Shown here piece by piece: positions 1-64,000 of a stretch of DNA of 64,000 nucleotides. The translations under genes and the position numbers were made by a program. The stretch covers positions 248,001 to 312,000 of the forward strand of contig SJSR01000001.1 in NCBI GenBank assembly GCA_004331795.1. Direction: 5' to 3'. Source of the DNA: Erythrobacteraceae bacterium CFH 75059. Its GTDB lineage: Bacteria; Pseudomonadota; Alphaproteobacteria; Sphingomonadales; Sphingomonadaceae. Below the pieces are notes generated by a model. That model was not told the origin of the DNA and did not search any database. It saw only the letters and a program-made list of their open reading frames with translations. Every line of letters begins with the position of its first letter. Position 1 is the stretch's first letter.

Positions 1-551
1 ATTTGCGGACACCGGGCGAGGCTGCGGCACAGGCGGCATCCGCTCCGAGCGGCGATCCAAGCGATGAGGTGGCCGGTCGCGGGACGGCCTCGCCGCCCCT
101 TCCGGGCGCGCTCGGCGGCGCCGACGTCGCCATCACCGCTGCCGGCGGCGCGTCCGCCGCCATCGCCCGTGCCGAGCAGGCCGAGCGTGAGGAGTTCGGT
201 GCCGCGCCGACGGACCCAGACGAGCCTTCCGGGCTTCCGCCCGAAAGCAGTGCGGCCGAGACGCTGGCCGAGGCCGTCTCGCTGGTCGAGCCGCCAGCCT
301 CGCCGTTGCCGGACGGTGGCGAGTTGACCCGGCTCAAGGGCATCGGCCCCAAGCTCGCCCTGCGCCTGGAGGAGCTGGGCATCACGCGGATCGAGCAGAT
401 CGCGCAGTGGACGCCGGAAGAGGCGGAACGGATCGACGCGCAGCTTGGCCGCTTCCAGGGACGCATTCATCGCGACGGGTGGATCGAGCAGGCGCGCCTG
501 CTGAGCAGCGGCGATGCGGCCGGGTACGAGGCGCGGTTCGGTCGTTTGTAA
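1..551 (+). CDS. Helix-hairpin-helix domain protein, 5' partial
   Basis: The reading frame is open at the left edge, so the true start is probably upstream; a TTG at 3 is only the first start-like codon visible. The first ~100 visible residues are Ala/Pro/Glu-rich and low in complexity. The last ~70 form a compact domain with the helix-hairpin-helix core LTRLKGIGPKLALRLEELGI, followed by DQIA-like and GRIHRDGWIEQA segments. The same C-terminal module occurs in alphaproteobacterial proteins related to, or fused with, NADH-quinone oxidoreductase subunit E. No other complex I gene is visible here, so a link to complex I is only inferred. A role in nucleic-acid or protein contacts through the HhH is possible. 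The stop is TAA at 549-551. Confidence 0.6.
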   Translation, partial: LRTPGEAAAQAASAPSGDPSDEVAGRGTASPPLPGALGGADVAITAAGGASAAIARAEQAEREEFGAAPTDPDEPSGLPPESSAAETLAEAVSLVEPPASPLPDGGELTRLKGIGPKLALRLEELGITRIEQIAQWTPEEAERIDAQLGRFQGRIHRDGWIEQARLLSSGDAAGYEARFGRL

Positions 552-618
552 GACGAGGCGGAACCTTTCCCGCCTGCGCGCGTATGCGTCCGATGCCCCG
601 CCCGCGAGGAGTGATGCG

Positions 619-981
619 ATGAAGGAGCACCCGGTCGTCCTGGTCGCCGAGAATGAGCCGGTGATCGCCCTCGACCTGCGCGACACGGTCGAAGAGGCGG
701 GCTACATCGTCGAAGGGCCGCATGAACGCGTCGACCAGGCGATTTTGGCGGTGCAGGCCAACCGGCCCGACCTTGCCATCCTGGACATCGAACTGGATGA
801 CGGAATGGTGTATCCCTTGGCCGAGCGGCTGGCCCAGGAACAGATTCCTTTCATTTTCCACTCGGGCCGCACCCCCTTGCCCGACACCAGCGATCGTTTT
901 CCCGGCGCCCCCATGCTGGCCAAGCCTTGCCCGCCTTCCGAGATGCTGCGCGGCCTCGAGGCTGCCTTGGCGCATCGCTGA
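619..981 (+). CDS. Stand-alone response regulator receiver domain protein
   Basis: A 120-residue protein that is a single CheY-like receiver domain with no output domain. The acidic pocket is ENE in VLVAENEPVIALD, the phospho-acceptor aspartate is the D of LAILDIEL, the conserved Thr/Ser position is FHSGR, and the conserved Lys-Pro is LAKPCPP. Such small receivers work in phosphorelays or as docking switches in two-component signalling. The ATG at 619 is chosen because AGGAG lies at 607-611; the longer reading frame upstream has no such site. No histidine kinase is adjacent, so its partner is unknown. Confidence 0.8.
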   Translation: MKEHPVVLVAENEPVIALDLRDTVEEAGYIVEGPHERVDQAILAVQANRPDLAILDIELDDGMVYPLAERLAQEQIPFIFHSGRTPLPDTSDRFPGAPMLAKPCPPSEMLRGLEAALAHR

Positions 982-1081
982 TCCGCCCCCCGTTCCCGTC
1001 GCCCGTCCGCGCCGCACCGGCTGCACTCTTGAAGCGGGTCCGCTTCGGTGCAATGAGCCGACCGGCAGCTGAGGACTACGG

Positions 1082-2266
1082 ATGGCCGGCATGATCCCCT
1101 TCGACTGGAGCGACCCGCTCGGTCTCGACGACCAGCTCAGCGACGAGGAGCGCATGGTGCGCGACACGGCGCAGGCCTTCTGCCAGAGCGAACTGCAACC
1201 GCGGGTCGTCGACGCCTATCGCGACGAACGCGACGCTCCGGAACTGTTCCCCATGATGGGTGCGGCCGGCCTTCTGGGTGCCACCATTCCCGAGGAATAC
1301 GGGGGCGCGGGCGCGTCCTATGTCGCCTATGGCCTCATCGCCCGCGAGATCGAGCGGGTCGACAGCGGCTACCGTTCCATGGCGTCGGTGCAATCGAGCC
1401 TGGTCATGTATCCGATTTACGCCTTCGGTTCGGAGGAGCAGCGGCACCGCTATCTCCCGCTGCTCGCGCGCGGGGAGCTGATCGGCTGCTTCGGCCTGAC
1501 GGAGCCGGACGCCGGCTCCGACCCGGCCGGGATGAAGACGGTGGCGCGGGCCGATGGCGACGGCTTCGTGCTGAACGGATCCAAGACCTGGATCTCGAAC
1601 GCGCCCTTTGCCGACGTGTTCGTGGTGTGGGCGAAATCCGAGGCGCATGACGGCGCGATCCGGGGGTTCGTGCTCGACAAGGGCACTCCCGGTCTCAGCG
1701 CACCCAAGATCGACAACAAGCTCAGCCTGCGCGCATCGACGACGGGGATGATCGTCATGGACGATGTGCGCGTGGGCAAGGACACCCTGCTTCCGGATGT
1801 GACCGGGCTGAAGGGGCCGTTTTCCTGTCTCAACCGCGCGCGGTACGGCATCTCCTGGGGCGCCATGGGCGCGGCCGAGTTCTGCCTTCACGCCGCGCGG
1901 CAGTATGGCCTCGACCGGCACCAGTTCGGGGTGCCGCTCGCCTCGAAGCAGCTCTACCAGAAGAAGCTGGCCGACATGATGTGCGACATCGCTCTTGGCC
2001 TGCAGGCCAGCTTGCGGGTCGGGCGGCTGATGGACGAGGGCCGGTTCGCGCCGGAGATGATCTCGATCGTCAAGCGCAACAATGTCGGCCGGGCGCTGGA
2101 GATCGCCCGCCATGCCCGTGACATGCACGGCGGCAACGGGATTTCCGGCGAGTACCAGGTGATCCGTCACATGATCAATCTGGAGACGGTGAACACCTAT
2201 GAAGGGACACACGACGTCCACGCCCTGATCCTGGGCCGCGCCATCACCGGGATCGCGGCGTTCTGA
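1082..2266 (+). CDS. gcdH: Glutaryl-CoA dehydrogenase
   Basis: FAD enzyme that oxidises and decarboxylates glutaryl-CoA to crotonyl-CoA in lysine and tryptophan degradation. The 394 residues match the family length. N-terminal helical, middle beta and C-terminal helical acyl-CoA dehydrogenase domains are all present: TEPDAGSDP and the GSKTWISN flavin region in the middle, and [20 protein letters not shown] at the C-terminus, where Glu374 is the expected catalytic base. The C-terminal signature is characteristic of GcdH rather than SCAD or MCAD. The gene shares one base with maiA downstream (TGATG), so the two are translationally coupled in a catabolic operon with fahA. Confidence 0.93.
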
Positions 2267-2928
2267 TGAAGCTGCACGGCTACTACCGCAGCTCCACGAC
2301 CTACAGGTTGCGCATCGCGCTCGAGCTGAAAGGGCTGGCCTACACGGTGGTGCCGGTGAACCTGCTCGAGCAGGCGCACAAGGCGCTGGACTTCACCGCC
2401 CGCAACCCCTTCGGCTCCGTGCCGGTGCTGGAGGTTGACGGCCGCTGGCGTGCCCAGTCGCTGGCCATTCTCGAATGGCTCGAGGAAGAATGGCCGCAGC
2501 CGCCGCTGCTGCCGGCCGGCGGCGAGGCGCGGTTCGTCACCCGCGAACTCGCCTATGCGATCGCCACCGAACTTCACGCACCGCTTAACCTGCCGGTGCT
2601 GCGGTATCTCAAGGAGCCGCTCGGTCACGCCCAGGACGAGATCGACACCTACTACCGCCATGTCCTTGCCCGCACCCTCACGCCGGTCGAGCAGCGGCTG
2701 GAGAGGCTGGACACGGGCGATTTCCTTCACGACGCGCCGGGGCTGTTCGAAGCCGTGCTCGTCCCCCAGCTCTACAACGCCCGGCGCTTCGCCTACCCGG
2801 TTGACGATCACCCGCGCCTTGCCCGCATCGAGGCAGCCTGCCTTGACCTGCCCGCCTTCCGGCGCGCCCATCCCGACGTCCAGCCGGACAATCCCGCCGC
2901 CCCTTCATCGGAGAAGACCACGCCATGA
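2266..2928 (+). CDS. maiA: Maleylacetoacetate isomerase (zeta-class GST)
   Basis: Glutathione-dependent isomerase that converts maleylacetoacetate to fumarylacetoacetate in tyrosine/homogentisate breakdown. The 220 residues carry a thioredoxin-fold N-terminal domain (about 1-85) and a helical GST C-terminal domain. The zeta-class active-site motif is at residues 9-14 (SSTTYR, where many relatives have SSCSWR), and NPFGSVPVLEVDG is the cis-Pro glutathione site. It starts on the stop codon of gcdH and overlaps the next gene, fahA, by four bases (ATGA), which supports the isomerase assignment over a generic GST. Confidence 0.88.
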   Translation: MKLHGYYRSSTTYRLRIALELKGLAYTVVPVNLLEQAHKALDFTARNPFGSVPVLEVDGRWRAQSLAILEWLEEEWPQPPLLPAGGEARFVTRELAYAIATELHAPLNLPVLRYLKEPLGHAQDEIDTYYRHVLARTLTPVEQRLERLDTGDFLHDAPGLFEAVLVPQLYNARRFAYPVDDHPRLARIEAACLDLPAFRRAHPDVQPDNPAAPSSEKTTP

Positions 2929-3935
2929 AACTCGCCACGCTCAACACCGGATCGCGCGACGGGCGGCTGGTGGTGGTTTCGCGCGACCTCACCCGCTACT
3001 GCGAGGCGGACAACATCGCCCCCACCCTTCAGGCGGCGCTCGACGACTGGGCGAGAACGGCACCGCTGCTCGAGGCGCTCTACCGCGATGTCGAGCACAA
3101 GGCCGTCCCGTGCCAGCGGTTCCACGAGCGCGAGGCGCACTCCCCGCTGCCCCGCGCCTACCAGTGGGCCGACGGCTCGGCCTACATCAACCACGTCGAG
3201 CTGGTCCGGCGCGCCCGCGGCGCTGAAGTGCCGGCCTCGTTCTACACCGATCCGCTGATGTACCAGGGCGGATCGGACTGCTTCCTGCCGCCCCGCGGCG
3301 ACATCCCGCTGCGCGACACAGCGTGGGGTTGCGACATGGAAGGCGAGGTCGCGGTCATCACCGACGACGTGCCCATGGGCGTCACCGAGGAGGAAGCTGC
3401 CGAGCACATCAAGCTGGTGATGCTGGTCAACGATGTCAGCCTGCGCGGGTTGATCCCGGACGAACTGGCCAAGGGGTTCGGCTTCTTCCAGTCGAAGCCC
3501 GCCTCCGCCTTTTCCCCCGTCGCCGTGACGCCGGACGAGCTGGGTGACGCCTGGCGCGGCTGCGTGGTCCATCTGCCGCTGATGGTGGACTACAATGGCG
3601 AGCCTTTCGGCCGCGCCAATGCCGGGGAGGATGCGACCTTTTCGCTGGCGCGCCTCATCGCACACGCCGCCAAGACGCGCGACCTGTGCGCAGGCTCCAT
3701 CATCGGCTCGGGGACGGTGTCGAACCGCGATGCCGATGGCGGTCCTGGTCGCCCGGTCAGCGAAGGCGGGCGCGGCTATTCCTGCATCGCGGAAATCCGC
3801 ACCATCGAGACGATCCGCGACGGTCAGCCCTCAACCCGCTTCATGGCGCCGGGCGACGTGGTGCGGGTCGAGATGCGCGACGCGCGCGGGCAGTCGATCT
3901 TCGGCGCCATCGAGCAGCGCGTCGTCGCCGCCTGA
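2925..3935 (+). CDS. fahA: Fumarylacetoacetate hydrolase family protein
   Basis: Metal-dependent C-C bond hydrolase that acts after maleylacetoacetate isomerase, cleaving fumarylacetoacetate to fumarate and acetoacetate. The 336 residues include the metal-binding acidic pair in GCDMEGEVAVI (Glu139, Glu141) and the later Asp170 in MLVNDVSLR. The C-terminal core segment GSGTVSNRDADGG is the family's conserved loop. It overlaps maiA by ATGA. Homogentisate dioxygenase and hppD are not in this window. The short bacterial FAH family also hydrolyses other acylpyruvates, so the exact substrate rests on the maiA neighbour. Confidence 0.88.
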   Translation: MKLATLNTGSRDGRLVVVSRDLTRYCEADNIAPTLQAALDDWARTAPLLEALYRDVEHKAVPCQRFHEREAHSPLPRAYQWADGSAYINHVELVRRARGAEVPASFYTDPLMYQGGSDCFLPPRGDIPLRDTAWGCDMEGEVAVITDDVPMGVTEEEAAEHIKLVMLVNDVSLRGLIPDELAKGFGFFQSKPASAFSPVAVTPDELGDAWRGCVVHLPLMVDYNGEPFGRANAGEDATFSLARLIAHAAKTRDLCAGSIIGSGTVSNRDADGGPGRPVSEGGRGYSCIAEIRTIETIRDGQPSTRFMAPGDVVRVEMRDARGQSIFGAIEQRVVAA

Positions 3936-4032
3936 GGGAGCGGAGAGCGGGTCAAGGCTGCCGTTCACCCCGCCCCGCCGGCGCGGTGGCTCTGGCCTGA
4001 CCCCGCAGCCCGCCCGCCCGGCGCGCGTCCTG

Positions 4033-5196
4033 CTACATGCTGCGGGCGATGAGCATCTTCATGATTTCGTTCGATCCGCCGTAAATGCGGCTGATGCGGC
4101 TGTCGCGATACATCCGGGCGATCGGATAATCGTTGATGTAGCCGGCGCCGCCATGAAGCTGCAGGCACTTGTCGACGACTTCGCTCTGCAGCTCGGTGAT
4201 CCAGTACTTCGCCATGCTGGCCGTCGCGACGTCCAGCTTCCCGTCAAGCAGCCGCGCGATGCAGTCGTTGACGAAGACACGGCTGGCGGTGCCCTTGGCC
4301 TTGAGGTCGGCGAGCACGAACTGCGTGTTCTGGAAGTCCCAGATGGTCTGGCCGAACGCCTTGCGTTCCTTGACGTAGTCCACCGTCACATCGAGCGCGT
4401 GCTCGATGCCGAGCTGCGCCTGGAGAGCGATGACCAGACGCTCCTGCGGCAGTTCTCCCATCAGCTGGTAGAAGCCGCGCCCTTCCACACCGCCGAGGAT
4501 GTTCTCGCCCGGCACGAACACGTCGTCGAAGAACAGCTCGGAGGTGTCCTGCGCGTCCAGCCCGATCTTGTCGAGCTTCTTGCCCCGCGCGAACCCTTCG
4601 GCCCCTTGCGTCTCCAGAAGAACGAGCGAGATGCCCTTCGCCCGCGCCTCTGGATCGGTCTTGGCCACGACGATGATGAAGTCGGCAATCTGCCCGTTCG
4701 AAATCCACGTCTTGGAGCCGTTCAGGCGGTATCCGTTGCCGTCCTTCAGCGCCGTGGTGGTGATCGCCTGAAGATCCGAGCCCGCACCCGGCTCGCTCAT
4801 GGCGATGGCGCTGACGAGTTCGCCGGAAACGAGGCGCGGCAGATACTTGCGCTTCTGCTCCTCGGTCCCGTGGCGCACGAGATAGGGCAGGATGATGACG
4901 TTGTGCAGGCTTGCGGCGAAGCCCTCGGCGCCGTGTTTCGTCACCTGCTCGACCACGACCATGTCGTGCCGGAAGTCGCCGCCATGCCCGCCATATTCCT
5001 CCGGCACGCTGACGCCGAGCAGCCCGGCCTCGCCGGCCTCGCGCCAGAAATCGCGCTCGACCTGTCCGTCTTCGCGCCACTTCGCGATCCGCTTGGCCGG
5101 CGCGGCGCGTTCGAGGAACTTGCTTACGCTGTCGGAGAACATGGAGATTTCCTCGTCCTCCATGAAGGCCGGACGGGGAATGTCGATGACGGGCAT
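4033..5196 (-). CDS. Acyl-CoA dehydrogenase, long-chain (LCAD-like)
   Basis: FAD-dependent alpha,beta-dehydrogenase of fatty acyl-CoA in beta-oxidation, passing electrons to ETF. The protein is 387 residues starting at MPVIDIPRP; the ATG at 5196-5194 follows AAGGAA and fits better than longer in-frame starts. Motifs are AMSEPGAGSDLQ and [12 protein letters not shown] for flavin and substrate, and the C-terminal IYGGSNEIMKMLIARSM. In the LCAD/isovaleryl-CoA branch the catalytic glutamate lies in an internal helix rather than in a YEGT motif, so the lack of YEGT is normal here. It converges on fahA and is divergent from the flavin reductase fusion gene. Confidence 0.88.
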   Translation of the reverse strand: MPVIDIPRPAFMEDEEISMFSDSVSKFLERAAPAKRIAKWREDGQVERDFWREAGEAGLLGVSVPEEYGGHGGDFRHDMVVVEQVTKHGAEGFAASLHNVIILPYLVRHGTEEQKRKYLPRLVSGELVSAIAMSEPGAGSDLQAITTTALKDGNGYRLNGSKTWISNGQIADFIIVVAKTDPEARAKGISLVLLETQGAEGFARGKKLDKIGLDAQDTSELFFDDVFVPGENILGGVEGRGFYQLMGELPQERLVIALQAQLGIEHALDVTVDYVKERKAFGQTIWDFQNTQFVLADLKAKGTASRVFVNDCIARLLDGKLDVATASMAKYWITELQSEVVDKCLQLHGGAGYINDYPIARMYRDSRISRIYGGSNEIMKMLIARSM

Positions 5197-5306
5197 GGGC
5201 AGTTCCTTGCAGTGGACGTTCGGGACGGTCGGCATGATGTGCCAAACGCCGGCCTGTCGGGCAATGCCGCGTTGCCAGCGGTGCAGGGGCGCACTAGGCA
5301 GGCGAC

Positions 5307-6371
5307 GTGATCGCTCCGCTGCTCGACCCCGCCGGACGTCCTTTGTCCGCCTATCGTGCGGGCGCGGGCGATGCGCCGCTCGTGCTGCTGGTGGCGCACG
5401 ACGCGGCAACGCAGCAGCGCTGGCATCGCTGCGCCGAGGCGCTCGCCGATGCCGGACGGCAGGCGCTGGTGCTCGGCGCCGAGGCGCTGTGCGGCGACGC
5501 GGCGCTGCAGGTCGCCACCTTGAGGGCGGTGCTGCGCCAACTGCCTGCGCGCCCTGCGATCGTCGCCGCCGGAGCCGCAGCGGCGCCGGTGCTCGCCGCG
5601 CTGTCGGGCGGAGAACCCGACCCCGCCTCGGCGCTGGTGCTCATCGATCCGCCGGACCCGTTGTGCGACGACGCGTCCATCGGCGCGCGGGCCTGCCACG
5701 CGGCGGGCACCCTTGCGCTCCCCGTGCTGGTCCTCGCCAGCGACGGCGCGGAGGCGGCGGCGCTGGACATCCCCGCAGCCGAGCACGCATGTCTCGCCGA
5801 CGGCGCGGGTGAGACGCAGGATGCGTTCGACGCCCAGCTGATCGAGTTTCTGGAGCGCCGCGTGCCCCGCGCGCCGATCGACTATGTGGGCGGGTCGGAC
5901 CAGCGCACGCTCCGCGACGCGCTCGGCACCTTTGCCACCGGGGTGACGGTGGTGACCGCCACCGCCCCGGACGGCACCCATGTCGGCCTGACCGCCAACA
6001 GCTTCACGTCCGTCAGCCTCGACCCGCCGCTGCTGCTGGTCTGCCCCGCACGGTCCTCCTCCTCCGCCCCGATCCTGGCCGAGGCGGAGTTCTTCGCCGT
6101 CAACGTGCTCCACATCGGCCAGCAGCCCGTCTCGACCCTGTTCGCCACCCGCGGCGCCGACCGCTTTGCGGACACCGCCATCGAACTTTGGGAGCGCGGC
6201 GTGCCGATCCTGCCGAACTCCCTCGCCTCGTTCGAATGCCGGCGCCATGCCGCGCACGATGCGGGCGACCACTTCATCCTCGTCGGCGAGGTGGAGCGGG
6301 CCCGCTACGCCCCGCAGCGCGATCCGCTGCTCTATTTCCGGGGCAAGTACCGCCGGCTGCATTTCGCCTGA
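5307..6371 (+). CDS. Fusion: degenerate alpha/beta-hydrolase-like domain plus flavin reductase domain
   Basis: A 354-residue protein starting with GTG. Residues ~1-185 look like an alpha/beta-hydrolase fold (strand APLVLLVAHD, later PVLVLASDGAE). The nucleophile elbow is AAGAAAAPVL with no Ser, Cys or Asp, so hydrolase activity is unlikely. Residues ~195-352 are a flavin reductase-like FMN-binding domain: LGTFATGVTVVTA, GLTANSFTSVSLDPPLLLVCPA, AVNVLHIGQQ, and the C-terminal LLYFRGKYRRLHF. The second half probably uses NAD(P)H to reduce free FMN or FAD for a two-component monooxygenase, none of which is adjacent. It is divergently transcribed from the LCAD-like gene. Confidence 0.75.
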   Translation: MIAPLLDPAGRPLSAYRAGAGDAPLVLLVAHDAATQQRWHRCAEALADAGRQALVLGAEALCGDAALQVATLRAVLRQLPARPAIVAAGAAAAPVLAALSGGEPDPASALVLIDPPDPLCDDASIGARACHAAGTLALPVLVLASDGAEAAALDIPAAEHACLADGAGETQDAFDAQLIEFLERRVPRAPIDYVGGSDQRTLRDALGTFATGVTVVTATAPDGTHVGLTANSFTSVSLDPPLLLVCPARSSSSAPILAEAEFFAVNVLHIGQQPVSTLFATRGADRFADTAIELWERGVPILPNSLASFECRRHAAHDAGDHFILVGEVERARYAPQRDPLLYFRGKYRRLHFA

Positions 6372-6456
6372 TGCGCGAGGGCCGCGCGGTTTCGCTTTCA
6401 CGCGTTCCCCCGTCCGGCTACACTTCGCTCTGAACACGCCGGGGGAAGGGGCGCTT

Positions 6457-7500
6457 ATGGAATATGTTCTGATCGGTCTGGTGGTGCTTGTCGTCATTTT
6501 CCTGCTGATGGCGGTGACGACGGTGCGCCAGGGGTTCGTCTACACCATCGAGCGGTTCGGCAAATACACCAAGGCCGCTGAGCCCGGCCTCCACCTCATC
6601 GTGCCGCTGATCGACCGCGTCGGGCATCGCATCAACATGATGGAGCAGGTGCTCGACATTCCGGGGCAGGAGATCATCACGGCCGACAACGCCATGGTCG
6701 GGGTCGACGCCGTGGTGTTCTTCCAGGTGCTCGACGCGCCCAAGGCCGCCTACGAGGTGTCGGGCCTGCAGAACGCGATCATGGCGCTGACCACCACCAA
6801 CCTGCGCACGGTCATGGGGTCGATGGACCTCGACGAAACCCTCTCCAAGCGCGACGAGATCAACGCCCGGCTGCTCGGCGTGGTCGATCACGCGACCTCG
6901 CCCTGGGGAGTGAAGATCACCCGGGTCGAAATCAAGGACATCCGCCCGCCGCTCGACATCTCCGAGGCTATGGCGCGGCAGATGAAGGCGGAGCGCCTGA
7001 AGCGCGCCGAAATCCTTGAGGCGGAAGGGGACCGGGCCAGCCGCATCCTGCGCGCTGAGGGCGAGAAGCAGTCCGCCATCCTCAAGGCCGAAGGCGCGCG
7101 CGAAAGCGCGTTCCGCAACGCCGAAGCGCGCGAGCGCGAGGCGGAGGCCGAAGCCAAGGCGACGCAGATGGTGTCCGACGCCATCGCCGGGTCGGGGGTG
7201 TCGGCGATCAACTACTTCGTCGCGCAGGACTATGTGAAGGCGCTGGGCAGGTTCGCCGACAGCCCCAACGCCAAGACGATCCTGATGCCGGTCGAAGCGA
7301 CGCAGATCCTCGGCTCGCTCGGTGGGATCGGCGAGCTTGTCCGGGAAACCTTCGGCGAGCGGGAGCCTGCGGGCACACCGCCGTCGTCCGGTCCCGCCGC
7401 GAGCCGCGAAACCACCCGGCAGCTGTCGCAGGCATCTCCTGAGCCGGTCGGCCAAAGGTCCGCCGCAACCGGCGTGCCGCGCACCGGCGAGCGGACGTAA
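6457..7500 (+). CDS. SPFH/band-7 membrane protein (QmcA-type)
   Basis: Membrane-anchored scaffold of 347 residues. An N-terminal transmembrane helix (residues ~3-22, LIGLVVLVVIFLLMAV) is followed by the SPFH domain, which begins TVRQGFVYTIERFGKYTKAAEPGLH, then an Ala/Glu/Arg-rich coiled coil (~170-235). A ~60-residue Pro/Thr/Ser tail ends the protein. The start ATG at 6457 lies after GGGGGAAGGGG; earlier in-frame codons belong to the preceding coding stretch. The adjacent nfeD-type gene 9 bp downstream is the usual partner of QmcA-family SPFH proteins in membrane microdomain organisation and stress responses. Confidence 0.87.
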   Translation: MEYVLIGLVVLVVIFLLMAVTTVRQGFVYTIERFGKYTKAAEPGLHLIVPLIDRVGHRINMMEQVLDIPGQEIITADNAMVGVDAVVFFQVLDAPKAAYEVSGLQNAIMALTTTNLRTVMGSMDLDETLSKRDEINARLLGVVDHATSPWGVKITRVEIKDIRPPLDISEAMARQMKAERLKRAEILEAEGDRASRILRAEGEKQSAILKAEGARESAFRNAEAREREAEAEAKATQMVSDAIAGSGVSAINYFVAQDYVKALGRFADSPNAKTILMPVEATQILGSLGGIGELVRETFGEREPAGTPPSSGPAASRETTRQLSQASPEPVGQRSAATGVPRTGERT

Positions 7501-7509
7501 GGCTCCGCG

Positions 7510-8016
7510 ATGAACGGCATCGATGGCATCGACGCGCACTGGCTGTGGGCGGCGCTTGGCCTTGCCCTGTTGACGGCGGAGATGCTGGTGCCCGGCGTTT
7601 TCCTGCTGTGGTTCGGTCTCGCCGCGCTTGCCACGGCCGTGCTGGTGTTCGCGACCGATCCCTCGCTTCCGGTGCAGATCGTGTCGTTCTCGTTTCTCGC
7701 GCTGATCTTCGCCTACAGCGCCAAGCGGTTCGTCACCGACCGTCCGATCGCAAGTTCCGATCCGCTGCTCAACAACCGCGCGGCGCGGCTGGTCGGCGAG
7801 GTGGCGGTGGTGTCGCTCCCGCTCGACGGAGGTCGCGGGCGGGTGCGCCTTGGCGACAGCGAGTGGCAGGCCGAAGGGCCCGATCTGCCGCTTGGCGAAC
7901 GTGTCCGGGTGACAGGCACGCGGGGCACCGTGCTGCTGGTTGAACGCAGCTCCGGCCCGGTCATCGAGATCCGCAAGAACCCTGCCGACGACGCGGCGGG
8001 CGATCAGCGCTTGTAG
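7510..8016 (+). CDS. NfeD family membrane protein (short NfeD1b type)
   Basis: The 168-residue protein has two to three transmembrane helices in the first ~75 residues (WLWAALGLALLTAEMLVPGVF and onward) and a C-terminal OB-fold-like beta domain (~95-155, LVGEVAVVSLPLDGG, GERVRVTGTRGTVLLVE). It lacks the ClpP-like protease domain of long NfeD proteins. It follows the SPFH gene by 9 bp and probably forms a complex with it, as in the E. coli qmcA-ybbJ pair. Its end overlaps the convergent NDUFA9-like gene by 13 bp. Confidence 0.85.
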   Translation: MNGIDGIDAHWLWAALGLALLTAEMLVPGVFLLWFGLAALATAVLVFATDPSLPVQIVSFSFLALIFAYSAKRFVTDRPIASSDPLLNNRAARLVGEVAVVSLPLDGGRGRVRLGDSEWQAEGPDLPLGERVRVTGTRGTVLLVERSSGPVIEIRKNPADDAAGDQRL

Positions 8017-8951
8017 TCGGGGTTCTTGGTCGCAAAGCGCCCGTGGCGGCGATACGGCACCATCCACTCGTCGAGAAACAGGTCGAGCGGACGCGGCGTA
8101 ATGCCGAGCTCGGCAAATCCGGGCCAGGAGCCAGACACTCTCGTTCCGGCTTTCAGCATCAGCCACTGGTCCCGGCTCATCGGCGAGCCGGGAAGGCTGG
8201 CGAACAGCCCCGATGCGGCGTCGGGCATCGGCACGAAGGTGCGGCGGCGGCGCTGCGCCCTGGCGATCCGCTCGTTCAGCTCCAGCATGGTGAGCGTGTC
8301 CGGCCCGCCCAGTTCGAAGATCTCGCCCCCATGCCTCTCCGGATGTTCGAGCGCGGTGGCGATCGCTTCGGCGACGTCGTCGACGTAGACAAGCTGGAGC
8401 GGAGCGTCGGGGCCGAACACCGGCAGCACGCGGAACCGGCGGATCAGCCGGGCGAACATGGTGATGAAGCCGTCGTCGCGGCCGAACACGATCGTGGGGC
8501 GGACCACCACCGCCCGCGGCTGATGCTCGCGGACCAGCCGTTCGCCCAGCGCCTTGGCCCGCGCATAGGCCGTCGCCCCTTGCGGGTCGGCGGCAGTGGC
8601 GCTGACGTGGACGAACCGATCCACTCCCGCGGCCGCGGAGAGCCGGGCCATGGTGCCGGGCGCGTGCCCCATGAGCAGGTCGAGATTGCCGGCAAACGCC
8701 CCGACCAGATTGACCACCGCTTGCGCTCCGGAGAGCGCGGCGGCGATGTCGGGCTCGCGGGTGATGTCGCAGCGCACCGCCTGCATCTGGCCCAGATTGG
8801 CGAGCGGGCGCAGCCGGTGCGCGCGCGACGGATTGCGGCTCGCGATCCTGAGCCGCGCACCGCGTGCGAGCAGGGTGGCGGCGACATAGGTGCCGATGAA
8901 GCCGTCCCCGCCGAACAGCGTGACCAGCCTTCCTCTGAGATCGCCGTTCAT
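8004..8951 (-). CDS. NAD(P)-binding protein, complex I NDUFA9 subunit family
   Basis: Atypical short-chain dehydrogenase of 315 residues. The Rossmann motif GGDGFIG is at 14-20, followed by SATAADPQGATAYARAKALGE with the Tyr-x3-Lys pair, and VVVRPTIVFGRDDGF. This matches the alphaproteobacterial homologues of mitochondrial complex I subunit NDUFA9, which bind NADPH and help assembly or stability rather than catalysis. The family also resembles NmrA-like and epimerase proteins, so the exact role is inferred from sequence. It starts with ATG at 8951 and converges on the nfeD-type gene. Confidence 0.82.
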   Translation of the reverse strand: MNGDLRGRLVTLFGGDGFIGTYVAATLLARGARLRIASRNPSRAHRLRPLANLGQMQAVRCDITREPDIAAALSGAQAVVNLVGAFAGNLDLLMGHAPGTMARLSAAAGVDRFVHVSATAADPQGATAYARAKALGERLVREHQPRAVVVRPTIVFGRDDGFITMFARLIRRFRVLPVFGPDAPLQLVYVDDVAEAIATALEHPERHGGEIFELGGPDTLTMLELNERIARAQRRRRTFVPMPDAASGLFASLPGSPMSRDQWLMLKAGTRVSGSWPGFAELGITPRPLDLFLDEWMVPYRRHGRFATKNPDYKR

Positions 8952-9128
8952 AATCCGCCTGCTCGTCCCGTCCGGTGTCTTGCGGCCGCGGCCTTGCCGA
9001 CCACCCCCGGTTGCCGCCCCGCCACAGTGTCCGCGCCTGATGGCTCAAGCGCCGCGCGCGTGCAAGGGGCTGCGGGGCTGTAGCGAGGCGCGGACCGCCC
9101 GGCTGATCGAGCGCGGGCGATTTGCGCG

Positions 9129-9157
9129 TTGACAAGCACGCCCGCCCGCCGCTAACC
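9129..9157 (+). promoter_or_regulatory. Probable sigma-70 type promoter for tRNA-Leu(CAG)
   Basis: A perfect -35 hexamer TTGACA lies at 9129-9134. After a 17-nt spacer comes CTAACC as a weak -10, about 50 bp before the tRNA. The gap from 8952 to 9205 holds no other convincing feature. Confidence 0.5.
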
Positions 9158-9205
9158 GCGCCCCACTACCGCGTCGACAGGGCGAAGAAGCCATGCCGAC
9201 ACCGT

Positions 9206-9292
9206 GCCCAGATGGCGGAATTGGTAGACGCACCGTCTTCAGGTGGCGGCGGTCGCAAGGCCGTGGAGGTTCGAGTCCTCTTCTGGGCACCA
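9206..9292 (+). tRNA. tRNA-Leu (anticodon CAG)
   Basis: An 87-nt class II tRNA. The acceptor arms GCCCAGA (9206-9212) and TCTGGGC (9282-9288) pair fully. The D-loop has GCGGAATTGGTAGACGC, the anticodon arm is CCGTC-TTCAGGT-GGCGG with anticodon CAG, a long variable arm follows, and the T-arm contains GGTTCGAGTCC. The discriminator is A and the CCA end is encoded (9290-9292). A T-rich stretch follows directly. Confidence 0.97.
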
Positions 9293-9348
9293 CTTTTCTT
9301 GGCTTATCCGTGCAAGCCCGGCCCGTGCGCCAGCAATGCCCGGCTGCG

Positions 9349-11292
9349 CTACACGTCGGCGGAGAGGGACAGCGTGAACGTCCGTGGCGCGTTGAATTCG
9401 TAGGCGCCGCTGCTGACCGGGCGCCATTCGAAGACGTTGGTGAGGTTCGTCACCTGCAGGCGCAGCATGGCGGGCGCTTCGCCGAGCGCGAAGCGGTAAC
9501 GCAGACCCGCCTCCAGCGTCGCGACGGCGGGCAGGCGCACTTGGTTCTGCCGGTCGCCATATCGCTCTCCGCGCGCGCGCAGACCGGCCGTCAGGGTCAG
9601 CCCCTCCACCGCTGCCAGATCGTAATTGGCTGACACGGACACGAGCGTCCCCTCCTGTCCCACCGGCCGCCGGCCGATCCTCCCTTCCTCGACCGGCGCG
9701 CCGGACACTTCCGGGTCCATCAGCACCGCGCCGGCCACCAGCGACAGCCGCGGCACGGGCGATCCGGTCAGGCTGAACTCGAAACCCTGGTGACGCACCT
9801 CGCCCAGCTCGACGAAGACGTTGTTCTCGTCGGCCGCGAAATAGGGCTTGCTGATGCTGAACGCGCCCGCGACAAGGCGCATGCCGCCGGGCATGGCCCA
9901 CCGCACGCCGCCGTCAATCTGACGGGTGAAGATCGCCGGCAGCACCTCGCCGCGATTGGCGGCGCTGTCGGGCGCGGTGCCGCTCTCCTCGAGGCCGCGA
10001 GTGTAGCCGCCATAGACGACGAGCGGACGCGAAGGGTCGCTCGCCGCCATCGCGCTGAGCAGCCAGGCCCGGTCCCGGACTGCGCTCGCCGGACTGGCCG
10101 GCGCCCGCACCTGCTTGCGGTAGTCGGTCCGCTGCACCCCGAGCTGGAGTGAGCCGAGCCTCCGCCACTGCAGCCCGTAGGCGACGCCCGGCGTCCACTG
10201 GCGGATCTGCTCATGCGTCTGCGGTCCGAACGCGAAGTCGGGCTCATCGGGTCCGAGCGGCGCGGGCGCCGGCTGGCTGCCGAGGTCCAGCACTGCTCCG
10301 CCGCCGTAGCGGTTGGCGCGTTCCCGCCCGCGCAGCATCAGGGCGAGACGGTGCCGGCGCTCCCCGTCCGCGAACACGCGGGTTGCGCGCACCTCGCCGC
10401 TGGTCGCCGCCTGACGCCGGTCACGCTCCGCAATCACGGTGCGGCGGACGCCTTCATCCCCGTCTCCCGCCGCGCGCACGAGGTCGGAGAAGGCAGTCCT
10501 GTTCTCCTGGGAGGAGCGGAACAGCCCGGCGGCAAGGCTCCACGGGCCGACGCTGCCGCGCGCCACGACGCCGGCATTGGTGCTGACGCTGCGCGCATCG
10601 GTCCAATCGGCGCCGACGAAGCGCCGGCGCGGCACCCGTGGCGGCACGGACGGGCCGCCGGCGACGTAGATCGCCTGCGCCTCGCGGTCGAGCCCGTCGA
10701 TCCGGCTCCAGAACGGCGAGACGGTCACATCCGCACCCGAACGCCAGTGAAGCGCCGCCGCCTGGCTGATGAAGAAGCCGCCATTGCCTGCCGGCAACTC
10801 GTCGGCGTAGACGCCCAGCCCCGCCGTCATGCCCAGCCTGTCGCCGGCCAACGGCACTTGCGCGTCCAGCTCGACCCGCCCACCGCCGAACGGCCCGACG
10901 CCCGCAAGCACGGCAAGAACGGGTTCGGAGCCGACCGGCCGAAGCCGGAAGTCGGCGATGCCGGTGGGCGCGGCGAACAGCGTGTCCTGCGCCGTCAGCC
11001 CGACGCGCACCGTGCTCCCCGCCGTCAGGCGGTCGGTGAACCCGGCCGCGCGGTCGATGTACAGGTCCTCCAGCCGGACATTGCCGGCCGCGACCGGGGA
11101 GAAGCCGCGCACGTCGCCGGCGTTGTAGACGCCCGCACGCTCGTTGCCGACGCTGATGCCGAAGCCGTCCTGTGCCTGGCGCACGGGATCCTCGTCGACG
11201 CGCTGGGCCGCCGCCGGCATGCAGAGCAGCGCGGCGGATGCGGCGAGGAACCCTCGCGCAAGTGCATGAGAAGAGAGGAACAGGTGCAGCAC
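9349..11292 (-). CDS. TonB-dependent outer-membrane receptor
   Basis: A 647-residue outer-membrane protein if it starts at the GTG at 11292; that codon precedes a good signal peptide (LFLSSHALARGFLAASAALLCMPAAAQ). Mature residues begin with a plug-like region (VYNAGDVRGF, RLEDLYIDRAAGF) and continue with alternating beta strands rich in aromatic residues, ending FNAPRTFTLSLSADV. The length is short for the family, and a typical TonB box is not evident. No siderophore or vitamin genes flank it, so the ligand is unknown. It is divergent from the TPR/TonB-C-like gene at 11491, which may function with it. A longer N-terminal reading frame is an artefact of the open frame. Confidence 0.8.
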   Translation of the reverse strand: MLHLFLSSHALARGFLAASAALLCMPAAAQRVDEDPVRQAQDGFGISVGNERAGVYNAGDVRGFSPVAAGNVRLEDLYIDRAAGFTDRLTAGSTVRVGLTAQDTLFAAPTGIADFRLRPVGSEPVLAVLAGVGPFGGGRVELDAQVPLAGDRLGMTAGLGVYADELPAGNGGFFISQAAALHWRSGADVTVSPFWSRIDGLDREAQAIYVAGGPSVPPRVPRRRFVGADWTDARSVSTNAGVVARGSVGPWSLAAGLFRSSQENRTAFSDLVRAAGDGDEGVRRTVIAERDRRQAATSGEVRATRVFADGERRHRLALMLRGRERANRYGGGAVLDLGSQPAPAPLGPDEPDFAFGPQTHEQIRQWTPGVAYGLQWRRLGSLQLGVQRTDYRKQVRAPASPASAVRDRAWLLSAMAASDPSRPLVVYGGYTRGLEESGTAPDSAANRGEVLPAIFTRQIDGGVRWAMPGGMRLVAGAFSISKPYFAADENNVFVELGEVRHQGFEFSLTGSPVPRLSLVAGAVLMDPEVSGAPVEEGRIGRRPVGQEGTLVSVSANYDLAAVEGLTLTAGLRARGERYGDRQNQVRLPAVATLEAGLRYRFALGEAPAMLRLQVTNLTNVFEWRPVSSGAYEFNAPRTFTLSLSADV

Positions 11293-11490
11293 TCCGCCGG
11301 TGATGAGAACGGCGCCCTGCCCTGCCCGCCTCCGCGCAGGCTGGCAAGGTGCGTTCGTCGGCGTCCTGACGTTTCCGCCGAAAGGTGCCCAAAGAGCCGG
11401 CGGACTGCGCCGCGCGGCTCGCGCGCATTGGGCCTTGCCGTCACCCTGCACATGTGAGAGCCTCTTCCGGCAAGGTTGGGGAGACAAGCC

Positions 11491-12657
11491 ATGCTCGCGA
11501 GTGCACTGATGCTGCTGATGACTGCGTCCGCACAGGCGCCGGACCGGCAGGAGACGATCGTCGTGGTCGGACGCAAGGCCGAGGAGGAGCTGGCCGAGTG
11601 CCTGGCAAGACACTGTCCGCCGGCGGAGGAGATCGAAGCCTCGCTGCAGGCATCCGTGGAACAGTTCGCGGACGCGCGCTATGCCGACGCGCGCCAGACG
11701 CTGCAACGCGCCATCCGGCGCAACCGCCACCATGCCGCGCAGCTTCCGGGTCCGGTCTCCAGCCTTCACGCGACGCTCGCCACGGTGGCCGAGCACGAAG
11801 GAGACCGCGATCTGTGGCTCAGGGCGGAGCGCGACAGCGTTCTTGTCCTGCGCCGCCACGCGGGCCTGAACAACCCGGCCACCTTGATGCAGGAACTCAC
11901 ACAGGCCGACACGATGGTGCAGCAGGGGCTGAGCGTGGCGGCCGACGAAGCCTACGCTTCCGTCCACCGCCGTGCGCAGGCGGAAGGTCTGCGCGATCTG
12001 GCGGCAGCGGCGACGTTCCGTCGTGCTTACCTCGCCTACGCCCTCGAACGGTATGACCGCGCGCGGCGGTTGGCGGACGAGGCGGTGGCTGCCGCCGGGG
12101 AGAGGGCTGCGGATATCGAGGAGATGCGGGGCCTGCTGCACGAGCGGATCGCGTTCCGCCGCGGCGCGGACATTGCACAGGCCGACGTCGCGGCGCGGAT
12201 GCGCCGATCACCCACGGACCGTCCGGTGCTGCTGTTCGCCGACAGGAAACTGGTTCAATCCCGCGTGGGCGACAGCGACCTCGACCGTGGAGCGAACCGC
12301 CTGCTGGACGACGGTTCGATCCGGTTCGCCGATGTGGGGTTCTGGATCATGCCGAACGGGCAGGTGGGTGAGGTCGAGGTGCTGCGTCAGTACGGTCTCG
12401 GGCAGCTGCGTTCCACGATCCTCGATCACGTCGCCACGCGTCAGTATGCCGCTCTCGACCTGCCGGCGGACCACCCGGGCATCTACCGGATCGAGCGTTT
12501 CACCATGCGCGGCGAACAGGAGACACCCACCGGGTCGCGGATCGCCATGCGGGCGGGCACGCCGCGTCTGCGCATCGTTGATCTCACCGAGACCGAAGCC
12601 ATGAGCGATGTTCACCGGCAGCGCAGCCGGCAGCAGTCGGCAGCGCTGCCGAACTGA
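11491..12657 (+). CDS. Secreted TPR-like protein with TonB-C-like C-terminal domain
   Basis: A 388-residue exported protein. The ATG at 11491 follows GGGGAG and starts a signal peptide (MLASALMLLMTASAQA). Directly after cleavage comes QETIVVVGRK, which resembles the TonB-box-like start of many sphingomonad outer-membrane receptors. Residues ~50-240 are helical with Ala-rich repeats, probably TPR-like. The last part, FADVGFWIMPNGQVGEVEVL, followed by a short helix and strand, resembles the TonB C-terminal fold. It has no transmembrane anchor after the signal peptide, so it is not a conventional TonB. It is divergent from the receptor at 11292. The function is unknown; a role in envelope signalling or receptor coupling is speculative. 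Confidence 0.6.
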   Translation: MLASALMLLMTASAQAPDRQETIVVVGRKAEEELAECLARHCPPAEEIEASLQASVEQFADARYADARQTLQRAIRRNRHHAAQLPGPVSSLHATLATVAEHEGDRDLWLRAERDSVLVLRRHAGLNNPATLMQELTQADTMVQQGLSVAADEAYASVHRRAQAEGLRDLAAAATFRRAYLAYALERYDRARRLADEAVAAAGERAADIEEMRGLLHERIAFRRGADIAQADVAARMRRSPTDRPVLLFADRKLVQSRVGDSDLDRGANRLLDDGSIRFADVGFWIMPNGQVGEVEVLRQYGLGQLRSTILDHVATRQYAALDLPADHPGIYRIERFTMRGEQETPTGSRIAMRAGTPRLRIVDLTETEAMSDVHRQRSRQQSAALPN

Positions 12658-12713
12658 CCTGCGAGGCGGCCTTCGGCTGCCTCTCTCGTGTCACGGATTG
12701 CCGCGCCGATGGC

Positions 12714-13163
12714 TCAGCGGCGGCGCGGATCATCCGCCGGCTGGTTGGCGATCGTGGGATAACCGGCCGCGGTCCACGCGCCGAAGCCGCCTTCGAGATG
12801 CCGCACCACGCCGCCGCGCAGGGCGACGAGGCGCTCCGCCGCCTGCTGCGAGCGCCGCGAGGTGCCGCAGTACAGAATGACCTCGCGCGTGCGGTCCACC
12901 GGCACCGCGGCGGCGTCGAAATGGGTGAGCGGCATGTTGAGCGCACCCGCGATCCGCCCGTCGGCAAATTCGTACGGGGTGCGCACGTCGATCAGGACGA
13001 CCTGTCCCGAGTCGACCAGCGCCTTGAGCTGCGTCGCCGTCAGGGTGACGACGCGCGCCTGCGGCGCTGAGGCCGCCGGGCGCGCCGCAGACGGATCCGT
13101 CGCCGCGCAGCCGGTGGCAAGAAGCGCCGCCATCAGGGCGCCAGCAAGGCGTGGAGGAGACAT
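12714..13163 (-). CDS. Lipoprotein with a rhodanese domain
   Basis: A 149-residue periplasmic or membrane-anchored sulfurtransferase-type protein. The lipobox is LLATGC with Cys19. The rhodanese domain (~38-135) contains LIDVRTPYEFADGRIAGALN and the active-site loop YCGTSRRS with its catalytic cysteine, then GGVVRHLEGGFGAWTAAGYP. It lies 13 bp after the aconitase stop on the same strand, so it is likely the second gene of an acnA transcript. Single-domain rhodaneses move sulfane sulfur; the acceptor is not known. Confidence 0.85.
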   Translation of the reverse strand: MSPPRLAGALMAALLATGCAATDPSAARPAASAPQARVVTLTATQLKALVDSGQVVLIDVRTPYEFADGRIAGALNMPLTHFDAAAVPVDRTREVILYCGTSRRSQQAAERLVALRGGVVRHLEGGFGAWTAAGYPTIANQPADDPRRR

Positions 13164-13176
13164 CGATCGCGTCCTT

Positions 13177-15849
<2,673 letters not shown>

Positions 15850-15961
15850 GGAAGCGTGTCGTCCTTCGCGTCTGGTGCGGCAGGCCACCGTCCGGCGAAG
15901 AACGGCCGCGCCGCGTCTGCTGTGTCCCCTGCGCCGACACGCCCGCAAATGCAAGGACCGC

Positions 15962-15990
15962 TTGACCCCCCTCTTAACCTTGATTTAAGC
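15962..15990 (+). promoter_or_regulatory. Candidate promoter of the small membrane protein gene
   Basis: TTGACC at 15962-15967, a 17-nt spacer and TTAAGC at 15985-15990 form a plausible -35/-10 pair. The -10 overlaps the CtrA-type box, so a bound regulator would compete with or position RNA polymerase. Confidence 0.4.
15974..15988. promoter_or_regulatory. CtrA-type box TTAA-N7-TTAA
   Basis: A perfect TTAA-CCTTGAT-TTAA lies between the divergent acnA (start 15849) and the small membrane protein (start 16053). It matches the alphaproteobacterial CtrA consensus half-site spacing. The region is otherwise GC-rich, which makes a chance match less likely. Which of the two genes it controls cannot be seen. 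Confidence 0.5.
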
Positions 15991-16052
15991 AACTGAAGGG
16001 ATTGTGGAGACGCGGCGGGTCGATGCCTCGCCCACGTCAGGGAGTCGCAGGA

Positions 16053-16211
16053 ATGTCGGCAGAAACGGGTGTCGGAACGTCGCGCCGCTCGGTGCGGATT
16101 GCCATCGTGATCGCCTCGACGGCGGTCGGCTTGTGCTTTGCCGCCGCCTTCGGCCTGGTGCAGCAGCCGTTGAAGGCCGAAACCGCCCAGTCGGCGGCCC
16201 GCACCGACTAG
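16053..16211 (+). CDS. Small single-pass membrane protein, function unknown
   Basis: A 52-residue protein starting MSAETGVGTSRRSVRI. A basic N-terminus is followed by one hydrophobic helix (IAIVIASTAVGLCFAAAFGLV) and a short polar tail (QQPLKAETAQSAARTD). The ATG at 16053 is preceded by GGGAG and CAGGA; an in-frame ATG at 16026 would add residues that look untranslated. It has a candidate promoter and a CtrA-type box upstream. I do not recognise a family. Its end overlaps the convergent DMT transporter by four bases. Confidence 0.55.
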   Translation: MSAETGVGTSRRSVRIAIVIASTAVGLCFAAAFGLVQQPLKAETAQSAARTD

Positions 16212-17089
16212 ACCAGATCCGGCAGCGGCCGGCGGCGCGCGGCGATCAGGCATCCCGTCACGATCAGAGCCGTGCCTGCCAGGGTCGTGAACGACACCCG
16301 CTCGGCAAAGAACCACCAGCCGAACAGCACCGCCCAGACGAAACCGCTGTACTCCACCGGCACCAGCCGCTGCGCTTCCGCCCGCGCGTAGGCCCAGGCC
16401 AGCGTCATCGCGCCGCCCACCGTCAGCGCGGCGGCCACCCCGATCGACGACAGTGCGGCGCTTTCCGGCCAGCGCAGCAGCCATGGCGCGGCGACGCCCA
16501 GCACAAGGGCGGCAACGCCGCCGTGGAAGGTGGCGATCTCCGCCGGCCGGGCGAGCAGGGCCTGTTGCCGCATCAGGATGAAGTTCCACGCATAAAGCAG
16601 CGTCGAGACGCCGATGGCGGCAAGTCCCTCCGCCGCGTCGCGGTCGAGCGCCTGCTGCCCGAGGCGCCCGCCGATGATCACCAGCGCGCCCGCGAACCCC
16701 ACCACCGAGGCGAGCACCGCCTCGCGCCGGATCCTCTCGCCGAGCAGCACCGCGGCAAGGTACAGCGCGATGAGCGGCGCGACGAAGGAGATGGCGATCG
16801 TCTCTGCGATGGGCAGCTTGGTCAGGGCATGGAAGAAGGTGAGCGCCATGAACGCCGACACCGTGCCGCGCAGGAGATGAAGGCGCAGCGCCGCGCGTCC
16901 CGGCCAGCGGCCGCCCAGCACCAGCCACAGCGGCGCCATGAGGCAGACGGAGAACAGCGCGCGCAGCAGGGCGGCGCTGTAGGCTCCGGCCGCGAGCGAG
17001 GCGCCCTTCATGAAGGCGTCCATGAGCGCGAGCATGGCCACGCCCGCCAGCGCCGCAGCCACGGGCAGGATCGGTTCTCCGGTGCGCAT
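16208..17089 (-). CDS. EamA-family DMT permease
   Basis: Inner-membrane transporter of 293 residues with about ten transmembrane helices arranged as two EamA repeats (residues ~8-140 and ~150-285). Signatures include LLRALFSVCLMAPLW, TFFHALTKLPIAETIAISFVAP and VPVEYSGFVWAVLFGWWFFAE. The drug/metabolite superfamily exports amino acids or metabolites, or takes up S-adenosylmethionine or similar compounds; the substrate cannot be read from the sequence. The ATG is at 17089. It converges on the 52-residue ORF. Confidence 0.85.
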   Translation of the reverse strand: MRTGEPILPVAAALAGVAMLALMDAFMKGASLAAGAYSAALLRALFSVCLMAPLWLVLGGRWPGRAALRLHLLRGTVSAFMALTFFHALTKLPIAETIAISFVAPLIALYLAAVLLGERIRREAVLASVVGFAGALVIIGGRLGQQALDRDAAEGLAAIGVSTLLYAWNFILMRQQALLARPAEIATFHGGVAALVLGVAAPWLLRWPESAALSSIGVAAALTVGGAMTLAWAYARAEAQRLVPVEYSGFVWAVLFGWWFFAERVSFTTLAGTALIVTGCLIAARRRPLPDLV

Positions 17090-17212
17090 GCGGCGCCGGC
17101 CTAGCCGGTTCGCGCGGGCGGGTCACGCGGCTTTCGGATGGCCACGCCCCGTCGCCACGCCACGGCGCCGCGGTGCAGGATCACGGCTGCGGACGGCTGC
17201 CGGCGCCGGCGG

Positions 17213-17950
17213 TCAGTACACGCCGGGGAGCAGCCTTGCGCGCCCGTGCGGCCGCTCCGGCAGCAGCGGCCGCAGATTGCCCGGCAGCCGCTGCGCCAGC
17301 GTGCCGTCCGGCTGCACACCGTAACTGTCGGCAAGGAGCAGCCGCCCCTCGGGCAGCAGGTTCAGGGCGTGACCGAACTCCGCCGGGTCCATGGCGAAGC
17401 ACCCGAAGGAGCGGCCCAGCTTCCCGTGGCGCGCCACATGGCTCGCCCGGGCATACTCGGCCGCATGGGCGACGATCGCGCGCTGGCGGGCGTTGCTGTT
17501 GGTGGGATCCAGTCCGTCGAGGCGGAACGACGTGCCGTACTGCCCGTCATAGACCTCGCCGGTGCGGTAGGCGCCTCTGCTCGTCGCCAGCGAGCCGTCG
17601 GCGTTCGAATAGGTCTTGAGCCAGCCGTCGTGCTGGGGATCCGAACCCTGCCCGTGCGTGACGAGAAAGGACCGCACCCGGTTGAGGGCGAAGCTGAGTA
17701 GGTGAAGCCGCGGCTGCGCGGAGTGGTGCCCGAAGTCGACCACGGCCACGAGGTCGCGCTGCGGGATGCGGTTGCCGAGCCGGTCGAGCTGCGCGGTGGC
17801 GAGCGCGAAGAGGGTCCGGTCGCGCGGCCGCAGGGCCGACGGCGCCGCATACACCGGCGCCGACAGCGACGAGGGCACGGCCAGTGCGGCTCCCGCGCCG
17901 ACCGCGCCTTTCAACACCGCCCGGCGGGGGAGGGGGTTGCTGATGGGCAT
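17213..17950 (-). CDS. Murein L,D-transpeptidase catalytic domain protein (YkuD_2 type)
   Basis: A 245-residue exported protein. The N-terminus has twin arginines (PLPRRAVLKG) before a hydrophobic stretch and AYA-like cleavage site, suggesting Tat export. The catalytic region, residues ~85-220, contains VTHGQGSDPQHD and KLGRSFGCFAMDP, where the Cys in the SxGC motif is the expected nucleophile. This is the YkuD_2 branch of L,D-transpeptidases, whose members are poorly characterised and may process peptidoglycan rather than make 3-3 links. The gene is divergent from the lipoprotein gene at 18008. Confidence 0.82.
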   Translation of the reverse strand: MPISNPLPRRAVLKGAVGAGAALAVPSSLSAPVYAAPSALRPRDRTLFALATAQLDRLGNRIPQRDLVAVVDFGHHSAQPRLHLLSFALNRVRSFLVTHGQGSDPQHDGWLKTYSNADGSLATSRGAYRTGEVYDGQYGTSFRLDGLDPTNSNARQRAIVAHAAEYARASHVARHGKLGRSFGCFAMDPAEFGHALNLLPEGRLLLADSYGVQPDGTLAQRLPGNLRPLLPERPHGRARLLPGVY

Positions 17951-18007
17951 GCCGCTCGCCTAGCACATTCCTGCCGACGCTGCATGAACGGAGGGGAACA
18001 GCTTGCC

Positions 18008-18529
18008 ATGTCTGCTGCACACGTGATCGCCGCCACCGCCGGAGCCGTCCTGCTGGGCGGCTGCACCGCCGCCGCCACGCAGACACCGCCCGTCCTTTCG
18101 CCCCCGGTGCCGGCGGCGGCCGCCCCGGCCGCGCCGGGCATCCGTGTCCTCGACGGCGCGGCGCTGGAGCAGCTCAAGGCGAACGCGGGTGTGACGCTGC
18201 AATGGATCAGCTGGCGCCAGCGCGGCCATGCCTTCGTCCGCGCCGAAGACGGGCAGATGCGGCTCAGCGCCGTGCAGGGCGAGGTCGACGGACCGGGACA
18301 GCTCACGCTGGAAGGGCGGGTGACGGAAATCGGACGCGACTACTTCGTCTTCGCCGGGCAGATCGCGATCAGCGACGTGCCGGACCGGGGGCGGCGCTGC
18401 GTGGCGACCCGCGACAACTGGCGCTTCGCCGTGACCCAGAACCGGCCCTACTGGCGGCTGCGCGACTTCGAGTGGTGCGACGGACTGACCGACTACATCG
18501 ACATCTACCATCCCGGCACCCGCCCCTGA
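18008..18529 (+). CDS. Hypothetical lipoprotein
   Basis: A 173-residue protein starting MSAAHVIAATAGAVLLGGC, with a clear lipobox and Cys19. A Pro/Ala linker (~20-45) precedes a soluble domain containing LQWISWRQRGHAFVRAEDG, ISDVPDRGRRCVATRDNWRFA and YWRLRDFEWCDGLTDYIDI, with two cysteines that could form a disulfide. The start is supported by GGAGGGG about ten bases upstream. I recognise no enzyme motif. The 3' end overlaps the convergent HDAC-family gene by 25 bp. Confidence 0.75.
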   Translation: MSAAHVIAATAGAVLLGGCTAAATQTPPVLSPPVPAAAAPAAPGIRVLDGAALEQLKANAGVTLQWISWRQRGHAFVRAEDGQMRLSAVQGEVDGPGQLTLEGRVTEIGRDYFVFAGQIAISDVPDRGRRCVATRDNWRFAVTQNRPYWRLRDFEWCDGLTDYIDIYHPGTRP

Positions 18530-19449
18530 GGCAGACGGACCGGGGCGGCATGGCGGGCGTTTTCCTCCGCCATGGCGATCATGCCCGCCGCGTGGCGCTG
18601 GCCAAGCACCAGCGGATCGGGACCGTAGCCGCCGCCCAGCGCCGACGCCACCGGCACACCGCGGCGGCGCGCCTCGCGCAGCACCAGCCGGTCGCGCGCC
18701 AGCAGCCCGGCGTCGCTGAGGGCAAGCCGCCCCAGCCGGTCGTCGCGGTGCGGATCCACGCCGGCCTGGTAGAGCACGAGATCCGGGGCGAAGGTGTCGA
18801 GGATGGCGGGCAGGCGCGCGCCGATCTCGGCAAGATAGGTGTCGTCGTCCGCCCCGTCGGGCAGCGCCACGTCGAGCGAGGAGCGCGCCTTGCGCACGGG
18901 GAAGTTCCTGGCCGCATGAACGGAGAAGGTGAAGACCTGCGGCCGTCCGGCCATCAGCGCTGCGGTGCCGTCGCCCTGGTGGACGTCGAGATCGACGATG
19001 AGGATCCGGCGCGCATCGCCTTCGCCGATCAGCCGGTTGGCGGCGACCGCCAGATCGTTGAACACGCAATAGCCCGCGCCCGTCTCATGCAGGGCATGGT
19101 GGCTGCCCGCGGCGCTGTTGGCGGCATAGCCGTGGCTCAGGGCCAGCTTCGCTGCGAGCCAGGTGCCGCCGTTGGTGTGCTGCACCCGGGCGGCGATCCG
19201 CGGCGTCACCGGAAAGCCGATGCGCCGCTCCTTGGCGGCTGGCACGCGGGCCGCCAGCACCTCGTCGACATAGGCGGGGTCATGGACCGCTTCCAGCCAT
19301 TCGCGCGGCATTGGTGCCGGCGCGTGCTCCGTCAGCGGATAGCCGCTTTCCCGCAAGGCCGCCATGACGGCCCGGTACTTGTCGAACCGGAACGTGCCGC
19401 GCGCGGGACTGGCCGGGGCGTAATCGGCGTGATGGACGACGTGAAGCAC
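18505..19449 (-). CDS. Histone deacetylase / acetylpolyamine amidohydrolase family protein
   Basis: Zinc amidohydrolase of 314 residues, GTG start at 19449. Active-site residues are visible: the tandem histidines in GSHHALHETGAGYCVFND, the metal-binding Asp-x-His in IVDLDVHQGDGTA, and the second metal Asp in LYQAGVDPHRDDRLG. The catalytic tyrosine position lies in GGGYGPD. Bacterial members deacetylate acetylpolyamines, acetoin-related or other small acetylated compounds, or lysines on proteins. The neighbours give no clue to the substrate. Confidence 0.87.
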   Translation of the reverse strand: MLHVVHHADYAPASPARGTFRFDKYRAVMAALRESGYPLTEHAPAPMPREWLEAVHDPAYVDEVLAARVPAAKERRIGFPVTPRIAARVQHTNGGTWLAAKLALSHGYAANSAAGSHHALHETGAGYCVFNDLAVAANRLIGEGDARRILIVDLDVHQGDGTAALMAGRPQVFTFSVHAARNFPVRKARSSLDVALPDGADDDTYLAEIGARLPAILDTFAPDLVLYQAGVDPHRDDRLGRLALSDAGLLARDRLVLREARRRGVPVASALGGGYGPDPLVLGQRHAAGMIAMAEENARHAAPVRLPQGRVPGW

Positions 19450-19544
19450 AGCTCAGGCTGGCGCCGCGACCCCGGCTGTGCGCGCCGCCTGCCCTGCGCC
19501 GTGCCCGGCCGGGGCCGGCCCGGCAGCCTCACGAGGCAGCCGGC

Positions 19545-20690
19545 TCACTCCGCGGCGACGCCCATCGCGTCGGCATCGCCCGCATCGCTCATGCCGGCCT
19601 CGATCTCGGCCGCCTTGGCCTCGACCAGCGCGACGATGTGGTCGATCATGCGCTCGTCCTCGACATGGTGGTCGGTGACGCCGGACAGGTACACCATGTG
19701 CCGGCCCTTGCCGCCGCCGGTGATGCCGATGTCGGTTTCACGCGCCTCGCCAGGGCCGTTGACGACGCAGCCGAGCACGGAGAGCGACAGCGGCGTCTTG
19801 ATGTGCTCCAGCCGTTTCTCCAGCGCCTCGACCGTGCGGATGACGTCAAATCCCTGGCGCGAACAGGACGGGCAGGACACGACCCGCACGCCGCGCGTCC
19901 TGAGGCCGAGCGACTTCAGGATTTCGAAGCCGACCTTCACCTCCTGTTCCGGTTCGGCCGACAGGCTGACCCGGATGGTGTCGCCGATGCCTGCCCACAG
20001 CAGCGAGCCGATGCCGATGGCGCTCTTCACCGTGCCGCCGACGAAGCCACCCGCCTCGGTGATGCCCAGATGCAGCGGACAATCCACCGCGTCGGCCAGC
20101 CCCTGATACGCCGCCACGGCGAGAAACACGTCGCTGGCCTTCACCGCGACCTTGTATTCGTGGAAATCGTGATCCTGCAGCAGCTTTATGTGATCGAGCG
20201 CGCTTTCGATCAGCGCCTCGGGACATGGTTCGCCGTATTTCTCCAGCAGATGCTTCTCGAGCGAGCCGGCGTTGACCCCGATGCGGATGGCACAGCCATT
20301 GGCCTTGGCCGCGCGCACCACCTCCGCCACACGCGCGGACGAACCGATGTTGCCCGGATTGATCCGCAGACACGCCGCGCCCGCATCCGCCGCCTCCAGC
20401 GCGCGCTGGTAGTGGAAATGGATGTCGGCGACGATCGGGACGCGCGCCGCGCGGGTGATCAGGCGGAAGGCGCGCGTCGCCTCGGGCGTGGGGCACGAGA
20501 CGCGGATAATGTCGGCGCCCGCATCCTCGCACCGCCGGATCTGGTCCAGCGTCGCGGCGGCGTCCTCCGTCGGCGTGTTGGTCATGGTCTGCACGGTGAT
20601 CGGCGCATCGCCGCCGACCGGAACGTTGCCGACCATGATCTGCCGGCAGGGGCGCCGTTCGATCGTGCGCCAGGGACGGATGCTGCTCAT
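19545..20690 (-). CDS. ispG: 4-hydroxy-3-methylbut-2-en-1-yl diphosphate synthase
   Basis: [4Fe-4S] enzyme of the MEP isoprenoid pathway that converts MEcPP to HMBPP. The 381 residues contain a TIM-barrel domain ([44 protein letters not shown]) and the C-terminal Fe-S domain with [10 protein letters not shown] and [12 protein letters not shown]. The start [13 protein letters not shown] uses the ATG at 20690; the upstream in-frame codons lack a ribosome site. It is divergent from the CorA-like gene across ~200 bp. Confidence 0.95.
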
Positions 20691-20889
20691 CGCTTCGTCT
20701 CTCGTGAAGAACACATGGACCGGATGTGACACGGTCCAAGGACACGCCGCCCGGTCATTCGCCCATGAACCCGGCACGGCGCGTGCCGCACCGGGAGAAG
20801 CGAGATTGCGGCGCCAGACATGCCCCGCTAGCTAGCATGGCGCATCCCGATAGGAAATGCGCGCGTGCGGCAGAGCGGAGGCGGACACG

Positions 20890-21906
20890 ATGAACGGGGC
20901 CATGACGCGCGCTGAAATGACCGCTTCCGACGGGCCGCTGCTGTTCGGCCGGGTTCTGGACGGCGCGGGGGGAGGTGCGCCGATCACCTGGGACGAGGCG
21001 CGCGACTGGCGACCGGAACGGCCGGGTGCGGTGCTGTGGCTCCATCTCGACCGGACACTGCCCGAAGTGCGGGCATGGCTGCTGCACACGCTGAGCCTGC
21101 CCGAGCCGACGGCCGAACTGCTGACCAGCGACGACACCCGCCCGCGCGCCTTCCGCGAGGGCGAGACGCTCGTCGCCACGCTGCGGACCATCAACTTCAA
21201 TCCCGGCGCCGAACCCGAGGACATGGTGTCCATGCAGCTGTGGAGCGACGGGACGCGGGTGCTGACCTTCCGCCGCCACTGGCTTCAGGGTCCGCGACAG
21301 GTGCTGGCGCTGGTGGATGGCGGCGGGCCGGGGCCGACCGACGCGGGCGCGCTGATCACCAGCCTGGTGGAACACATGATCCACCACATGAACCATTCGG
21401 TGATCGACATGAACGAGCAGATCGACGCCCTGTTCGCCGTCGACGGCGCGGACGACCGCGCGGACGACCTGCTGGGCCGGATCTCGGCCATCCGCCGCGA
21501 CTGTCTGGCGCTGAAGCGGCACATGGGGCCCGAGCACGTCGCGCTGGAGGCGATCGCCCGCGACGCGCCGGGCTGGTTCGAGCCGCACGACCGGCGCGAG
21601 ATCGGCGAGAGCATCGCGCTGCTGCGGCGGTTCCTCGACGACATCGACGTCAGCAAGGAATCGGCGGTGGTGCTGATGGACGAGATCCGCGGCCGGTCGC
21701 TCGCCCGCTCGGAACGGACCAACCGGCTGCTGACGGTGGTCGCGACCGTGTTCCTGCCCCTCACCTTTCTCACCGGCCTGCTCGGCATGAACGTGGAGGG
21801 GATTCCGGCCGCCGAGCACCCTCTGGCGTTCTGGAGCGTTGTGGGCCTGTGCGGTGTCGTTCTGATCGTGCAGGTCATGCTGTTCCGCCGCTGGCGCTGG
21901 CTGTGA
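20890..21906 (+). CDS. CorA-family divalent cation transporter (ZntB-like)
   Basis: Inner-membrane channel or transporter of 338 residues. A large N-terminal cytoplasmic domain (1-~275) with VLWLHLDRTLPEVRAWL and LMDEIRGRSLARSERTNRLLTVVATVFLPLTFLTGLLGMNVEG is followed by two transmembrane helices; the GMN selectivity motif lies between them. The LFAVDGADDRADDLLGRISAIRRDCLALKRH helix resembles ZntB zinc transporters more than CorA. The ATG at 20890 follows GGAGG. The DUF924 gene lies 7 bp downstream. Confidence 0.85.
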   Translation: MNGAMTRAEMTASDGPLLFGRVLDGAGGGAPITWDEARDWRPERPGAVLWLHLDRTLPEVRAWLLHTLSLPEPTAELLTSDDTRPRAFREGETLVATLRTINFNPGAEPEDMVSMQLWSDGTRVLTFRRHWLQGPRQVLALVDGGGPGPTDAGALITSLVEHMIHHMNHSVIDMNEQIDALFAVDGADDRADDLLGRISAIRRDCLALKRHMGPEHVALEAIARDAPGWFEPHDRREIGESIALLRRFLDDIDVSKESAVVLMDEIRGRSLARSERTNRLLTVVATVFLPLTFLTGLLGMNVEGIPAAEHPLAFWSVVGLCGVVLIVQVMLFRRWRWL

Positions 21907-21913
21907 GCGGGCG

Positions 21914-22468
21914 GTGACGGCGGCCCGGCGCGGCTGGGCGGCGGCCCTGCACCACCACTGGTTCCACCGGCTCTCCCCCGCTGACTGGTTCGGCGGCTCG
22001 GATGCGGTGGATGACGGGCTGCGGGCGCGGTTCGGCCGCTGGCACGCGGCGTTGCGGACGCAGCCGGCCATCCGGTTTCTCGCCAGCCCGCGCGATGCGC
22101 TGGGAGCGGTGCTGCTGTTCGATCAGGTGCCGCGCAACATCTTTCGCGGGCAGGCCGAGGCCTGGGCGACCGATCCGCTCGCGCTGGCGATCACCCGCGC
22201 GGTGCTGGCGCGCGGCTGGGAGGCCGGGCTGCGGCAGGAGGAGCGGCAGTTCCTCTACATGCCGCTGATGCACAGCGAGGACATCCGCGACCAGCGCCTG
22301 TCCCTGCGCGCCTTTGCCAGCCTGCCGCGCCGCATGGGCTGGGACTATGCCCGGGCCCACCACCGGATGATCGCCCGCTTCGGCCGCTATCCCCACCGCA
22401 ACGCCATCCTCGGCCGGGCAAGCACGCCGGCGGAAGAGGCGGCGGTGGCGGCCGGCTACGCCTGGTAG
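21914..22468 (+). CDS. DUF924 family protein
   Basis: A 184-residue all-helical protein with a GTG start 7 bp after the CorA-like stop, so probably co-transcribed. Family signatures are LLFDQVPRNIFRGQAEAWATDPLA, EERQFLYMPLMHSEDIRDQRLS and HRMIARFGRYPHRNAILGR. DUF924 has a TPR-like fold and no known enzymatic activity; it is widespread in proteobacteria. Confidence 0.85.
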   Translation: MTAARRGWAAALHHHWFHRLSPADWFGGSDAVDDGLRARFGRWHAALRTQPAIRFLASPRDALGAVLLFDQVPRNIFRGQAEAWATDPLALAITRAVLARGWEAGLRQEERQFLYMPLMHSEDIRDQRLSLRAFASLPRRMGWDYARAHHRMIARFGRYPHRNAILGRASTPAEEAAVAAGYAW

Positions 22469-22548
22469 CGCACACCAGGCCGTTCGGGCGCGCGGAGCGG
22501 CCGCGCAGCGCCGTTTTCGGCGCCTGTTGATCGGATGCGGCGACGAAA

Positions 22549-22583
22549 GAACAGGGCGCAGGCGAATGGCCCGCGCCCTGTTC
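22549..22583. terminator. Hairpin terminator between convergent genes
   Basis: An 11-bp perfect stem, GAACAGGGCGC (22549-22559) and GCGCCCTGTTC (22573-22583), with a 13-nt loop. It sits between the DUF924 gene and the convergent CmpX-like gene. Downstream bases are GTTT on the plus strand and TTTCG on the minus strand, so it may act in both directions, although the T-tracts are short. Confidence 0.6.
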
Positions 22584-22616
22584 GTTTCAGCCGCCGGCTG
22601 CGCCCGTCAGGCCGGC

Positions 22617-24065
22617 TCAGGCGCCGGGAGGCAGCGGATCGTCCTCCGGCCGGCTGCTGCCCGCGGCCGGACCGCTGCTGGGCCGCACGGCGAGCGGGTC
22701 CGCGGCCGCCGACGAGGAAGAGGAGGCGGGCGACGCCGTGGTGCCGGTGGCCGCCGCGCCGCCGCGCCGCAAGCCGCCGAGGCCCGGCCCAGCGGAGGCC
22801 GAGGCCGGCTTTTCCGCCTGCTCGCGCACCTTGGTGTCCATCTGCTCGAGCTTGCGGCTCGCCCATTCCCGGCCGCCGATGCCAAAGGCGAGCGCTCCCG
22901 CCACCGCCGCGCCGATCACGAGCGCGCCGAAGAAGATGCGGATGATGTCCTCGCCGATGCCGGTGAACTGCAGCCCCATGAAGGTGAAGACGAAGATCGT
23001 CGCCCACTTCACGATCAGCGCCGCCAGCCCCGTCTCTTCCGCTCCGCCGATCATGCGCGCCAGCATGCGGGCAAGCAGGAAGCCGACGATGATGACCACC
23101 GCGCCGAAGATGACCTGACCGCCGAGTTCGAGCACCTGGCTGAGCAGGGCGCTCAGCTCCGGGAAGTTGAGCAGCCGGGTCGCGGCGATGGCGAAGAACA
23201 GGATGATGGCGATCTGCGCCACGCGCGCGACGATGGAGGACAGCGTCACGGAGCCGGGCAGCAGTTCGGTGGTGCCGAACGCCCGGTCGGCGCCGAGGCC
23301 GGCCATGATGCTCTTGATGAGATCGACCACGAACCGGCTGATGACATAGCCCAGCCCCAGCAGGATCGCCGCACCGATGATCAGCGGGATGGCGTTGAGG
23401 ATGAGGTTGAGCATGGCGCTGGCCGGGCCCGACACCGCCTGGATGTTGAGGACGTCGAGCGCCATGATCGAGAAGAAGATCACGATCAGGGCGTAAAGGA
23501 CCGTGCCGATGGTCTGGCTGAGCTGCGCCCCGCCGCCGGCAGAGGGATCGTCCGCCGCGCGGGCGTCGGCGCCGGCATTGTCCATGTCGGACCGCACGGC
23601 CGCGGCCGGCTCCCCGGCCGTGCGGTAGGCGCCCGCCCGTCCGATCAGGCGGTCGATGTTGAACGTCTGCAGCCCCGTCGTGGCGATGTCCCGCACGATC
23701 CGGGCAATCACGAGGCCGATGAAGAACAGCACGGCCGCACCCACCAGATTGGGAATGAAGGCGGCGATGTTGTTGAGCAGGTTCTGCGCCGGCGCCAGCA
23801 CCTGGCCGAGCTGAAGGATCTGGAGCACGGTGACGAGGCCGAACAGCCAGATCACCAGCGACACGAGCCGGCCGAGCGACGAGCCGATCGTCTCTCCCGA
23901 GGTGGTGTTGTGCCGCCGGAAGAACCCGACATTGTCGACCAGCCTGGCGAACGCCCAGCGGGCGCCCCGCGCCAGCAGCCAGGTGATGACCAGCGTCGCA
24001 AGCACCAGCAGCCCGCGTTCCAGCCACAGGCTGGCAAGCGATTCGTTGAAGCGCAACTGTCCCAT
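22617..24065 (-). CDS. CmpX-like mechanosensitive channel family protein
   Basis: Inner-membrane protein of 482 residues with about ten hydrophobic helices. It carries repeated 'conserved TM helix' modules, for example LLNNIAAFIPNLVGAAVLFFIGLVIARIVR and LNLILNAIPLIIGAAILLGLGYVISRFV, found in CmpX proteins, which combine such repeats with an MscS-related fold. The last ~80 residues are a low-complexity Ala/Gly/Ser/Pro tail. Members are linked to osmotic and membrane-tension responses and, in Pseudomonas, c-di-GMP signalling; that role is not shown here. Confidence 0.8.
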   Translation of the reverse strand: MGQLRFNESLASLWLERGLLVLATLVITWLLARGARWAFARLVDNVGFFRRHNTTSGETIGSSLGRLVSLVIWLFGLVTVLQILQLGQVLAPAQNLLNNIAAFIPNLVGAAVLFFIGLVIARIVRDIATTGLQTFNIDRLIGRAGAYRTAGEPAAAVRSDMDNAGADARAADDPSAGGGAQLSQTIGTVLYALIVIFFSIMALDVLNIQAVSGPASAMLNLILNAIPLIIGAAILLGLGYVISRFVVDLIKSIMAGLGADRAFGTTELLPGSVTLSSIVARVAQIAIILFFAIAATRLLNFPELSALLSQVLELGGQVIFGAVVIIVGFLLARMLARMIGGAEETGLAALIVKWATIFVFTFMGLQFTGIGEDIIRIFFGALVIGAAVAGALAFGIGGREWASRKLEQMDTKVREQAEKPASASAGPGLGGLRRGGAAATGTTASPASSSSSAAADPLAVRPSSGPAAGSSRPEDDPLPPGA

Positions 24066-24193
24066 CGGTCGAAAATCCCCCTGAAGAACCTTGCTCTCTT
24101 ACCAACGCGCCGACTTTTGGTTCCCTGCGGCCTCGGGGGTGCCGGCGGGTGCAGGATGGCCAAGTGCCGGTCCTGGCGGTAACGGCACTCGCC

Positions 24194-25567
24194 ATGGTCA
24201 CGACCCGGTTCGCCCCCTCGCCCACCGGCCGCCTGCATGTCGGCAATCTGCGCACGGCGCTGCACAACTGGCTGCTCGCCCGCCGCGCGGGCGGACGGTT
24301 CCTGCTGCGCATCGACGACACCGACGCCGAGCGCAGCCGGGAGGCGTATGTGGACGCGATCCGCCGCGATCTCGACTGGCTCGGCCTTCGCCCCGACGGC
24401 GAGGTGCGCCAGTCCGCCCGCCTCGACCTCTACAAAGCGGCCTTCGCCCGGCTGGTGGCCGAGGGGCGCGTCTACCCGGCGTACGAGACGGCACAGGAGC
24501 TGGAGCTGAAGCGCAAGGTGCGCCTCGGGCGCGGCCTGCCGCCGATCTACGACCGGGCGGCGCTGCGCCTGAGTGCACAGGAGCGCCGGGCGCTGGAGGA
24601 AGGCGGCCGGCGGCCGCACTGGCGGTTCCGCCTTGATCACGACCAGCCGATCGTCTGGCACGACGCCATCCGCGGCGAACAGCGCTTCGATCCGGCGCAG
24701 CTGTCCGACCCGGTGGTCCGGCGCGCCGACGGCAGCTGGCTCTACATGCTGCCCAGCGTCGTGGACGACATCGACATGAACATCACGGACGTGCTGAGGG
24801 GCGAGGACCATGTGTCGAACACGGCCGTGCAGGTGCAGATCTTCGCCGCACTCGGCCGGACGCCGCCGCGTTTCGCGCACGAGGCGCTGCTCGTGGGAGA
24901 CGAGGGCAAGCTGTCCAAGCGCCTCGGCTCCATCGACTGCGACACGTTGCGGGCGCGGGGCATCGAACCCGACGCGCTCGCGGCGCTGCTGGCGAGGCTC
25001 GGCACCAGCCGTCCGGTCGAGCCGGTGGGCGAGCGCGGCGTGCTCGTGGAGGAGTTCGACCTGTCGCTCTTCAGCCGCGCGCCGGCGCGCTTCTCGCTCG
25101 ACGAACTCGACCGGCTGAACCGCGGCATCGTCCACCAGCTGCCCTTCGAGCGGGTCGCCGGCCGTTTGCCCGACGGGATCGGAGAGGCGGCGTGGCTGGC
25201 GCTGCGCCCGAACCTTGGCCGGGTCGCCGACGCCGGCGACTGGCTCGCGGTGCTGTCCGGCCCGCTTGCCCCTCCCGCGCTTGAGCCGGAGGATCAGGCG
25301 CTTGCCGCGCTGGCGGCCGAGCGGCTGACCTGGTCGGCGACACCCTGGCAGGACCTCACCGCTGCTCTCAAAACGGAGACAGGGCGCAGCGGACGGGCGC
25401 TGTTCCTGCCGCTGCGTCTGGCGCTGACCGGCCGGGCGCAGGGGCCCGACATGGCCGCCCTCCTGCCGCTCATTGGAGAGCGGGAAGCGCGGGCCCGCCT
25501 GCGCGCGGCCGCCGGCCTGCCGGACGGCGCGGAACAGCTCCATTCCGGAGGAGATCGCGGCGCCTGA
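24194..25567 (+). CDS. gltX: Glutamate--tRNA ligase
   Basis: Class I aminoacyl-tRNA synthetase of 457 residues that charges tRNA-Glu (and often tRNA-Gln in alphaproteobacteria). The HIGH-type motif is in RFAPSPTGRLHVGN, the second signature is LRIDDTDAERSREAY, and the KMSKS-type loop is GDEGKLSKRLGS. The C-terminal anticodon-binding domain is present, which distinguishes it from the short glutamyl-Q synthetase. Many alphaproteobacteria have two gltX copies, so this may be one of two. The ATG at 24194 is chosen because homology starts at MVTTRFAPSPTG. Confidence 0.92.
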   Translation: MVTTRFAPSPTGRLHVGNLRTALHNWLLARRAGGRFLLRIDDTDAERSREAYVDAIRRDLDWLGLRPDGEVRQSARLDLYKAAFARLVAEGRVYPAYETAQELELKRKVRLGRGLPPIYDRAALRLSAQERRALEEGGRRPHWRFRLDHDQPIVWHDAIRGEQRFDPAQLSDPVVRRADGSWLYMLPSVVDDIDMNITDVLRGEDHVSNTAVQVQIFAALGRTPPRFAHEALLVGDEGKLSKRLGSIDCDTLRARGIEPDALAALLARLGTSRPVEPVGERGVLVEEFDLSLFSRAPARFSLDELDRLNRGIVHQLPFERVAGRLPDGIGEAAWLALRPNLGRVADAGDWLAVLSGPLAPPALEPEDQALAALAAERLTWSATPWQDLTAALKTETGRSGRALFLPLRLALTGRAQGPDMAALLPLIGEREARARLRAAAGLPDGAEQLHSGGDRGA

Positions 25568-25637
25568 ACGAACGCTTCGTTAACCAATCTGAACGCATGG
25601 TCGTGCGGCACACCCGAGGCCCGAGAGCCGGAAGGAC

Positions 25638-28022
25638 ATGATGCCGGGAGCGTTGATCAGGACGAGGGCAAAGCGCTGGCGGCGGCTGTGGACGCTGCGG
25701 CAGCGGCTGCGCGTCCGCCGCGAACGTTCCATGCCGCAGCAGCAGGTCGTCGCCCGCGTCCGGCTGCGCCACGTGCTGACCGCGTGCGCCACCGGACTGC
25801 TGCTGGGGACGGCCACGCTGCTCGAGCCGATCGACCAGATCACCTGGGTCACGCAGACCCACCTCGTGCGCAAGGCCCCGTCCGGGACCATCGTGTTCGT
25901 CGCGCTCGACCCGGATGTCGCCTCCCCCAACTCTCCCGACGCCCGGCGCAGGCTGGCCCAGGCGCTTGACCAGCTACGCGCCGCCGGGCCGCGTCTCGTC
26001 GCTCTCGACGTGGTGTTCGAGGCGCCCACCACCCCCGACGCCGACGCCGCGCTGCGCCGCGCCATCGCCCGCTACGGCGACCGCATCGTGCTGGTGCAAC
26101 GGCGGGTGGATCATGTGAATGGTCAGCGCGTATACCGTTCGACTCATCCGGACATCCGCGGAACCGCGCCTCAGGCGCTGAACTTCCGGTACGTCAACTA
26201 CCTGAATCTCACGTGGGACTCCTACCGCCGACTGGATCAGCGCGCGGAACTGCCGACGCTTCCGGTCGCCCTCGCAGGCGAACCGACCAGTGGTCCAGAG
26301 CGTTTCGCGATCGACTACCGGTACGACACCGACGAGATCGCCTACCTACGCAAGAGTGAATTGCTGGAACAGATTCAGCCGGCGACTGTGAAAGGCAAGG
26401 TCGTCGTCCTCGGGATCGACAACGGTCCTGTCCGTGAGCTTGCCAACATTCCGGGACGCATCAATGTCCCGGCGAGTTATGTAACCATCCTTGCGGCGGA
26501 AACGCTGCGTGGCGGCGTGCCCTGGGTGACACCGCAATGGCTGCCCTTGACGCTGTTCCTTGCTGCCCTTGCAGCAGCCTCATTGCTGCGAAGGGCGTTG
26601 TGGCGGTGGGCCGGCTACGGTGTGGCAGTCCTCGCAGGCGGTCTGGCTGTCTACGTCGCCACGGTGTTCAACATCATGGTCACGTCCGGCCCTGTCGTCA
26701 TGGCCGCGCTGATCTATGCGGGCCTGCGGATCTGGTGGCGGGCGCGCAACCGGGGGGTCATGTTCGACGACCGCACGGGCCTGCCGACGACCCGCGCGCT
26801 CGAGCGCGAATTCTCGCCGCAGGAGACGCAGACCGCCAGCTTCATCGTCGCCCGGGTCCACAATTTCGACGACGTGCTGAGCACGCTGCCCGAGTCGCGT
26901 CACGCCGAATACATCAAGCTGCTGTCCGACCGGCTGCGCATCGCCGACGAGAACCGGCAGCTCTACTCGGGCGGCAACGGCTTCTTCGCCTGGACCATGC
27001 CGGTCATGGGGCGCGAGCGGCTGAGCGACCACCTGCTCGGCACCCGGCTGCTCTGCTACGAACCGGTGCAGCTCGGTGACACCGCCATCGACATCAACGT
27101 CACCTTCGGTGTCGATGCCAGCGCCGACAATTCGCCGGGTCGCAAGCTCGCCTCCGCCCGCAACGCGGCGCAGCGCTCGAACGAGGCCGACCGCCCGATC
27201 GTGTTCGTCGAACATTCCGCCGACGAGGAGCACCTGTGGAACCTGTCGATCCAGCACAAGATCGACGCGGCCATCGCCGGGGGGCACATCTACCCGGTGT
27301 TCCAGCCGCAGTTCTGCACGGCCACCGGCGCCGTCGTGGGGGTCGAGGCGCTCGTCCGCTGGAACGATCCGGCCCGCGGCATCGTGCCGACCGACTGGTT
27401 CATCGACCAGTGCGAGAAGGCCGGGCGGATCGATCGGCTGACCCGGCTGATGCTGCACGAATCGATGCGGCTGGTGCAGCAGCTCGACGGCGAGCAGTCG
27501 CTGCGCCTCTCGGTCAACATCTCCGCCCTTTCGGTGCAGGACATGCGGCTGTGCGACATGGTGCGCGGGCTGCTCGAGCTCACCGGCTTCCATCCGGCGC
27601 GGCTGACGCTGGAGCTGACCGAGACATGGCACATTGCCCGGCCGGAACGCGCCGCGGCGGTGATGGAGGCCATCGCCGCGATGGGCGTGCGCTGGGCGCT
27701 CGATGATTTCGGCGTCAAGACCGCGACCTATGACGCGCTGATGCTCTACCCCATCGACGAGCTGAAGATCGACCGCAGCCTGACGGGCAAGGTGCTGGAC
27801 CTGCGCAAGGGGCGCCGGATCGTGCGGCACATCTGTCGCCTGGGCGCCGACCTCGAGATCGACGTGGTTGCGGAAGGTGTCGAATCGGAGGCCGAGTTCG
27901 AAACTCTGCGCGCGTTCGGCTGTCCGCTGGTGCAGGGGTTCGTGCTTGCGCCGCCGGTGCCGTTCGACACGCTGCGTGCCATGGTGTCCTCCGGCGGGAC
28001 ACGGGACGAACGCCGGATGTGA
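25638..28022 (+). CDS. CHASE2 / degenerate GGDEF / EAL c-di-GMP phosphodiesterase
   Basis: Membrane sensor of 794 residues. An N-terminal TM helix leads to a periplasmic CHASE2 domain (~65-300: IVFVALDPDVASPNSPDARRR, KGKVVVLGIDN), then about three TM helices (~300-365), a GGDEF-like domain (~375-520) and an EAL domain (~540-785). The GGDEF signature is replaced by GGNGF, so cyclase activity is not expected. The EAL residues look intact: VEALVRW, LSVNISA, LELTETW, WALDDFG, DELKIDRS, VAEGVES, QGFVLAPP. It likely hydrolyses c-di-GMP in response to an extracytoplasmic signal. Confidence 0.88.
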   Translation: MMPGALIRTRAKRWRRLWTLRQRLRVRRERSMPQQQVVARVRLRHVLTACATGLLLGTATLLEPIDQITWVTQTHLVRKAPSGTIVFVALDPDVASPNSPDARRRLAQALDQLRAAGPRLVALDVVFEAPTTPDADAALRRAIARYGDRIVLVQRRVDHVNGQRVYRSTHPDIRGTAPQALNFRYVNYLNLTWDSYRRLDQRAELPTLPVALAGEPTSGPERFAIDYRYDTDEIAYLRKSELLEQIQPATVKGKVVVLGIDNGPVRELANIPGRINVPASYVTILAAETLRGGVPWVTPQWLPLTLFLAALAAASLLRRALWRWAGYGVAVLAGGLAVYVATVFNIMVTSGPVVMAALIYAGLRIWWRARNRGVMFDDRTGLPTTRALEREFSPQETQTASFIVARVHNFDDVLSTLPESRHAEYIKLLSDRLRIADENRQLYSGGNGFFAWTMPVMGRERLSDHLLGTRLLCYEPVQLGDTAIDINVTFGVDASADNSPGRKLASARNAAQRSNEADRPIVFVEHSADEEHLWNLSIQHKIDAAIAGGHIYPVFQPQFCTATGAVVGVEALVRWNDPARGIVPTDWFIDQCEKAGRIDRLTRLMLHESMRLVQQLDGEQSLRLSVNISALSVQDMRLCDMVRGLLELTGFHPARLTLELTETWHIARPERAAAVMEAIAAMGVRWALDDFGVKTATYDALMLYPIDELKIDRSLTGKVLDLRKGRRIVRHICRLGADLEIDVVAEGVESEAEFETLRAFGCPLVQGFVLAPPVPFDTLRAMVSSGGTRDERRM

Positions 28023-28046
28023 GGCGGTCTTTACTTCCTGTTAAGG

Positions 28047-28061
28047 TTAATTTAGCCTTAA
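28047..28061. promoter_or_regulatory. CtrA-type box TTAA-N7-TTAA
   Basis: TTAA-TTTAGCC-TTAA lies 28 bp before the start of the 26-residue ORF at 28090, in an AT-rich island between two very GC-rich genes. A further TTAA at 28041-28044 sits just upstream. The spacing and sequence match the CtrA consensus. Confidence 0.5.
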
Positions 28062-28089
28062 GCTCTCAACTAAGCAGGGGAGCTTTGTG

Positions 28090-28170
28090 ATGAAAAAGTA
28101 TCTCGGTCAGGTTCTCGGCGGTTTCTGGGACTGGTTCTGGGGCGGCCGCGCCATGGGCTTCGCGTTCTGA
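28090..28170 (+). CDS. Very small Trp/Phe-rich protein, 26 residues
   Basis: A short ORF beginning MKKYLGQVLGG and ending in GRAMGFAF, with the aromatic core FWDWFWGG in between. The ATG is preceded by AGGGGAG (28076-28082), a good ribosome site, and the stop TGA is followed within ~25 bp by a strong Rho-independent terminator. An AT-rich promoter region with a CtrA-type box lies upstream. These signals together make a real gene likely despite the size. The basic N-terminus and aromatic core suggest membrane association. I do not recognise a family. Confidence 0.6.
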   Translation: MKKYLGQVLGGFWDWFWGGRAMGFAF

Positions 28171-28192
28171 GACCAGACGCCATCGAACACGG

Positions 28193-28221
28193 AAGGCCCT
28201 CGCGAAAGCGGGGGCCTTTTT
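28193..28221 (+). terminator. Rho-independent terminator after the 26-residue ORF
   Basis: An 11-bp stem (28193-28203 with 28208-28218, one T-G pair) closed by a GAAA tetraloop and followed by a run of five T (28217-28221). It lies 22 bp after the small ORF and marks its 3' end. Confidence 0.85.
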
Positions 28222-28240
28222 GCGTCACCGTCTGGCGCGG

Positions 28241-29473
28241 TCACCCCCGCCAACGGGCGATGAAGAAGCCGTCCAGCCCGCCCTCTTCCGCCAGCATGCC
28301 CGGGTGCGTGCGCACCCGGCCGAGCGCATCGGGCCGCAGACCTGCCGGCAGTTCGTCGGCAGCAACCGGAAGGGAAACGGCGTCCACCCGCGCGGCCTGC
28401 TCCTCGCCCTCCTCCCGCTCGAGCGAACACACCGCGTAGACCAGCACCCCGCCGGGTCGCAGATGCGCGCGCGCCCGGCGCAGCATCGCCTCCTGCATTC
28501 CGGCCATGCGCGCGATCGCGGCGGCGTCGATGCGGTGCAGCACGTCCGGGTTGCGGCGGCAGGTGCCGGTGGCGGTGCACGGCGCGTCGAGCAGCACGGC
28601 GTCGAACGGTTCCGCCGCATGCCATGCGAGCGCGTCTGCGCAGATCAGGTCCGCCCGCAAGCCCGTGCGGGCAAGATTGTCGCGCAGGCGCCCGAGCCGC
28701 CGGGCCGAAGCGTCGAGCGCGGTGACCTCCCAGCCGCGACTCGCCAGCTGAAGCGTCTTGCCACCGGGCGCCGCGGCAAGATCGAGCACCCGCCGCCCCG
28801 CGCCCTCGCCCAGCAGCCGCGCCGGCAGTGACGCCGCCAGATCCTGCACCCACCAGGCACCTTCGCCGAAGCCGGGCAGGTCCGGCACCGCCCGGCCGCG
28901 CTCCAGCCGCACATGCCCCGGCGCCAGCGAACGCCGGCCGAGCCGCGCGGCCCACAGGGCGGTGGCGCCCGCATCCTTCAGTGTGAGATCGAGCGGCGGC
29001 GGCTCGCGCAGCGCCGGCGCCACGGCCTCGGCCATCGCGCCCCAGCGGGCGCGCACCGCCTGCGGCAGGGTTGGCGCCGGTGGTAGCTGCACACCCCGGC
29101 GGACGAGGGCGGCGAACACGCCATGCGCAAGCCGGCGCGGACCTCCGGTCAGGAGCGGCAGACCGGTCGCCACCACCGCATGCGCCGGCATGCCGAGGCG
29201 CAGCGACTGGGCAAGCATCAGACGCAGCACCGTGCGGGCCTTCGCATCCGGGGGCAGCGGACGGGCGGTGGCGCCGTCGATGAGGTGATCGAGGTCGACC
29301 AGCCACCGGAGCGCCTCGCCGGCGATCGCCCGCGCCAGAGCCTTGTCAGCCGGATGCGCAAGGCCGCTCAGGGCCGCAGCACCGGCCTGATCCAAAGTCT
29401 CGCCCCGCCGCAGCACGGCATCGAGCAGCTTCAGGGCCGCCAGCCGGGCCGCCGTTCCGGGAACCGTGTCCAT
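28241..29473 (-). CDS. RsmB/NOP family RNA (cytosine-5) methyltransferase
   Basis: SAM-dependent methyltransferase of 410 residues, similar to RsmB, which makes m5C967 in 16S rRNA. An N-terminal NusB-like helical RNA-binding domain (1-~130) precedes the Rossmann methyltransferase. SAM motif I is LDLAAAPGGKTLQLA, motif IV is LLDAPCTATGTCRRNPD with one conserved cysteine, and motif VI is VYAVCSLEREEGE with the second. Together they fit the two-cysteine m5C mechanism. It is divergent from the DUF1674 gene. Confidence 0.88.
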   Translation of the reverse strand: MDTVPGTAARLAALKLLDAVLRRGETLDQAGAAALSGLAHPADKALARAIAGEALRWLVDLDHLIDGATARPLPPDAKARTVLRLMLAQSLRLGMPAHAVVATGLPLLTGGPRRLAHGVFAALVRRGVQLPPAPTLPQAVRARWGAMAEAVAPALREPPPLDLTLKDAGATALWAARLGRRSLAPGHVRLERGRAVPDLPGFGEGAWWVQDLAASLPARLLGEGAGRRVLDLAAAPGGKTLQLASRGWEVTALDASARRLGRLRDNLARTGLRADLICADALAWHAAEPFDAVLLDAPCTATGTCRRNPDVLHRIDAAAIARMAGMQEAMLRRARAHLRPGGVLVYAVCSLEREEGEEQAARVDAVSLPVAADELPAGLRPDALGRVRTHPGMLAEEGGLDGFFIARWRG

Positions 29474-29536
29474 CGGCCGCTCTTAGGATGCGCGGGCCGG
29501 ATTGAAACCCCGTCCGTCGCGGCGCATCTGGGGCGC

Positions 29537-29710
29537 ATGACCCAGCGCAGCACCCGTCGACCGGCCGGCTTCCGCAAGCCGGCCTACTGGACCAACGACC
29601 CCGCACCGGCTCCGCGGGCGATCGATCCCGCGGCCAGCGAACCGCGGGCGGTCAGTCCCACGCGCTATGGTGACTGGACCGAGAACGGCATCGCCATCGA
29701 TTTTAGTTGA
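29537..29710 (+). CDS. DUF1674 / SDHAF4-like succinate dehydrogenase assembly factor
   Basis: A 57-residue protein starting MTQRSTRRPAGFRKPAYW and ending with the family signature SPTRYGDWTENGIAIDFS. DUF1674 proteins are homologues of mitochondrial SDHAF4, which binds the flavinylated SdhA and protects it before assembly of complex II. Its length is normal. The sdh genes themselves are not in this window. The last eight bases overlap the convergent P450 gene. Confidence 0.85.
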   Translation: MTQRSTRRPAGFRKPAYWTNDPAPAPRAIDPAASEPRAVSPTRYGDWTENGIAIDFS

Positions 29711-31097
29711 GCGCCCTGAGAGCAATCCGCAGGCCGTCACGCGGCTGCGGGATGGGCCAGGCCTGCCAGCGCGGCTCGTATCCGTCCGCGACCTCGATGC
29801 GGTAGCGGGTCAGGAGGTGGGCCATGAGGATCTTGATCTGCATGTAGGCGAAATGCAGCCCGAGGCACATGTGCGCGCCGCCCCCGAACGGCACCCAGGC
29901 GTATTTGTGCCGGGCGCGGACCTGTTCGGGAAGAAAACGCTCGGGGTCGAAGCGGTCGGGCTCGGGCCAGTGTTCCTCCAGGTGATGGACCATGGCCGGG
30001 CTGACGCTGACCGGCGCGCCCGCCGGGATGTGGTAGCCGCCGAACTCGAACGCGCGCAGCGCCCGCCGCGGCAGCGAAGGCACCGGCGGGATCATCCGCA
30101 GCGCTTCCTTGAAGGCCATTTCCGTCAGCTGCGGCCTGGCGAGATCGTCGAAGGACAAGGGCGCGCCCGGCGTCCCGGTGAGCGCCAGCAGCTCGTCCCG
30201 AACACGGTCCTGCCAGACCGGATGCCGCGCGAGCAGGTATACGAGCGCCGTGGCGCTGGAGGTGATGGTGTCGTGCGCCGCCATCATCAGGAAGTTCATG
30301 TGGTCGACGACCTCGTCGATCGGCAACAGCGTGCCGCTCTCGTCCGTGGCGGTCGCGAACTGGCTGAACATGTCCTGCCCGCCGCCACTTTCCCGGCGGC
30401 GCAGGGTTTCGCGGGTGAAGTAGTCGACCAGGAACGCCCGGCCGTCCACGCCCTTCTTCATCCGGCTGAAGGGCAAGGGCTTGCGGACAGGCGCGACCGA
30501 CGCCTGCACCATGTCGACGAAGGCCTGGTTGATGCGCTCCGCCTCCGGGCCGAAGGGAAGACCGATGAAGCTGTCGGCCGCAAGGTCCAGCGTCAGCTGC
30601 TTGATGGCGGGATAGAACCGCATCGGCCCGCTCCCCCAGCTTTCGACGCGCCGGGCGATCTCGCGGTTGAGCGTGCCGGCGTAGTGGCGCATCGGCTCGG
30701 GCTTGAAGGCGATCGACAGCGCCCGGCGGTCGGCGCGGTGCTTCTCGAAGTCGAGCAGCATCAGACCACGCGGGAACAGCCGGTGAAGCACAGGGCTCCA
30801 GCCCTGCTCGCTGGAAAAGATCCCCTGCCGGTCGAACAGCACCAGTTCGTTCGCCTCGGCGCCGATGAGGTTCACGTTGCGGATGCCGAAGCTGTTGGTG
30901 CGGAAGACCGGACCGTAGCGGGCATACATGCGCCGGCCGTAGGCGGGCGGATCGGCGAGAACCTTGAGGGTGGTGCCGACGAGCGGCCAGCCATCATCGC
31001 CCGGAATGTGGTCGAGCGCGGACTTGGGCAAGCGCTGCGACCAGTGCGCGGGCGTGAACGGCTCTGCGCCTGACAGCGGCGCGGCGACGGTAGCCAT
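29703..31097 (-). CDS. Cytochrome P450
   Basis: Heme monooxygenase of 464 residues. The heme-binding loop is FGGGAHMCLGLHFA with the cysteine ligand, the I-helix oxygen motif is FLMMAAHDTITSS, and the ExxR motif is KEALRMIP. The protein is soluble with no N-terminal anchor. It resembles bacterial CYPs that act on sterols, terpenoids or fatty acids; the substrate is unknown. The ATG at 31097 follows AAGGAGGG. It lies 44 bp downstream of hemH on the same strand, so heme synthesis and this heme protein may be co-expressed. Confidence 0.9.
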   Translation of the reverse strand: MATVAAPLSGAEPFTPAHWSQRLPKSALDHIPGDDGWPLVGTTLKVLADPPAYGRRMYARYGPVFRTNSFGIRNVNLIGAEANELVLFDRQGIFSSEQGWSPVLHRLFPRGLMLLDFEKHRADRRALSIAFKPEPMRHYAGTLNREIARRVESWGSGPMRFYPAIKQLTLDLAADSFIGLPFGPEAERINQAFVDMVQASVAPVRKPLPFSRMKKGVDGRAFLVDYFTRETLRRRESGGGQDMFSQFATATDESGTLLPIDEVVDHMNFLMMAAHDTITSSATALVYLLARHPVWQDRVRDELLALTGTPGAPLSFDDLARPQLTEMAFKEALRMIPPVPSLPRRALRAFEFGGYHIPAGAPVSVSPAMVHHLEEHWPEPDRFDPERFLPEQVRARHKYAWVPFGGGAHMCLGLHFAYMQIKILMAHLLTRYRIEVADGYEPRWQAWPIPQPRDGLRIALRALN

Positions 31098-31113
31098 GGC
31101 TCGACCCTCCTTG

Positions 31114-31145
31114 TTGACGTGAGTGTAAATAGATCGCGGCGTCAA
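31114..31145. promoter_or_regulatory. Inverted repeat upstream of the P450 gene
   Basis: TTGACG (31114-31119) and CGTCAA (31140-31145) form inverted half-sites 20 bp apart in the gap between hemH and the P450 gene; the right half overlaps the hemH stop codon. This could be an operator for a dimeric regulator of the P450, but the half-sites are short. Confidence 0.3.
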
Positions 31146-32179
31146 ATCCACCCTGACAGTTCGCGCCGGACCATGGCCTCCAGCATCGCCATCCCGTCCC
31201 CGGACGCGTTGAGGCAGGACAGCACGGCATAGTCGCTGCCACCCGCCGCCTCGAACTGTTCGCGGCCGGCAATCGCCAGCTCTTCCAGCGTCTCGACGCA
31301 GTCGGCGGCAAAGCCGGGCGCGGCAACCGCGATCCGCCGCGTGCCTGCCCTCGCCTCCGCCTCGAGCGTGGCGTCGGTGGCGGGTTCCAGCCATTTGGCC
31401 GGGCCGAAGCGCGACTGGAACGTCGTCTCGATCCTCAGCCCCGCCCAGCGCGGATCGGCGTGCAGGCGCGCCGCGAGCAGCCGCGCCGTCTTGCGGCAGT
31501 GGCAATGGTACGGATCACCCTTGTGCAGCGTGCGCTCCGGCATGCCGTGGAAGGAAAGCAGCAGCACCTCGGGCGCGAACGGCAAGGCCGCAAGCTGCCG
31601 GCCGAGATCGCGGTGAAGCGCGTCGAGGTAGAGCGGATCGTCGTGATAGGGCGGCAGGGTGCGCAGCGTCGGCTGCCAGCGCATCGTCCGCAGCGCCTCT
31701 GCCGCCTTGTCGACGGCGGTCGCCGTCGTGGCGGCGCAGTATTGCGGATAGAGGGGCGCAAAGAGGATGCGCTCGCACCCTTGCGCCATCAGCGTGGCGA
31801 GGCGGCTGGCGATGGACGGATTGCCGTACCGCATGGCGTAGTCCACCCGCACGCCGTCGCCCGCCAGCCGCTCGGCCAGACCGGCCGCCTGCGCCCGCGT
31901 GATCGCCGCCAGCGGCGAGCCGTCCGCCGTCCACACCTTGCCATAGGCATGGGCGGACTTGCGCGGGCGCACGTTCAGGATCACGCCGCGCAGGATGGGT
32001 TGCCAGACAAGCCTCGGCACTTCGATCACCCGCGGGTCCGAAAGGAACTCGCGCAGGTAGCGGCGCACGGCCGGCGGATCGGCGGCGTCGGGCGTGCCGA
32101 GGTTGACGAGCAGCACGCCCACGCCTCCCGAACGGACCGGCGGGTGGTCCGGGGGCAGCGCTTGGGTTGTCCAGGTCAT
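31142..32179 (-). CDS. hemH: Ferrochelatase
   Basis: Inserts Fe2+ into protoporphyrin IX in the last step of heme b synthesis. The 345 residues match the family. The catalytic histidine is in LLLSFHGMPERTL, and the metal-binding glutamate region is FAADCVETLEELAIAGRE. The N-terminus (GVGVLLVNLGTPDAADPPAVRRYLREFL) is typical. The start overlaps the stop of the molybdopterin-binding gene by ATGA, so the genes are translationally coupled. Confidence 0.94.
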   Translation of the reverse strand: MTWTTQALPPDHPPVRSGGVGVLLVNLGTPDAADPPAVRRYLREFLSDPRVIEVPRLVWQPILRGVILNVRPRKSAHAYGKVWTADGSPLAAITRAQAAGLAERLAGDGVRVDYAMRYGNPSIASRLATLMAQGCERILFAPLYPQYCAATTATAVDKAAEALRTMRWQPTLRTLPPYHDDPLYLDALHRDLGRQLAALPFAPEVLLLSFHGMPERTLHKGDPYHCHCRKTARLLAARLHADPRWAGLRIETTFQSRFGPAKWLEPATDATLEAEARAGTRRIAVAAPGFAADCVETLEELAIAGREQFEAAGGSDYAVLSCLNASGDGMAMLEAMVRRELSGWI

Positions 32180-34530
32180 GCGTTCTCCAGCAGCGGCAGG
32201 GCACGGATCCGCCGCCCCGTGGCGGCGAACAGGGCGTTGGCAATCGCGGGCGGCGCCACGACCGTCCCCAGTTCGCCGGGATCGAAGGGCGGTGCCGCTT
32301 CGTCGCCGACGAACCGCACCTCGATCTGAGGTGTCCGCGCCAGCGGCGCAATGGCCAGATCGCCAAGCCGGTCGCTGACCGGGAGGCCGCCGGCGAAAGC
32401 GGCCTGTCCGCCAAGCGCCATGGTGAGGCCGAACAGCAACCCTCCCTCGATCTGCTGGCGGGCGATGTCCGCGTTGACGATCCGCCCGAGGTCCACGGCG
32501 GCGAACAGGCGGCGCACCGCGATCTGCCCGCCGGCAGCGTCCACGGCCGCAATGCAGGCGATCCGCCCGCCGCCACCGTCCTCGTCATTCTCGGCGGCCG
32601 CCCGCAGCCGCGCGCAGGCCAGTCCCTGTCCCCCCGACCGGCCGGCGCCGTCCCACTGCGCCATCTCGGCCACGGCCAGCAGGCAGGCGGCGAGGCGCGG
32701 GTCATGCCCGAGCATGGCGATGCGCCAGGACAGCGGCTCGCGCCCGGCCCTCGCCGCAAGTTCGTCGATCATGCTTTCGGTGCAGAATGCCGCCACCGCC
32801 GCGCCGTTGCCGCGCACCGGCCCCGCCGGCAGCGGCAGGTCGACCGGCACGTGCTCCACCGCGACATTGGGGATGGCATAGGGCGGCACGGCGTCGCGCA
32901 GCGCCAGCGGATCGGCAACTCCGGCGCTCGCGCGCAGGGCCGCCGTGGCGGTCATGTTGTCGAACAGCCGGTGCCCCATCTGCCGCATCCAGGCCGGCGC
33001 GGCAAAGCGCGCCGACCACTGGCCGATGCGCGGCTCTCCTCCGGGCTGGAAGGCGGCGCCAACCCGGACGTGGACAAAGGGACCGTGAGGCAGGGCCAGC
33101 AGCTCCTGCCGCCGGGGCCAGGTGAGCTGCACCGGGCGGCCGACCGCCTCGGCAATCACGGCGGCCTCGATGGCGTGGGTGTGATCGAGCCGCGCATCGA
33201 AGCTGCCGCCCCCCGCGACAGGATACAGCACCGCGTCCTCCGGGCGCAGCCGCACTGCCCGCGCGGCCGCCGCCAGCGCCTGTGCGGGCGCCTGCGCCGC
33301 CAGCCACAGCTCCAGCCGGTTGCCGCTGATCCGCGCCGTGGCGCTGGCTGTCTCGAGCGCGGCGTGAACGGCGGGCGCGATGCGGTAGGTGGCGGTCAGC
33401 AACCCGGCCGCGGACGGATCGACACTGCCGGAGGCGGCGATCACCTCGCCGTCCTGCTCCAGCGCGGCGTCGAGCATGCGGGTCATGGCCGCGCTGCTCA
33501 CCGGCGCACCGCCGCCAAAGCGCGGGCGCATGGCATCGAGCGCCCGTTCCGCCATCCACCAGCTTTCGGCGACGGCCGCGAGCCAGCGCTTCGAGCGCAC
33601 CACCCGGACCAGACCCGCGATGCCGCGCGCCGCCGCGGCGTCGAAGCCGGCCAGAAAGGGCGCTCCGGCCGGACCGTGGCGGATGGAGGCATGAACAAGG
33701 TTCGGCAGGCGCACGTCGCCGGCGAACAGCGTCGATCCGCTCGCCTTGGAAGGAAGGTCGAGCCGCGGAAACGGGTTCGGCCCTGCGCGCGCCTGCGCCC
33801 GCGGATCAGGCTGCGCGGGCGGTGCAGGCCCCGCGTCATCAGGCGCGTCGAGCCGCGCCGCGGCGGGCGCCAGCGCACCGAATGTCGCCCGCCGCTCGCC
33901 GCAGGTGATCAGCCCGTCGGCGACCAGGCACTCTGCCGGCGCGACGTTCCACTGGCGGCTGGCCGCCTCGACCAGCAGGGCGCGCGCGGCCGCCCCGGCG
34001 CGGCGGCACGGCTCCTCGTAGGCGGCAAGCGCGGTGCCGGCGGCCGTGGCGGCGAAGGCCGCGCGGCGGGCAAAGGCGCGCGCGCCCACGCCCCCCGGCA
34101 GCCGGGCGAGCACCGGGGCCGAAGGCGCCCACAACGGCTCCCAGAGCTGCGCCAGCGGCACGTTGGCGAAGGCGGCATGCGGCGGCACCGGCTGCACCGC
34201 GATCAGCCGCCAGTCCGCCCCCAGCTCCTCCGCCACCACCTGCGGCAGGAGGGTGCTGATCCCCTGCCCCGTCTCAACCTGCGGCACCGCCACGGTCACC
34301 ACGCCGTCGCGGCCGATGGTCAGCCACGCCCCGAACGGCAGATCGTTGCGGCCGGACGGCAGGCGCGGGCCGTCGGCATCGGGCCAGGCAAGCCACGCCA
34401 CGAGGAGTCCGCCACCGGCGGCGGCGCCGGCGAGCAGACCCCGCCGGCTCAGACGCCAGTGCGGGGACAGCAACGTCCCCCTTCCGCCGGACCCGGACAC
34501 CGCCGCACGCGTCAAGGGCGGGCGAGCCAT
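32176..34530 (-). CDS. Molybdopterin-binding oxidase large subunit (IorB/CoxL-like, xanthine dehydrogenase family)
   Basis: A 784-residue protein with a twin-arginine signal (LSRRGLLAGAAAGGGLLVAWL), so probably periplasmic. It matches large subunits such as isoquinoline 1-oxidoreductase IorB and Tat-exported aldehyde oxidases. Moco-binding segments include VPQVETGQGISTLLPQVVAEELG and GPVRGNGAAVAAFCTESMIDELA. The C-terminal FDPGELGTVVAPPAIANAL contains the glutamate that usually acts as catalytic base. The usual IorA-type 2Fe-2S subunit is not adjacent. The gene overlaps apbC upstream by 19 bp and hemH downstream by 4 bp. The substrate is unknown. Confidence 0.85.
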   Translation of the reverse strand: MARPPLTRAAVSGSGGRGTLLSPHWRLSRRGLLAGAAAGGGLLVAWLAWPDADGPRLPSGRNDLPFGAWLTIGRDGVVTVAVPQVETGQGISTLLPQVVAEELGADWRLIAVQPVPPHAAFANVPLAQLWEPLWAPSAPVLARLPGGVGARAFARRAAFAATAAGTALAAYEEPCRRAGAAARALLVEAASRQWNVAPAECLVADGLITCGERRATFGALAPAAARLDAPDDAGPAPPAQPDPRAQARAGPNPFPRLDLPSKASGSTLFAGDVRLPNLVHASIRHGPAGAPFLAGFDAAAARGIAGLVRVVRSKRWLAAVAESWWMAERALDAMRPRFGGGAPVSSAAMTRMLDAALEQDGEVIAASGSVDPSAAGLLTATYRIAPAVHAALETASATARISGNRLELWLAAQAPAQALAAAARAVRLRPEDAVLYPVAGGGSFDARLDHTHAIEAAVIAEAVGRPVQLTWPRRQELLALPHGPFVHVRVGAAFQPGGEPRIGQWSARFAAPAWMRQMGHRLFDNMTATAALRASAGVADPLALRDAVPPYAIPNVAVEHVPVDLPLPAGPVRGNGAAVAAFCTESMIDELAARAGREPLSWRIAMLGHDPRLAACLLAVAEMAQWDGAGRSGGQGLACARLRAAAENDEDGGGGRIACIAAVDAAGGQIAVRRLFAAVDLGRIVNADIARQQIEGGLLFGLTMALGGQAAFAGGLPVSDRLGDLAIAPLARTPQIEVRFVGDEAAPPFDPGELGTVVAPPAIANALFAATGRRIRALPLLENA

Positions 34531-35507
34531 TGCGCCACCTTGCGGGCGATGGCGTCGAAGGGTTCTGCATCCGGGCCGCCCGCCGCCGCCGGCGGGGTGC
34601 CCCGGTCGCTCGCCTCACGCAGGGCGATGGAGAGCGGGATCCGGCCGAGGAACGGGATGTCCATGCGCGCCGCGGCGCCTTCGATCCCGCCTTTCCCGAA
34701 GGGATCGCTCCAGCCGCCGCAGTGGGGACAGCTGTAGCCGGACATGTTCTCGACCAGGCCGATGATCGGAACGCCGGCGGCCTCCAGCATCTGCCCGGCC
34801 CGCGCCGCGTCGACGAGCGCCAGATCCTGCGGCGTCGACACGATCACCGCGCCCGCGGGCCGGAAGCGTTGCAGCATGGTGATCTGGATGTCGCCGGTTC
34901 CGGGCGGCAGGTCCGCCAGCAGCAGTTCGGTGTCGCCCCAGTCCGCCTCGACGAGCTGGGCCAGTGCCTTGCCCGCCATCGGCCCGCGCCATGCCAGCGC
35001 CCGGCCCGGCGGGACGAGGTGTCCGGCGGACAGCACGGGAACGCCGCCGGCGCCGCGGACGGGCAGGAGACGGTTGCCCACCGCCTCGGGCTTCGCCGCC
35101 GTGGTGCCAAGCAGCATCGGCTGCGACGGTCCGTGTATGTCGGCATCGACGATGCCGACGCGAAGCCCCGTCCGCGCCAGCGCCAGCGCCAGATTGGCGG
35201 TGAGGGTCGACTTGCCCACCCCGCCCTTGCCCGACCCGACCGCGACGATGCGCGGACGCACCGGCGAGCCGCTTGCCGCCGGCGGAGCCGGGGCGGGTTC
35301 GCTCGCGCCGATCGCCACATGCACGGCGGCTCCCGCCGCGTGATCCTGCGCCGCCGCGACCAGCTCTGCCTCCAGCCGGGTACGCGCGGCCGCGTCGAGG
35401 CCGTCGCCGCTCGCCACCAGCAGGATGCGCCCGTGCTGGCGCCTCACCGTCAGCACGCGCCCGGCCAGCGCGGCCGGAAGCCGGTCGAGAAGTGGATCGC
35501 GTGGCAT
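34512..35507 (-). CDS. apbC: Mrp/NBP35 family Fe-S cluster carrier ATPase
   Basis: P-loop ATPase of 331 residues that carries and transfers [4Fe-4S] clusters. An N-terminal MIP18-like/DUF59-related region (~1-75) precedes the ATPase domain. The deviant Walker A is VGSGKGGVGKSTLTANLALAL, and the cluster-binding CxxC is in YSCPHCGGWSDPFGKGG. The ATG at 35507 is chosen; longer frames would read through the hflK promoter region. It is the first gene of the run apbC, IorB-like, hemH, and is divergent from hflK across 78 bp. Confidence 0.9.
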   Translation of the reverse strand: MPRDPLLDRLPAALAGRVLTVRRQHGRILLVASGDGLDAAARTRLEAELVAAAQDHAAGAAVHVAIGASEPAPAPPAASGSPVRPRIVAVGSGKGGVGKSTLTANLALALARTGLRVGIVDADIHGPSQPMLLGTTAAKPEAVGNRLLPVRGAGGVPVLSAGHLVPPGRALAWRGPMAGKALAQLVEADWGDTELLLADLPPGTGDIQITMLQRFRPAGAVIVSTPQDLALVDAARAGQMLEAAGVPIIGLVENMSGYSCPHCGGWSDPFGKGGIEGAAARMDIPFLGRIPLSIALREASDRGTPPAAAGGPDAEPFDAIARKVAQWLARP

Positions 35508-35585
35508 GCGAACCGGTGCCTTTAGCAGCAAAAACGGAATGCCAACCCCTGTTTTTCTCGCGGACGCGCGCCTATAACCTTCGTC

Positions 35586-36770
35586 ATGACATTCATGGAC
35601 GGGATCGGCCGCGCGATCGGCTTGAGCATGGCCGGCCAGCGCAGCCCGTGGGGCAAGCCCAAGGGCGCGGACGGCGGCGGCGGCGAACCGCCACGCGCGG
35701 AAGGCGCCGGGCCGCCGCGCAATCCGTGGCTGCCGCCGGGTGGTGGCGGGACACAGCCGGGGCGCCGCCCCGCGAGCATCGAGGACCTGTTCAAGAACCG
35801 CGGACCCGAAGGACCGCGGCGGATCGGCGGCGGTGGCGGCGGGACGGGCGGACCCGGCTTCCGGCTGCCGCGGCGGGCGGACGGCAAGAGCTGGGTTCCG
35901 GTGCTCCTGATGAGTGCCGGCGCCCTGTGGATCATCCTTTCTTCCGTCCATCAGGTGCAGCCCAAGGAACAGGGCATCGTCACGACCTTCGGCCAGTACA
36001 CCCGCACGCTGCAGCCGGGCATCAACGTCACCCTGCCCTGGCCGTTGCAGAACGTCTCGGTGGTCGATGTCAGCACCTTCCGCTCCGAACGCGTGCCGGG
36101 CACCGAGGCGGAGAAGCTGATCCTCACCGGGGACCAGAACCTCGTCGACCTGTCCTATCTGATCCGCTGGAACATCAAGGATCTGCGCCAGTTCCGCTTC
36201 CAGCTTGCCGAGCCGGAGGAGACGGTGCGGGAGGTGGCCGAAGCGGCGATGCGCGCCTCCGTCGCCGAGCACGAACTCGACTACGTGCTGTCCGGCGCCG
36301 GGCGTGCCGACATCGAGCAGCGGGTGCGGACCCGGATGCAGGAGCTGCTCGACGCCTATCGCTCGGGCGTGGCGGTGCAGGGCATCGAGATCGAAAAGAC
36401 CGACCCGCCCGAGCGGGTGGTGGAAGCGTTCAAGGACGTCTCGGCCGCGCAGCAGGATGCCGAGACGGACATCAACCGCGCGCGCGCCTACGCCCAGCAG
36501 CTGCTCGCCCGCGCCGAAGGCGATGCCACCGCCTTCAACAAGATCTACGAGGAATACCGGCTGGCGCCCGAGGTGACGCGCCGGCGCCTCTATTACGAGA
36601 CCATGGAGAGCGTGCTGGCACGCACCGACAAGACGGTTGTCGAGGCACCGGGAGTCCAGACCTACCTCCCCCTGCCCGAGGTGCAGCGGCGCGCCCGCGA
36701 GGCGCAGCAGCAGGCGCAGCAGGCGCCGCGCCCGGCGCAGCCGGCCGCCCCCGCGGGAGCCGGACGATGA
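35586..36770 (+). CDS. hflK: FtsH protease modulator HflK
   Basis: Membrane SPFH protein of 394 residues that forms, with HflC, the cage around FtsH. The first ~110 residues are Gly/Pro-rich and cytoplasmic, followed by one TM helix (WVPVLLMSAGALWIILSSV) and an SPFH domain beginning HQVQPKEQGIVTTFGQYTRTLQPG. The C-terminus is coiled coil with a Gln/Ala/Pro tail. Its stop overlaps the hflC start by ATGA. Confidence 0.94.
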   Translation: MTFMDGIGRAIGLSMAGQRSPWGKPKGADGGGGEPPRAEGAGPPRNPWLPPGGGGTQPGRRPASIEDLFKNRGPEGPRRIGGGGGGTGGPGFRLPRRADGKSWVPVLLMSAGALWIILSSVHQVQPKEQGIVTTFGQYTRTLQPGINVTLPWPLQNVSVVDVSTFRSERVPGTEAEKLILTGDQNLVDLSYLIRWNIKDLRQFRFQLAEPEETVREVAEAAMRASVAEHELDYVLSGAGRADIEQRVRTRMQELLDAYRSGVAVQGIEIEKTDPPERVVEAFKDVSAAQQDAETDINRARAYAQQLLARAEGDATAFNKIYEEYRLAPEVTRRRLYYETMESVLARTDKTVVEAPGVQTYLPLPEVQRRAREAQQQAQQAPRPAQPAAPAGAGR

Positions 36771-37609
36771 CGCGCACGCAGAACCGGATGAAGCTCATCG
36801 GGGTGGCGCTGGTCGCTGCGCTGATCGTGCTGTGGTCGTTCTTCTTCGTCGTGCCGGAGACGAAGCAGGCCGTGATCGTGAGAGGCGGGGAGGCGATCGG
36901 CACGGTGAACCGCTTCACGCCCGACCGGCAGCCGGGCAACACCGGCGCGGGCATCTGGTACCGCATCCCGTTCCTCGACCGGGTGCAGATGGTCGACCGC
37001 CGGGTGCTCGATCTCGACATGGAGCGTCAGCAGGTGCTGTCCAACGACCAGCAGCGCCTGCAGGTCGACGCCTATGCCCGCTTCCGCATCATCGACCCGG
37101 TGCTGATGGTGGAAACGGCGGGCACGGCGGAGAACGTCGAGCAGCAGCTTCAGCCGATCCTGACCTCGGTGCTGCGGCAGGAACTCGGCCGCCGTCCCTT
37201 CGCGGCGCTGCTGACGGCCGAACGCGGCAACGCCATGGCGAACATCCGCACCGCTCTCGACCGGCAGGCGCGGCAGTACGGCGCGCAGGTGATCGATGTC
37301 CGCATCAAGCGCGCCGACCTGCCCGAGGGCACGCCGCTCGACGCGGCCTTCACCCGCATGGAGACCGACCGGGTGCAGGAGGCGGAAACGATCCGGGCGC
37401 AGGGCCGCAAGAACGCGCAGATCATCCGGGCCGAGGCGGAGGCGACCGCCGCGCGGACCTACGCCGCCGCCTATGGCCAGGATCCGCAGTTCTACGACTT
37501 CTACCGGGCCATGGAGAGCTACCGCCGGTCGTTCGAAAGCGGGCAGGGTGACAGCTCGGTCGTGCTGTCCACCGACAACGAGTACCTGCGCCAGTTCCGC
37601 GGCCGCTGA
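36767..37609 (+). CDS. hflC: FtsH protease modulator HflC
   Basis: Partner of HflK, 280 residues, with an N-terminal TM helix (LIGVALVAALIVLWSFFFVV) and an SPFH domain (PETKQAVIVRGGEAIGTVNRF, AGIWYRIPFLDRVQMVDRRVLDLDMERQQVL). The C-terminal region SYRRSFESGQGDSSVVLSTDNEYLRQF is typical of the family. Translation is coupled to hflK by the four-base overlap. The degP-type gene follows after 142 bp. Confidence 0.94.
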   Translation: MTRTQNRMKLIGVALVAALIVLWSFFFVVPETKQAVIVRGGEAIGTVNRFTPDRQPGNTGAGIWYRIPFLDRVQMVDRRVLDLDMERQQVLSNDQQRLQVDAYARFRIIDPVLMVETAGTAENVEQQLQPILTSVLRQELGRRPFAALLTAERGNAMANIRTALDRQARQYGAQVIDVRIKRADLPEGTPLDAAFTRMETDRVQEAETIRAQGRKNAQIIRAEAEATAARTYAAAYGQDPQFYDFYRAMESYRRSFESGQGDSSVVLSTDNEYLRQFRGR

Positions 37610-37751
37610 ACCGCCGCCATGGCTCGGGAAACCGGCGGCGGTGCCAGCGGTTGTTCAATGGCCGTTCAGTGCTCTTGTGGCGAAATTCCGGGCTGAGCGG
37701 CGCGGCCGTCCGGCCGCCCGACTTCCCCGCAGCAGGAAGGATTCCCGACAC

Positions 37752-39290
<1,539 letters not shown>

Positions 39291-39295
39291 CCGCC

Positions 39296-39335
39296 CGCAC
39301 GTGCGGCTGCCCGTTGGCGGCCGCACGGGCGTGCG
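39296..39335. terminator. Possible hairpin between convergent degP-type and PBP genes
   Basis: Inner arms TGCGGC (39302-39307) and GCCGCA (39320-39325), and outer arms CGCACG (39296-39301) and CGTGCG (39330-39335), form an interrupted stem with a 4-nt bulge. There is no T-tract, so it is a weak terminator candidate at best. Confidence 0.35.
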
Positions 39336-41540
39336 CTAGCGCGGCGGCGCCGGCGGTCCTTCCGGGGCAGGCTGGCGTCCGGTCGCCTGCCGGAGAAACT
39401 CCTCGCTGGCCGCGGGAGGGATCGCCGGACGGGCGTCGTTCGGCGCCGGTCCGGGCGGCGGGCGGCGGGGGGTGCCCGGTGACGGCGCGGCCGGCTGGCC
39501 GGGCGCCGGCGGCAGCGCGATCTCGCCTTCGGGGCCAGCGTCGCGACCCGGATCCGCTCCGCCCGGCCGCGGTCCAGGGTCGAGAGGATTGCCCTCCTCG
39601 TCGACGAGGTAATACTCGTCCGGGTTGCCGAAGCCGTATTCCGCGTCCGGCTCCAGCTGCCATTCAGGCAGCTGGACCTGTGTCATGAACGGCTCCACCG
39701 GCCGGTCGGCGACCGCCACGCGCATGAATTGCGAGAACGCCCGCGCCGGCGCCGTCCCTCCCTGCAAGCCGGCCACGGGCCGGGCATCGTCACGGCCCAT
39801 CCAGATGCCCGTGGTGATGCCGCTCGAGAAGCCGAGGAACCAGCCGTCGCGGTTGGAATTTGTCGTGCCGGTCTTGCCCGCGACGGGCCGGCCGATCTGA
39901 GCCGCCCGGCCGGTGCCGGTGTTCACCGTCGTCTGCAGCAGGTCGGTGATGCCCGCCGCCACGTAATCCGGCACGAGCTGCGTCACCCGGCGGCTCTCGC
40001 GCCGGTAGATCGTGTCGCCGCTGGCCGTGGTGACGCGCACCACGCCATAGGGCTGCACCGCCTGCCCGCCCGCAGAAATGGCGGCAAAGGCCTGAGTCAT
40101 GTCGATGAGGCGGGTTTCCGAGGTGCCGAGCACCATGGCGGGCGTGGTGCTGATCGGCGTCGTGATGCCGAACCGCCGCGCCATCGCCGCCACCGTGTTG
40201 AAGCCGACCTCGTTGCCGAGCTGCGCCGCCACCGTGTTGGTGGAGAAGGCGAACGCCGAGCGCAGGCTCATCTCGCCGACATTGCGGCCGTTGGCGTTGC
40301 GCGGGGTCCACTCGCCGATGGTGACCGGCGCATCGACCACCCGGTCCTCTGGCGTGTAGCCGGCCTCCAGCGCGGCGAGATAGACGAACAGCTTCCAGGC
40401 CGATCCGGGCTGGCGCACCGCCTGGGTGGCGCGGTTGTAGTTGGTCGCGACGTAGTCGGTGCCGCCGACGAGGGCGAGCACGGCGCCGTCACGGTCGAGG
40501 GCCACGAGCGCGCCCTGCGCGCCGGCGGGCACATTGTCCCGCAGGGTGCGGGTCGCCACGTTCTGAAGATTGGCGTCGAGCGTCGTCCACACCTCGATCG
40601 GCTCGAAGGTTTCGGGCAGGAGCACGTCGAGCTGCGGCAGCACCCAGTCGCTGAAATAGCGGGCGGCGTTGGAGCTGGTGTCGCGCTTCAGCCGGATGGA
40701 GGAGACATCCACCGACGCTTCCGAGGGCGAGATGTAGCCCTGCTCGCGCATCAGCCGCAGCACGATCCGCGCCCGGTCGACGGCGGCCTCGACATCGGCG
40801 CTCGGCGCATAGCGCGACGGCGCCTTGACCAGCCCGGCGATGATGGCCGCCTCTCCGGTGCTGAGGTCGGTGGCGGGATGGCTGAAGAACCGGCGGCTGG
40901 CGGAATCGATGCCCCACGCCCCGCCCCCGAAATAGACCTTGTTGAGGTACAGCTCGAGGATCTCCTCCTTGGAGAATTTGGCCTCGAGCGCCATGGCGAG
41001 CACCGCCTCGCGCATCTTGCGGTCGATCGAGCGGTTGGAGTTCAGGAAGATGTTTCGGGCGAGCTGCTGCGTGATGGTGGAGGTCGCGCCGAGCCGCCGC
41101 TCTCCCGTCGCCCAGACATAAACCGCGCGTGCCAGACCGATCGGGTCGACGCCGAAATGGTAGTGGAACCGCCGGTCCTCGACCGCGATCATCGCATGCT
41201 TCATGACCTCGGGGATCTCGTCGCTGCTCAGCCATTCGCCGTAGGAGGGACCAAGCTCGACCACCGCCGTGCCATCGCGAGCGCGCACCACGATGGTCTG
41301 GCCAGGCTGGGCGTTGCGCAGCTCGCCGAAGGAGGGCAGCTCGCGCATGGCGAACACCACCGCCGCGCCGGTGAAGAGGGCCGCGATGCCGGCAAGCAGC
41401 GCCAGCCAGCCGAACACCCGTCGCAGCCGCCCGGTGCGGCGCGGTGCCGCCGCGCCTCGCGCCGACCGGGCCGGCGCCCCGCGCGAAGGCATGCGGCGCC
41501 GCGCCGCGCCCGTCGTTGACGTGCCGTTCCCGCGCGCCAT
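39336..41540 (-). CDS. Class A penicillin-binding protein (PBP1A-type)
   Basis: Bifunctional peptidoglycan glycosyltransferase and transpeptidase, 734 residues. A basic cytoplasmic tail and a TM helix (VFGWLALLAGIAALFTGAAVVF) precede the GT51 domain with AMIAVEDRRFHYHFGVDPIGLAR and STITQQLARNIFL. The transpeptidase has SxxK as PGSAWKLF, SxN as FSTN and KTG as VAGKTGTTNSNRDGWF. The last ~90 residues are Pro/Gly-rich and disordered. It polymerises and cross-links murein in the periplasm. Confidence 0.94.
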   Translation of the reverse strand: MARGNGTSTTGAARRRMPSRGAPARSARGAAAPRRTGRLRRVFGWLALLAGIAALFTGAAVVFAMRELPSFGELRNAQPGQTIVVRARDGTAVVELGPSYGEWLSSDEIPEVMKHAMIAVEDRRFHYHFGVDPIGLARAVYVWATGERRLGATSTITQQLARNIFLNSNRSIDRKMREAVLAMALEAKFSKEEILELYLNKVYFGGGAWGIDSASRRFFSHPATDLSTGEAAIIAGLVKAPSRYAPSADVEAAVDRARIVLRLMREQGYISPSEASVDVSSIRLKRDTSSNAARYFSDWVLPQLDVLLPETFEPIEVWTTLDANLQNVATRTLRDNVPAGAQGALVALDRDGAVLALVGGTDYVATNYNRATQAVRQPGSAWKLFVYLAALEAGYTPEDRVVDAPVTIGEWTPRNANGRNVGEMSLRSAFAFSTNTVAAQLGNEVGFNTVAAMARRFGITTPISTTPAMVLGTSETRLIDMTQAFAAISAGGQAVQPYGVVRVTTASGDTIYRRESRRVTQLVPDYVAAGITDLLQTTVNTGTGRAAQIGRPVAGKTGTTNSNRDGWFLGFSSGITTGIWMGRDDARPVAGLQGGTAPARAFSQFMRVAVADRPVEPFMTQVQLPEWQLEPDAEYGFGNPDEYYLVDEEGNPLDPGPRPGGADPGRDAGPEGEIALPPAPGQPAAPSPGTPRRPPPGPAPNDARPAIPPAASEEFLRQATGRQPAPEGPPAPPR

Positions 41541-41616
41541 GGTGCCTCAGCGATATCCTGCGGGCAGCGCGGCCGCGATGGCGGCGATGCGCAGGGCCGC
41601 AGCCGCGCCTGCGCAT

Positions 41617-42030
41617 TCAGCGGGGGTCATTGCCATCATCCGGATCGAAATCGAGCGCCGCCGAATTGATGCAGTAACGCAGCCCGTCCGGCCCCGGCCC
41701 ATCGGGGAAGACGTGCCCCAGATGCCCTTCGCAGCGGGCGCAGACGACCTCCGTGCGGACCATCCCGTGCGAGATGTCGCGATGCTCCTCCACGGCATCG
41801 GGTGCCGCCGGAGTGGTGAAACTCGGCCAGCCCGACCCGCTGTCGTACTTCGCCTCGGAGGCGAACAGGAGCGCCCCGCAGCCGGCGCAGCGGTACTGTC
41901 CCGGCTGCTTGTTCGCCTCGTAGGCGCCGGTGAACGCACGCTCGGTGCCAGCCTGACGCAGCACACGGTACTGTTCCGGGCTGAGGCGGCGGCGCCACTC
42001 CGCGTCGGTCAGGGTCAGCTTGTCGGCCAT
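41617..42030 (-). CDS. msrB: Peptide-methionine (R)-S-oxide reductase
   Basis: Repairs R-methionine sulfoxide in proteins; 137 residues. Zinc is held by two CxxC pairs (RCAGCGALL and [13 protein letters not shown]), and the catalytic cysteine is in [11 protein letters not shown]. Conserved SGSGWPSF and GMVRTEVVC are present. The ATG at 42030 gives a start at the normal position ([16 protein letters not shown]). There is no signal peptide, so it is cytoplasmic. The GST gene lies ~44 bp upstream on the same strand. Confidence 0.95.
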
Positions 42031-42073
42031 GGCAGAAACTCCGCTGGGGACGATGGGGTGGACGGGGCGCGGG

Positions 42074-42745
42074 TCAGGCGTCGACCTTGGCATAGTGGGC
42101 GGGCGGCAGAATGCCTTCCATCTTTTCCGCCAGCAGCGGGCGGAAGCTTGGTCTGCTCTTGAACACGGCATACCAGGCGCGCGCCGGGTCGTGCCCGCGC
42201 CAGTCGATCCCGTTGAGATAGTCGGCGACAGAAATCTGCGCCGCCGCGGTCAGATCGGCCAGGCTCATCGTCGGCCCGGCAAGCCAGGGACGATGATCGA
42301 CGAGCCAGTCGATGTAGTCGAGATGGCCGTGCGCGAGCTTCATCGCGCCGCGCAGCACCCGGCTGTCGGGCGACTGGCGGTGCAACAGGCGCTTCGTCAT
42401 GCGCTCGTGCAGCAGGGGCGCGGTGACATCGCGGTAGAAGTTTTCGCTGAACAGCGCCACCAGCCGGCGGATCTCCGCCCGGCCGGCGGCATTGGCGTTC
42501 AGCATCGGGCTGGTCTCGCCCGTCTCCTCCAGATATTCGCAGATCGCCCGGCTGTCCGCGAGGGTGATGCCGCGCTCGGGATCGTGCAGGACCGGCACCT
42601 GCCCCGCCGGGTTGAGCGCCCACAGTTCGTCGCGCCGCTCCCACGGATATTCGCGCTGGAGTTCGTAGGCCACTCCCTTCTCGCCCAGCATGATGCGGAC
42701 CGTGCGGCTGAACGGGCAGAGCGGAAACTGGTAAAGACGCCACAT
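42074..42745 (-). CDS. Glutathione S-transferase family protein
   Basis: A 223-residue protein with an N-terminal thioredoxin fold ([24 protein letters not shown], where CPFS is the active-site position; [24 protein letters not shown]) and a helical C-terminal domain ([39 protein letters not shown]). The CPFS motif suggests a beta/omega-like thiol-type GST. The substrate is unknown. It precedes msrB on the same strand, consistent with a redox-repair pairing. Confidence 0.82.
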
Positions 42746-42829
42746 GGAGCATGACGTTGTGCCGCAACCCGGCACCCGCGTCCACCGTCTCGAACGGTCG
42801 CCCGCCGCGGCGCCTGTCCTGCGCGGCTC

Positions 42830-43141
42830 TCAGCGCGCCGCGGGGCCGGGCAGAAGCATGCGGCATGGCGGCAGGACACGCTCCAGCTCTCCGGGCGTGT
42901 CGGCCAGGCGGCGTGCCTCCGCGCTCGCCATCCCGGCGATGGCCGCGCGGTCGGCTCCCGTCTCGTCCATGATCTGCGCCAGCACCTGCACAAAGAATTC
43001 GCGCTCGCGGGAGCGGTCCCGCACCTCCGCCCCGGGCTGCCCGGCATCCACCGCGAAGGCCGCGGCGCAGGTCAGGGCGCCTTGCTGCAGCGGGCTGAGC
43101 TGCGGCGCGGCCGCGGCGAGAAGGAAAAGCGCGTGGAGCAT
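42830..43141 (-). CDS. Hypothetical exported protein
   Basis: A 103-residue protein with a short signal peptide (MLHALFLLAAAAPQL). The mature part is helical, with SPLQQGALTCAAAFAVDAGQ and a C-terminal LERVLPPCRMLLPG, giving two cysteines that may pair. The ATG at 43141 is preferred over longer starts because it gives the signal peptide. I do not recognise a family. It lies upstream of the GST gene on the same strand and is divergent from hisC. Confidence 0.6.
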   Translation of the reverse strand: MLHALFLLAAAAPQLSPLQQGALTCAAAFAVDAGQPGAEVRDRSREREFFVQVLAQIMDETGADRAAIAGMASAEARRLADTPGELERVLPPCRMLLPGPAAR

Positions 43142-43250
43142 GAGAACGCCTCTAGCCGCGGACAGATGAACAGGGGCCAACCAACAACCTTTGGAGGAAT
43201 AGGCCTTCCCCCGCTTGCCCGGCGCGCAAAGCCGCGTAAGGCGCTGCGGC

Positions 43251-44354
43251 ATGACTGCTGACGCGCCGCGCATGAAGCCCTGGACCGCCGCCATCCACGC
43301 CTACACGCCCGGCGCCTCGAAGGCGGCTGACGGGCGGGCGCTGGTGAAGCTTTCGGCCAACGAGAACCCGCTCGGGTGCAGCGCGGCGGTGCTGGCGGCC
43401 GCCGCGGACAGCCGACAGGCGCCGGCCACCTACCCCGATCCCCAGTCCGAACTCCTGCGCGAGGCGCTGGGACGCTGCCACCGGCTCGACCCCGCGCGGA
43501 TCGTGTGCGGCACGGGATCGGACGAGCTGCTCAACCTTGCCGCGCAGGCGTTCGCCGGGCCGGGCGACGAGGTGCTGTTCACCCGCTACGCCTTTGCCGT
43601 GTACGACATCGCGGCGCGGCGGTGCGGGGCCACGCCGGTCGAGGCGCCCGATCGCGGCTACGGCACCGACGTGGAGGCGCTGCTGGCCTGCGTCACGCCC
43701 CGCACGCGGGTTGTCTTTCTGGCCAATCCGAACAACCCGACCGGCACCTTCCTCCCCCGCGCAGAGCTTGCCCGCCTCCACACGGCCCTGCCGGCCGACG
43801 TGCTGCTGGTGGTGGATCAGGCCTACGCCGAGTATCTCGAACCCGAGGACGAGGACGGCGGCCTCGATCTCAGCCGCCGGGCGCCCAATGTGCTCGTCAC
43901 CCGCACCTTTTCGAAGATCTACGGTCTTGCGGGAGAGCGGATCGGCTGGGCGACCGGAGCGGCCCCGCTCGTCGAGGCGCTGAACCGGATCCGCGGACCC
44001 TTCAACGTCACCGCCACCGGACAGCGACTCGCGCTGGCTGCACTCGGCGATCAGGAGTTCGTGGCCCGTTCGCGGGCGCACAACCTGCGGTGGCGCACCT
44101 GGCTGGCGGAGGCGATCGGCCGGCTGGGCAACAGCGGTCTCGCCGCCGTCCCGAGCCGGGCCAACTTCCTGCTCGTGACCTTTCCCGATACCGCGGCCGC
44201 CGCAGCGGCGCTCGGCGCCTTTGCCGCCGAAGGCTACGCCGTGCGCCACCTCCCCGGCCAGGGGCTGGGCCATGCCCTGCGGATCACGATCGGCACCGAA
44301 CGCGATGTTCGCGCCTGCGCGGCCATTCTGCAGCGGCTGGCGACGACACTCTAA
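43251..44354 (+). CDS. hisC: Histidinol-phosphate aminotransferase
   Basis: PLP enzyme of histidine synthesis, 367 residues. Signatures are [54 protein letters not shown] and the PLP-lysine motif [16 protein letters not shown]. Isolated hisC paralogues in alphaproteobacteria also act on phenylalanine, tyrosine or cobalamin intermediates, and no other his gene is adjacent, so aromatic aminotransfer is an alternative. It overlaps the convergent plsC-type gene by four bases. Confidence 0.87.
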
Positions 44355-45049
44355 AGAGCGGCCGGGGCCAGCATGTTGATGGCGGCATGCACCCGCGCCT
44401 CGGCCTCCTCGCGCGGCAGCCCCGGCGGCACCGGCGCGCCGAAGCGGTAGGTGATCGGCACCGGCCGCTTGATCCAGCGGTGGTAGGCGCGGCCGCTGTC
44501 GACGGCGACAGGCACCACCGGCAGGCCGAGCGCCTTGTACAGGCCGGCGAACCCGGACTGCAGCGGCGGAGCCGTGCCGACCGGCACGCGCGTGCCTTCG
44601 GGCAGCAGCACCAGCGGACGCCCCGCCGCCACCATTGCCCGTGCCTCGCGCAGCATGGTCATCAACGTGCGTGCCCCGCCATCCCGCGCGACCGGGATCA
44701 GCCCGTAGGCGCGGGCAGCGCGCCCCCACAGCGGGATTCCGAACAACTCCTGCTTGGCGAACACCGACGGCGTGTCGAACAGCGCCGGCGCGTCGATCGC
44801 CTCGAAGAAGCTTTCGTGCTTGACCGCAAACAGGGCCGGCCCCGGTGGCGGCGCCCCCTCCACCCGGATCGGGGAGCCGATCAGCACCCGCACGCACCAG
44901 CGGTGGAACAGGCTCCATCCGCGCACGACCCGGCGGAACGCGTCGTCCGAGCGCAGCCGCGCCAGCAACGCCGCGCTCGTGTAGCCGGCCGAGCCGAGAT
45001 AGAACACCGCGTAGAACAGCAGGCTGCGCGCGGCCGCGACAGTCACCAT
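44351..45049 (-). CDS. 1-acylglycerol-3-phosphate O-acyltransferase family protein
   Basis: A PlsC-type acyltransferase of 232 residues with an N-terminal hydrophobic segment ([21 protein letters not shown]). The catalytic box reads KHESFFEA, an H-x4-E in place of the usual H-x4-D; the other motif, [10 protein letters not shown], is normal. It is the last gene of ftsE-ftsX-ydcF-plsC and overlaps ydcF by seven bases, linking membrane lipid synthesis with division and envelope genes. Confidence 0.8.
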
Positions 45050-45573
45050 GGCAGCAGTCGCCACACGAGGCTCGCCACCAGCTTGTTGTATTCCGCGAAC
45101 ATCGTGCCGAGCGACGGACGCGTCCGGACCGCGTCGCGCAGGATTGTCACGCCGGGCGGCATGACGTCCGCGACCTCGCCGGCGGCGCGCCGCATGTGAT
45201 AGTCGGCGGTGATCAGCCGGACGGAGCGGTGGCCGCTTTCCTCCACCCACTGCGCCGCCTCGCGGGCGTTGCTGCGCGTGTCGACGGCGGCATAGCCCAG
45301 CGTGACGCAGCACCGGCGCAGCGGCGCCGCAATCCGGTACCGGTCCGCAAATTCCTGCTCGGTCACCTGACGGGCCACGCCCGACACGAACACCTCGCGC
45401 GCCGCCCCGGCGTTCACCACCGCGAGGCCGCGCTCGATCCGCCCCGGACCGCCCGTCAGCACGAGCGCGGCGTCGGTGCGTTCGGCGACCGGCGCGGGCT
45501 GCGGCGGAAAGGCGGCCTGCCAGATGAAGCCGCCCACATACAGGAGCAGCAGAGCGGCAAGAAAGCGGATCAT
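45043..45573 (-). CDS. YdcF/ElyC family protein (DUF218)
   Basis: A 176-residue protein with an N-terminal TM helix (MIRFLAALLLLYVGGFIWQAAF) and a DUF218 fold. The motifs are ALVLTGGPGRIERGL, REVFVSGVA, YAAVDTRSNAREAAQW and VRLITADYHMRRA. Members such as ElyC and SanA take part in cell-envelope integrity and lipid-carrier handling. It overlaps ftsX by one base and plsC by seven, so it is part of the ftsEX operon. Confidence 0.8.
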   Translation of the reverse strand: MIRFLAALLLLYVGGFIWQAAFPPQPAPVAERTDAALVLTGGPGRIERGLAVVNAGAAREVFVSGVARQVTEQEFADRYRIAAPLRRCCVTLGYAAVDTRSNAREAAQWVEESGHRSVRLITADYHMRRAAGEVADVMPPGVTILRDAVRTRPSLGTMFAEYNKLVASLVWRLLPW

Positions 45574-46502
45574 CACAGGCGTCTCTGCAGGGCGGACAGC
45601 ACGGTCAGCCAGGCCGTTAACAGAGCGACGCCAGCAGCCGCAAGCGGCACCAGCGCCAGCAGCGCCCAGGCACCGGCGCCGAACTGCACTCCGCCGCCAA
45701 GACCCGCCTCCACCGCCGAGAAGCGGCGGGCGATGAACCACAGCACCGCCGCCCCGCCGGCCGCTCCGGCAAGGCTTCCGCCGACCACGGCCGGAAACAC
45801 CGAGCGCAGGAACACGCGGGCGATCTGGCTGTCGTCGGCGCCCAGCAGATGCACCACCTCGACCGTGTCGGCACTGGATGCCAGGGCGCTGCGGGCCGCC
45901 AGCCACACGGCGATCATCCCGAGCACCGCCAGCAGCGCGACGACGCCCAGCGCCAGACGCTGAAGCGAAGTCATGGCGCCGAGCGCCGGCGCCAGAAGAG
46001 CGGCGTGCGTGTCCAGCCGCGCAGCGGGCGCGACTTCGGCGAGGCGCGTCTCGAGGCGCCCGAGGACGCCCTCGTCGACCGGCCCGCGCGTGGTCACGTC
46101 GATCAGGCCGGGCACCGGCAGGCCCTGCGTCTCAAGCAGGTCGGCGCCAAGCCACGGCGCGACCAGCGCGTGCAGCTCGTCCGGCGGGATCACCCGGACC
46201 GACGCCACCTCGTCCTGAGCGGCGAGGATCTGCGCGGCCGCCCGCACCTGCCGATCGCGCACGGCCGCATCGGAGGCGACGATCTGCACCGTCGCCGTGC
46301 GGGCGAGCTGGCTGCGCGATGCCGCTCCTGCGCCGTTCAGCGCGAGCGCCGCACCCGTCGCGAGCATCACCAGCCCCACCATGATGGCAAGGATCCACGA
46401 CATCGGCCCGCCAAGCCGCGTGGCGGGCAGCAGCGGCGCCTCCCGCGCGGCGCGTCGCGGGCCGGCGGTGTCGCGGCGTCGCCGTCCGGTCCATGGCCGC
46501 AT
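45573..46502 (-). CDS. ftsX: Cell division protein FtsX
   Basis: Membrane subunit of the FtsEX complex, which activates periplasmic peptidoglycan hydrolases at division. The 309 residues have four TM helices: one at ~35-58 (WILAIMVGLVMLATGAALAL), then a periplasmic loop of ~130 residues, then three near 170-305. The start is the ATG at 46502, one base after the ftsE stop. FtsX is a type VII ABC transporter-like mechanotransmitter. Confidence 0.88.
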   Translation of the reverse strand: MRPWTGRRRRDTAGPRRAAREAPLLPATRLGGPMSWILAIMVGLVMLATGAALALNGAGAASRSQLARTATVQIVASDAAVRDRQVRAAAQILAAQDEVASVRVIPPDELHALVAPWLGADLLETQGLPVPGLIDVTTRGPVDEGVLGRLETRLAEVAPAARLDTHAALLAPALGAMTSLQRLALGVVALLAVLGMIAVWLAARSALASSADTVEVVHLLGADDSQIARVFLRSVFPAVVGGSLAGAAGGAAVLWFIARRFSAVEAGLGGGVQFGAGAWALLALVPLAAAGVALLTAWLTVLSALQRRL

Positions 46503-46503
46503 G

Positions 46504-47286
46504 TCAGCCCCCCTCCCCGGCGCCGGAATGCGGATGCGCCGGACGCCGGACCTCCGCGCGCGGCGGGGCGATCCGGTCGGGACGCGGGGGATAGCGCAGG
46601 GCGCCGGTCGGATCGTGCAGGCGGCCCCGGTCGAGGCGCATGATGAGCGCGTCGGGGATCTGGCGAAGAAGCTGCACGTCGTGGGTGGCGACCACCACGG
46701 TCGTGCCAAGCCGGTTCAGCGCCTGGAACAGGCCGATGAGCCGCAGCGACATCTCCGGATCGACATTGCCGGTCGGCTCGTCGGCCACGAGCACGTCGGG
46801 ACGCGAGATCACGGCGCGGGCGATGGCGACGCGCTGCTGCTCTCCGCCCGACAGGGTCGGCGGCCGCGCGCGGGCCCGGTGCCCCAGCCCGACCCAGTCC
46901 AGCATGTCGGCGACCGGCTGGGCGAGATCCCGCTCCCGCACGCCCGCGACCCGGAGCGGCAGGGCCACGTTGTCGAACGCGTCGAGCTGCTCGATCAGGC
47001 GGAAGTCCTGGAACACCACTCCGATCCGGCGGCGCAGCGCGGGCAAGGCGCGGCGCGGCAGGGTGACGAGATCCTCGCCGAACATCCGCACCGCACCGCG
47101 CGAGGGCCGCTGCGCGAGGTACAGGAGCCGCAGCAGCGACGTCTTGCCCGCGCCGCTGGCCCCGGTGAGGAAGTAGAACCGGCCCTCGAACAGCGAGAAC
47201 GACAGGTCGCTGAGCACCTCGCGGTCGGTCCCGTAGCGCAGGCCGACATTGTCGAACCGCACGATCTCGCCGTCGGGAGGCGTCAT
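46504..47286 (-). CDS. ftsE: Cell division ATP-binding protein FtsE
   Basis: ABC ATPase of 260 residues. Walker A is GASGAGKTS, the Q-loop is VFQDFRLIEQLDAFDNVALPL, the ABC signature is LSGGEQQRVAIARA, Walker B is VLVADEPTGNVDP and the H-loop is VVVATHD. After the catalytic core there is a ~35-residue Pro/Arg-rich tail not seen in E. coli FtsE (222 residues). It is divergent from the zinc-ribbon gene. Confidence 0.93.
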   Translation of the reverse strand: MTPPDGEIVRFDNVGLRYGTDREVLSDLSFSLFEGRFYFLTGASGAGKTSLLRLLYLAQRPSRGAVRMFGEDLVTLPRRALPALRRRIGVVFQDFRLIEQLDAFDNVALPLRVAGVRERDLAQPVADMLDWVGLGHRARARPPTLSGGEQQRVAIARAVISRPDVLVADEPTGNVDPEMSLRLIGLFQALNRLGTTVVVATHDVQLLRQIPDALIMRLDRGRLHDPTGALRYPPRPDRIAPPRAEVRRPAHPHSGAGEGG

Positions 47287-47465
47287 TCGGCGGGGCGCCG
47301 CCCGATCGGTCGCAAACCCGTTGCCGGACCGCCTGTGCTGTGTCCCTCGCCCGTCATTCGCGGCGGCTATAGCCGGGCGCGGATGTGGAAAAAAGGGTGC
47401 GTCGATGGCGAGCCGGGCGCCGCAACCTTGCCAGCGCGGTTAACGCCTGCCTAAGAAGACGGCCC

Positions 47466-48263
47466 ATGCTGATCGCCTGCCCGGAATGCGGGACCAGATA
47501 TGTCGTGCCCGATCAGGCGCTCGGCGAGGAAGGGCGGACCGTTCGCTGCGCCAAGTGCCGGCACAGCTGGTTTCAGGACAACCCTGCACCATCTCCCGCG
47601 CCTCCTGCCACTTCCCCGCCCCCGCTCCCGCCCCGCGAGGCCGAGCCGCCGGAGAGCGCCCCCCGCGAAGGTGTGGCAGACGCCGCCGGGCGGGAGGGCG
47701 GCGCGCCCGCGCCCGAACTGCCCGAGCCGCCGTTCTACCGCCCGTCGGACCACAGGCGCGGGGGAGACACGCCGGAGGGGCGTGCGCGGGACGAGGTGGG
47801 TGAGGCCGACGACGACACCCGCGAGGCGGCACCGGAGCGGAGAAGGCGTTGGCGCGGGCCCGTGCTCGCGGGGGCGTTGCTGCTTGCCCTGGCAGCGGCG
47901 CTGGTGATGTCGCGCGCCATGTCCACGCCAGCCTGGCTGTGGCAGACCCAGCCGCAATTCGTCGCCGGCGATCCGGGTCTGACGATCCATTTCCCCGACG
48001 AACGCAACCAGACCCGCACGCTTCCCGACGGAGGCGAGTTCCTGGCCATCAGCGGAACGATCACCAACACGAGCCGCGAGAGCCGCAACGTGCCCCCTGT
48101 GTTGGTCATCCTGCGCGACGCGCGCGAACGGGTGGTCTACAGCCAGGTCATCCAGCCGCCGCGCACCCGTCTCGCGCCGGGGGAGAGCGACGAGATCAAC
48201 GAGGCGATCGCCGACGTGCCGCGCTCGGCCGTCGTCGCCGAGTTCGGCTGGGCACCACGCTGA
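47466..48263 (+). CDS. Zinc-ribbon (MJ0042-type) membrane protein
   Basis: A 265-residue protein with an N-terminal zinc ribbon (CPECGTRY and RCAKCRHSW, two CxxC knuckles at ~5-31), a long Pro/Glu-rich linker (~40-130), one TM helix (GPVLAGALLLALAAALVM) and a C-terminal periplasmic domain (LTIHFPDERNQTRTL, ISGTITNTSRESRNVPPVLVILRDA) resembling the DUF3426 family. The ATG at 47466 gives the ribbon at the N-terminus as usual. Function is unknown; it is divergent from ftsE. Confidence 0.85.
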   Translation: MLIACPECGTRYVVPDQALGEEGRTVRCAKCRHSWFQDNPAPSPAPPATSPPPLPPREAEPPESAPREGVADAAGREGGAPAPELPEPPFYRPSDHRRGGDTPEGRARDEVGEADDDTREAAPERRRRWRGPVLAGALLLALAAALVMSRAMSTPAWLWQTQPQFVAGDPGLTIHFPDERNQTRTLPDGGEFLAISGTITNTSRESRNVPPVLVILRDARERVVYSQVIQPPRTRLAPGESDEINEAIADVPRSAVVAEFGWAPR

Positions 48264-48370
48264 GCGCCTCGGACGCCGCGCATTCGCCCTTGCCACGCCG
48301 CGAGGCGGTTGTTAGGGGCGCACCCTTCCGGCAGGAGCGCCCGGTCCCGGCCGGTGCGATGAAGCGACGT

Positions 48371-48457
48371 GCGGTCGTGGCGGAATTGGTAGACGCGCAA
48401 CGTTGAGGTCGTTGTGGGCGAAAGCCCGTGGAAGTTCGAGTCTTCTCGACCGCACCA
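48371..48457 (+). tRNA. tRNA-Leu (anticodon GAG)
   Basis: An 87-nt class II tRNA. Acceptor arms GCGGTCG (48371-48377) and CGACCGC (48447-48453) pair fully; the D-region is GCGGAATTGGTAGACGC; the anticodon arm is CAACG-TTGAGGT-CGTTG with anticodon GAG. A long variable arm and a T-arm with TTCGAGTCTT follow, with A as discriminator and CCA encoded at 48455-48457. Confidence 0.97.
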
Positions 48458-48646
48458 GCCGCTTGTCGGCTTCTGTCTCCTTGGCTTCTGCTGCGTGCCT
48501 TGGCATGCATCCGGCGAGTGGTCGCCGGCCGGCCCGCGTCCCTGACTGGTTAATCCTGCCGTAGCATCTTGAGCGCTAGCACGCGTCGGCGCAGCATGGC
48601 GGCGGGATGCGGCCGCACGGGAAAAGCACATGGGCAGGGGGCGGGG

Positions 48647-49522
48647 ATGAGCGGCGAGTGGACTGTGGGGATCATCGGCGGGTCGGGCTTCTACGACCTG
48701 CCTGATCTGGAGGACGCGCAGTGGATCGCGGTGGAGTCCCCCTGGGGCACGCCGTCGGATGCCGTCCTGTGCGGCCGGCTGGGCGCGCTCAACATCCGCT
48801 TTCTGCCGCGTCATGGCCGTGGACACCGCCTTCCCCCCGACCGCATCAACGCCCGCGCCAACATCGACGCGCTGAAGCGGGCCGGGTGCACCGACATCGT
48901 CGCCTTTGGCGCGGTAGGCGCGCTCGATCCCGGCATCGCGCCGGGGACGACGGTCATTGCCGACCAGTTCATCGACCACACGCACGGGCGCGACCGGAGC
49001 TTCTTCGGCGCGGGTCTGGTGGCCCATGTCAGCCTGGCCGAACCGGTGTGCCCACGCCTCGCGGACGCGCTGACGGCGGCGGCCGGGCGCGCCGGCGCGC
49101 GGGTGCAGGCGGGCGGCACCTGCATCGTCGTCGACGGCCCGCAGTTCCCGACTCGCGCGGAAGCGTCGCTGTGGCACCATTGGGGCGCCGGCATCGCCAG
49201 CATGACGGCCATGCCGGAGGCGCGGCTCGCCCGGGAGGCCGAGCTGCCCTACGCGCTGATGGGCTTTGTCACCGACGTGCATCCGGGCCTCGACGGAAGG
49301 ACGCCCCTCGGCGTCGAGCAAGTGGTCGCCCACGGCGCGGCCGGTGTGCGGCTGGCGCGCATGGTGGTCGCGGGGCTTGCCGCCCAGCTCCCCCGCTTCA
49401 GGGAGGAGTCGCCGATCGACTTCGCGCTGGAGGATGCGGTGGTGACGGCGCCCGCCGAGCACGACCCCGAGCTGCGGATCCGGCTCGGAGCCGTGGCGCG
49501 GCGGCTGCTGGAACGCCTCTGA
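48647..49522 (+). CDS. mtnP: S-methyl-5'-thioadenosine phosphorylase
   Basis: Phosphorolysis of methylthioadenosine to adenine and methylthioribose-1-phosphate in methionine and polyamine salvage. The 291 residues start GIIGGSGFYDLPDLEDAQ, with RHGRGHRLPPDRINARANI, VIADQFIDHTHGRDRSFF and GTCIVVDGPQFPTRAEA matching the family. The usual ACGSLRE segment reads FGAVGALDPGIAPG here, so the substrate range could differ slightly. The ATG at 48647 lies in a run of G residues that serves as ribosome site. Confidence 0.87.
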   Translation: MSGEWTVGIIGGSGFYDLPDLEDAQWIAVESPWGTPSDAVLCGRLGALNIRFLPRHGRGHRLPPDRINARANIDALKRAGCTDIVAFGAVGALDPGIAPGTTVIADQFIDHTHGRDRSFFGAGLVAHVSLAEPVCPRLADALTAAAGRAGARVQAGGTCIVVDGPQFPTRAEASLWHHWGAGIASMTAMPEARLAREAELPYALMGFVTDVHPGLDGRTPLGVEQVVAHGAAGVRLARMVVAGLAAQLPRFREESPIDFALEDAVVTAPAEHDPELRIRLGAVARRLLERL

Positions 49523-49578
49523 GCCACGGCGCCACCTGCGCCCTTGCCGCGCATGACGGAGCGCAATATCTGCACCTT

Positions 49579-52500
49579 ATGGCCAGCCCGTCTCCGCGCA
49601 CCCCCGTTCCGCCGGCGCCCGTCGCAAAGAGCGTGCCGCGCAACCACCTGCGCGCCGCCTACCGGCAGGACGAGGAGTCGTGTGTCCGCCAGCGGCTCGT
49701 CGAGGCGGAAGCGGCGGCGGGCGTTCATCGTCCGGCGGCCGAGATCGCGGCGCTGCTCATCGCCGGGGCGCGCCGCCGCAAGGCCAGCGGCATCGATGCA
49801 TTCCTTCACCAGTTCGGCCTCGACACGGACGAGGGCATCGCGCTCATGTGCCTTGCCGAAGCGCTGCTCCGGGTTCCCGATCCGGCGACGGCCGATGCGC
49901 TGATCCGCGACAAGCTCGGCCCCATCGACTGGTCGGAGCATCTGGGCGAGAGTTCGTCAACCTTCGTCAACGCCGCCACGTTCTCGCTGATGCTGACCGG
50001 CGAGGTGCTGGACCGGCCCGACGAGGCGCAGCGCGGGCTGGGCGCGTCGCTGCGGCGGGCCATCGGGCGTGTGGGAGAACCCGTCATCCGGCGTGCCACG
50101 CTGCAGGCGATGCGCATCCTGGGCGGGCAGTTCGTCTATGGCCGCGACATCGAGGAAGCGCTCCGCCGCGCCGCACCGGAGCGCGCCCGCGGCCTGACGC
50201 AATCCTTCGACATGCTCGGCGAAGCCGCCATGACCTTTGCCGATGCGGAGCGCTATCGCCGGTCCTACGAAGCGGCGGTGACGCGGCTTGCCCGCGAGGG
50301 CGGCGCCGGCGTGACACGGGCGCCGGGCATTTCGGTCAAGCTGTCCGCGCTGCACCCGCGCTACTCGTTCCTGCACGCCGAGGAGGCGAAAACGGCGCTG
50401 GTGCCCGTGCTGCGCACCCTGGCGGGACACGCGGCGGCCGGCAACATCCATTTCACCATCGATGCCGAAGAGGCGGAGCGGCTCGAGCTGTCGCTCGACA
50501 TCATCGAAGCGCTCGTCGCCGACGACAGCCTGTTCGCGCTGCAGCCGGGCGGCTGGCAGGGGTTCGGCCTTGCCATTCAGGCCTATCAGAAGCGGGCCGT
50601 GCCGCTGTGCGACTGGGTCGTGGATCTGGCCCGCCGGCACGGGCGGCGGCTGTTCGTGCGGCTGGTCAAGGGCGCCTACTGGGACAGCGAGATCAAGCTG
50701 GCGCAGGTCGGCGGGCATTCGGAATACCCCGTGTTCACGCGCAAGGTGGCGACGGACGTGTCGTATCTTGCCTGCGCGGGCCGGTTGCTGGACGCCCCGG
50801 ACCAGGTGTTTCCGGCCTTTGCCACGCACAACGCCTACACGATCGGGGCGATCAAGGCGCTGGCGGCGGCGCGGGGCGCAGATGGCGGCTTCGAGTTCCA
50901 GCGCCTGCACGGGATGGGCGAGGACGTGTATGCGGAACTCGCCGCGCTCGAGGGCGATGCCCGCACGCCGGTGCGCGTCTATGCACCCGTCGGCAACCAC
51001 AAGGATCTGCTTGCCTATCTCGTGCGCCGCCTGCTGGAGAACGGGGCCAACTCCTCGTTCGTGAACCGCATGGCCGATGCCCATGTGCCCGTGTCGGCAC
51101 TGACCGGGGACCCGGTGGCCGAGCTTGCCGCCATGACGCCCGCGCGCAATCCGCGCATCCCGCTGCCGCGCGACCTCTATCCCGGCCGCCGCAACAGCGC
51201 CGGAGTGGATCTGAGCGATCCGCTGGTGCGCGAGCCGCTGCTGGCGCGGCTTGACGCGCTGAGCGCCCGCCGATGGGACGCGGCGCCGACCTTCGCCTCG
51301 GGCGCGCCAGCCGCTCCGGCGGAGGTGACGATGCCCCAGAACCCGTCCGTTGCGGTCGGCACGCGGGTGGACGCGACGGAGGCCGATGTCGCGGAGGCGA
51401 TCACCCGGGCCGAGGCGGCACAGCCCGGATGGGACGCGGCAGGCGCCGAGCACCGGGCGCAGCGTCTCGAGGCCGCCGCCGACCTGTTCGAGGCGCATGC
51501 GGCCGAGTTCCTCTCGCTGTGCACGCGCGAGGCCGGCAAGACGCTTGTCGACGGGGTGCTGGAGGTTCGCGAGGCGGTCGACTTCCTACGCTATTACGCG
51601 GCGGAGGCGCGCCGCCTGTTCGCCCAGCCGGTGCCCTTGCCCGGCCCCACGGGCGAGACGAACTGCCTGCGCCTGCACGGCCGCGGCGTCTGGGCCACCA
51701 TCAGCCCGTGGAATTTCCCGCTTGCAATCTTCATCGGCCCGGCGGCAGCGGCGCTGGCTGCGGGCAACAGCGTGGTGGCCAAGCCGGCGGAGCAGACCCC
51801 GCTGATCGCCGCGCTGGCGGTGGAGCTGTGTCACCGGGCGGGGATCCCGCGCGAGGTGCTCCAGCTCCTGCCGGGTGACGGCAATGTCGGCCGCCTGATC
51901 ACCAGCGATCCGCGCATCACGGGCGTAGCGTTCACCGGCTCGACCGACACGGCGCGCGCCATCAACCGCACACTGGCCGCTCGGGACGGGCCGGTCGGCA
52001 TCCTCATCGCGGAAACCGGCGGCCAGAACGCCATGATCGTCGACAGCTCCGCCCTGCCCGAGCAGGTCACGCGGGACGTGGTCGCCTCCGCCTTCCAGAG
52101 CGCGGGCCAGCGGTGCAGCGCCCTGCGCGTCCTCTATGTCCAGGACGACATCGCCGACGGGCTGCTGGAGATGATCCGCGGCGCCTTCGACGCCCTGCAT
52201 GTGGGCGATCCGGCGCGGCTGGACACCGATGTCGGCCCGGTCATCGACGCGGAGGCAAAGGCGCTGCTCGAACGTCACGTCGCAGCCCAGCAGGCGCTCG
52301 GCCGGCCGGTGTGGCGGCGCAGCGGTGCGCCCCCTGCGGGCCATTTCGTCGCGCCCACCATCATCGAGGTGCCGACGATCGCGGCCATCGACCGGGAGAA
52401 CTTCGGACCCGTGCTCCACGTCGTGCGCTTCCGCAGCGATCAGCTGGCGGAGGTGATCGCCGACATCAACGCGACGGGCTATGGCCTGACGCTGGGCCTG

Positions 52501-52740
52501 CACAGCCGCATCGCGGCCACCGCCCGCCTGGTCGAGCGGCAGGCGCGGGTCGGCAACCTGTATGTGAACCGCAACCAGATCGGTGCGGTGGTCGAAAGCC
52601 AGCCCTTCGGCGGCGAGGGACTGTCGGGCACCGGACCCAAGGCGGGCGGTCCGCACTACCTGCTGCGCTTCGCCACCGAGCGGGTGACCACCACCGACAC
52701 CACGGCGGCGGGCGGCAACGCCTCGCTGCTCGCCAGCTGA
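49579..52740 (+). CDS. putA: Bifunctional proline dehydrogenase / P5C dehydrogenase
   Basis: Oxidises proline to glutamate in two steps with substrate channelling; FAD and NAD dependent. The 1053 residues comprise an N-terminal helical region, the PRODH barrel (~165-450: [40 protein letters not shown]) and the P5CDH domain (~530-1030) with [30 protein letters not shown] and the catalytic cysteine in [11 protein letters not shown]. There is no ribbon-helix-helix DNA-binding domain at the N-terminus, so it is an enzyme-only, short (type A) PutA and cannot repress its own gene. Confidence 0.95.
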
Positions 52741-53270
52741 TGCGACGGCTTGTCGCGGCGCTTCTCGCCACCGTCCTGCTGACGTGGAGCCACGCCGGCC
52801 TCGCCGCGGTCCAGCTCCACTTCCACAGCTTCAACGGATCCATGGTGGGCGGACGCTATCCGCACACCTTCATCGTTCTCGAGGGGACGCTTCAGGCCAC
52901 CGGCGCGCCCGTGAACGAAAATTACGGCTTCACCGCGCGCCGGGTGACCCCGGCCATTCTGCGCGGCCCGGTCGAACACATGATCATGACCGAGCAGCCC
53001 CGGTACATCCAGACCACCAACCGTCACTTCTCCGTGACGTTGACGGACGCGCAATACCGCGCCATCGTCGCGGAGGTCGCGCGCTGGCGCAATGCGCCGG
53101 GTCGCTTCTACGATCTCGACACCCGCAACTGCATCCACTTCGTCGGCGCGATCGCCGAGATCGTCGGCATCCGGGTCGAGTATCCGCAGGCCATGCTTCG
53201 CCGTCCCAAGCAGTGGCTCAACCACATCGCCACGCTGAACCCCAAGCTCGGCGCGCGGCCGATCCGGTAG
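52740..53270 (+). CDS. Secreted protein with a possible papain-like (permuted NlpC/P60) active site
   Basis: A 176-residue exported protein with the signal peptide [19 protein letters not shown]. The segment [16 protein letters not shown] supplies a histidine, and [19 protein letters not shown] supplies a cysteine in an N-C-x-H-F motif. An H-early, C-late order fits permuted NlpC/P60-like folds, but I cannot confirm the family. It starts on the last base of the putA stop (TGATG), so it is translated with putA. Confidence 0.6.
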
Positions 53271-53326
53271 CGGATAACCGCCCCGCGGCGCTTGCCGGAC
53301 GCGTCCGTCACGTCGCAAGGAGAGCC

Positions 53327-53881
53327 ATGGCGATTCTTTCCGACCGCTGGATCCGCAAAGCTGCCGAGCGTCACGGCATGATCGAACCGTTCGTGGAGGC
53401 GCAGCGCCGGGACGGCTGCATCTCCTACGGCCTTTCGTCCTATGGCTACGACGCGCGGGTGGCCGACGAGTTCAAGATCTTCACCAATGTCGACAACGCC
53501 GTGGTCGACCCCAAGAACTTCGCCGCCACCTCGTTCGTCGACCGCAAGACGGATGTCTGCACCATCCCACCCAACTCCTTCGCGCTGGCCCGCACGGTGG
53601 AATACTTCCGCGTGCCGGAAGACGTGCTGGTGATCTGCCTGGGCAAGTCGACCTATGCGCGCTGCGGCATCATCGTGAACGTCACGCCGCTCGAGCCGGG
53701 ATGGGAGGGCCATGTGACGCTCGAATTCTCGAACACCACGCCGCTGCCCGCGCGCATCTACGCCAACGAGGGGGCGTGCCAGTTCCTGTTCCTCAAGGGC
53801 AACGAGCGGTGCGAGACGAGCTACGCCGAGCGCTCGGGCAAGTACATGGGACAGCGCGGCGTCACCCTGCCCCGGCTCTAG
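53327..53881 (+). CDS. dcd: dCTP deaminase
   Basis: Deaminates dCTP to dUTP for thymidylate synthesis. The 184 residues match the trimeric dUTPase-related family, with [46 protein letters not shown] and NEGACQFLF near the C-terminus. The catalytic glutamate lies in [13 protein letters not shown]. The ATG at 53327 has AAGGAGAG directly upstream. Confidence 0.95.
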
Positions 53882-53962
53882 CGCGGCCGGCACCAACGCG
53901 CCGTTGATGCGTTGCCTCGACACGACCGGCGCGGGGGCGCCGTCAAGGGGAGCATTGGTGCC

Positions 53963-54448
53963 ATGTCCGCAATCACCGCCACAGTCGGCCGGATCCTGAT
54001 CGGCCTTCTGTTCGTCATTTCCGGGTTCAACAAGGTCATGTACCCAGCCGGCTTCGTCACCGATCTGCAGGCCGTGAATCTCCCGGCTGCCTGGGCGCAG
54101 GGCATCGGCATCTTCGAGATGGTCGCCGGCCTCCTGCTCGGCCTCGGCCTCATGACGCGGCTGGTGTCGGTCGTGCTGGCGATCTGGACGCTGCTGACGA
54201 TCTTCTTCTTCTACAACCAGTTCAGCGACTACGACACCGGCACGACGGCGCTGCGCCTGCTGGCGGTGACGGGCGGTCTGCTGCTGACCTTCGCCTATGG
54301 CAATGTGCGCGGGAGCCTCGATCATTACCGCAGCCGCGCCCGCGAACAGCAGGCGGAGCTGCGCGCCGCCCGCGCCGAGGCGGACGCCGAAGCGACGCGC
54401 CGGGTTGCCGCGGAGACGCCGGCCGACAATCGTCCCGTGCGCCCGTGA
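53963..54448 (+). CDS. DoxX family membrane protein
   Basis: Inner-membrane protein of 161 residues with four TM helices (IGRILIGLLFVISGFNKV type start, then ~50-75, ~77-95 and ~105-120) and a charged C-terminal coiled tail (YRSRAREQQAELRAARAEADAEATRR). DoxX proteins are linked to quinol oxidation, thiol stress or redox balance in different bacteria. The ATG at 53963 follows AAGGGGAG. Confidence 0.83.
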   Translation: MSAITATVGRILIGLLFVISGFNKVMYPAGFVTDLQAVNLPAAWAQGIGIFEMVAGLLLGLGLMTRLVSVVLAIWTLLTIFFFYNQFSDYDTGTTALRLLAVTGGLLLTFAYGNVRGSLDHYRSRAREQQAELRAARAEADAEATRRVAAETPADNRPVRP

Positions 54449-54495
54449 CCTGACGGGCGGTTGCCGGCGCGAAAGGATTGGTCCACACCCGGCCC

Positions 54496-55674
54496 ATGGA
54501 CCAATCCTCGCGCGAGTTCGACATCATCGTCTTCGGCGCCACCGGTTACACCGGCCGCCTTGTGGCAGAGCATCTCGTGCGCGAACACGGCGCCGCGCCC
54601 GACAAGCCGCGCTGGGCCATGGCGGGGCGCAGCCAGGCCAAGCTCGAGGAGGTGCGGGAGCGCATCGGCGCCGCCCCCGACACGCCGCTGGTGGTGGTCG
54701 ACGCGCAGGACCGGTCGGCTCTCGAAGCGATGTGCCGGCGCACGCGGGTCGTGCTCACCACCGTCGGGCCGTATCAGCTCTATGGCGACGCGCTGCTCGC
54801 GGCGTGCGTCGCCACCGGCACCGACTACGCCGACCTGTGCGGCGAGCCGGCGTGGATGGCGCGCAAGATCACCGAGCATCACGCCGATGCGCAGGAAAGC
54901 GGCGCCCGCATCTGCTTCTCGGCCGGCTTCGACTCGATCCCCTTCGACCTCGGCGTGCTCATGCTTCAGAAGGAGGCGATCAGGCGTCATGGACAGCCCG
55001 CACCGCGGGTGAAGGCGCGTGTGCGCCGCATGGTCGGCACGTTTTCCGGCGGGACTGCGGCGTCGTTCAGGGCGACCATGGCGGCGGCGGCGCGCGATCC
55101 GGGGCTGCTCAAGGTGCTCGCCGATCCCTTCGCCCTGACGCCCGGCTTCTCCGGACCTGACCAGCCGGCCGGACTGCTGCCGGAGTATGACCGCGCCCTC
55201 GACAGCTGGGCCGCACCGTTCGTGATGGCGCCGATCAACACCAAGACCGTTCACCGCACCAATCTCCTGCTGAACCATCCCTACGGCCGCGATTTCCGTT
55301 ACGACGAAATGGTGCTGACCAGCCCCGGCGAGATGGGCATGAAGGCGGCCAAGGCGATCGCCGGGGGCATCAGGTCGATGTTCGGGGACAGCGGACCCAA
55401 GCCTGGCGAGGGGCCGACCGCCGAGGAGCGCGAAAACGGATCCTACGACATCCTGTTCCTCGGCGAGTACCCCGAAGGACGGTCGCTGCGCTACGGCGTC
55501 AAGGGCCGCTACGATCCCGGCTACGGCTCGACCAGCCGCATGCTCGGGGAAACCGGAATCGCCCTGCTGGCGTGCGCGGCGCCGGGCGGGGTCGGCACGC
55601 CCGGATCGTTGCTCGGCGAGGCGCTGGTGGAGCGGCTGCGCAGGCACGCCGCCCTCACATTTGCACCCGAATGA
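54496..55674 (+). CDS. Saccharopine dehydrogenase-like / trans-acting enoyl reductase family protein
   Basis: NAD(P)-binding oxidoreductase of 392 residues. The Rossmann motif is FDIIVFGATGYTGRLVAEHL, followed by WAMAGRSQAKLEEV, VLTTVGPYQLYG and CFSAGFDSIPFDLGV. Relatives include the mycobacterial trans-acting enoyl reductase and eukaryotic SCCPDH proteins; substrates are lipid-like or unknown. The ATG at 54496 starts MDQSSREFD; an in-frame GTG-like start further upstream would add six residues. It ends 3 bp from the convergent TonB receptor. Confidence 0.8.
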   Translation: MDQSSREFDIIVFGATGYTGRLVAEHLVREHGAAPDKPRWAMAGRSQAKLEEVRERIGAAPDTPLVVVDAQDRSALEAMCRRTRVVLTTVGPYQLYGDALLAACVATGTDYADLCGEPAWMARKITEHHADAQESGARICFSAGFDSIPFDLGVLMLQKEAIRRHGQPAPRVKARVRRMVGTFSGGTAASFRATMAAAARDPGLLKVLADPFALTPGFSGPDQPAGLLPEYDRALDSWAAPFVMAPINTKTVHRTNLLLNHPYGRDFRYDEMVLTSPGEMGMKAAKAIAGGIRSMFGDSGPKPGEGPTAEERENGSYDILFLGEYPEGRSLRYGVKGRYDPGYGSTSRMLGETGIALLACAAPGGVGTPGSLLGEALVERLRRHAALTFAPE

Positions 55675-55677
55675 GCC

Positions 55678-57852
55678 TCAGAAGCTGAGGCGGACCGACG
55701 CGGACAGGTTGCGTCCCGGCAGCGGAACGAAGTCCTTGGTGAAGCTGGAGTGCCGGCGTCCTTCCGCGTCGAAGATGTTGTCGGCCTTCAGCAACACGGT
55801 GACGTTGCGGTCGCCCCGGAACGGCCTGAACGCCAGCGACGCGTTTACGAAGGCGAAATCGTCCGTGGGAGTCTCGAACGCCGCCACCCGGTTCTGGGCG
55901 GCAAACCACTGGACCTCCACCCGCGCGTCGACGATCCCGGCCTGCGCCTCCAGCGCGCCGAGCAGGCTGAGCGGCGGGATGCGCGGCACGGGCGAGCCGT
56001 CATCAAGCGTCGCGCGCACATAGTCGCCCCGCAGGTCGGCAAGCAGGGTGAAACCATCCTGCCGCAGCAACGGCACGCTCACCTGCCCCTCGACGCCGAA
56101 GTAACGCGCCCCGTCTTGCTGGTAGACGAACACCGGCAGCCCGTCCTCCTCCTCCTCGCCGGTCTGACGCAGATAGATGAAGTCGTCGAACCAGTTGTGA
56201 TACACGGCGGCGCTGAGCTGGGCGGGGCCCAGCTGTCCGCGGACGAACCCTTCGACGCCCCACGCCTTCTCCTTGCGCAGATCGACGTCGCCGATCTCGA
56301 ACGCCTGCGTGGCGACGTGCGGACCATCCGAGAACAACTCCTCGCCCGACGGGGCGCGCTGAACCCGCGTGCCGTTCAACCCGACGCGCAGCCCGCTGGC
56401 GAGATCGACCGACAGGCCGAGCGCTCCGGAGAGGGCGTTGAACTGCCGCTCGACGCCCAGGGGCGAGGACACGACCCCGGTGCGCTCCCAGCGCACCGCT
56501 CCTTCGAGCTGGGCCGCGCCGAGGTCATACTCCTGCAGGGCGAAAAGCCCGACCTGGCTCGTGCGGTGGGGCGCCACGAACGCCTCTTCCCCGACCGCCT
56601 GGAAGTCGCGGGCGTAGTATTGCGCCCCGAACGATCCGCGCAGCGCACCGGCCCGGTTCTGCACGAACTCGGCCCGCGCCTCGATGCCGTGCACGTCGAA
56701 CACCGTGCCGACCTCGTCGCCCTCGAACTCCGTATGGGTGTAGTTCGAATAGCCGACGCGGGTGATCAGCCGTTCGATCGCCCCCGTGCCGAGCATCAGC
56801 TCGCCGCGCAGATCCGCCCGGAACTGCCGCAGGTCGATGGTGACGTTCTCGTGCCCGTGTTCGTCATGATCGTGGTCGTGGTCATGATCGTGGTCATGAT
56901 CATGGTCGTGGTCGTGATGGTGGTGATGCCCCGCGCCGGGCCGTGTGGGCAGACCATAGCGGGTGTCATACCAGCCGACCGCCGCGCCAAGCATGCTGCC
57001 GCCCGAGAAGAAGCTGACGCCGGCATTGGCGCTCCAGGTGTCGACGAAGCTGTTCGGCAGGCGTCCGCGCTGTTCGGCAAGCTCGCGCAGTTCCTCGGCG
57101 TCGGCGAGTTCGCCCTCGGCTTCCTCCTCGGCGGCGCGGGCCAGCACGTCCGCGCGCAGGCGGCGAGACAGGACATACCCCGGCACCCGCAGGTCGCCGG
57201 CGCTGCGCCACGATCCGTCCGCGTGCACGACGAACCCGCCGCCGAGCGGCGCATCGACCGATCCGGCCAGGCTGGCGCTGTCGTTGACGCTGTCATAGCG
57301 CGCAAGGGCGTCGACATGCACCGACTCGTCCGGCACCCGGCGAGGGATGCGCTTGTCGATCAGATTGACCGCGCCGCCGATGGCCTGGCTGCCGTATAGG
57401 AGGACCGCCGGGCCGCGCAGGACCTCCACCCGTTCGAGCGTCAGCGGCTCAAGGCTGACGGCGTGGTCGTCCGACGTGTTGGACGCGTCCAGAGTGCCGA
57501 GACCGTCGACGAGCACCCGCACGCGTTCTCCGGAAAAGCCGCGCAGCACGGGCCGGGAGGCGCCCGGAGTGAAGCTCGTGGCGGTCACGCCCGGCAGGCG
57601 GGTGAGCACCTCGCCGATCTGCGCGTCGAGGTTGCGCTGAAGCTCCACCCCTTCCACGACCGACGTGCCGGCAAGGATGTCCAGTTCGCGCAGGCCCTGC
57701 GCGCTGACGACGATGACGCCGGCGTCGCGGCTGTGGAAGTCGTCATCCACGGCCGGCGGCGCTGTGCCGGTCTGCGCCGCAGCAGCGGCGGGAACGAGGG
57801 TGGCGAGGGACAGGGCGACGCGCGACGCACGCGCAAAGGCATGATACAACAT
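55678..57852 (-). CDS. TonB-dependent receptor, zinc-uptake (ZnuD-like)
   Basis: Outer-membrane receptor of 724 residues. The signal peptide is VALSLATLVPAAAAAQ; the plug contains LPGVTATSFTPGASRPVLRGFSGERVRVLVDG and VEVLRGPAVLLYGSQAIGGAVN. An extracellular loop holds an alternating His/Asp tract of about 24 residues (56866-56931), which is typical of zinc receptors. The C-terminus is SASVRLSF with the terminal Phe needed for outer-membrane insertion. The ATG at 57852 follows AAAGGCGGG. Longer in-frame starts run into the tRNA scar and are rejected. Confidence 0.85.
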   Translation of the reverse strand: MLYHAFARASRVALSLATLVPAAAAAQTGTAPPAVDDDFHSRDAGVIVVSAQGLRELDILAGTSVVEGVELQRNLDAQIGEVLTRLPGVTATSFTPGASRPVLRGFSGERVRVLVDGLGTLDASNTSDDHAVSLEPLTLERVEVLRGPAVLLYGSQAIGGAVNLIDKRIPRRVPDESVHVDALARYDSVNDSASLAGSVDAPLGGGFVVHADGSWRSAGDLRVPGYVLSRRLRADVLARAAEEEAEGELADAEELRELAEQRGRLPNSFVDTWSANAGVSFFSGGSMLGAAVGWYDTRYGLPTRPGAGHHHHHDHDHDHDHDHDHDHDHDEHGHENVTIDLRQFRADLRGELMLGTGAIERLITRVGYSNYTHTEFEGDEVGTVFDVHGIEARAEFVQNRAGALRGSFGAQYYARDFQAVGEEAFVAPHRTSQVGLFALQEYDLGAAQLEGAVRWERTGVVSSPLGVERQFNALSGALGLSVDLASGLRVGLNGTRVQRAPSGEELFSDGPHVATQAFEIGDVDLRKEKAWGVEGFVRGQLGPAQLSAAVYHNWFDDFIYLRQTGEEEEDGLPVFVYQQDGARYFGVEGQVSVPLLRQDGFTLLADLRGDYVRATLDDGSPVPRIPPLSLLGALEAQAGIVDARVEVQWFAAQNRVAAFETPTDDFAFVNASLAFRPFRGDRNVTVLLKADNIFDAEGRRHSSFTKDFVPLPGRNLSASVRLSF
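56866..56931. repeat. His/Asp-coding short tandem repeat in the TonB receptor
   Basis: Imperfect 6-nt units such as TCATGA and TCGTGG are repeated and encode alternating His and Asp on the minus strand. This tract could change length by slipped-strand replication, which would alter zinc binding but stay in frame. Confidence 0.75.
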
Positions 57853-57855
57853 ATC
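57839..57855. promoter_or_regulatory. Weak Zur-like palindrome over the receptor start
   Basis: On the minus strand, GATATGTTGTATCATGC overlaps the start codon of the zinc-type receptor. The left half resembles AT-rich Zur boxes of alphaproteobacteria (GATATGTTA...), but the right half is degenerate. Confidence 0.25.
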
Positions 57856-57959
57856 CCGCCTTTTGCCGATCGCTGCTCGAAGCGCAAGCCGGTAAATGCT
57901 GCGCGACAGGAACATGCGGGTGCCGGTGCACCGGTGGCCGGCAGAATGTCGAAGGAAAA

Positions 57960-58005
57960 TGGAGCGGGCGAAGGGATTCGAACCCTCGACCCCAACCTTG
58001 GCAAG
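57960..58005 (-). other. tRNA-Gly(GCC) 3' fragment: attachment-site scar (att)
   Basis: Read on the minus strand, this 46-nt block is the 3' part of tRNA-Gly: anticodon loop TTGCCAA with anticodon GCC, stem GGTTG, variable GGGTC, T-arm GAGGG-TTCGAAT-CCCTT, acceptor strand CGCCCGC, T and encoded CCA (57962-57960). The 5' half that should follow to the right is absent; homology stops at the anticodon loop, where tyrosine integrases normally cross over. The intact tRNA should lie at the far end of the element, outside the window. Confidence 0.85.
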
Positions 58006-58131
58006 AAGAACGACGGGCTTTTCTCCAGTACGCTCCACATCGCTATACCACGCTAAACGCTCGATATATGTAGCATTCCAGTTTCCCTTAGTGCGATCAA
58101 GATGCCTGAAATGGACTTGCATCTGCTGACA

Positions 58132-58173
58132 ATTTGGTGACAAAAGGCTCGGCAGAGAATTTTGTCACCAAAT
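58132..58173. repeat. Perfect 14-bp inverted repeat before the integrase gene
   Basis: ATTTGGTGACAAAA (58132-58145) and TTTTGTCACCAAAT (58160-58173) are exact inverted copies with a 14-nt spacer. The right arm ends 11 bp before the integrase ATG. Likely roles are integrase or excisionase arm-binding sites, or an operator controlling the integrase. Confidence 0.8.
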
Positions 58174-58184
58174 GAGGGGTGGGG

Positions 58185-59450
58185 ATGACTCCGGTCAAGC
58201 TAAACAAGCGCTGCGTCGATAGCCTGCTTCCGCCCTCCAAGGGGCAAGCGGTTCTCTGGGATACCGAGGTACGCGGCTATGGCGTACGTGTCCTTCCGTC
58301 GGGCACAAAGACCTTCATCCTCCAGTATCGCAACCCAGAGGGAATTCAGCGCCGCATCAATATTGGCCGATACGGCGTCCTTACCGTCGATCAGGCGCGC
58401 GATCAGGCCAAGCTGTTCCTGGCCTCCGTGATCAAGGGAGAAGATCCGGCTGATGAAACACGTCGTGCGCGCAAAGGCATGACGGTCGCGGAGATGTGCG
58501 AATGGTATCTGGCCGAAGCGCGGGCCGGGAACATCTTGGGACGACTGAACCGACCGATAAAGGCATCGTCCCTTGATATGGACGAGAGTCGTATTAAGAC
58601 GCACATAATCCCACTCCTCGGAAAGCGCGTGGTGGCGCAGCTGAGCGTCGCCGATGTCGAGCAGATGCAGTCCGATGTTAAGAACGGGAAAACCGCTAAA
58701 GCTCGGAGCGGTGGTCGTGGCGGACAGGCGACCGGAGGAGCTGGTGTAGCCTCGCGATGCCTGGGTACGCTTCAAGCGATCATAGGGCATGCCAAGCACA
58801 AGGGGTTGCTGGCGGCCCATCCAACCCAAGGTGCGAAAAAGCTGGCCAGCGCAAAGCGGACCCGACGGCTGAGCGTCGCCGAGATTGAGACGCTCGGTAA
58901 GGCAATCGCGTTTGCCGAGCGAAACCACGAAAATCCTGTGGCGCTGGCCGTTTTGAAGACGCTTCTGCTAACGGGTTATCGCCGGGAAGAAGCCCAAGCC
59001 ATGCAGAGGTCCTGGGTTAACGCCGCGGGAGGGTTCATCAGTTTCCCGGACACCAAAGGCGGTGCGCAAGTCCGTGCCATTGGCCCTGCGGCCCTGAAGA
59101 TCGTCCTGAGCCAGCCAGAAATGCTCGGCAATCCTTATGTCTTCGCATCAGAAATCGGGGCCGGGCCCTATACTGCCGTGAGTTCCTGTCTTGACCGTGT
59201 TTGCAAGCTCGCAGGAATTTCGGGCGTCACGCCACATACCCTTCGGCATACGTTCGGAAGCATCGCAGGCGAACTGGGTTTTTCGGAACTGACAATCCGC
59301 GCTATGCTCGGTCACGCTTCGCAAAACGTGACGCAAGACTATATCCATATCGACGAAGCGCTGAAGCTGGCTGTTCAAAGGACATCGGATGAAATTGCGC
59401 GTCTACTCGACTTGGGGGCAAAACGTCTTGCAATGATGTCCTATCCATAA
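58185..59450 (+). CDS. Tyrosine integrase (DUF4102 N-terminal, P4-type)
   Basis: Site-specific recombinase of 421 residues. An N-terminal arm-binding DUF4102 domain (~5-90: VLWDTEVRGYGVRVLPSGTKTFILQYR) and a core-binding domain precede the catalytic domain (~230-400). Catalytic residues are Arg in LTGYRREEA, His-x2-Arg in HTLRHTFGS, His in LGHASQ and Tyr in VTQDYIHID. ATG 58185 is chosen because GAGGGG lies 5 bases upstream; an in-frame GTG at 58179 would add two residues. It sits directly inside the tRNA-Gly att scar and probably mediates integration there. Confidence 0.92.
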   Translation: MTPVKLNKRCVDSLLPPSKGQAVLWDTEVRGYGVRVLPSGTKTFILQYRNPEGIQRRINIGRYGVLTVDQARDQAKLFLASVIKGEDPADETRRARKGMTVAEMCEWYLAEARAGNILGRLNRPIKASSLDMDESRIKTHIIPLLGKRVVAQLSVADVEQMQSDVKNGKTAKARSGGRGGQATGGAGVASRCLGTLQAIIGHAKHKGLLAAHPTQGAKKLASAKRTRRLSVAEIETLGKAIAFAERNHENPVALAVLKTLLLTGYRREEAQAMQRSWVNAAGGFISFPDTKGGAQVRAIGPAALKIVLSQPEMLGNPYVFASEIGAGPYTAVSSCLDRVCKLAGISGVTPHTLRHTFGSIAGELGFSELTIRAMLGHASQNVTQDYIHIDEALKLAVQRTSDEIARLLDLGAKRLAMMSYP

Positions 59451-59558
59451 CCAGCACCTTGTACCGAGCCTTGTTGGGACTGCCACCGGCTAGCTGCATC
59501 GAGACTCCCGGCGCCCAGTCCATACAAAGACCGGCGCCGTGTCGATGTCGCCAGTTAC

Positions 59559-59564
59559 TATAAA
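59559..59564 (+). promoter_or_regulatory. Candidate -10 element for the Abi_2 gene
   Basis: TATAAA (within TATAAAATC) lies about 35 bp before the Abi_2 start, in the 147-bp gap after the integrase. No clear -35 hexamer is visible at the expected position. Confidence 0.35.
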
Positions 59565-59597
59565 ATCTGCTTCGGGTGTGGCACTCAACACTCATGG

Positions 59598-60566
59598 TTG
59601 ACGTATCGGGGGCATTGCGTGTCGGGGACAGACTGGAAAAGCTTCGCTGATCAGCTCCAGATTCTGAAGGATCGCGGCTTGACGGTGGGGGATGATACCC
59701 GAGCGATCAGTTACCTCGAGAAGATCGGCTATTATTGCCTCAGTGGCTATTGGTATCCGTTTCGCTCGCCAAAAGCACAGCCCGTCGGCCTGGTGTTCCG
59801 GGAAGACCATTTCCTTCCTGACTCAACATTCGAGGACGCTGTTGCGCTCTACGCCTTCGATCGCAAGCTGCGGCTCCTGGCGCTCGATGCGCTGGAACGG
59901 ATCGAACGAGCCATCCGGGTCGACGTAGCCCACCTGCTGGGCAGGCTCGACTGCTTCGCGCAGTACGACCCCGCCCTACTGCACGGCAATTTTGCTCGCA
60001 GGGCAATTCCGAAGGGCTACAACGCGGGAAAGACCGAGCACCAGCTTTGGCTCGATCACCAGGACAAGCTGATTCACCGTAGCCGGAAGCAGCATTTCGT
60101 TGCCCACAACATGAACAAGCACGGGCGCTTGCCGATCTGGGTGGCGATCGAGATCTGGGATTTCGGTGCCCTTTCGCGGCTCTTTGCCGGCATGAACGTA
60201 AAGGACCAGGATGTCATTGCGGCCAGCTACGGTCTGGGGACGGGACGCGAACTGGAGAAATGGTTGCGAAGTCTGAGCTATCTTCGCAACGTCGCAGCGC
60301 ACCATAGTCGCATGTGGAATGTGAACGTGTTGGAGCTGTCGCCGGTGCCACAGTTCGACCAGAACTGGCAGTCGCTCGCCAATGCGCGCCCATTCATGTA
60401 CTTTTGCATCATGCGGTTTCTGCTGGCGCGGATCAGTCCGAATTCCAGCTGGGGTGAGCGGTTCAAAGCTTTGATGGCGGAGTTCCCCGAACCTGCAAAC
60501 AAGGCCGTGACGGCCGCCGATTTCGGGTTGGTTGCAGGCTGGGAGGGATGGCCGCTTTGGGCCTAG
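59598..60566 (+). CDS. Abi_2 (AbiD/AbiF-type) abortive infection HEPN protein
   Basis: A 322-residue protein from a TTG at 59598; a GTG at 59619 is an equally possible start and neither has a strong ribosome site. The Abi_2 N-terminus is visible (LQILKDRGLTVGDDTRAISYLEKIGYYCLSGYWYPF). The helical body contains LLALDALERIERAIRVDVAH, and the C-terminal part has LSYLRNVAAHHSRMWN, the R-x4-6-H motif of HEPN ribonucleases. Such proteins stop phage growth, probably by cleaving RNA. It lies two genes inside the element, between the integrase and a DUF2513 gene, and is followed by a promoter-hairpin unit on the other strand. Confidence 0.85.
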   Translation: MTYRGHCVSGTDWKSFADQLQILKDRGLTVGDDTRAISYLEKIGYYCLSGYWYPFRSPKAQPVGLVFREDHFLPDSTFEDAVALYAFDRKLRLLALDALERIERAIRVDVAHLLGRLDCFAQYDPALLHGNFARRAIPKGYNAGKTEHQLWLDHQDKLIHRSRKQHFVAHNMNKHGRLPIWVAIEIWDFGALSRLFAGMNVKDQDVIAASYGLGTGRELEKWLRSLSYLRNVAAHHSRMWNVNVLELSPVPQFDQNWQSLANARPFMYFCIMRFLLARISPNSSWGERFKALMAEFPEPANKAVTAADFGLVAGWEGWPLWA

Positions 60567-60576
60567 ACCATCCGCA

Positions 60577-60628
60577 CAAAAGAAAACCGGCACGTACACA
60601 TCGCTGTGCAGAGGTGCCGGTCATATTA
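60577..60628 (-). ncRNA. Candidate small RNA next to the Abi_2 gene
   Basis: A strong promoter on the minus strand lies immediately before the hairpin terminator, so a transcript of about 50 nt starting near 60626-60628 would consist almost entirely of the hairpin. There is no convincing ORF. It converges on the 3' end of the Abi_2 gene. The existence of the RNA is inferred from promoter and terminator only. Confidence 0.35.
60580..60621 (-). terminator. Intrinsic terminator hairpin, minus strand
   Basis: Arms ACCGGCAC (60586-60593) and GTGCCGGT (60614-60621) pair exactly; the loop can form a second short CACA/TGTG stem. Read on the minus strand it is followed by TTTTCTTTT (60585-60577). It could end the transcript of the small RNA candidate or of the DUF2513 gene upstream. 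Confidence 0.6.
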
Positions 60629-60634
60629 CGTCCA

Positions 60635-60662
60635 TATATACCCATACGAACGCGTTTGTCAA
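60635..60662 (-). promoter_or_regulatory. Sigma-70 type promoter, minus strand
   Basis: On the minus strand, perfect -35 TTGACA (60662-60657) is followed by a 16-nt spacer and -10 TATATA (60640-60635); a 17-nt spacing to ATATAT is also possible. It points at the hairpin 14 bp downstream. Confidence 0.6.
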
Positions 60663-60808
60663 TGAGAGACATTCGCGGCGCTGCCCCAGACACTAGCTGA
60701 ATCGGAGCGATTCTCGCCGTGGCGCGCTCAGATCAAGGCCTGCGGCACGGCGTCAGCCTGAGGCCAAGCTTCGCCCAATGCGCTCTTGCGACGGCTATAT
60801 ATCGGACC

Positions 60809-61216
60809 CTACAAATCGAGCTCAACCCCTGTGTGTTGCTCGATCTTCTTCTTCACCAAGCCCTTGGCGAGCGCCTTCAGGAGATCGAGACTGAAGCCGC
60901 CAGCCTTCTTTGCGCCGGCCTTTGTCTCGCGCCAGATGGCGGGATCACGGACGGTGTCGAGGAAGTCATGCCCGGCCCATGTGATCTGGCCAATCTGCCA
61001 AGCCGCGCCGGATAGCTTCGCTTTTATGGTAATGAGACCAGCATTGTCGAGCAGGTCCAGGTGATACTCCAATAGTTCTGCCTGCTCGCGCGGCAGCTTG
61101 CCTTCGCTGCTCTCGCCCAAAACCTCAGCGATCTCCGGGGTCAAAAGATCAAACGAGCGTCGTCCGTCTTCGATCTGCAAGAGCAGATCCCGGATGAGGT
61201 CCATGTCGCGCTTCAT
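60809..61216 (-). CDS. DUF2513 domain protein
   Basis: A 135-residue protein beginning MKRDMDLIRDLLLQIEDG, the typical N-terminus of DUF2513, which is found mainly in phages and integrative elements. Middle part EYHLDLLDNAGLITIKAK and WQIGQITWAGHDFLDTVRDPAIW suggest a small winged-helix-like fold. The Lys-rich C-terminus (KALAKGLVKKKIEQH) is amphipathic. The ATG at 61216 is chosen because the family starts there. Function is unknown. It lies between the Abi_2 gene and the winged-helix gene. Confidence 0.78.
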   Translation of the reverse strand: MKRDMDLIRDLLLQIEDGRRSFDLLTPEIAEVLGESSEGKLPREQAELLEYHLDLLDNAGLITIKAKLSGAAWQIGQITWAGHDFLDTVRDPAIWRETKAGAKKAGGFSLDLLKALAKGLVKKKIEQHTGVELDL

Positions 61217-61307
61217 GCCTTGGACCGTACCGCAAACACAGCGGAAGGACAGCGAACTGTTCGACCGGCAATGACTGATCGCCATAATTGCCCGCACTGC
61301 TTGCGGG

Positions 61308-61928
61308 TCAGCGGTGAGCGAGCTGATAGCGGCCATTCTTGCGGGCACCGACAAAGCGCAAAAGACCGCAGCCGCACAGACCCGCAAGATCGCGCCGCGC
61401 GGACTTGATGCTCACCTGCCAGTGTGCCGCGATCTCGCGGGCTTTGACCGAGTGCCCCTTGCCGACTCGGTCGAGCACCCAGCGTTGGCGCTCATTGAGA
61501 CCCAAACTTATTGGGTCATTTCCAGGGTCATTTCCAAGGTCATTTATAGGGTCAGAATTCGGTCGATGCTTGCCCAACGGCCGCTCATTCCCGTTTTCAT
61601 GTGCCCACGATGTTCCCCCGCGCAACCATTCGGATGACTCGGCGAGTCTGGATTGCTGGCTTTCGATAATGCCGAGAACGAACGCTCGAATAACGGGAGA
61701 CGTCGCAACCAAGCGCAGAAAGAATAGCGTGTCGGGGCCATGTTGCCCGGCCATCCAATGTTTTGCGGACCGCTCGCTGGCATGGGTCAGCCGCATCAGT
61801 TGCTTCACGGCACGATGCGTGTCCCCATGTTCCTTGCGCAGCAAATTGGCGATGGTCTCGGCAAAGGCTTGGCGACTGGCGAGCGCACCCTCCCAAGCTG
61901 GCAACTTCCTGCCCTTTTTCGGCAACAT
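61308..61928 (-). CDS. Putative winged-helix transcriptional regulator
   Basis: A 206-residue protein starting MLPKKGRKLPAWEG. The N-terminal half (RQAFAETIANLLRKEHGDTHRAVKQLMRLTHASERSAKHWM) is a helical, possibly DNA-binding module; the C-terminal ~65 residues (LNERQRWVLDRVGKGHSVKAREIAAHWQVSIKSARRDLAGL) form a winged helix. Between them is a repeated NDP linker. The ATG at 61928 follows GGACCGGAAG. It is divergent from the serine recombinase across ~120 bp and may repress it. The family is not characterised as far as I know. Confidence 0.65.
   Translation of the reverse strand: MLPKKGRKLPAWEGALASRQAFAETIANLLRKEHGDTHRAVKQLMRLTHASERSAKHWMAGQHGPDTLFFLRLVATSPVIRAFVLGIIESQQSRLAESSEWLRGGTSWAHENGNERPLGKHRPNSDPINDLGNDPGNDPISLGLNERQRWVLDRVGKGHSVKAREIAAHWQVSIKSARRDLAGLCGCGLLRFVGARKNGRYQLAHR
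61514..61561. repeat. 12-bp tandem repeat inside the regulator gene
   Basis: Four units of GGGTCATTTCCA-type, the first two identical and the last two diverged. On the minus strand they encode repeats of the NDPG/NDPI/NDLG kind in the linker between the two domains. Copy number may vary in frame. Confidence 0.75.
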
Positions 61929-62048
61929 CTTCCGGTCCTTTCCCACATATACTGTTGAGAGTGCGGGAATGCCGGAGCGGTCCGTAGTTCGCGCTGCAGC
62001 GGTTGGCCGCCCTGGCCACTGCAGTTCGGGTTTCGAAAGGGGCGAGCA

Positions 62049-63620
62049 TTGCCGGGATGGGAGAAAGACGAGGCACCGGGCGATGCAGAACAGAGGCCTA
62101 CCGTGCGCGCGGCCGAATATGTTCGGATGTCCACGGACCATCAGAAATACTCGACCGAAAATCAGGCAGATGCGATCCGCCACTACGCCGCATCTCGAGG
62201 CATAGAGATTGTCAGGACCTATGCTGACGACGGCAAAAGCGGCCTATCGATCGACGGTCGCGCTTCTCTGCAGCGGCTGATTGCCGACGTCGAATCCGGC
62301 GCCGCCGATTTCCAGATGATCCTGGTTTATGATGTCAGCCGCTGGGGCCGTTTCCAGGACGCCGATGAGAGCGCCTACTACGAGTACATCTGCCGCCGCT
62401 CCGGAATTCAGATCGCCTATTGCGCCGAACAGTTCGAGAATGACGGGTCGCCGATGAGCACCATGTTCAAGGGCTTCAAGCGCGCCATGGCTGGTGAATA
62501 CAGCCGGGAACTTTCGGTCAAGGTTTTCGCTGGCCAGGGGCGGCTCATCGAAAAGGGGTATCGACAAGGCGGTCCCGCTGGCTTCGGCCTGCGTCGGACA
62601 TTGATCGACGAGCATGGTAACGTCGAAGCGGTCCTCTGCCGCGGCGAACAAAAGAGTCTCCAGACCGATCGGGTCATCCTGACACCGGGCCCGCCCGAAG
62701 AGATTGACGTGGTTCGCGAAGTATATCGCAGCTTCGTGCACGAAGGTCGCTCAGAGCGCGAAATCGCCGAGGAGCTTAATGCTCGAGGTGTTCTATCCGA
62801 CCTCGAACGCCCCTGGACACGTGGCACCGTCCATCAGCTGCTGATCAACGAGAAATACGTCGGCGACAATGTCTGGAATCGGCGGTCGTTCAAACTGAAG
62901 AAGAAGCGGGTCCGCAACGCTCCTGACATGTGGATCCGCTCGGAGGGGGCATTCGAGGGGATCGTTGAACGGGACCTGTTCGAGGCAGCTCATTCGATCA
63001 TCACGGCACGCTCGTTCCGCCTGACGGACGAGGAAATGCTCCAAGCGCTGCGAGGCCTCTACGCCAGCAAGGGTCTGCTGTCGGGCATTATTATCGACGA
63101 ATGCGAGGGATTGCCGTCAAGCAGCGCCTACAGCTCGCGGTTCGGCAGCCTGCTTCGCGCATACAGTCTGGTCGGTTTTTCGCCGGAGCGGGACTATCGC
63201 TATATCGCCATCAACAAGGTCCTGCGCCGTCTCCATCCGGATATCGTTCGCGAAATCTTGGCGGGCCTCCATGCCCAGGGGAGCGATGCGTTTCAGGATC
63301 TTGCCAGTGACAGCATCCGGGTGAACGGCGAGTTCAGCCTTGCAATCGTTCTGGTGCGCTGCACGCCAACGCCGACCGGGATGCTGCGTTGGAAGATTCG
63401 CTTCGACACGAGCCAGCTTGCCGACATCACGGTGGTTGTCCGCATGGACATGCACAATCGCGCGCCGTTCGATTACTACCTGTTCCCCAGGATCGACGTC
63501 ACGAGCGAACGACTGCGTCTCGCCGAAGACAACGATCTGCACCTCGATGCCTATCGCTTCGACACGCTTGATTTCTTCTATGACATTGCGGCGCCCGTCG
63601 CCATTCCGGAGGCTGCGTAA
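62049..63620 (+). CDS. Large serine recombinase (resolvase family)
   Basis: A 523-residue protein from TTG 62049, preceded by AAAGGGG. The resolvase catalytic domain (~20-165) contains the nucleophile serine in AAEYVRMSTDHQKYSTENQ and the arginine-rich LVYDVSRWGRFQDADES. A recombinase domain (~190-300) follows (PAGFGLRRTLIDEHG, AEELNARGVLSDLERPWTRGTVHQLL). The C-terminal third has no zinc-ribbon CxxC pairs, but carries GLPSSSAYSSRFGSLLRAYSLVGF. It shares one base with the next gene (TAATG). Its target site cannot be seen; the integrase near the att scar is the more likely integrator. Confidence 0.88.
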   Translation: MPGWEKDEAPGDAEQRPTVRAAEYVRMSTDHQKYSTENQADAIRHYAASRGIEIVRTYADDGKSGLSIDGRASLQRLIADVESGAADFQMILVYDVSRWGRFQDADESAYYEYICRRSGIQIAYCAEQFENDGSPMSTMFKGFKRAMAGEYSRELSVKVFAGQGRLIEKGYRQGGPAGFGLRRTLIDEHGNVEAVLCRGEQKSLQTDRVILTPGPPEEIDVVREVYRSFVHEGRSEREIAEELNARGVLSDLERPWTRGTVHQLLINEKYVGDNVWNRRSFKLKKKRVRNAPDMWIRSEGAFEGIVERDLFEAAHSIITARSFRLTDEEMLQALRGLYASKGLLSGIIIDECEGLPSSSAYSSRFGSLLRAYSLVGFSPERDYRYIAINKVLRRLHPDIVREILAGLHAQGSDAFQDLASDSIRVNGEFSLAIVLVRCTPTPTGMLRWKIRFDTSQLADITVVVRMDMHNRAPFDYYLFPRIDVTSERLRLAEDNDLHLDAYRFDTLDFFYDIAAPVAIPEAA

Positions 63621-64000
63621 TGCCTGTCGTGCGTCCTCAGCAAATCGAGATGATCCCGGTCGCCAAGATCACGGTTCTCAACCCGCGCTCGCGAAACAAG
63701 CGTCAGCACCGCGAGATCGTGAACAACATTGAGTCGATCGGATTGAAGCGACCGATCACGGTCAGTCGACACCGCGGCCCCGGCGGGCCTCGCTACGATC
63801 TCGTATGCGGCGAAGGTAGGCTCGAGGCATTCCTCATGCTTGGCCAGACCGAAATCCCGGCGGTCGTCATCGAGGCGAGCGAGAGCGATTGCCTCGTGAT
63901 GAGTCTCGTGGAGAACATCGCTCGACGAACCCCGCGCCCGATCGATGTGATGCGCGAGATCGGTGCGCTGCGCGAACGCGGCTACAATGAAACCGAAATC
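63620..64000 (+). CDS. ParB/RepB-like nuclease-fold protein, 3' partial
   Basis: The ATG at 63620 overlaps the recombinase stop by one base, and the frame stays open to the window edge (127 codons seen). The translated N-terminus has ParB-like features: PVAKITVLNPRSRNKR, then LVCGEGRLEAFLMLGQTEIPAV, where ParB has the GERR CTP/nuclease motif but here reads GEGR, and LVMSLVENIARRTPRP. In alphaproteobacterial elements such genes often follow serine recombinases and resemble plasmid partition RepB. No ParA is visible, so a role other than partition, such as regulation of the element, is possible. Confidence 0.78.
   Translation, partial: MPVVRPQQIEMIPVAKITVLNPRSRNKRQHREIVNNIESIGLKRPITVSRHRGPGGPRYDLVCGEGRLEAFLMLGQTEIPAVVIEASESDCLVMSLVENIARRTPRPIDVMREIGALRERGYNETEI

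Follow-up and report, generated by a model that had tools for sequence, protein, structure and literature searches.

Within the window (the whole stretch of 64,000 nucleotides that was analysed), a gene encoding an Abi_2-type toxin on the plus strand is met at its 3' end by a compact minus-strand unit made of promoter-like boxes, a hairpin and a U-rich tract. The features of the locus are:

59598..60566, plus strand: Abi_2/AbiD/AbiF HEPN ribonuclease toxin gene, 322 aa, start TTG (PF07751, PADLOC and PDB matches)
60662-60657, minus strand: -35 box TTGACA of the RNA gene (from the sequence; TTGACA or TTGAC/TTGCN in most related units)
60640-60635, minus strand: -10 box TATATA, spacer 16 nt, hairpin beginning 12 nt further on (from the sequence)
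60575..60628, minus strand: predicted antitoxin RNA of ~50-54 nt, its putative start ~7 nt past the -10 box and its putative end within the U-tract
60622-60614, minus strand: 5' arm of the outer stem, GACCGGCAC (fold and covariation)
60610..60613, minus strand: conserved side CUCU of the internal loop (alignment, RF03085 consensus)
60596..60609, minus strand: inner hairpin GCAC-AGCGAU-GUGU (fold; the inner helix covaries)
60594..60595, minus strand: 3' side AC of the internal loop (alignment)
60593-60585, minus strand: 3' arm of the outer stem, GTGCCGGTT (fold and covariation)
60577..60584, minus strand: U-rich, terminator-like tail TTCTTTTG (from the sequence; kept in relatives)

The protein encoded at 59598-60566 carries the Abi_2 domain (PF07751, 172 bits, E 2.2e-50, cut-off 25.6), confirming the sequence-only reading that had placed the RNA unit at the 3' end of a HEPN Abi_2 gene, and it also matches AbiD in PADLOC (E 2e-55); translation could also begin at a GTG in the same frame (59619). 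PDB 8vz6, given in the review PMC12737573 as PbAbiF of an AbiF-RNA complex, aligns over residues 15-321 (E 2e-32), and this match of ~300 residues to a solved structure settles the family to which the protein is assigned from its sequence. The predicted HEPN catalytic R-x4-H site is present (R230-N231-x3-H235): R230 and H235 align with the catalytic R210 and H215 of PbAbiF, and R230, N231 and H235 are invariant in 36 of 36 relatives. The search of viral contigs found no close relative, and phage records held distant relatives only (the closest at 38%).

Read on the minus strand from 60662 to 60575, the RNA unit is TTGACA-AACGCGTTCGTATGGG-TATATA-TGGACGTAATAT-GACCGGCAC-CTCT-GCACAGCGATGTGT-AC-GTGCCGGTT-TTCTTTTGTG. 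The perfect TTGACA, the TATATA and the 16-bp spacing between them are as previously read directly from the sequence, and the T-rich tail noted after the hairpin is the U-rich tract listed above. The reported 8-bp arms are present as eight pairs, to which a closing G-U adds a ninth in the outer stem; the claimed distance of 14 bp to the hairpin had to be corrected to 12 nt between the -10 box and the stem, or 13 nt to the 8-bp arm. The 20-nt loop of the outer stem encloses a second helix (UGCACA/UGUGUA), CUCU together with the last C of the stem forms the CCUCU also found in the Rfam abiF RNA, and the end of the hairpin lies 18 nt from the Abi_2 stop codon. The minus-strand RNA (65 nt) folds at -26.5 kcal/mol (z = -3.55, with 0 of 200 shuffles as good), and the plus strand of the same site gives z = -0.51. 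A search of both strands of the window for a promoter followed by a stem of at least 8 bp and a T-tract matched this site only, and the same search gave 0 matches in 60 windows simulated by a first-order Markov model. The unit was absent from the list of a simple promoter/terminator consensus scan of the window, because TATATA does not have the T required at position 6 and the 20-nt loop is above the limit of 8.

Abi_2 relatives were drawn from whole genomes, GTDB contigs and plasmids, and every locus was oriented by tblastn before the placement of its unit was scored. A promoter-hairpin-U-tract unit adjoins nearly all the relatives with intact flanks (judged partly by eye), and the conserved units span Alpha- and Gammaproteobacteria; the flanks of a few distant relatives (e.g. 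L034, L048) held no recognisable unit. The distance from the -10-like box to the stem is 11-12 nt in almost all of the 34 window-related units, and the leader (~5 nt, usually AAYAY or near it) and the tail are conserved between loci, not variable.

Covariation was scored on 16 window-type units in an ungapped, anchored alignment of 9 outer pairs, CUCU, 4 inner pairs and AC, which rests on the stem definition because the apical loops were removed. Paired cells amounted to 93.8% versus a shuffled mean of 76.8%, changes on both sides were found in 9 of the 13 pairs (three of the four in the inner helix), and the covariation score was 0.555 versus 0.228; slid structures paired at 27-40%, and a separate whole-half shuffle gave 0/2000. 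The expectation that the hairpin would be conserved beside related Abi_2 genes is borne out by these compensatory base changes, the near-fixed promoter distance and the shared terminator tail, and the proposal of a ~50-nt structured RNA partnering the Abi_2 protein gains support from conservation across the two proteobacterial classes.

A covariance model (R1) was built from 13 sequences, including the window RNA, whose site is its single match in the window (60577-60627, minus strand, 69.8 bits, a training sequence) and its only match in the window's own genome. Across 399 genomes of the window's order, R1 scored more than 30 bits at six sites, and an Abi_2 gene adjoins five of these; beyond the training set, R1 also matches the units beside L050-L053, L085, L087, L089, L058, L032 and L097/L008. 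Matches of 27-30 bits (L098-L100), which resemble ordinary terminators, were left out.

G311 has a 48-bit R1 match (L096, 1501-1552, minus strand) that is an orphan antitoxin-like RNA, with no Abi_2 gene found in the ~2.7 kb of sequence that includes it. The toxin of G296 (L007, L029; G296:C1:72495-73315) is 94-95% identical to that of the window, is missing residues 112-179 and has a changed frame, and the RNA unit is intact 18 nt from the stop of this broken gene. In G831 (L050, L105) and in G870 (L053, L104) there are two AbiF genes with RNAs of different subtypes: a canonical-type RNA lies upstream of one gene, and a window-clade RNA lies downstream of the other and antisense to it. These four cases fit a toxin-specific antitoxin that can be lost last, and none of them is proof of it.

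The point, made in the original reading, that conserved non-coding RNAs occur near abiF-type genes holds among the relatives themselves: L014, L017 and L019 have units recognised by Rfam RF03085, all upstream on the toxin's strand, and the toxins of these loci, from the same order, are 30-34% identical to that of the window. For the window RNA, canonical RF03085 identity was rejected, since the model gave no match in the window at gathering (37 bits) and none in 60400-60900 at E up to 10; it also gave no match at 18 loci of the window's clade and 20 further loci. Both RNAs are linked to Abi_2 genes, and in both a GC-rich outer stem leads into an internal loop whose 5' side carries CCUCU. They differ at the apex, where RF03085 has 11 unpaired nucleotides closed by a helix of 3 bp and the window RNA has an extended covarying hairpin, and in the 3' side of the internal loop, which is AUGCxCA in the former and UACG in the latter. 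Inside the stem, RF03085 has CCUCU-CAACG-AUGC, L012 and L021-L026 have CCUCU-[short hairpin]-AUGC and the window type has CCUCU-[hairpin]-UACG, and by their sequences the three subtypes look like one series. The clade includes two other subtypes: the RNAs of L050-L053 lack CUCU, and in those of L054-L056 and L076-L079 (L082 is similar) conserved GGCCCCUNUCGG...GCUGCUNAGGGG flanks an inner hairpin that varies.

The Rfam model appears too narrow, because at gathering it misses hairpins that look like canonical abiF RNAs (L060, L064, L038, L073; CGCCUCU in a GC stem, upstream of Abi_2). The window subtype is absent from Rfam 15, and searches relying on RF03085 therefore overlook such RNAs; it may already be inside the broader RNA models of Zilberzwige-Tal et al. 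2025 (AbiF5_iter3, diverse_rna_xinsi), which are named in PMC12804078.

The RNA lies upstream and in sense in 52 relatives and downstream and antisense in 19, the latter units being mostly 0-30 nt from the toxin stop codon. A single branch (SH-aLRT 97) separates these 19 from all the others in a tree of 71 proteins, with one placement change versus a shuffled mean of 17; a carefully built tree (38 proteins, outgroup included) gave support of 99/97, and a single change suffices in 98% of the bootstrap trees. With the 19 loci on one branch, the pattern is most simply explained by one move of the RNA gene. At four loci of the clade with a downstream, antisense RNA, a restriction-modification gene immediately precedes or overlaps the toxin gene: in L005, L006 and L077 the toxin gene comes right after a type I specificity-subunit gene (Methylase_S), and in L052 after a type ISP gene (type ISP C-terminal domain). 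These neighbours suggest that the move of the RNA gene allowed expression of the toxin as part of a host operon. A more elaborate scenario, offered tentatively as possible rather than probable, is that in this AbiF clade (Alpha- and Gammaproteobacteria, several members abutting restriction-modification genes) a single event took the RNA gene out of the toxin's 5' leader and into a convergent 3' unit of its own, that control switched from cis-attenuation plus protein binding to protein binding in trans with an antisense or collision layer, and that RNA subtypes arose, each with its own toxin specificity.

From what is observed (a covarying structure, promoter-like boxes at a kept spacing, the linkage, the pattern in the clade and the active site of the toxin), it is very likely that the locus is an AbiF-type toxin-antitoxin module composed of a plus-strand HEPN ribonuclease toxin and a stand-alone, minus-strand, single-hairpin antitoxin RNA of ~50 nt. 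Of the two functions originally proposed, antitoxin or guide, the first is favoured by the comparative conservation and by the related RNAs, which have been demonstrated by experiment to be AbiF antitoxins (PMC12373285). RCd22 of C. difficile, an RNA with abiF motifs, binds AbiF and neutralises the protein both in cis and in trans; it reduces abiF expression in cis alone, and what it requires is the pairing of its stem, not the stem sequence (PMC12373285). AbiFCd-RCd22 (phi027 prophage) and the window pair are alike in the Abi_2 HEPN toxin with R-x4-H and in the adjoining promoter-driven structured RNA with a terminator end; neutralisation by RNA binding is demonstrated in the former (PMC12373285) and predicted in the latter. 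RCd22 (~100-132 nt) comprises two abiF motifs and a terminator distinct from them; it stands upstream of the toxin gene and attenuates that gene as well. The window RNA, in contrast, is a single ~50-nt hairpin placed downstream in antisense orientation. PbAbiF of the PbAbiF-AbiFr complex (PDB 8VZ6), compared with the window by protein alone, is homologous over its full length and has the same catalytic residues; the accounts of this complex in PMC12373285 and the review PMC12737573 give one small RNA per monomer.

Counted against the antitoxin reading are the missing RF03085 match, the inner hairpin unlike the proven abiF motif, the one hairpin versus two in RCd22, and the G311 RNA without a nearby Abi_2 gene. 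ToxIN and other type III systems are similar in that a toxic ribonuclease is held by a small RNA and is proposed to fire once antitoxin synthesis stops. The fold of the ToxIN toxin is unrelated to AbiF. ToxI is a tandem-repeat RNA upstream of its toxin and co-transcribed with it (PMC12373285), whereas the window has a single hairpin in a convergent unit. The type III layout (upstream antitoxin, co-transcribed, with an attenuating terminator between) is absent, the window RNA being downstream and antisense with its own promoter, and tandem antitoxin repeats are absent too, given the one R1 match in the window. RNA-neutralised AbiF is known; what is probably new here is the RNA subtype together with the downstream-antisense gene placement.

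In the proposed toxin-antitoxin module, the strong promoter, ~5-nt leader, hairpin and U-tract would yield a short, presumably abundant RNA, present in excess. As the putative start lies directly before the hairpin and the terminator tract closes it, one hairpin would have to do both jobs, serving as protein ligand and terminator at once. The RNA would occupy the AbiF dimer and block the RNase site; if the RNA fell, as might happen once a phage shuts down transcription in its host, the toxin would be freed and growth would stop. We infer transcription, binding, neutralisation and this trigger for the window locus. In relatives with an upstream sense RNA, the terminator of the RNA could also attenuate the toxin gene; downstream, antisense and convergent, the window RNA cannot attenuate abi_2 through its terminator, so control should rest on binding in trans, and convergent transcription or antisense interference might form a second layer in the window's clade.

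The same layout raises the alternative that the RNA is mainly a cis-antisense regulator, as in type I systems, with the read-through abi_2 mRNA carrying its complement and a duplex or polymerase collision limiting the toxin. The plus strand has no run of at least four T within 242 nt past the abi_2 stop, and transcription of the toxin gene may therefore continue across the RNA gene; the units of the window's clade are convergent and near the stop codon, a layout permitting overlap with such a read-through mRNA. However, the related RNA is upstream and in sense in the other 52 relatives, which argues that antisense pairing is not the general function; covariation and the conserved internal loop indicate a folded ligand, and RCd22 acts by protein binding, leaving abiF expression unaltered in trans (PMC12373285). 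Antisense regulation as the main function is accordingly improbable, and it could be a second layer.

Less probable still, and rejected for the conserved linkage, promoter spacing and loop, is that the hairpin is a mere intrinsic terminator for the leftward genes (60809-61387, 61308-62183) or for abi_2, next to a chance promoter match. The stem and U-tract are terminator-like and the leftward genes do sit upstream of the hairpin on its strand, but abi_2 and the U-tract are on different strands, the promoter lies 12 nt before the stem at a spacing kept in relatives with different neighbours, the conserved inner helix and CCUCU are needless for a terminator, and most relatives have the hairpin upstream of the toxin rather than at the end of another operon. 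Hardly credible, even though an origin of Cas13 from AbiF is assumed (PMC12373285, PMC12737573), is a Cas13-like guide directing the Abi_2 RNase to target RNAs: the predicted transcript (~5-nt leader, one hairpin, U-tail) has no room for a spacer, its leader and tail are conserved, R1 matches once in window and genome, and an array of repeats with variable spacers, or any spacer-sized segment, is absent.

AbiF-type modules are regarded as ancestors of CRISPR-Cas13 (PMC12373285; the derivation of Cas13 from AbiF and the PbAbiF-AbiFr complex are also treated in the review PMC12737573). In the C. difficile example the RNA stands before the toxin gene and combines protein binding with transcriptional attenuation (PMC12373285). 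The window's clade appears to be naturally without the attenuation arm, which makes it well suited to asking if RNA binding is enough by itself, and specificity can be tested in the genomes where two AbiF genes occur with different RNA subtypes.

Two further observations concern the surroundings of these genes. Just upstream of Abi_2 on a Rhizobium plasmid (L078, 1242-1365, minus strand) lies the alphaproteobacterial ar14 sRNA (RF02344, 102.9 bits), probably a chance neighbour. In the window, a 5.6-kb block (57946-63562) is 97% identical to Erythrobacter colymbi (L001; strain JCM 18338 has such a block), with parts common to a Sphingomonadaceae MAG (L002) and Sphingomonas hankookensis (L003); as it begins just before an integrase gene, the block looks like a mobile island.
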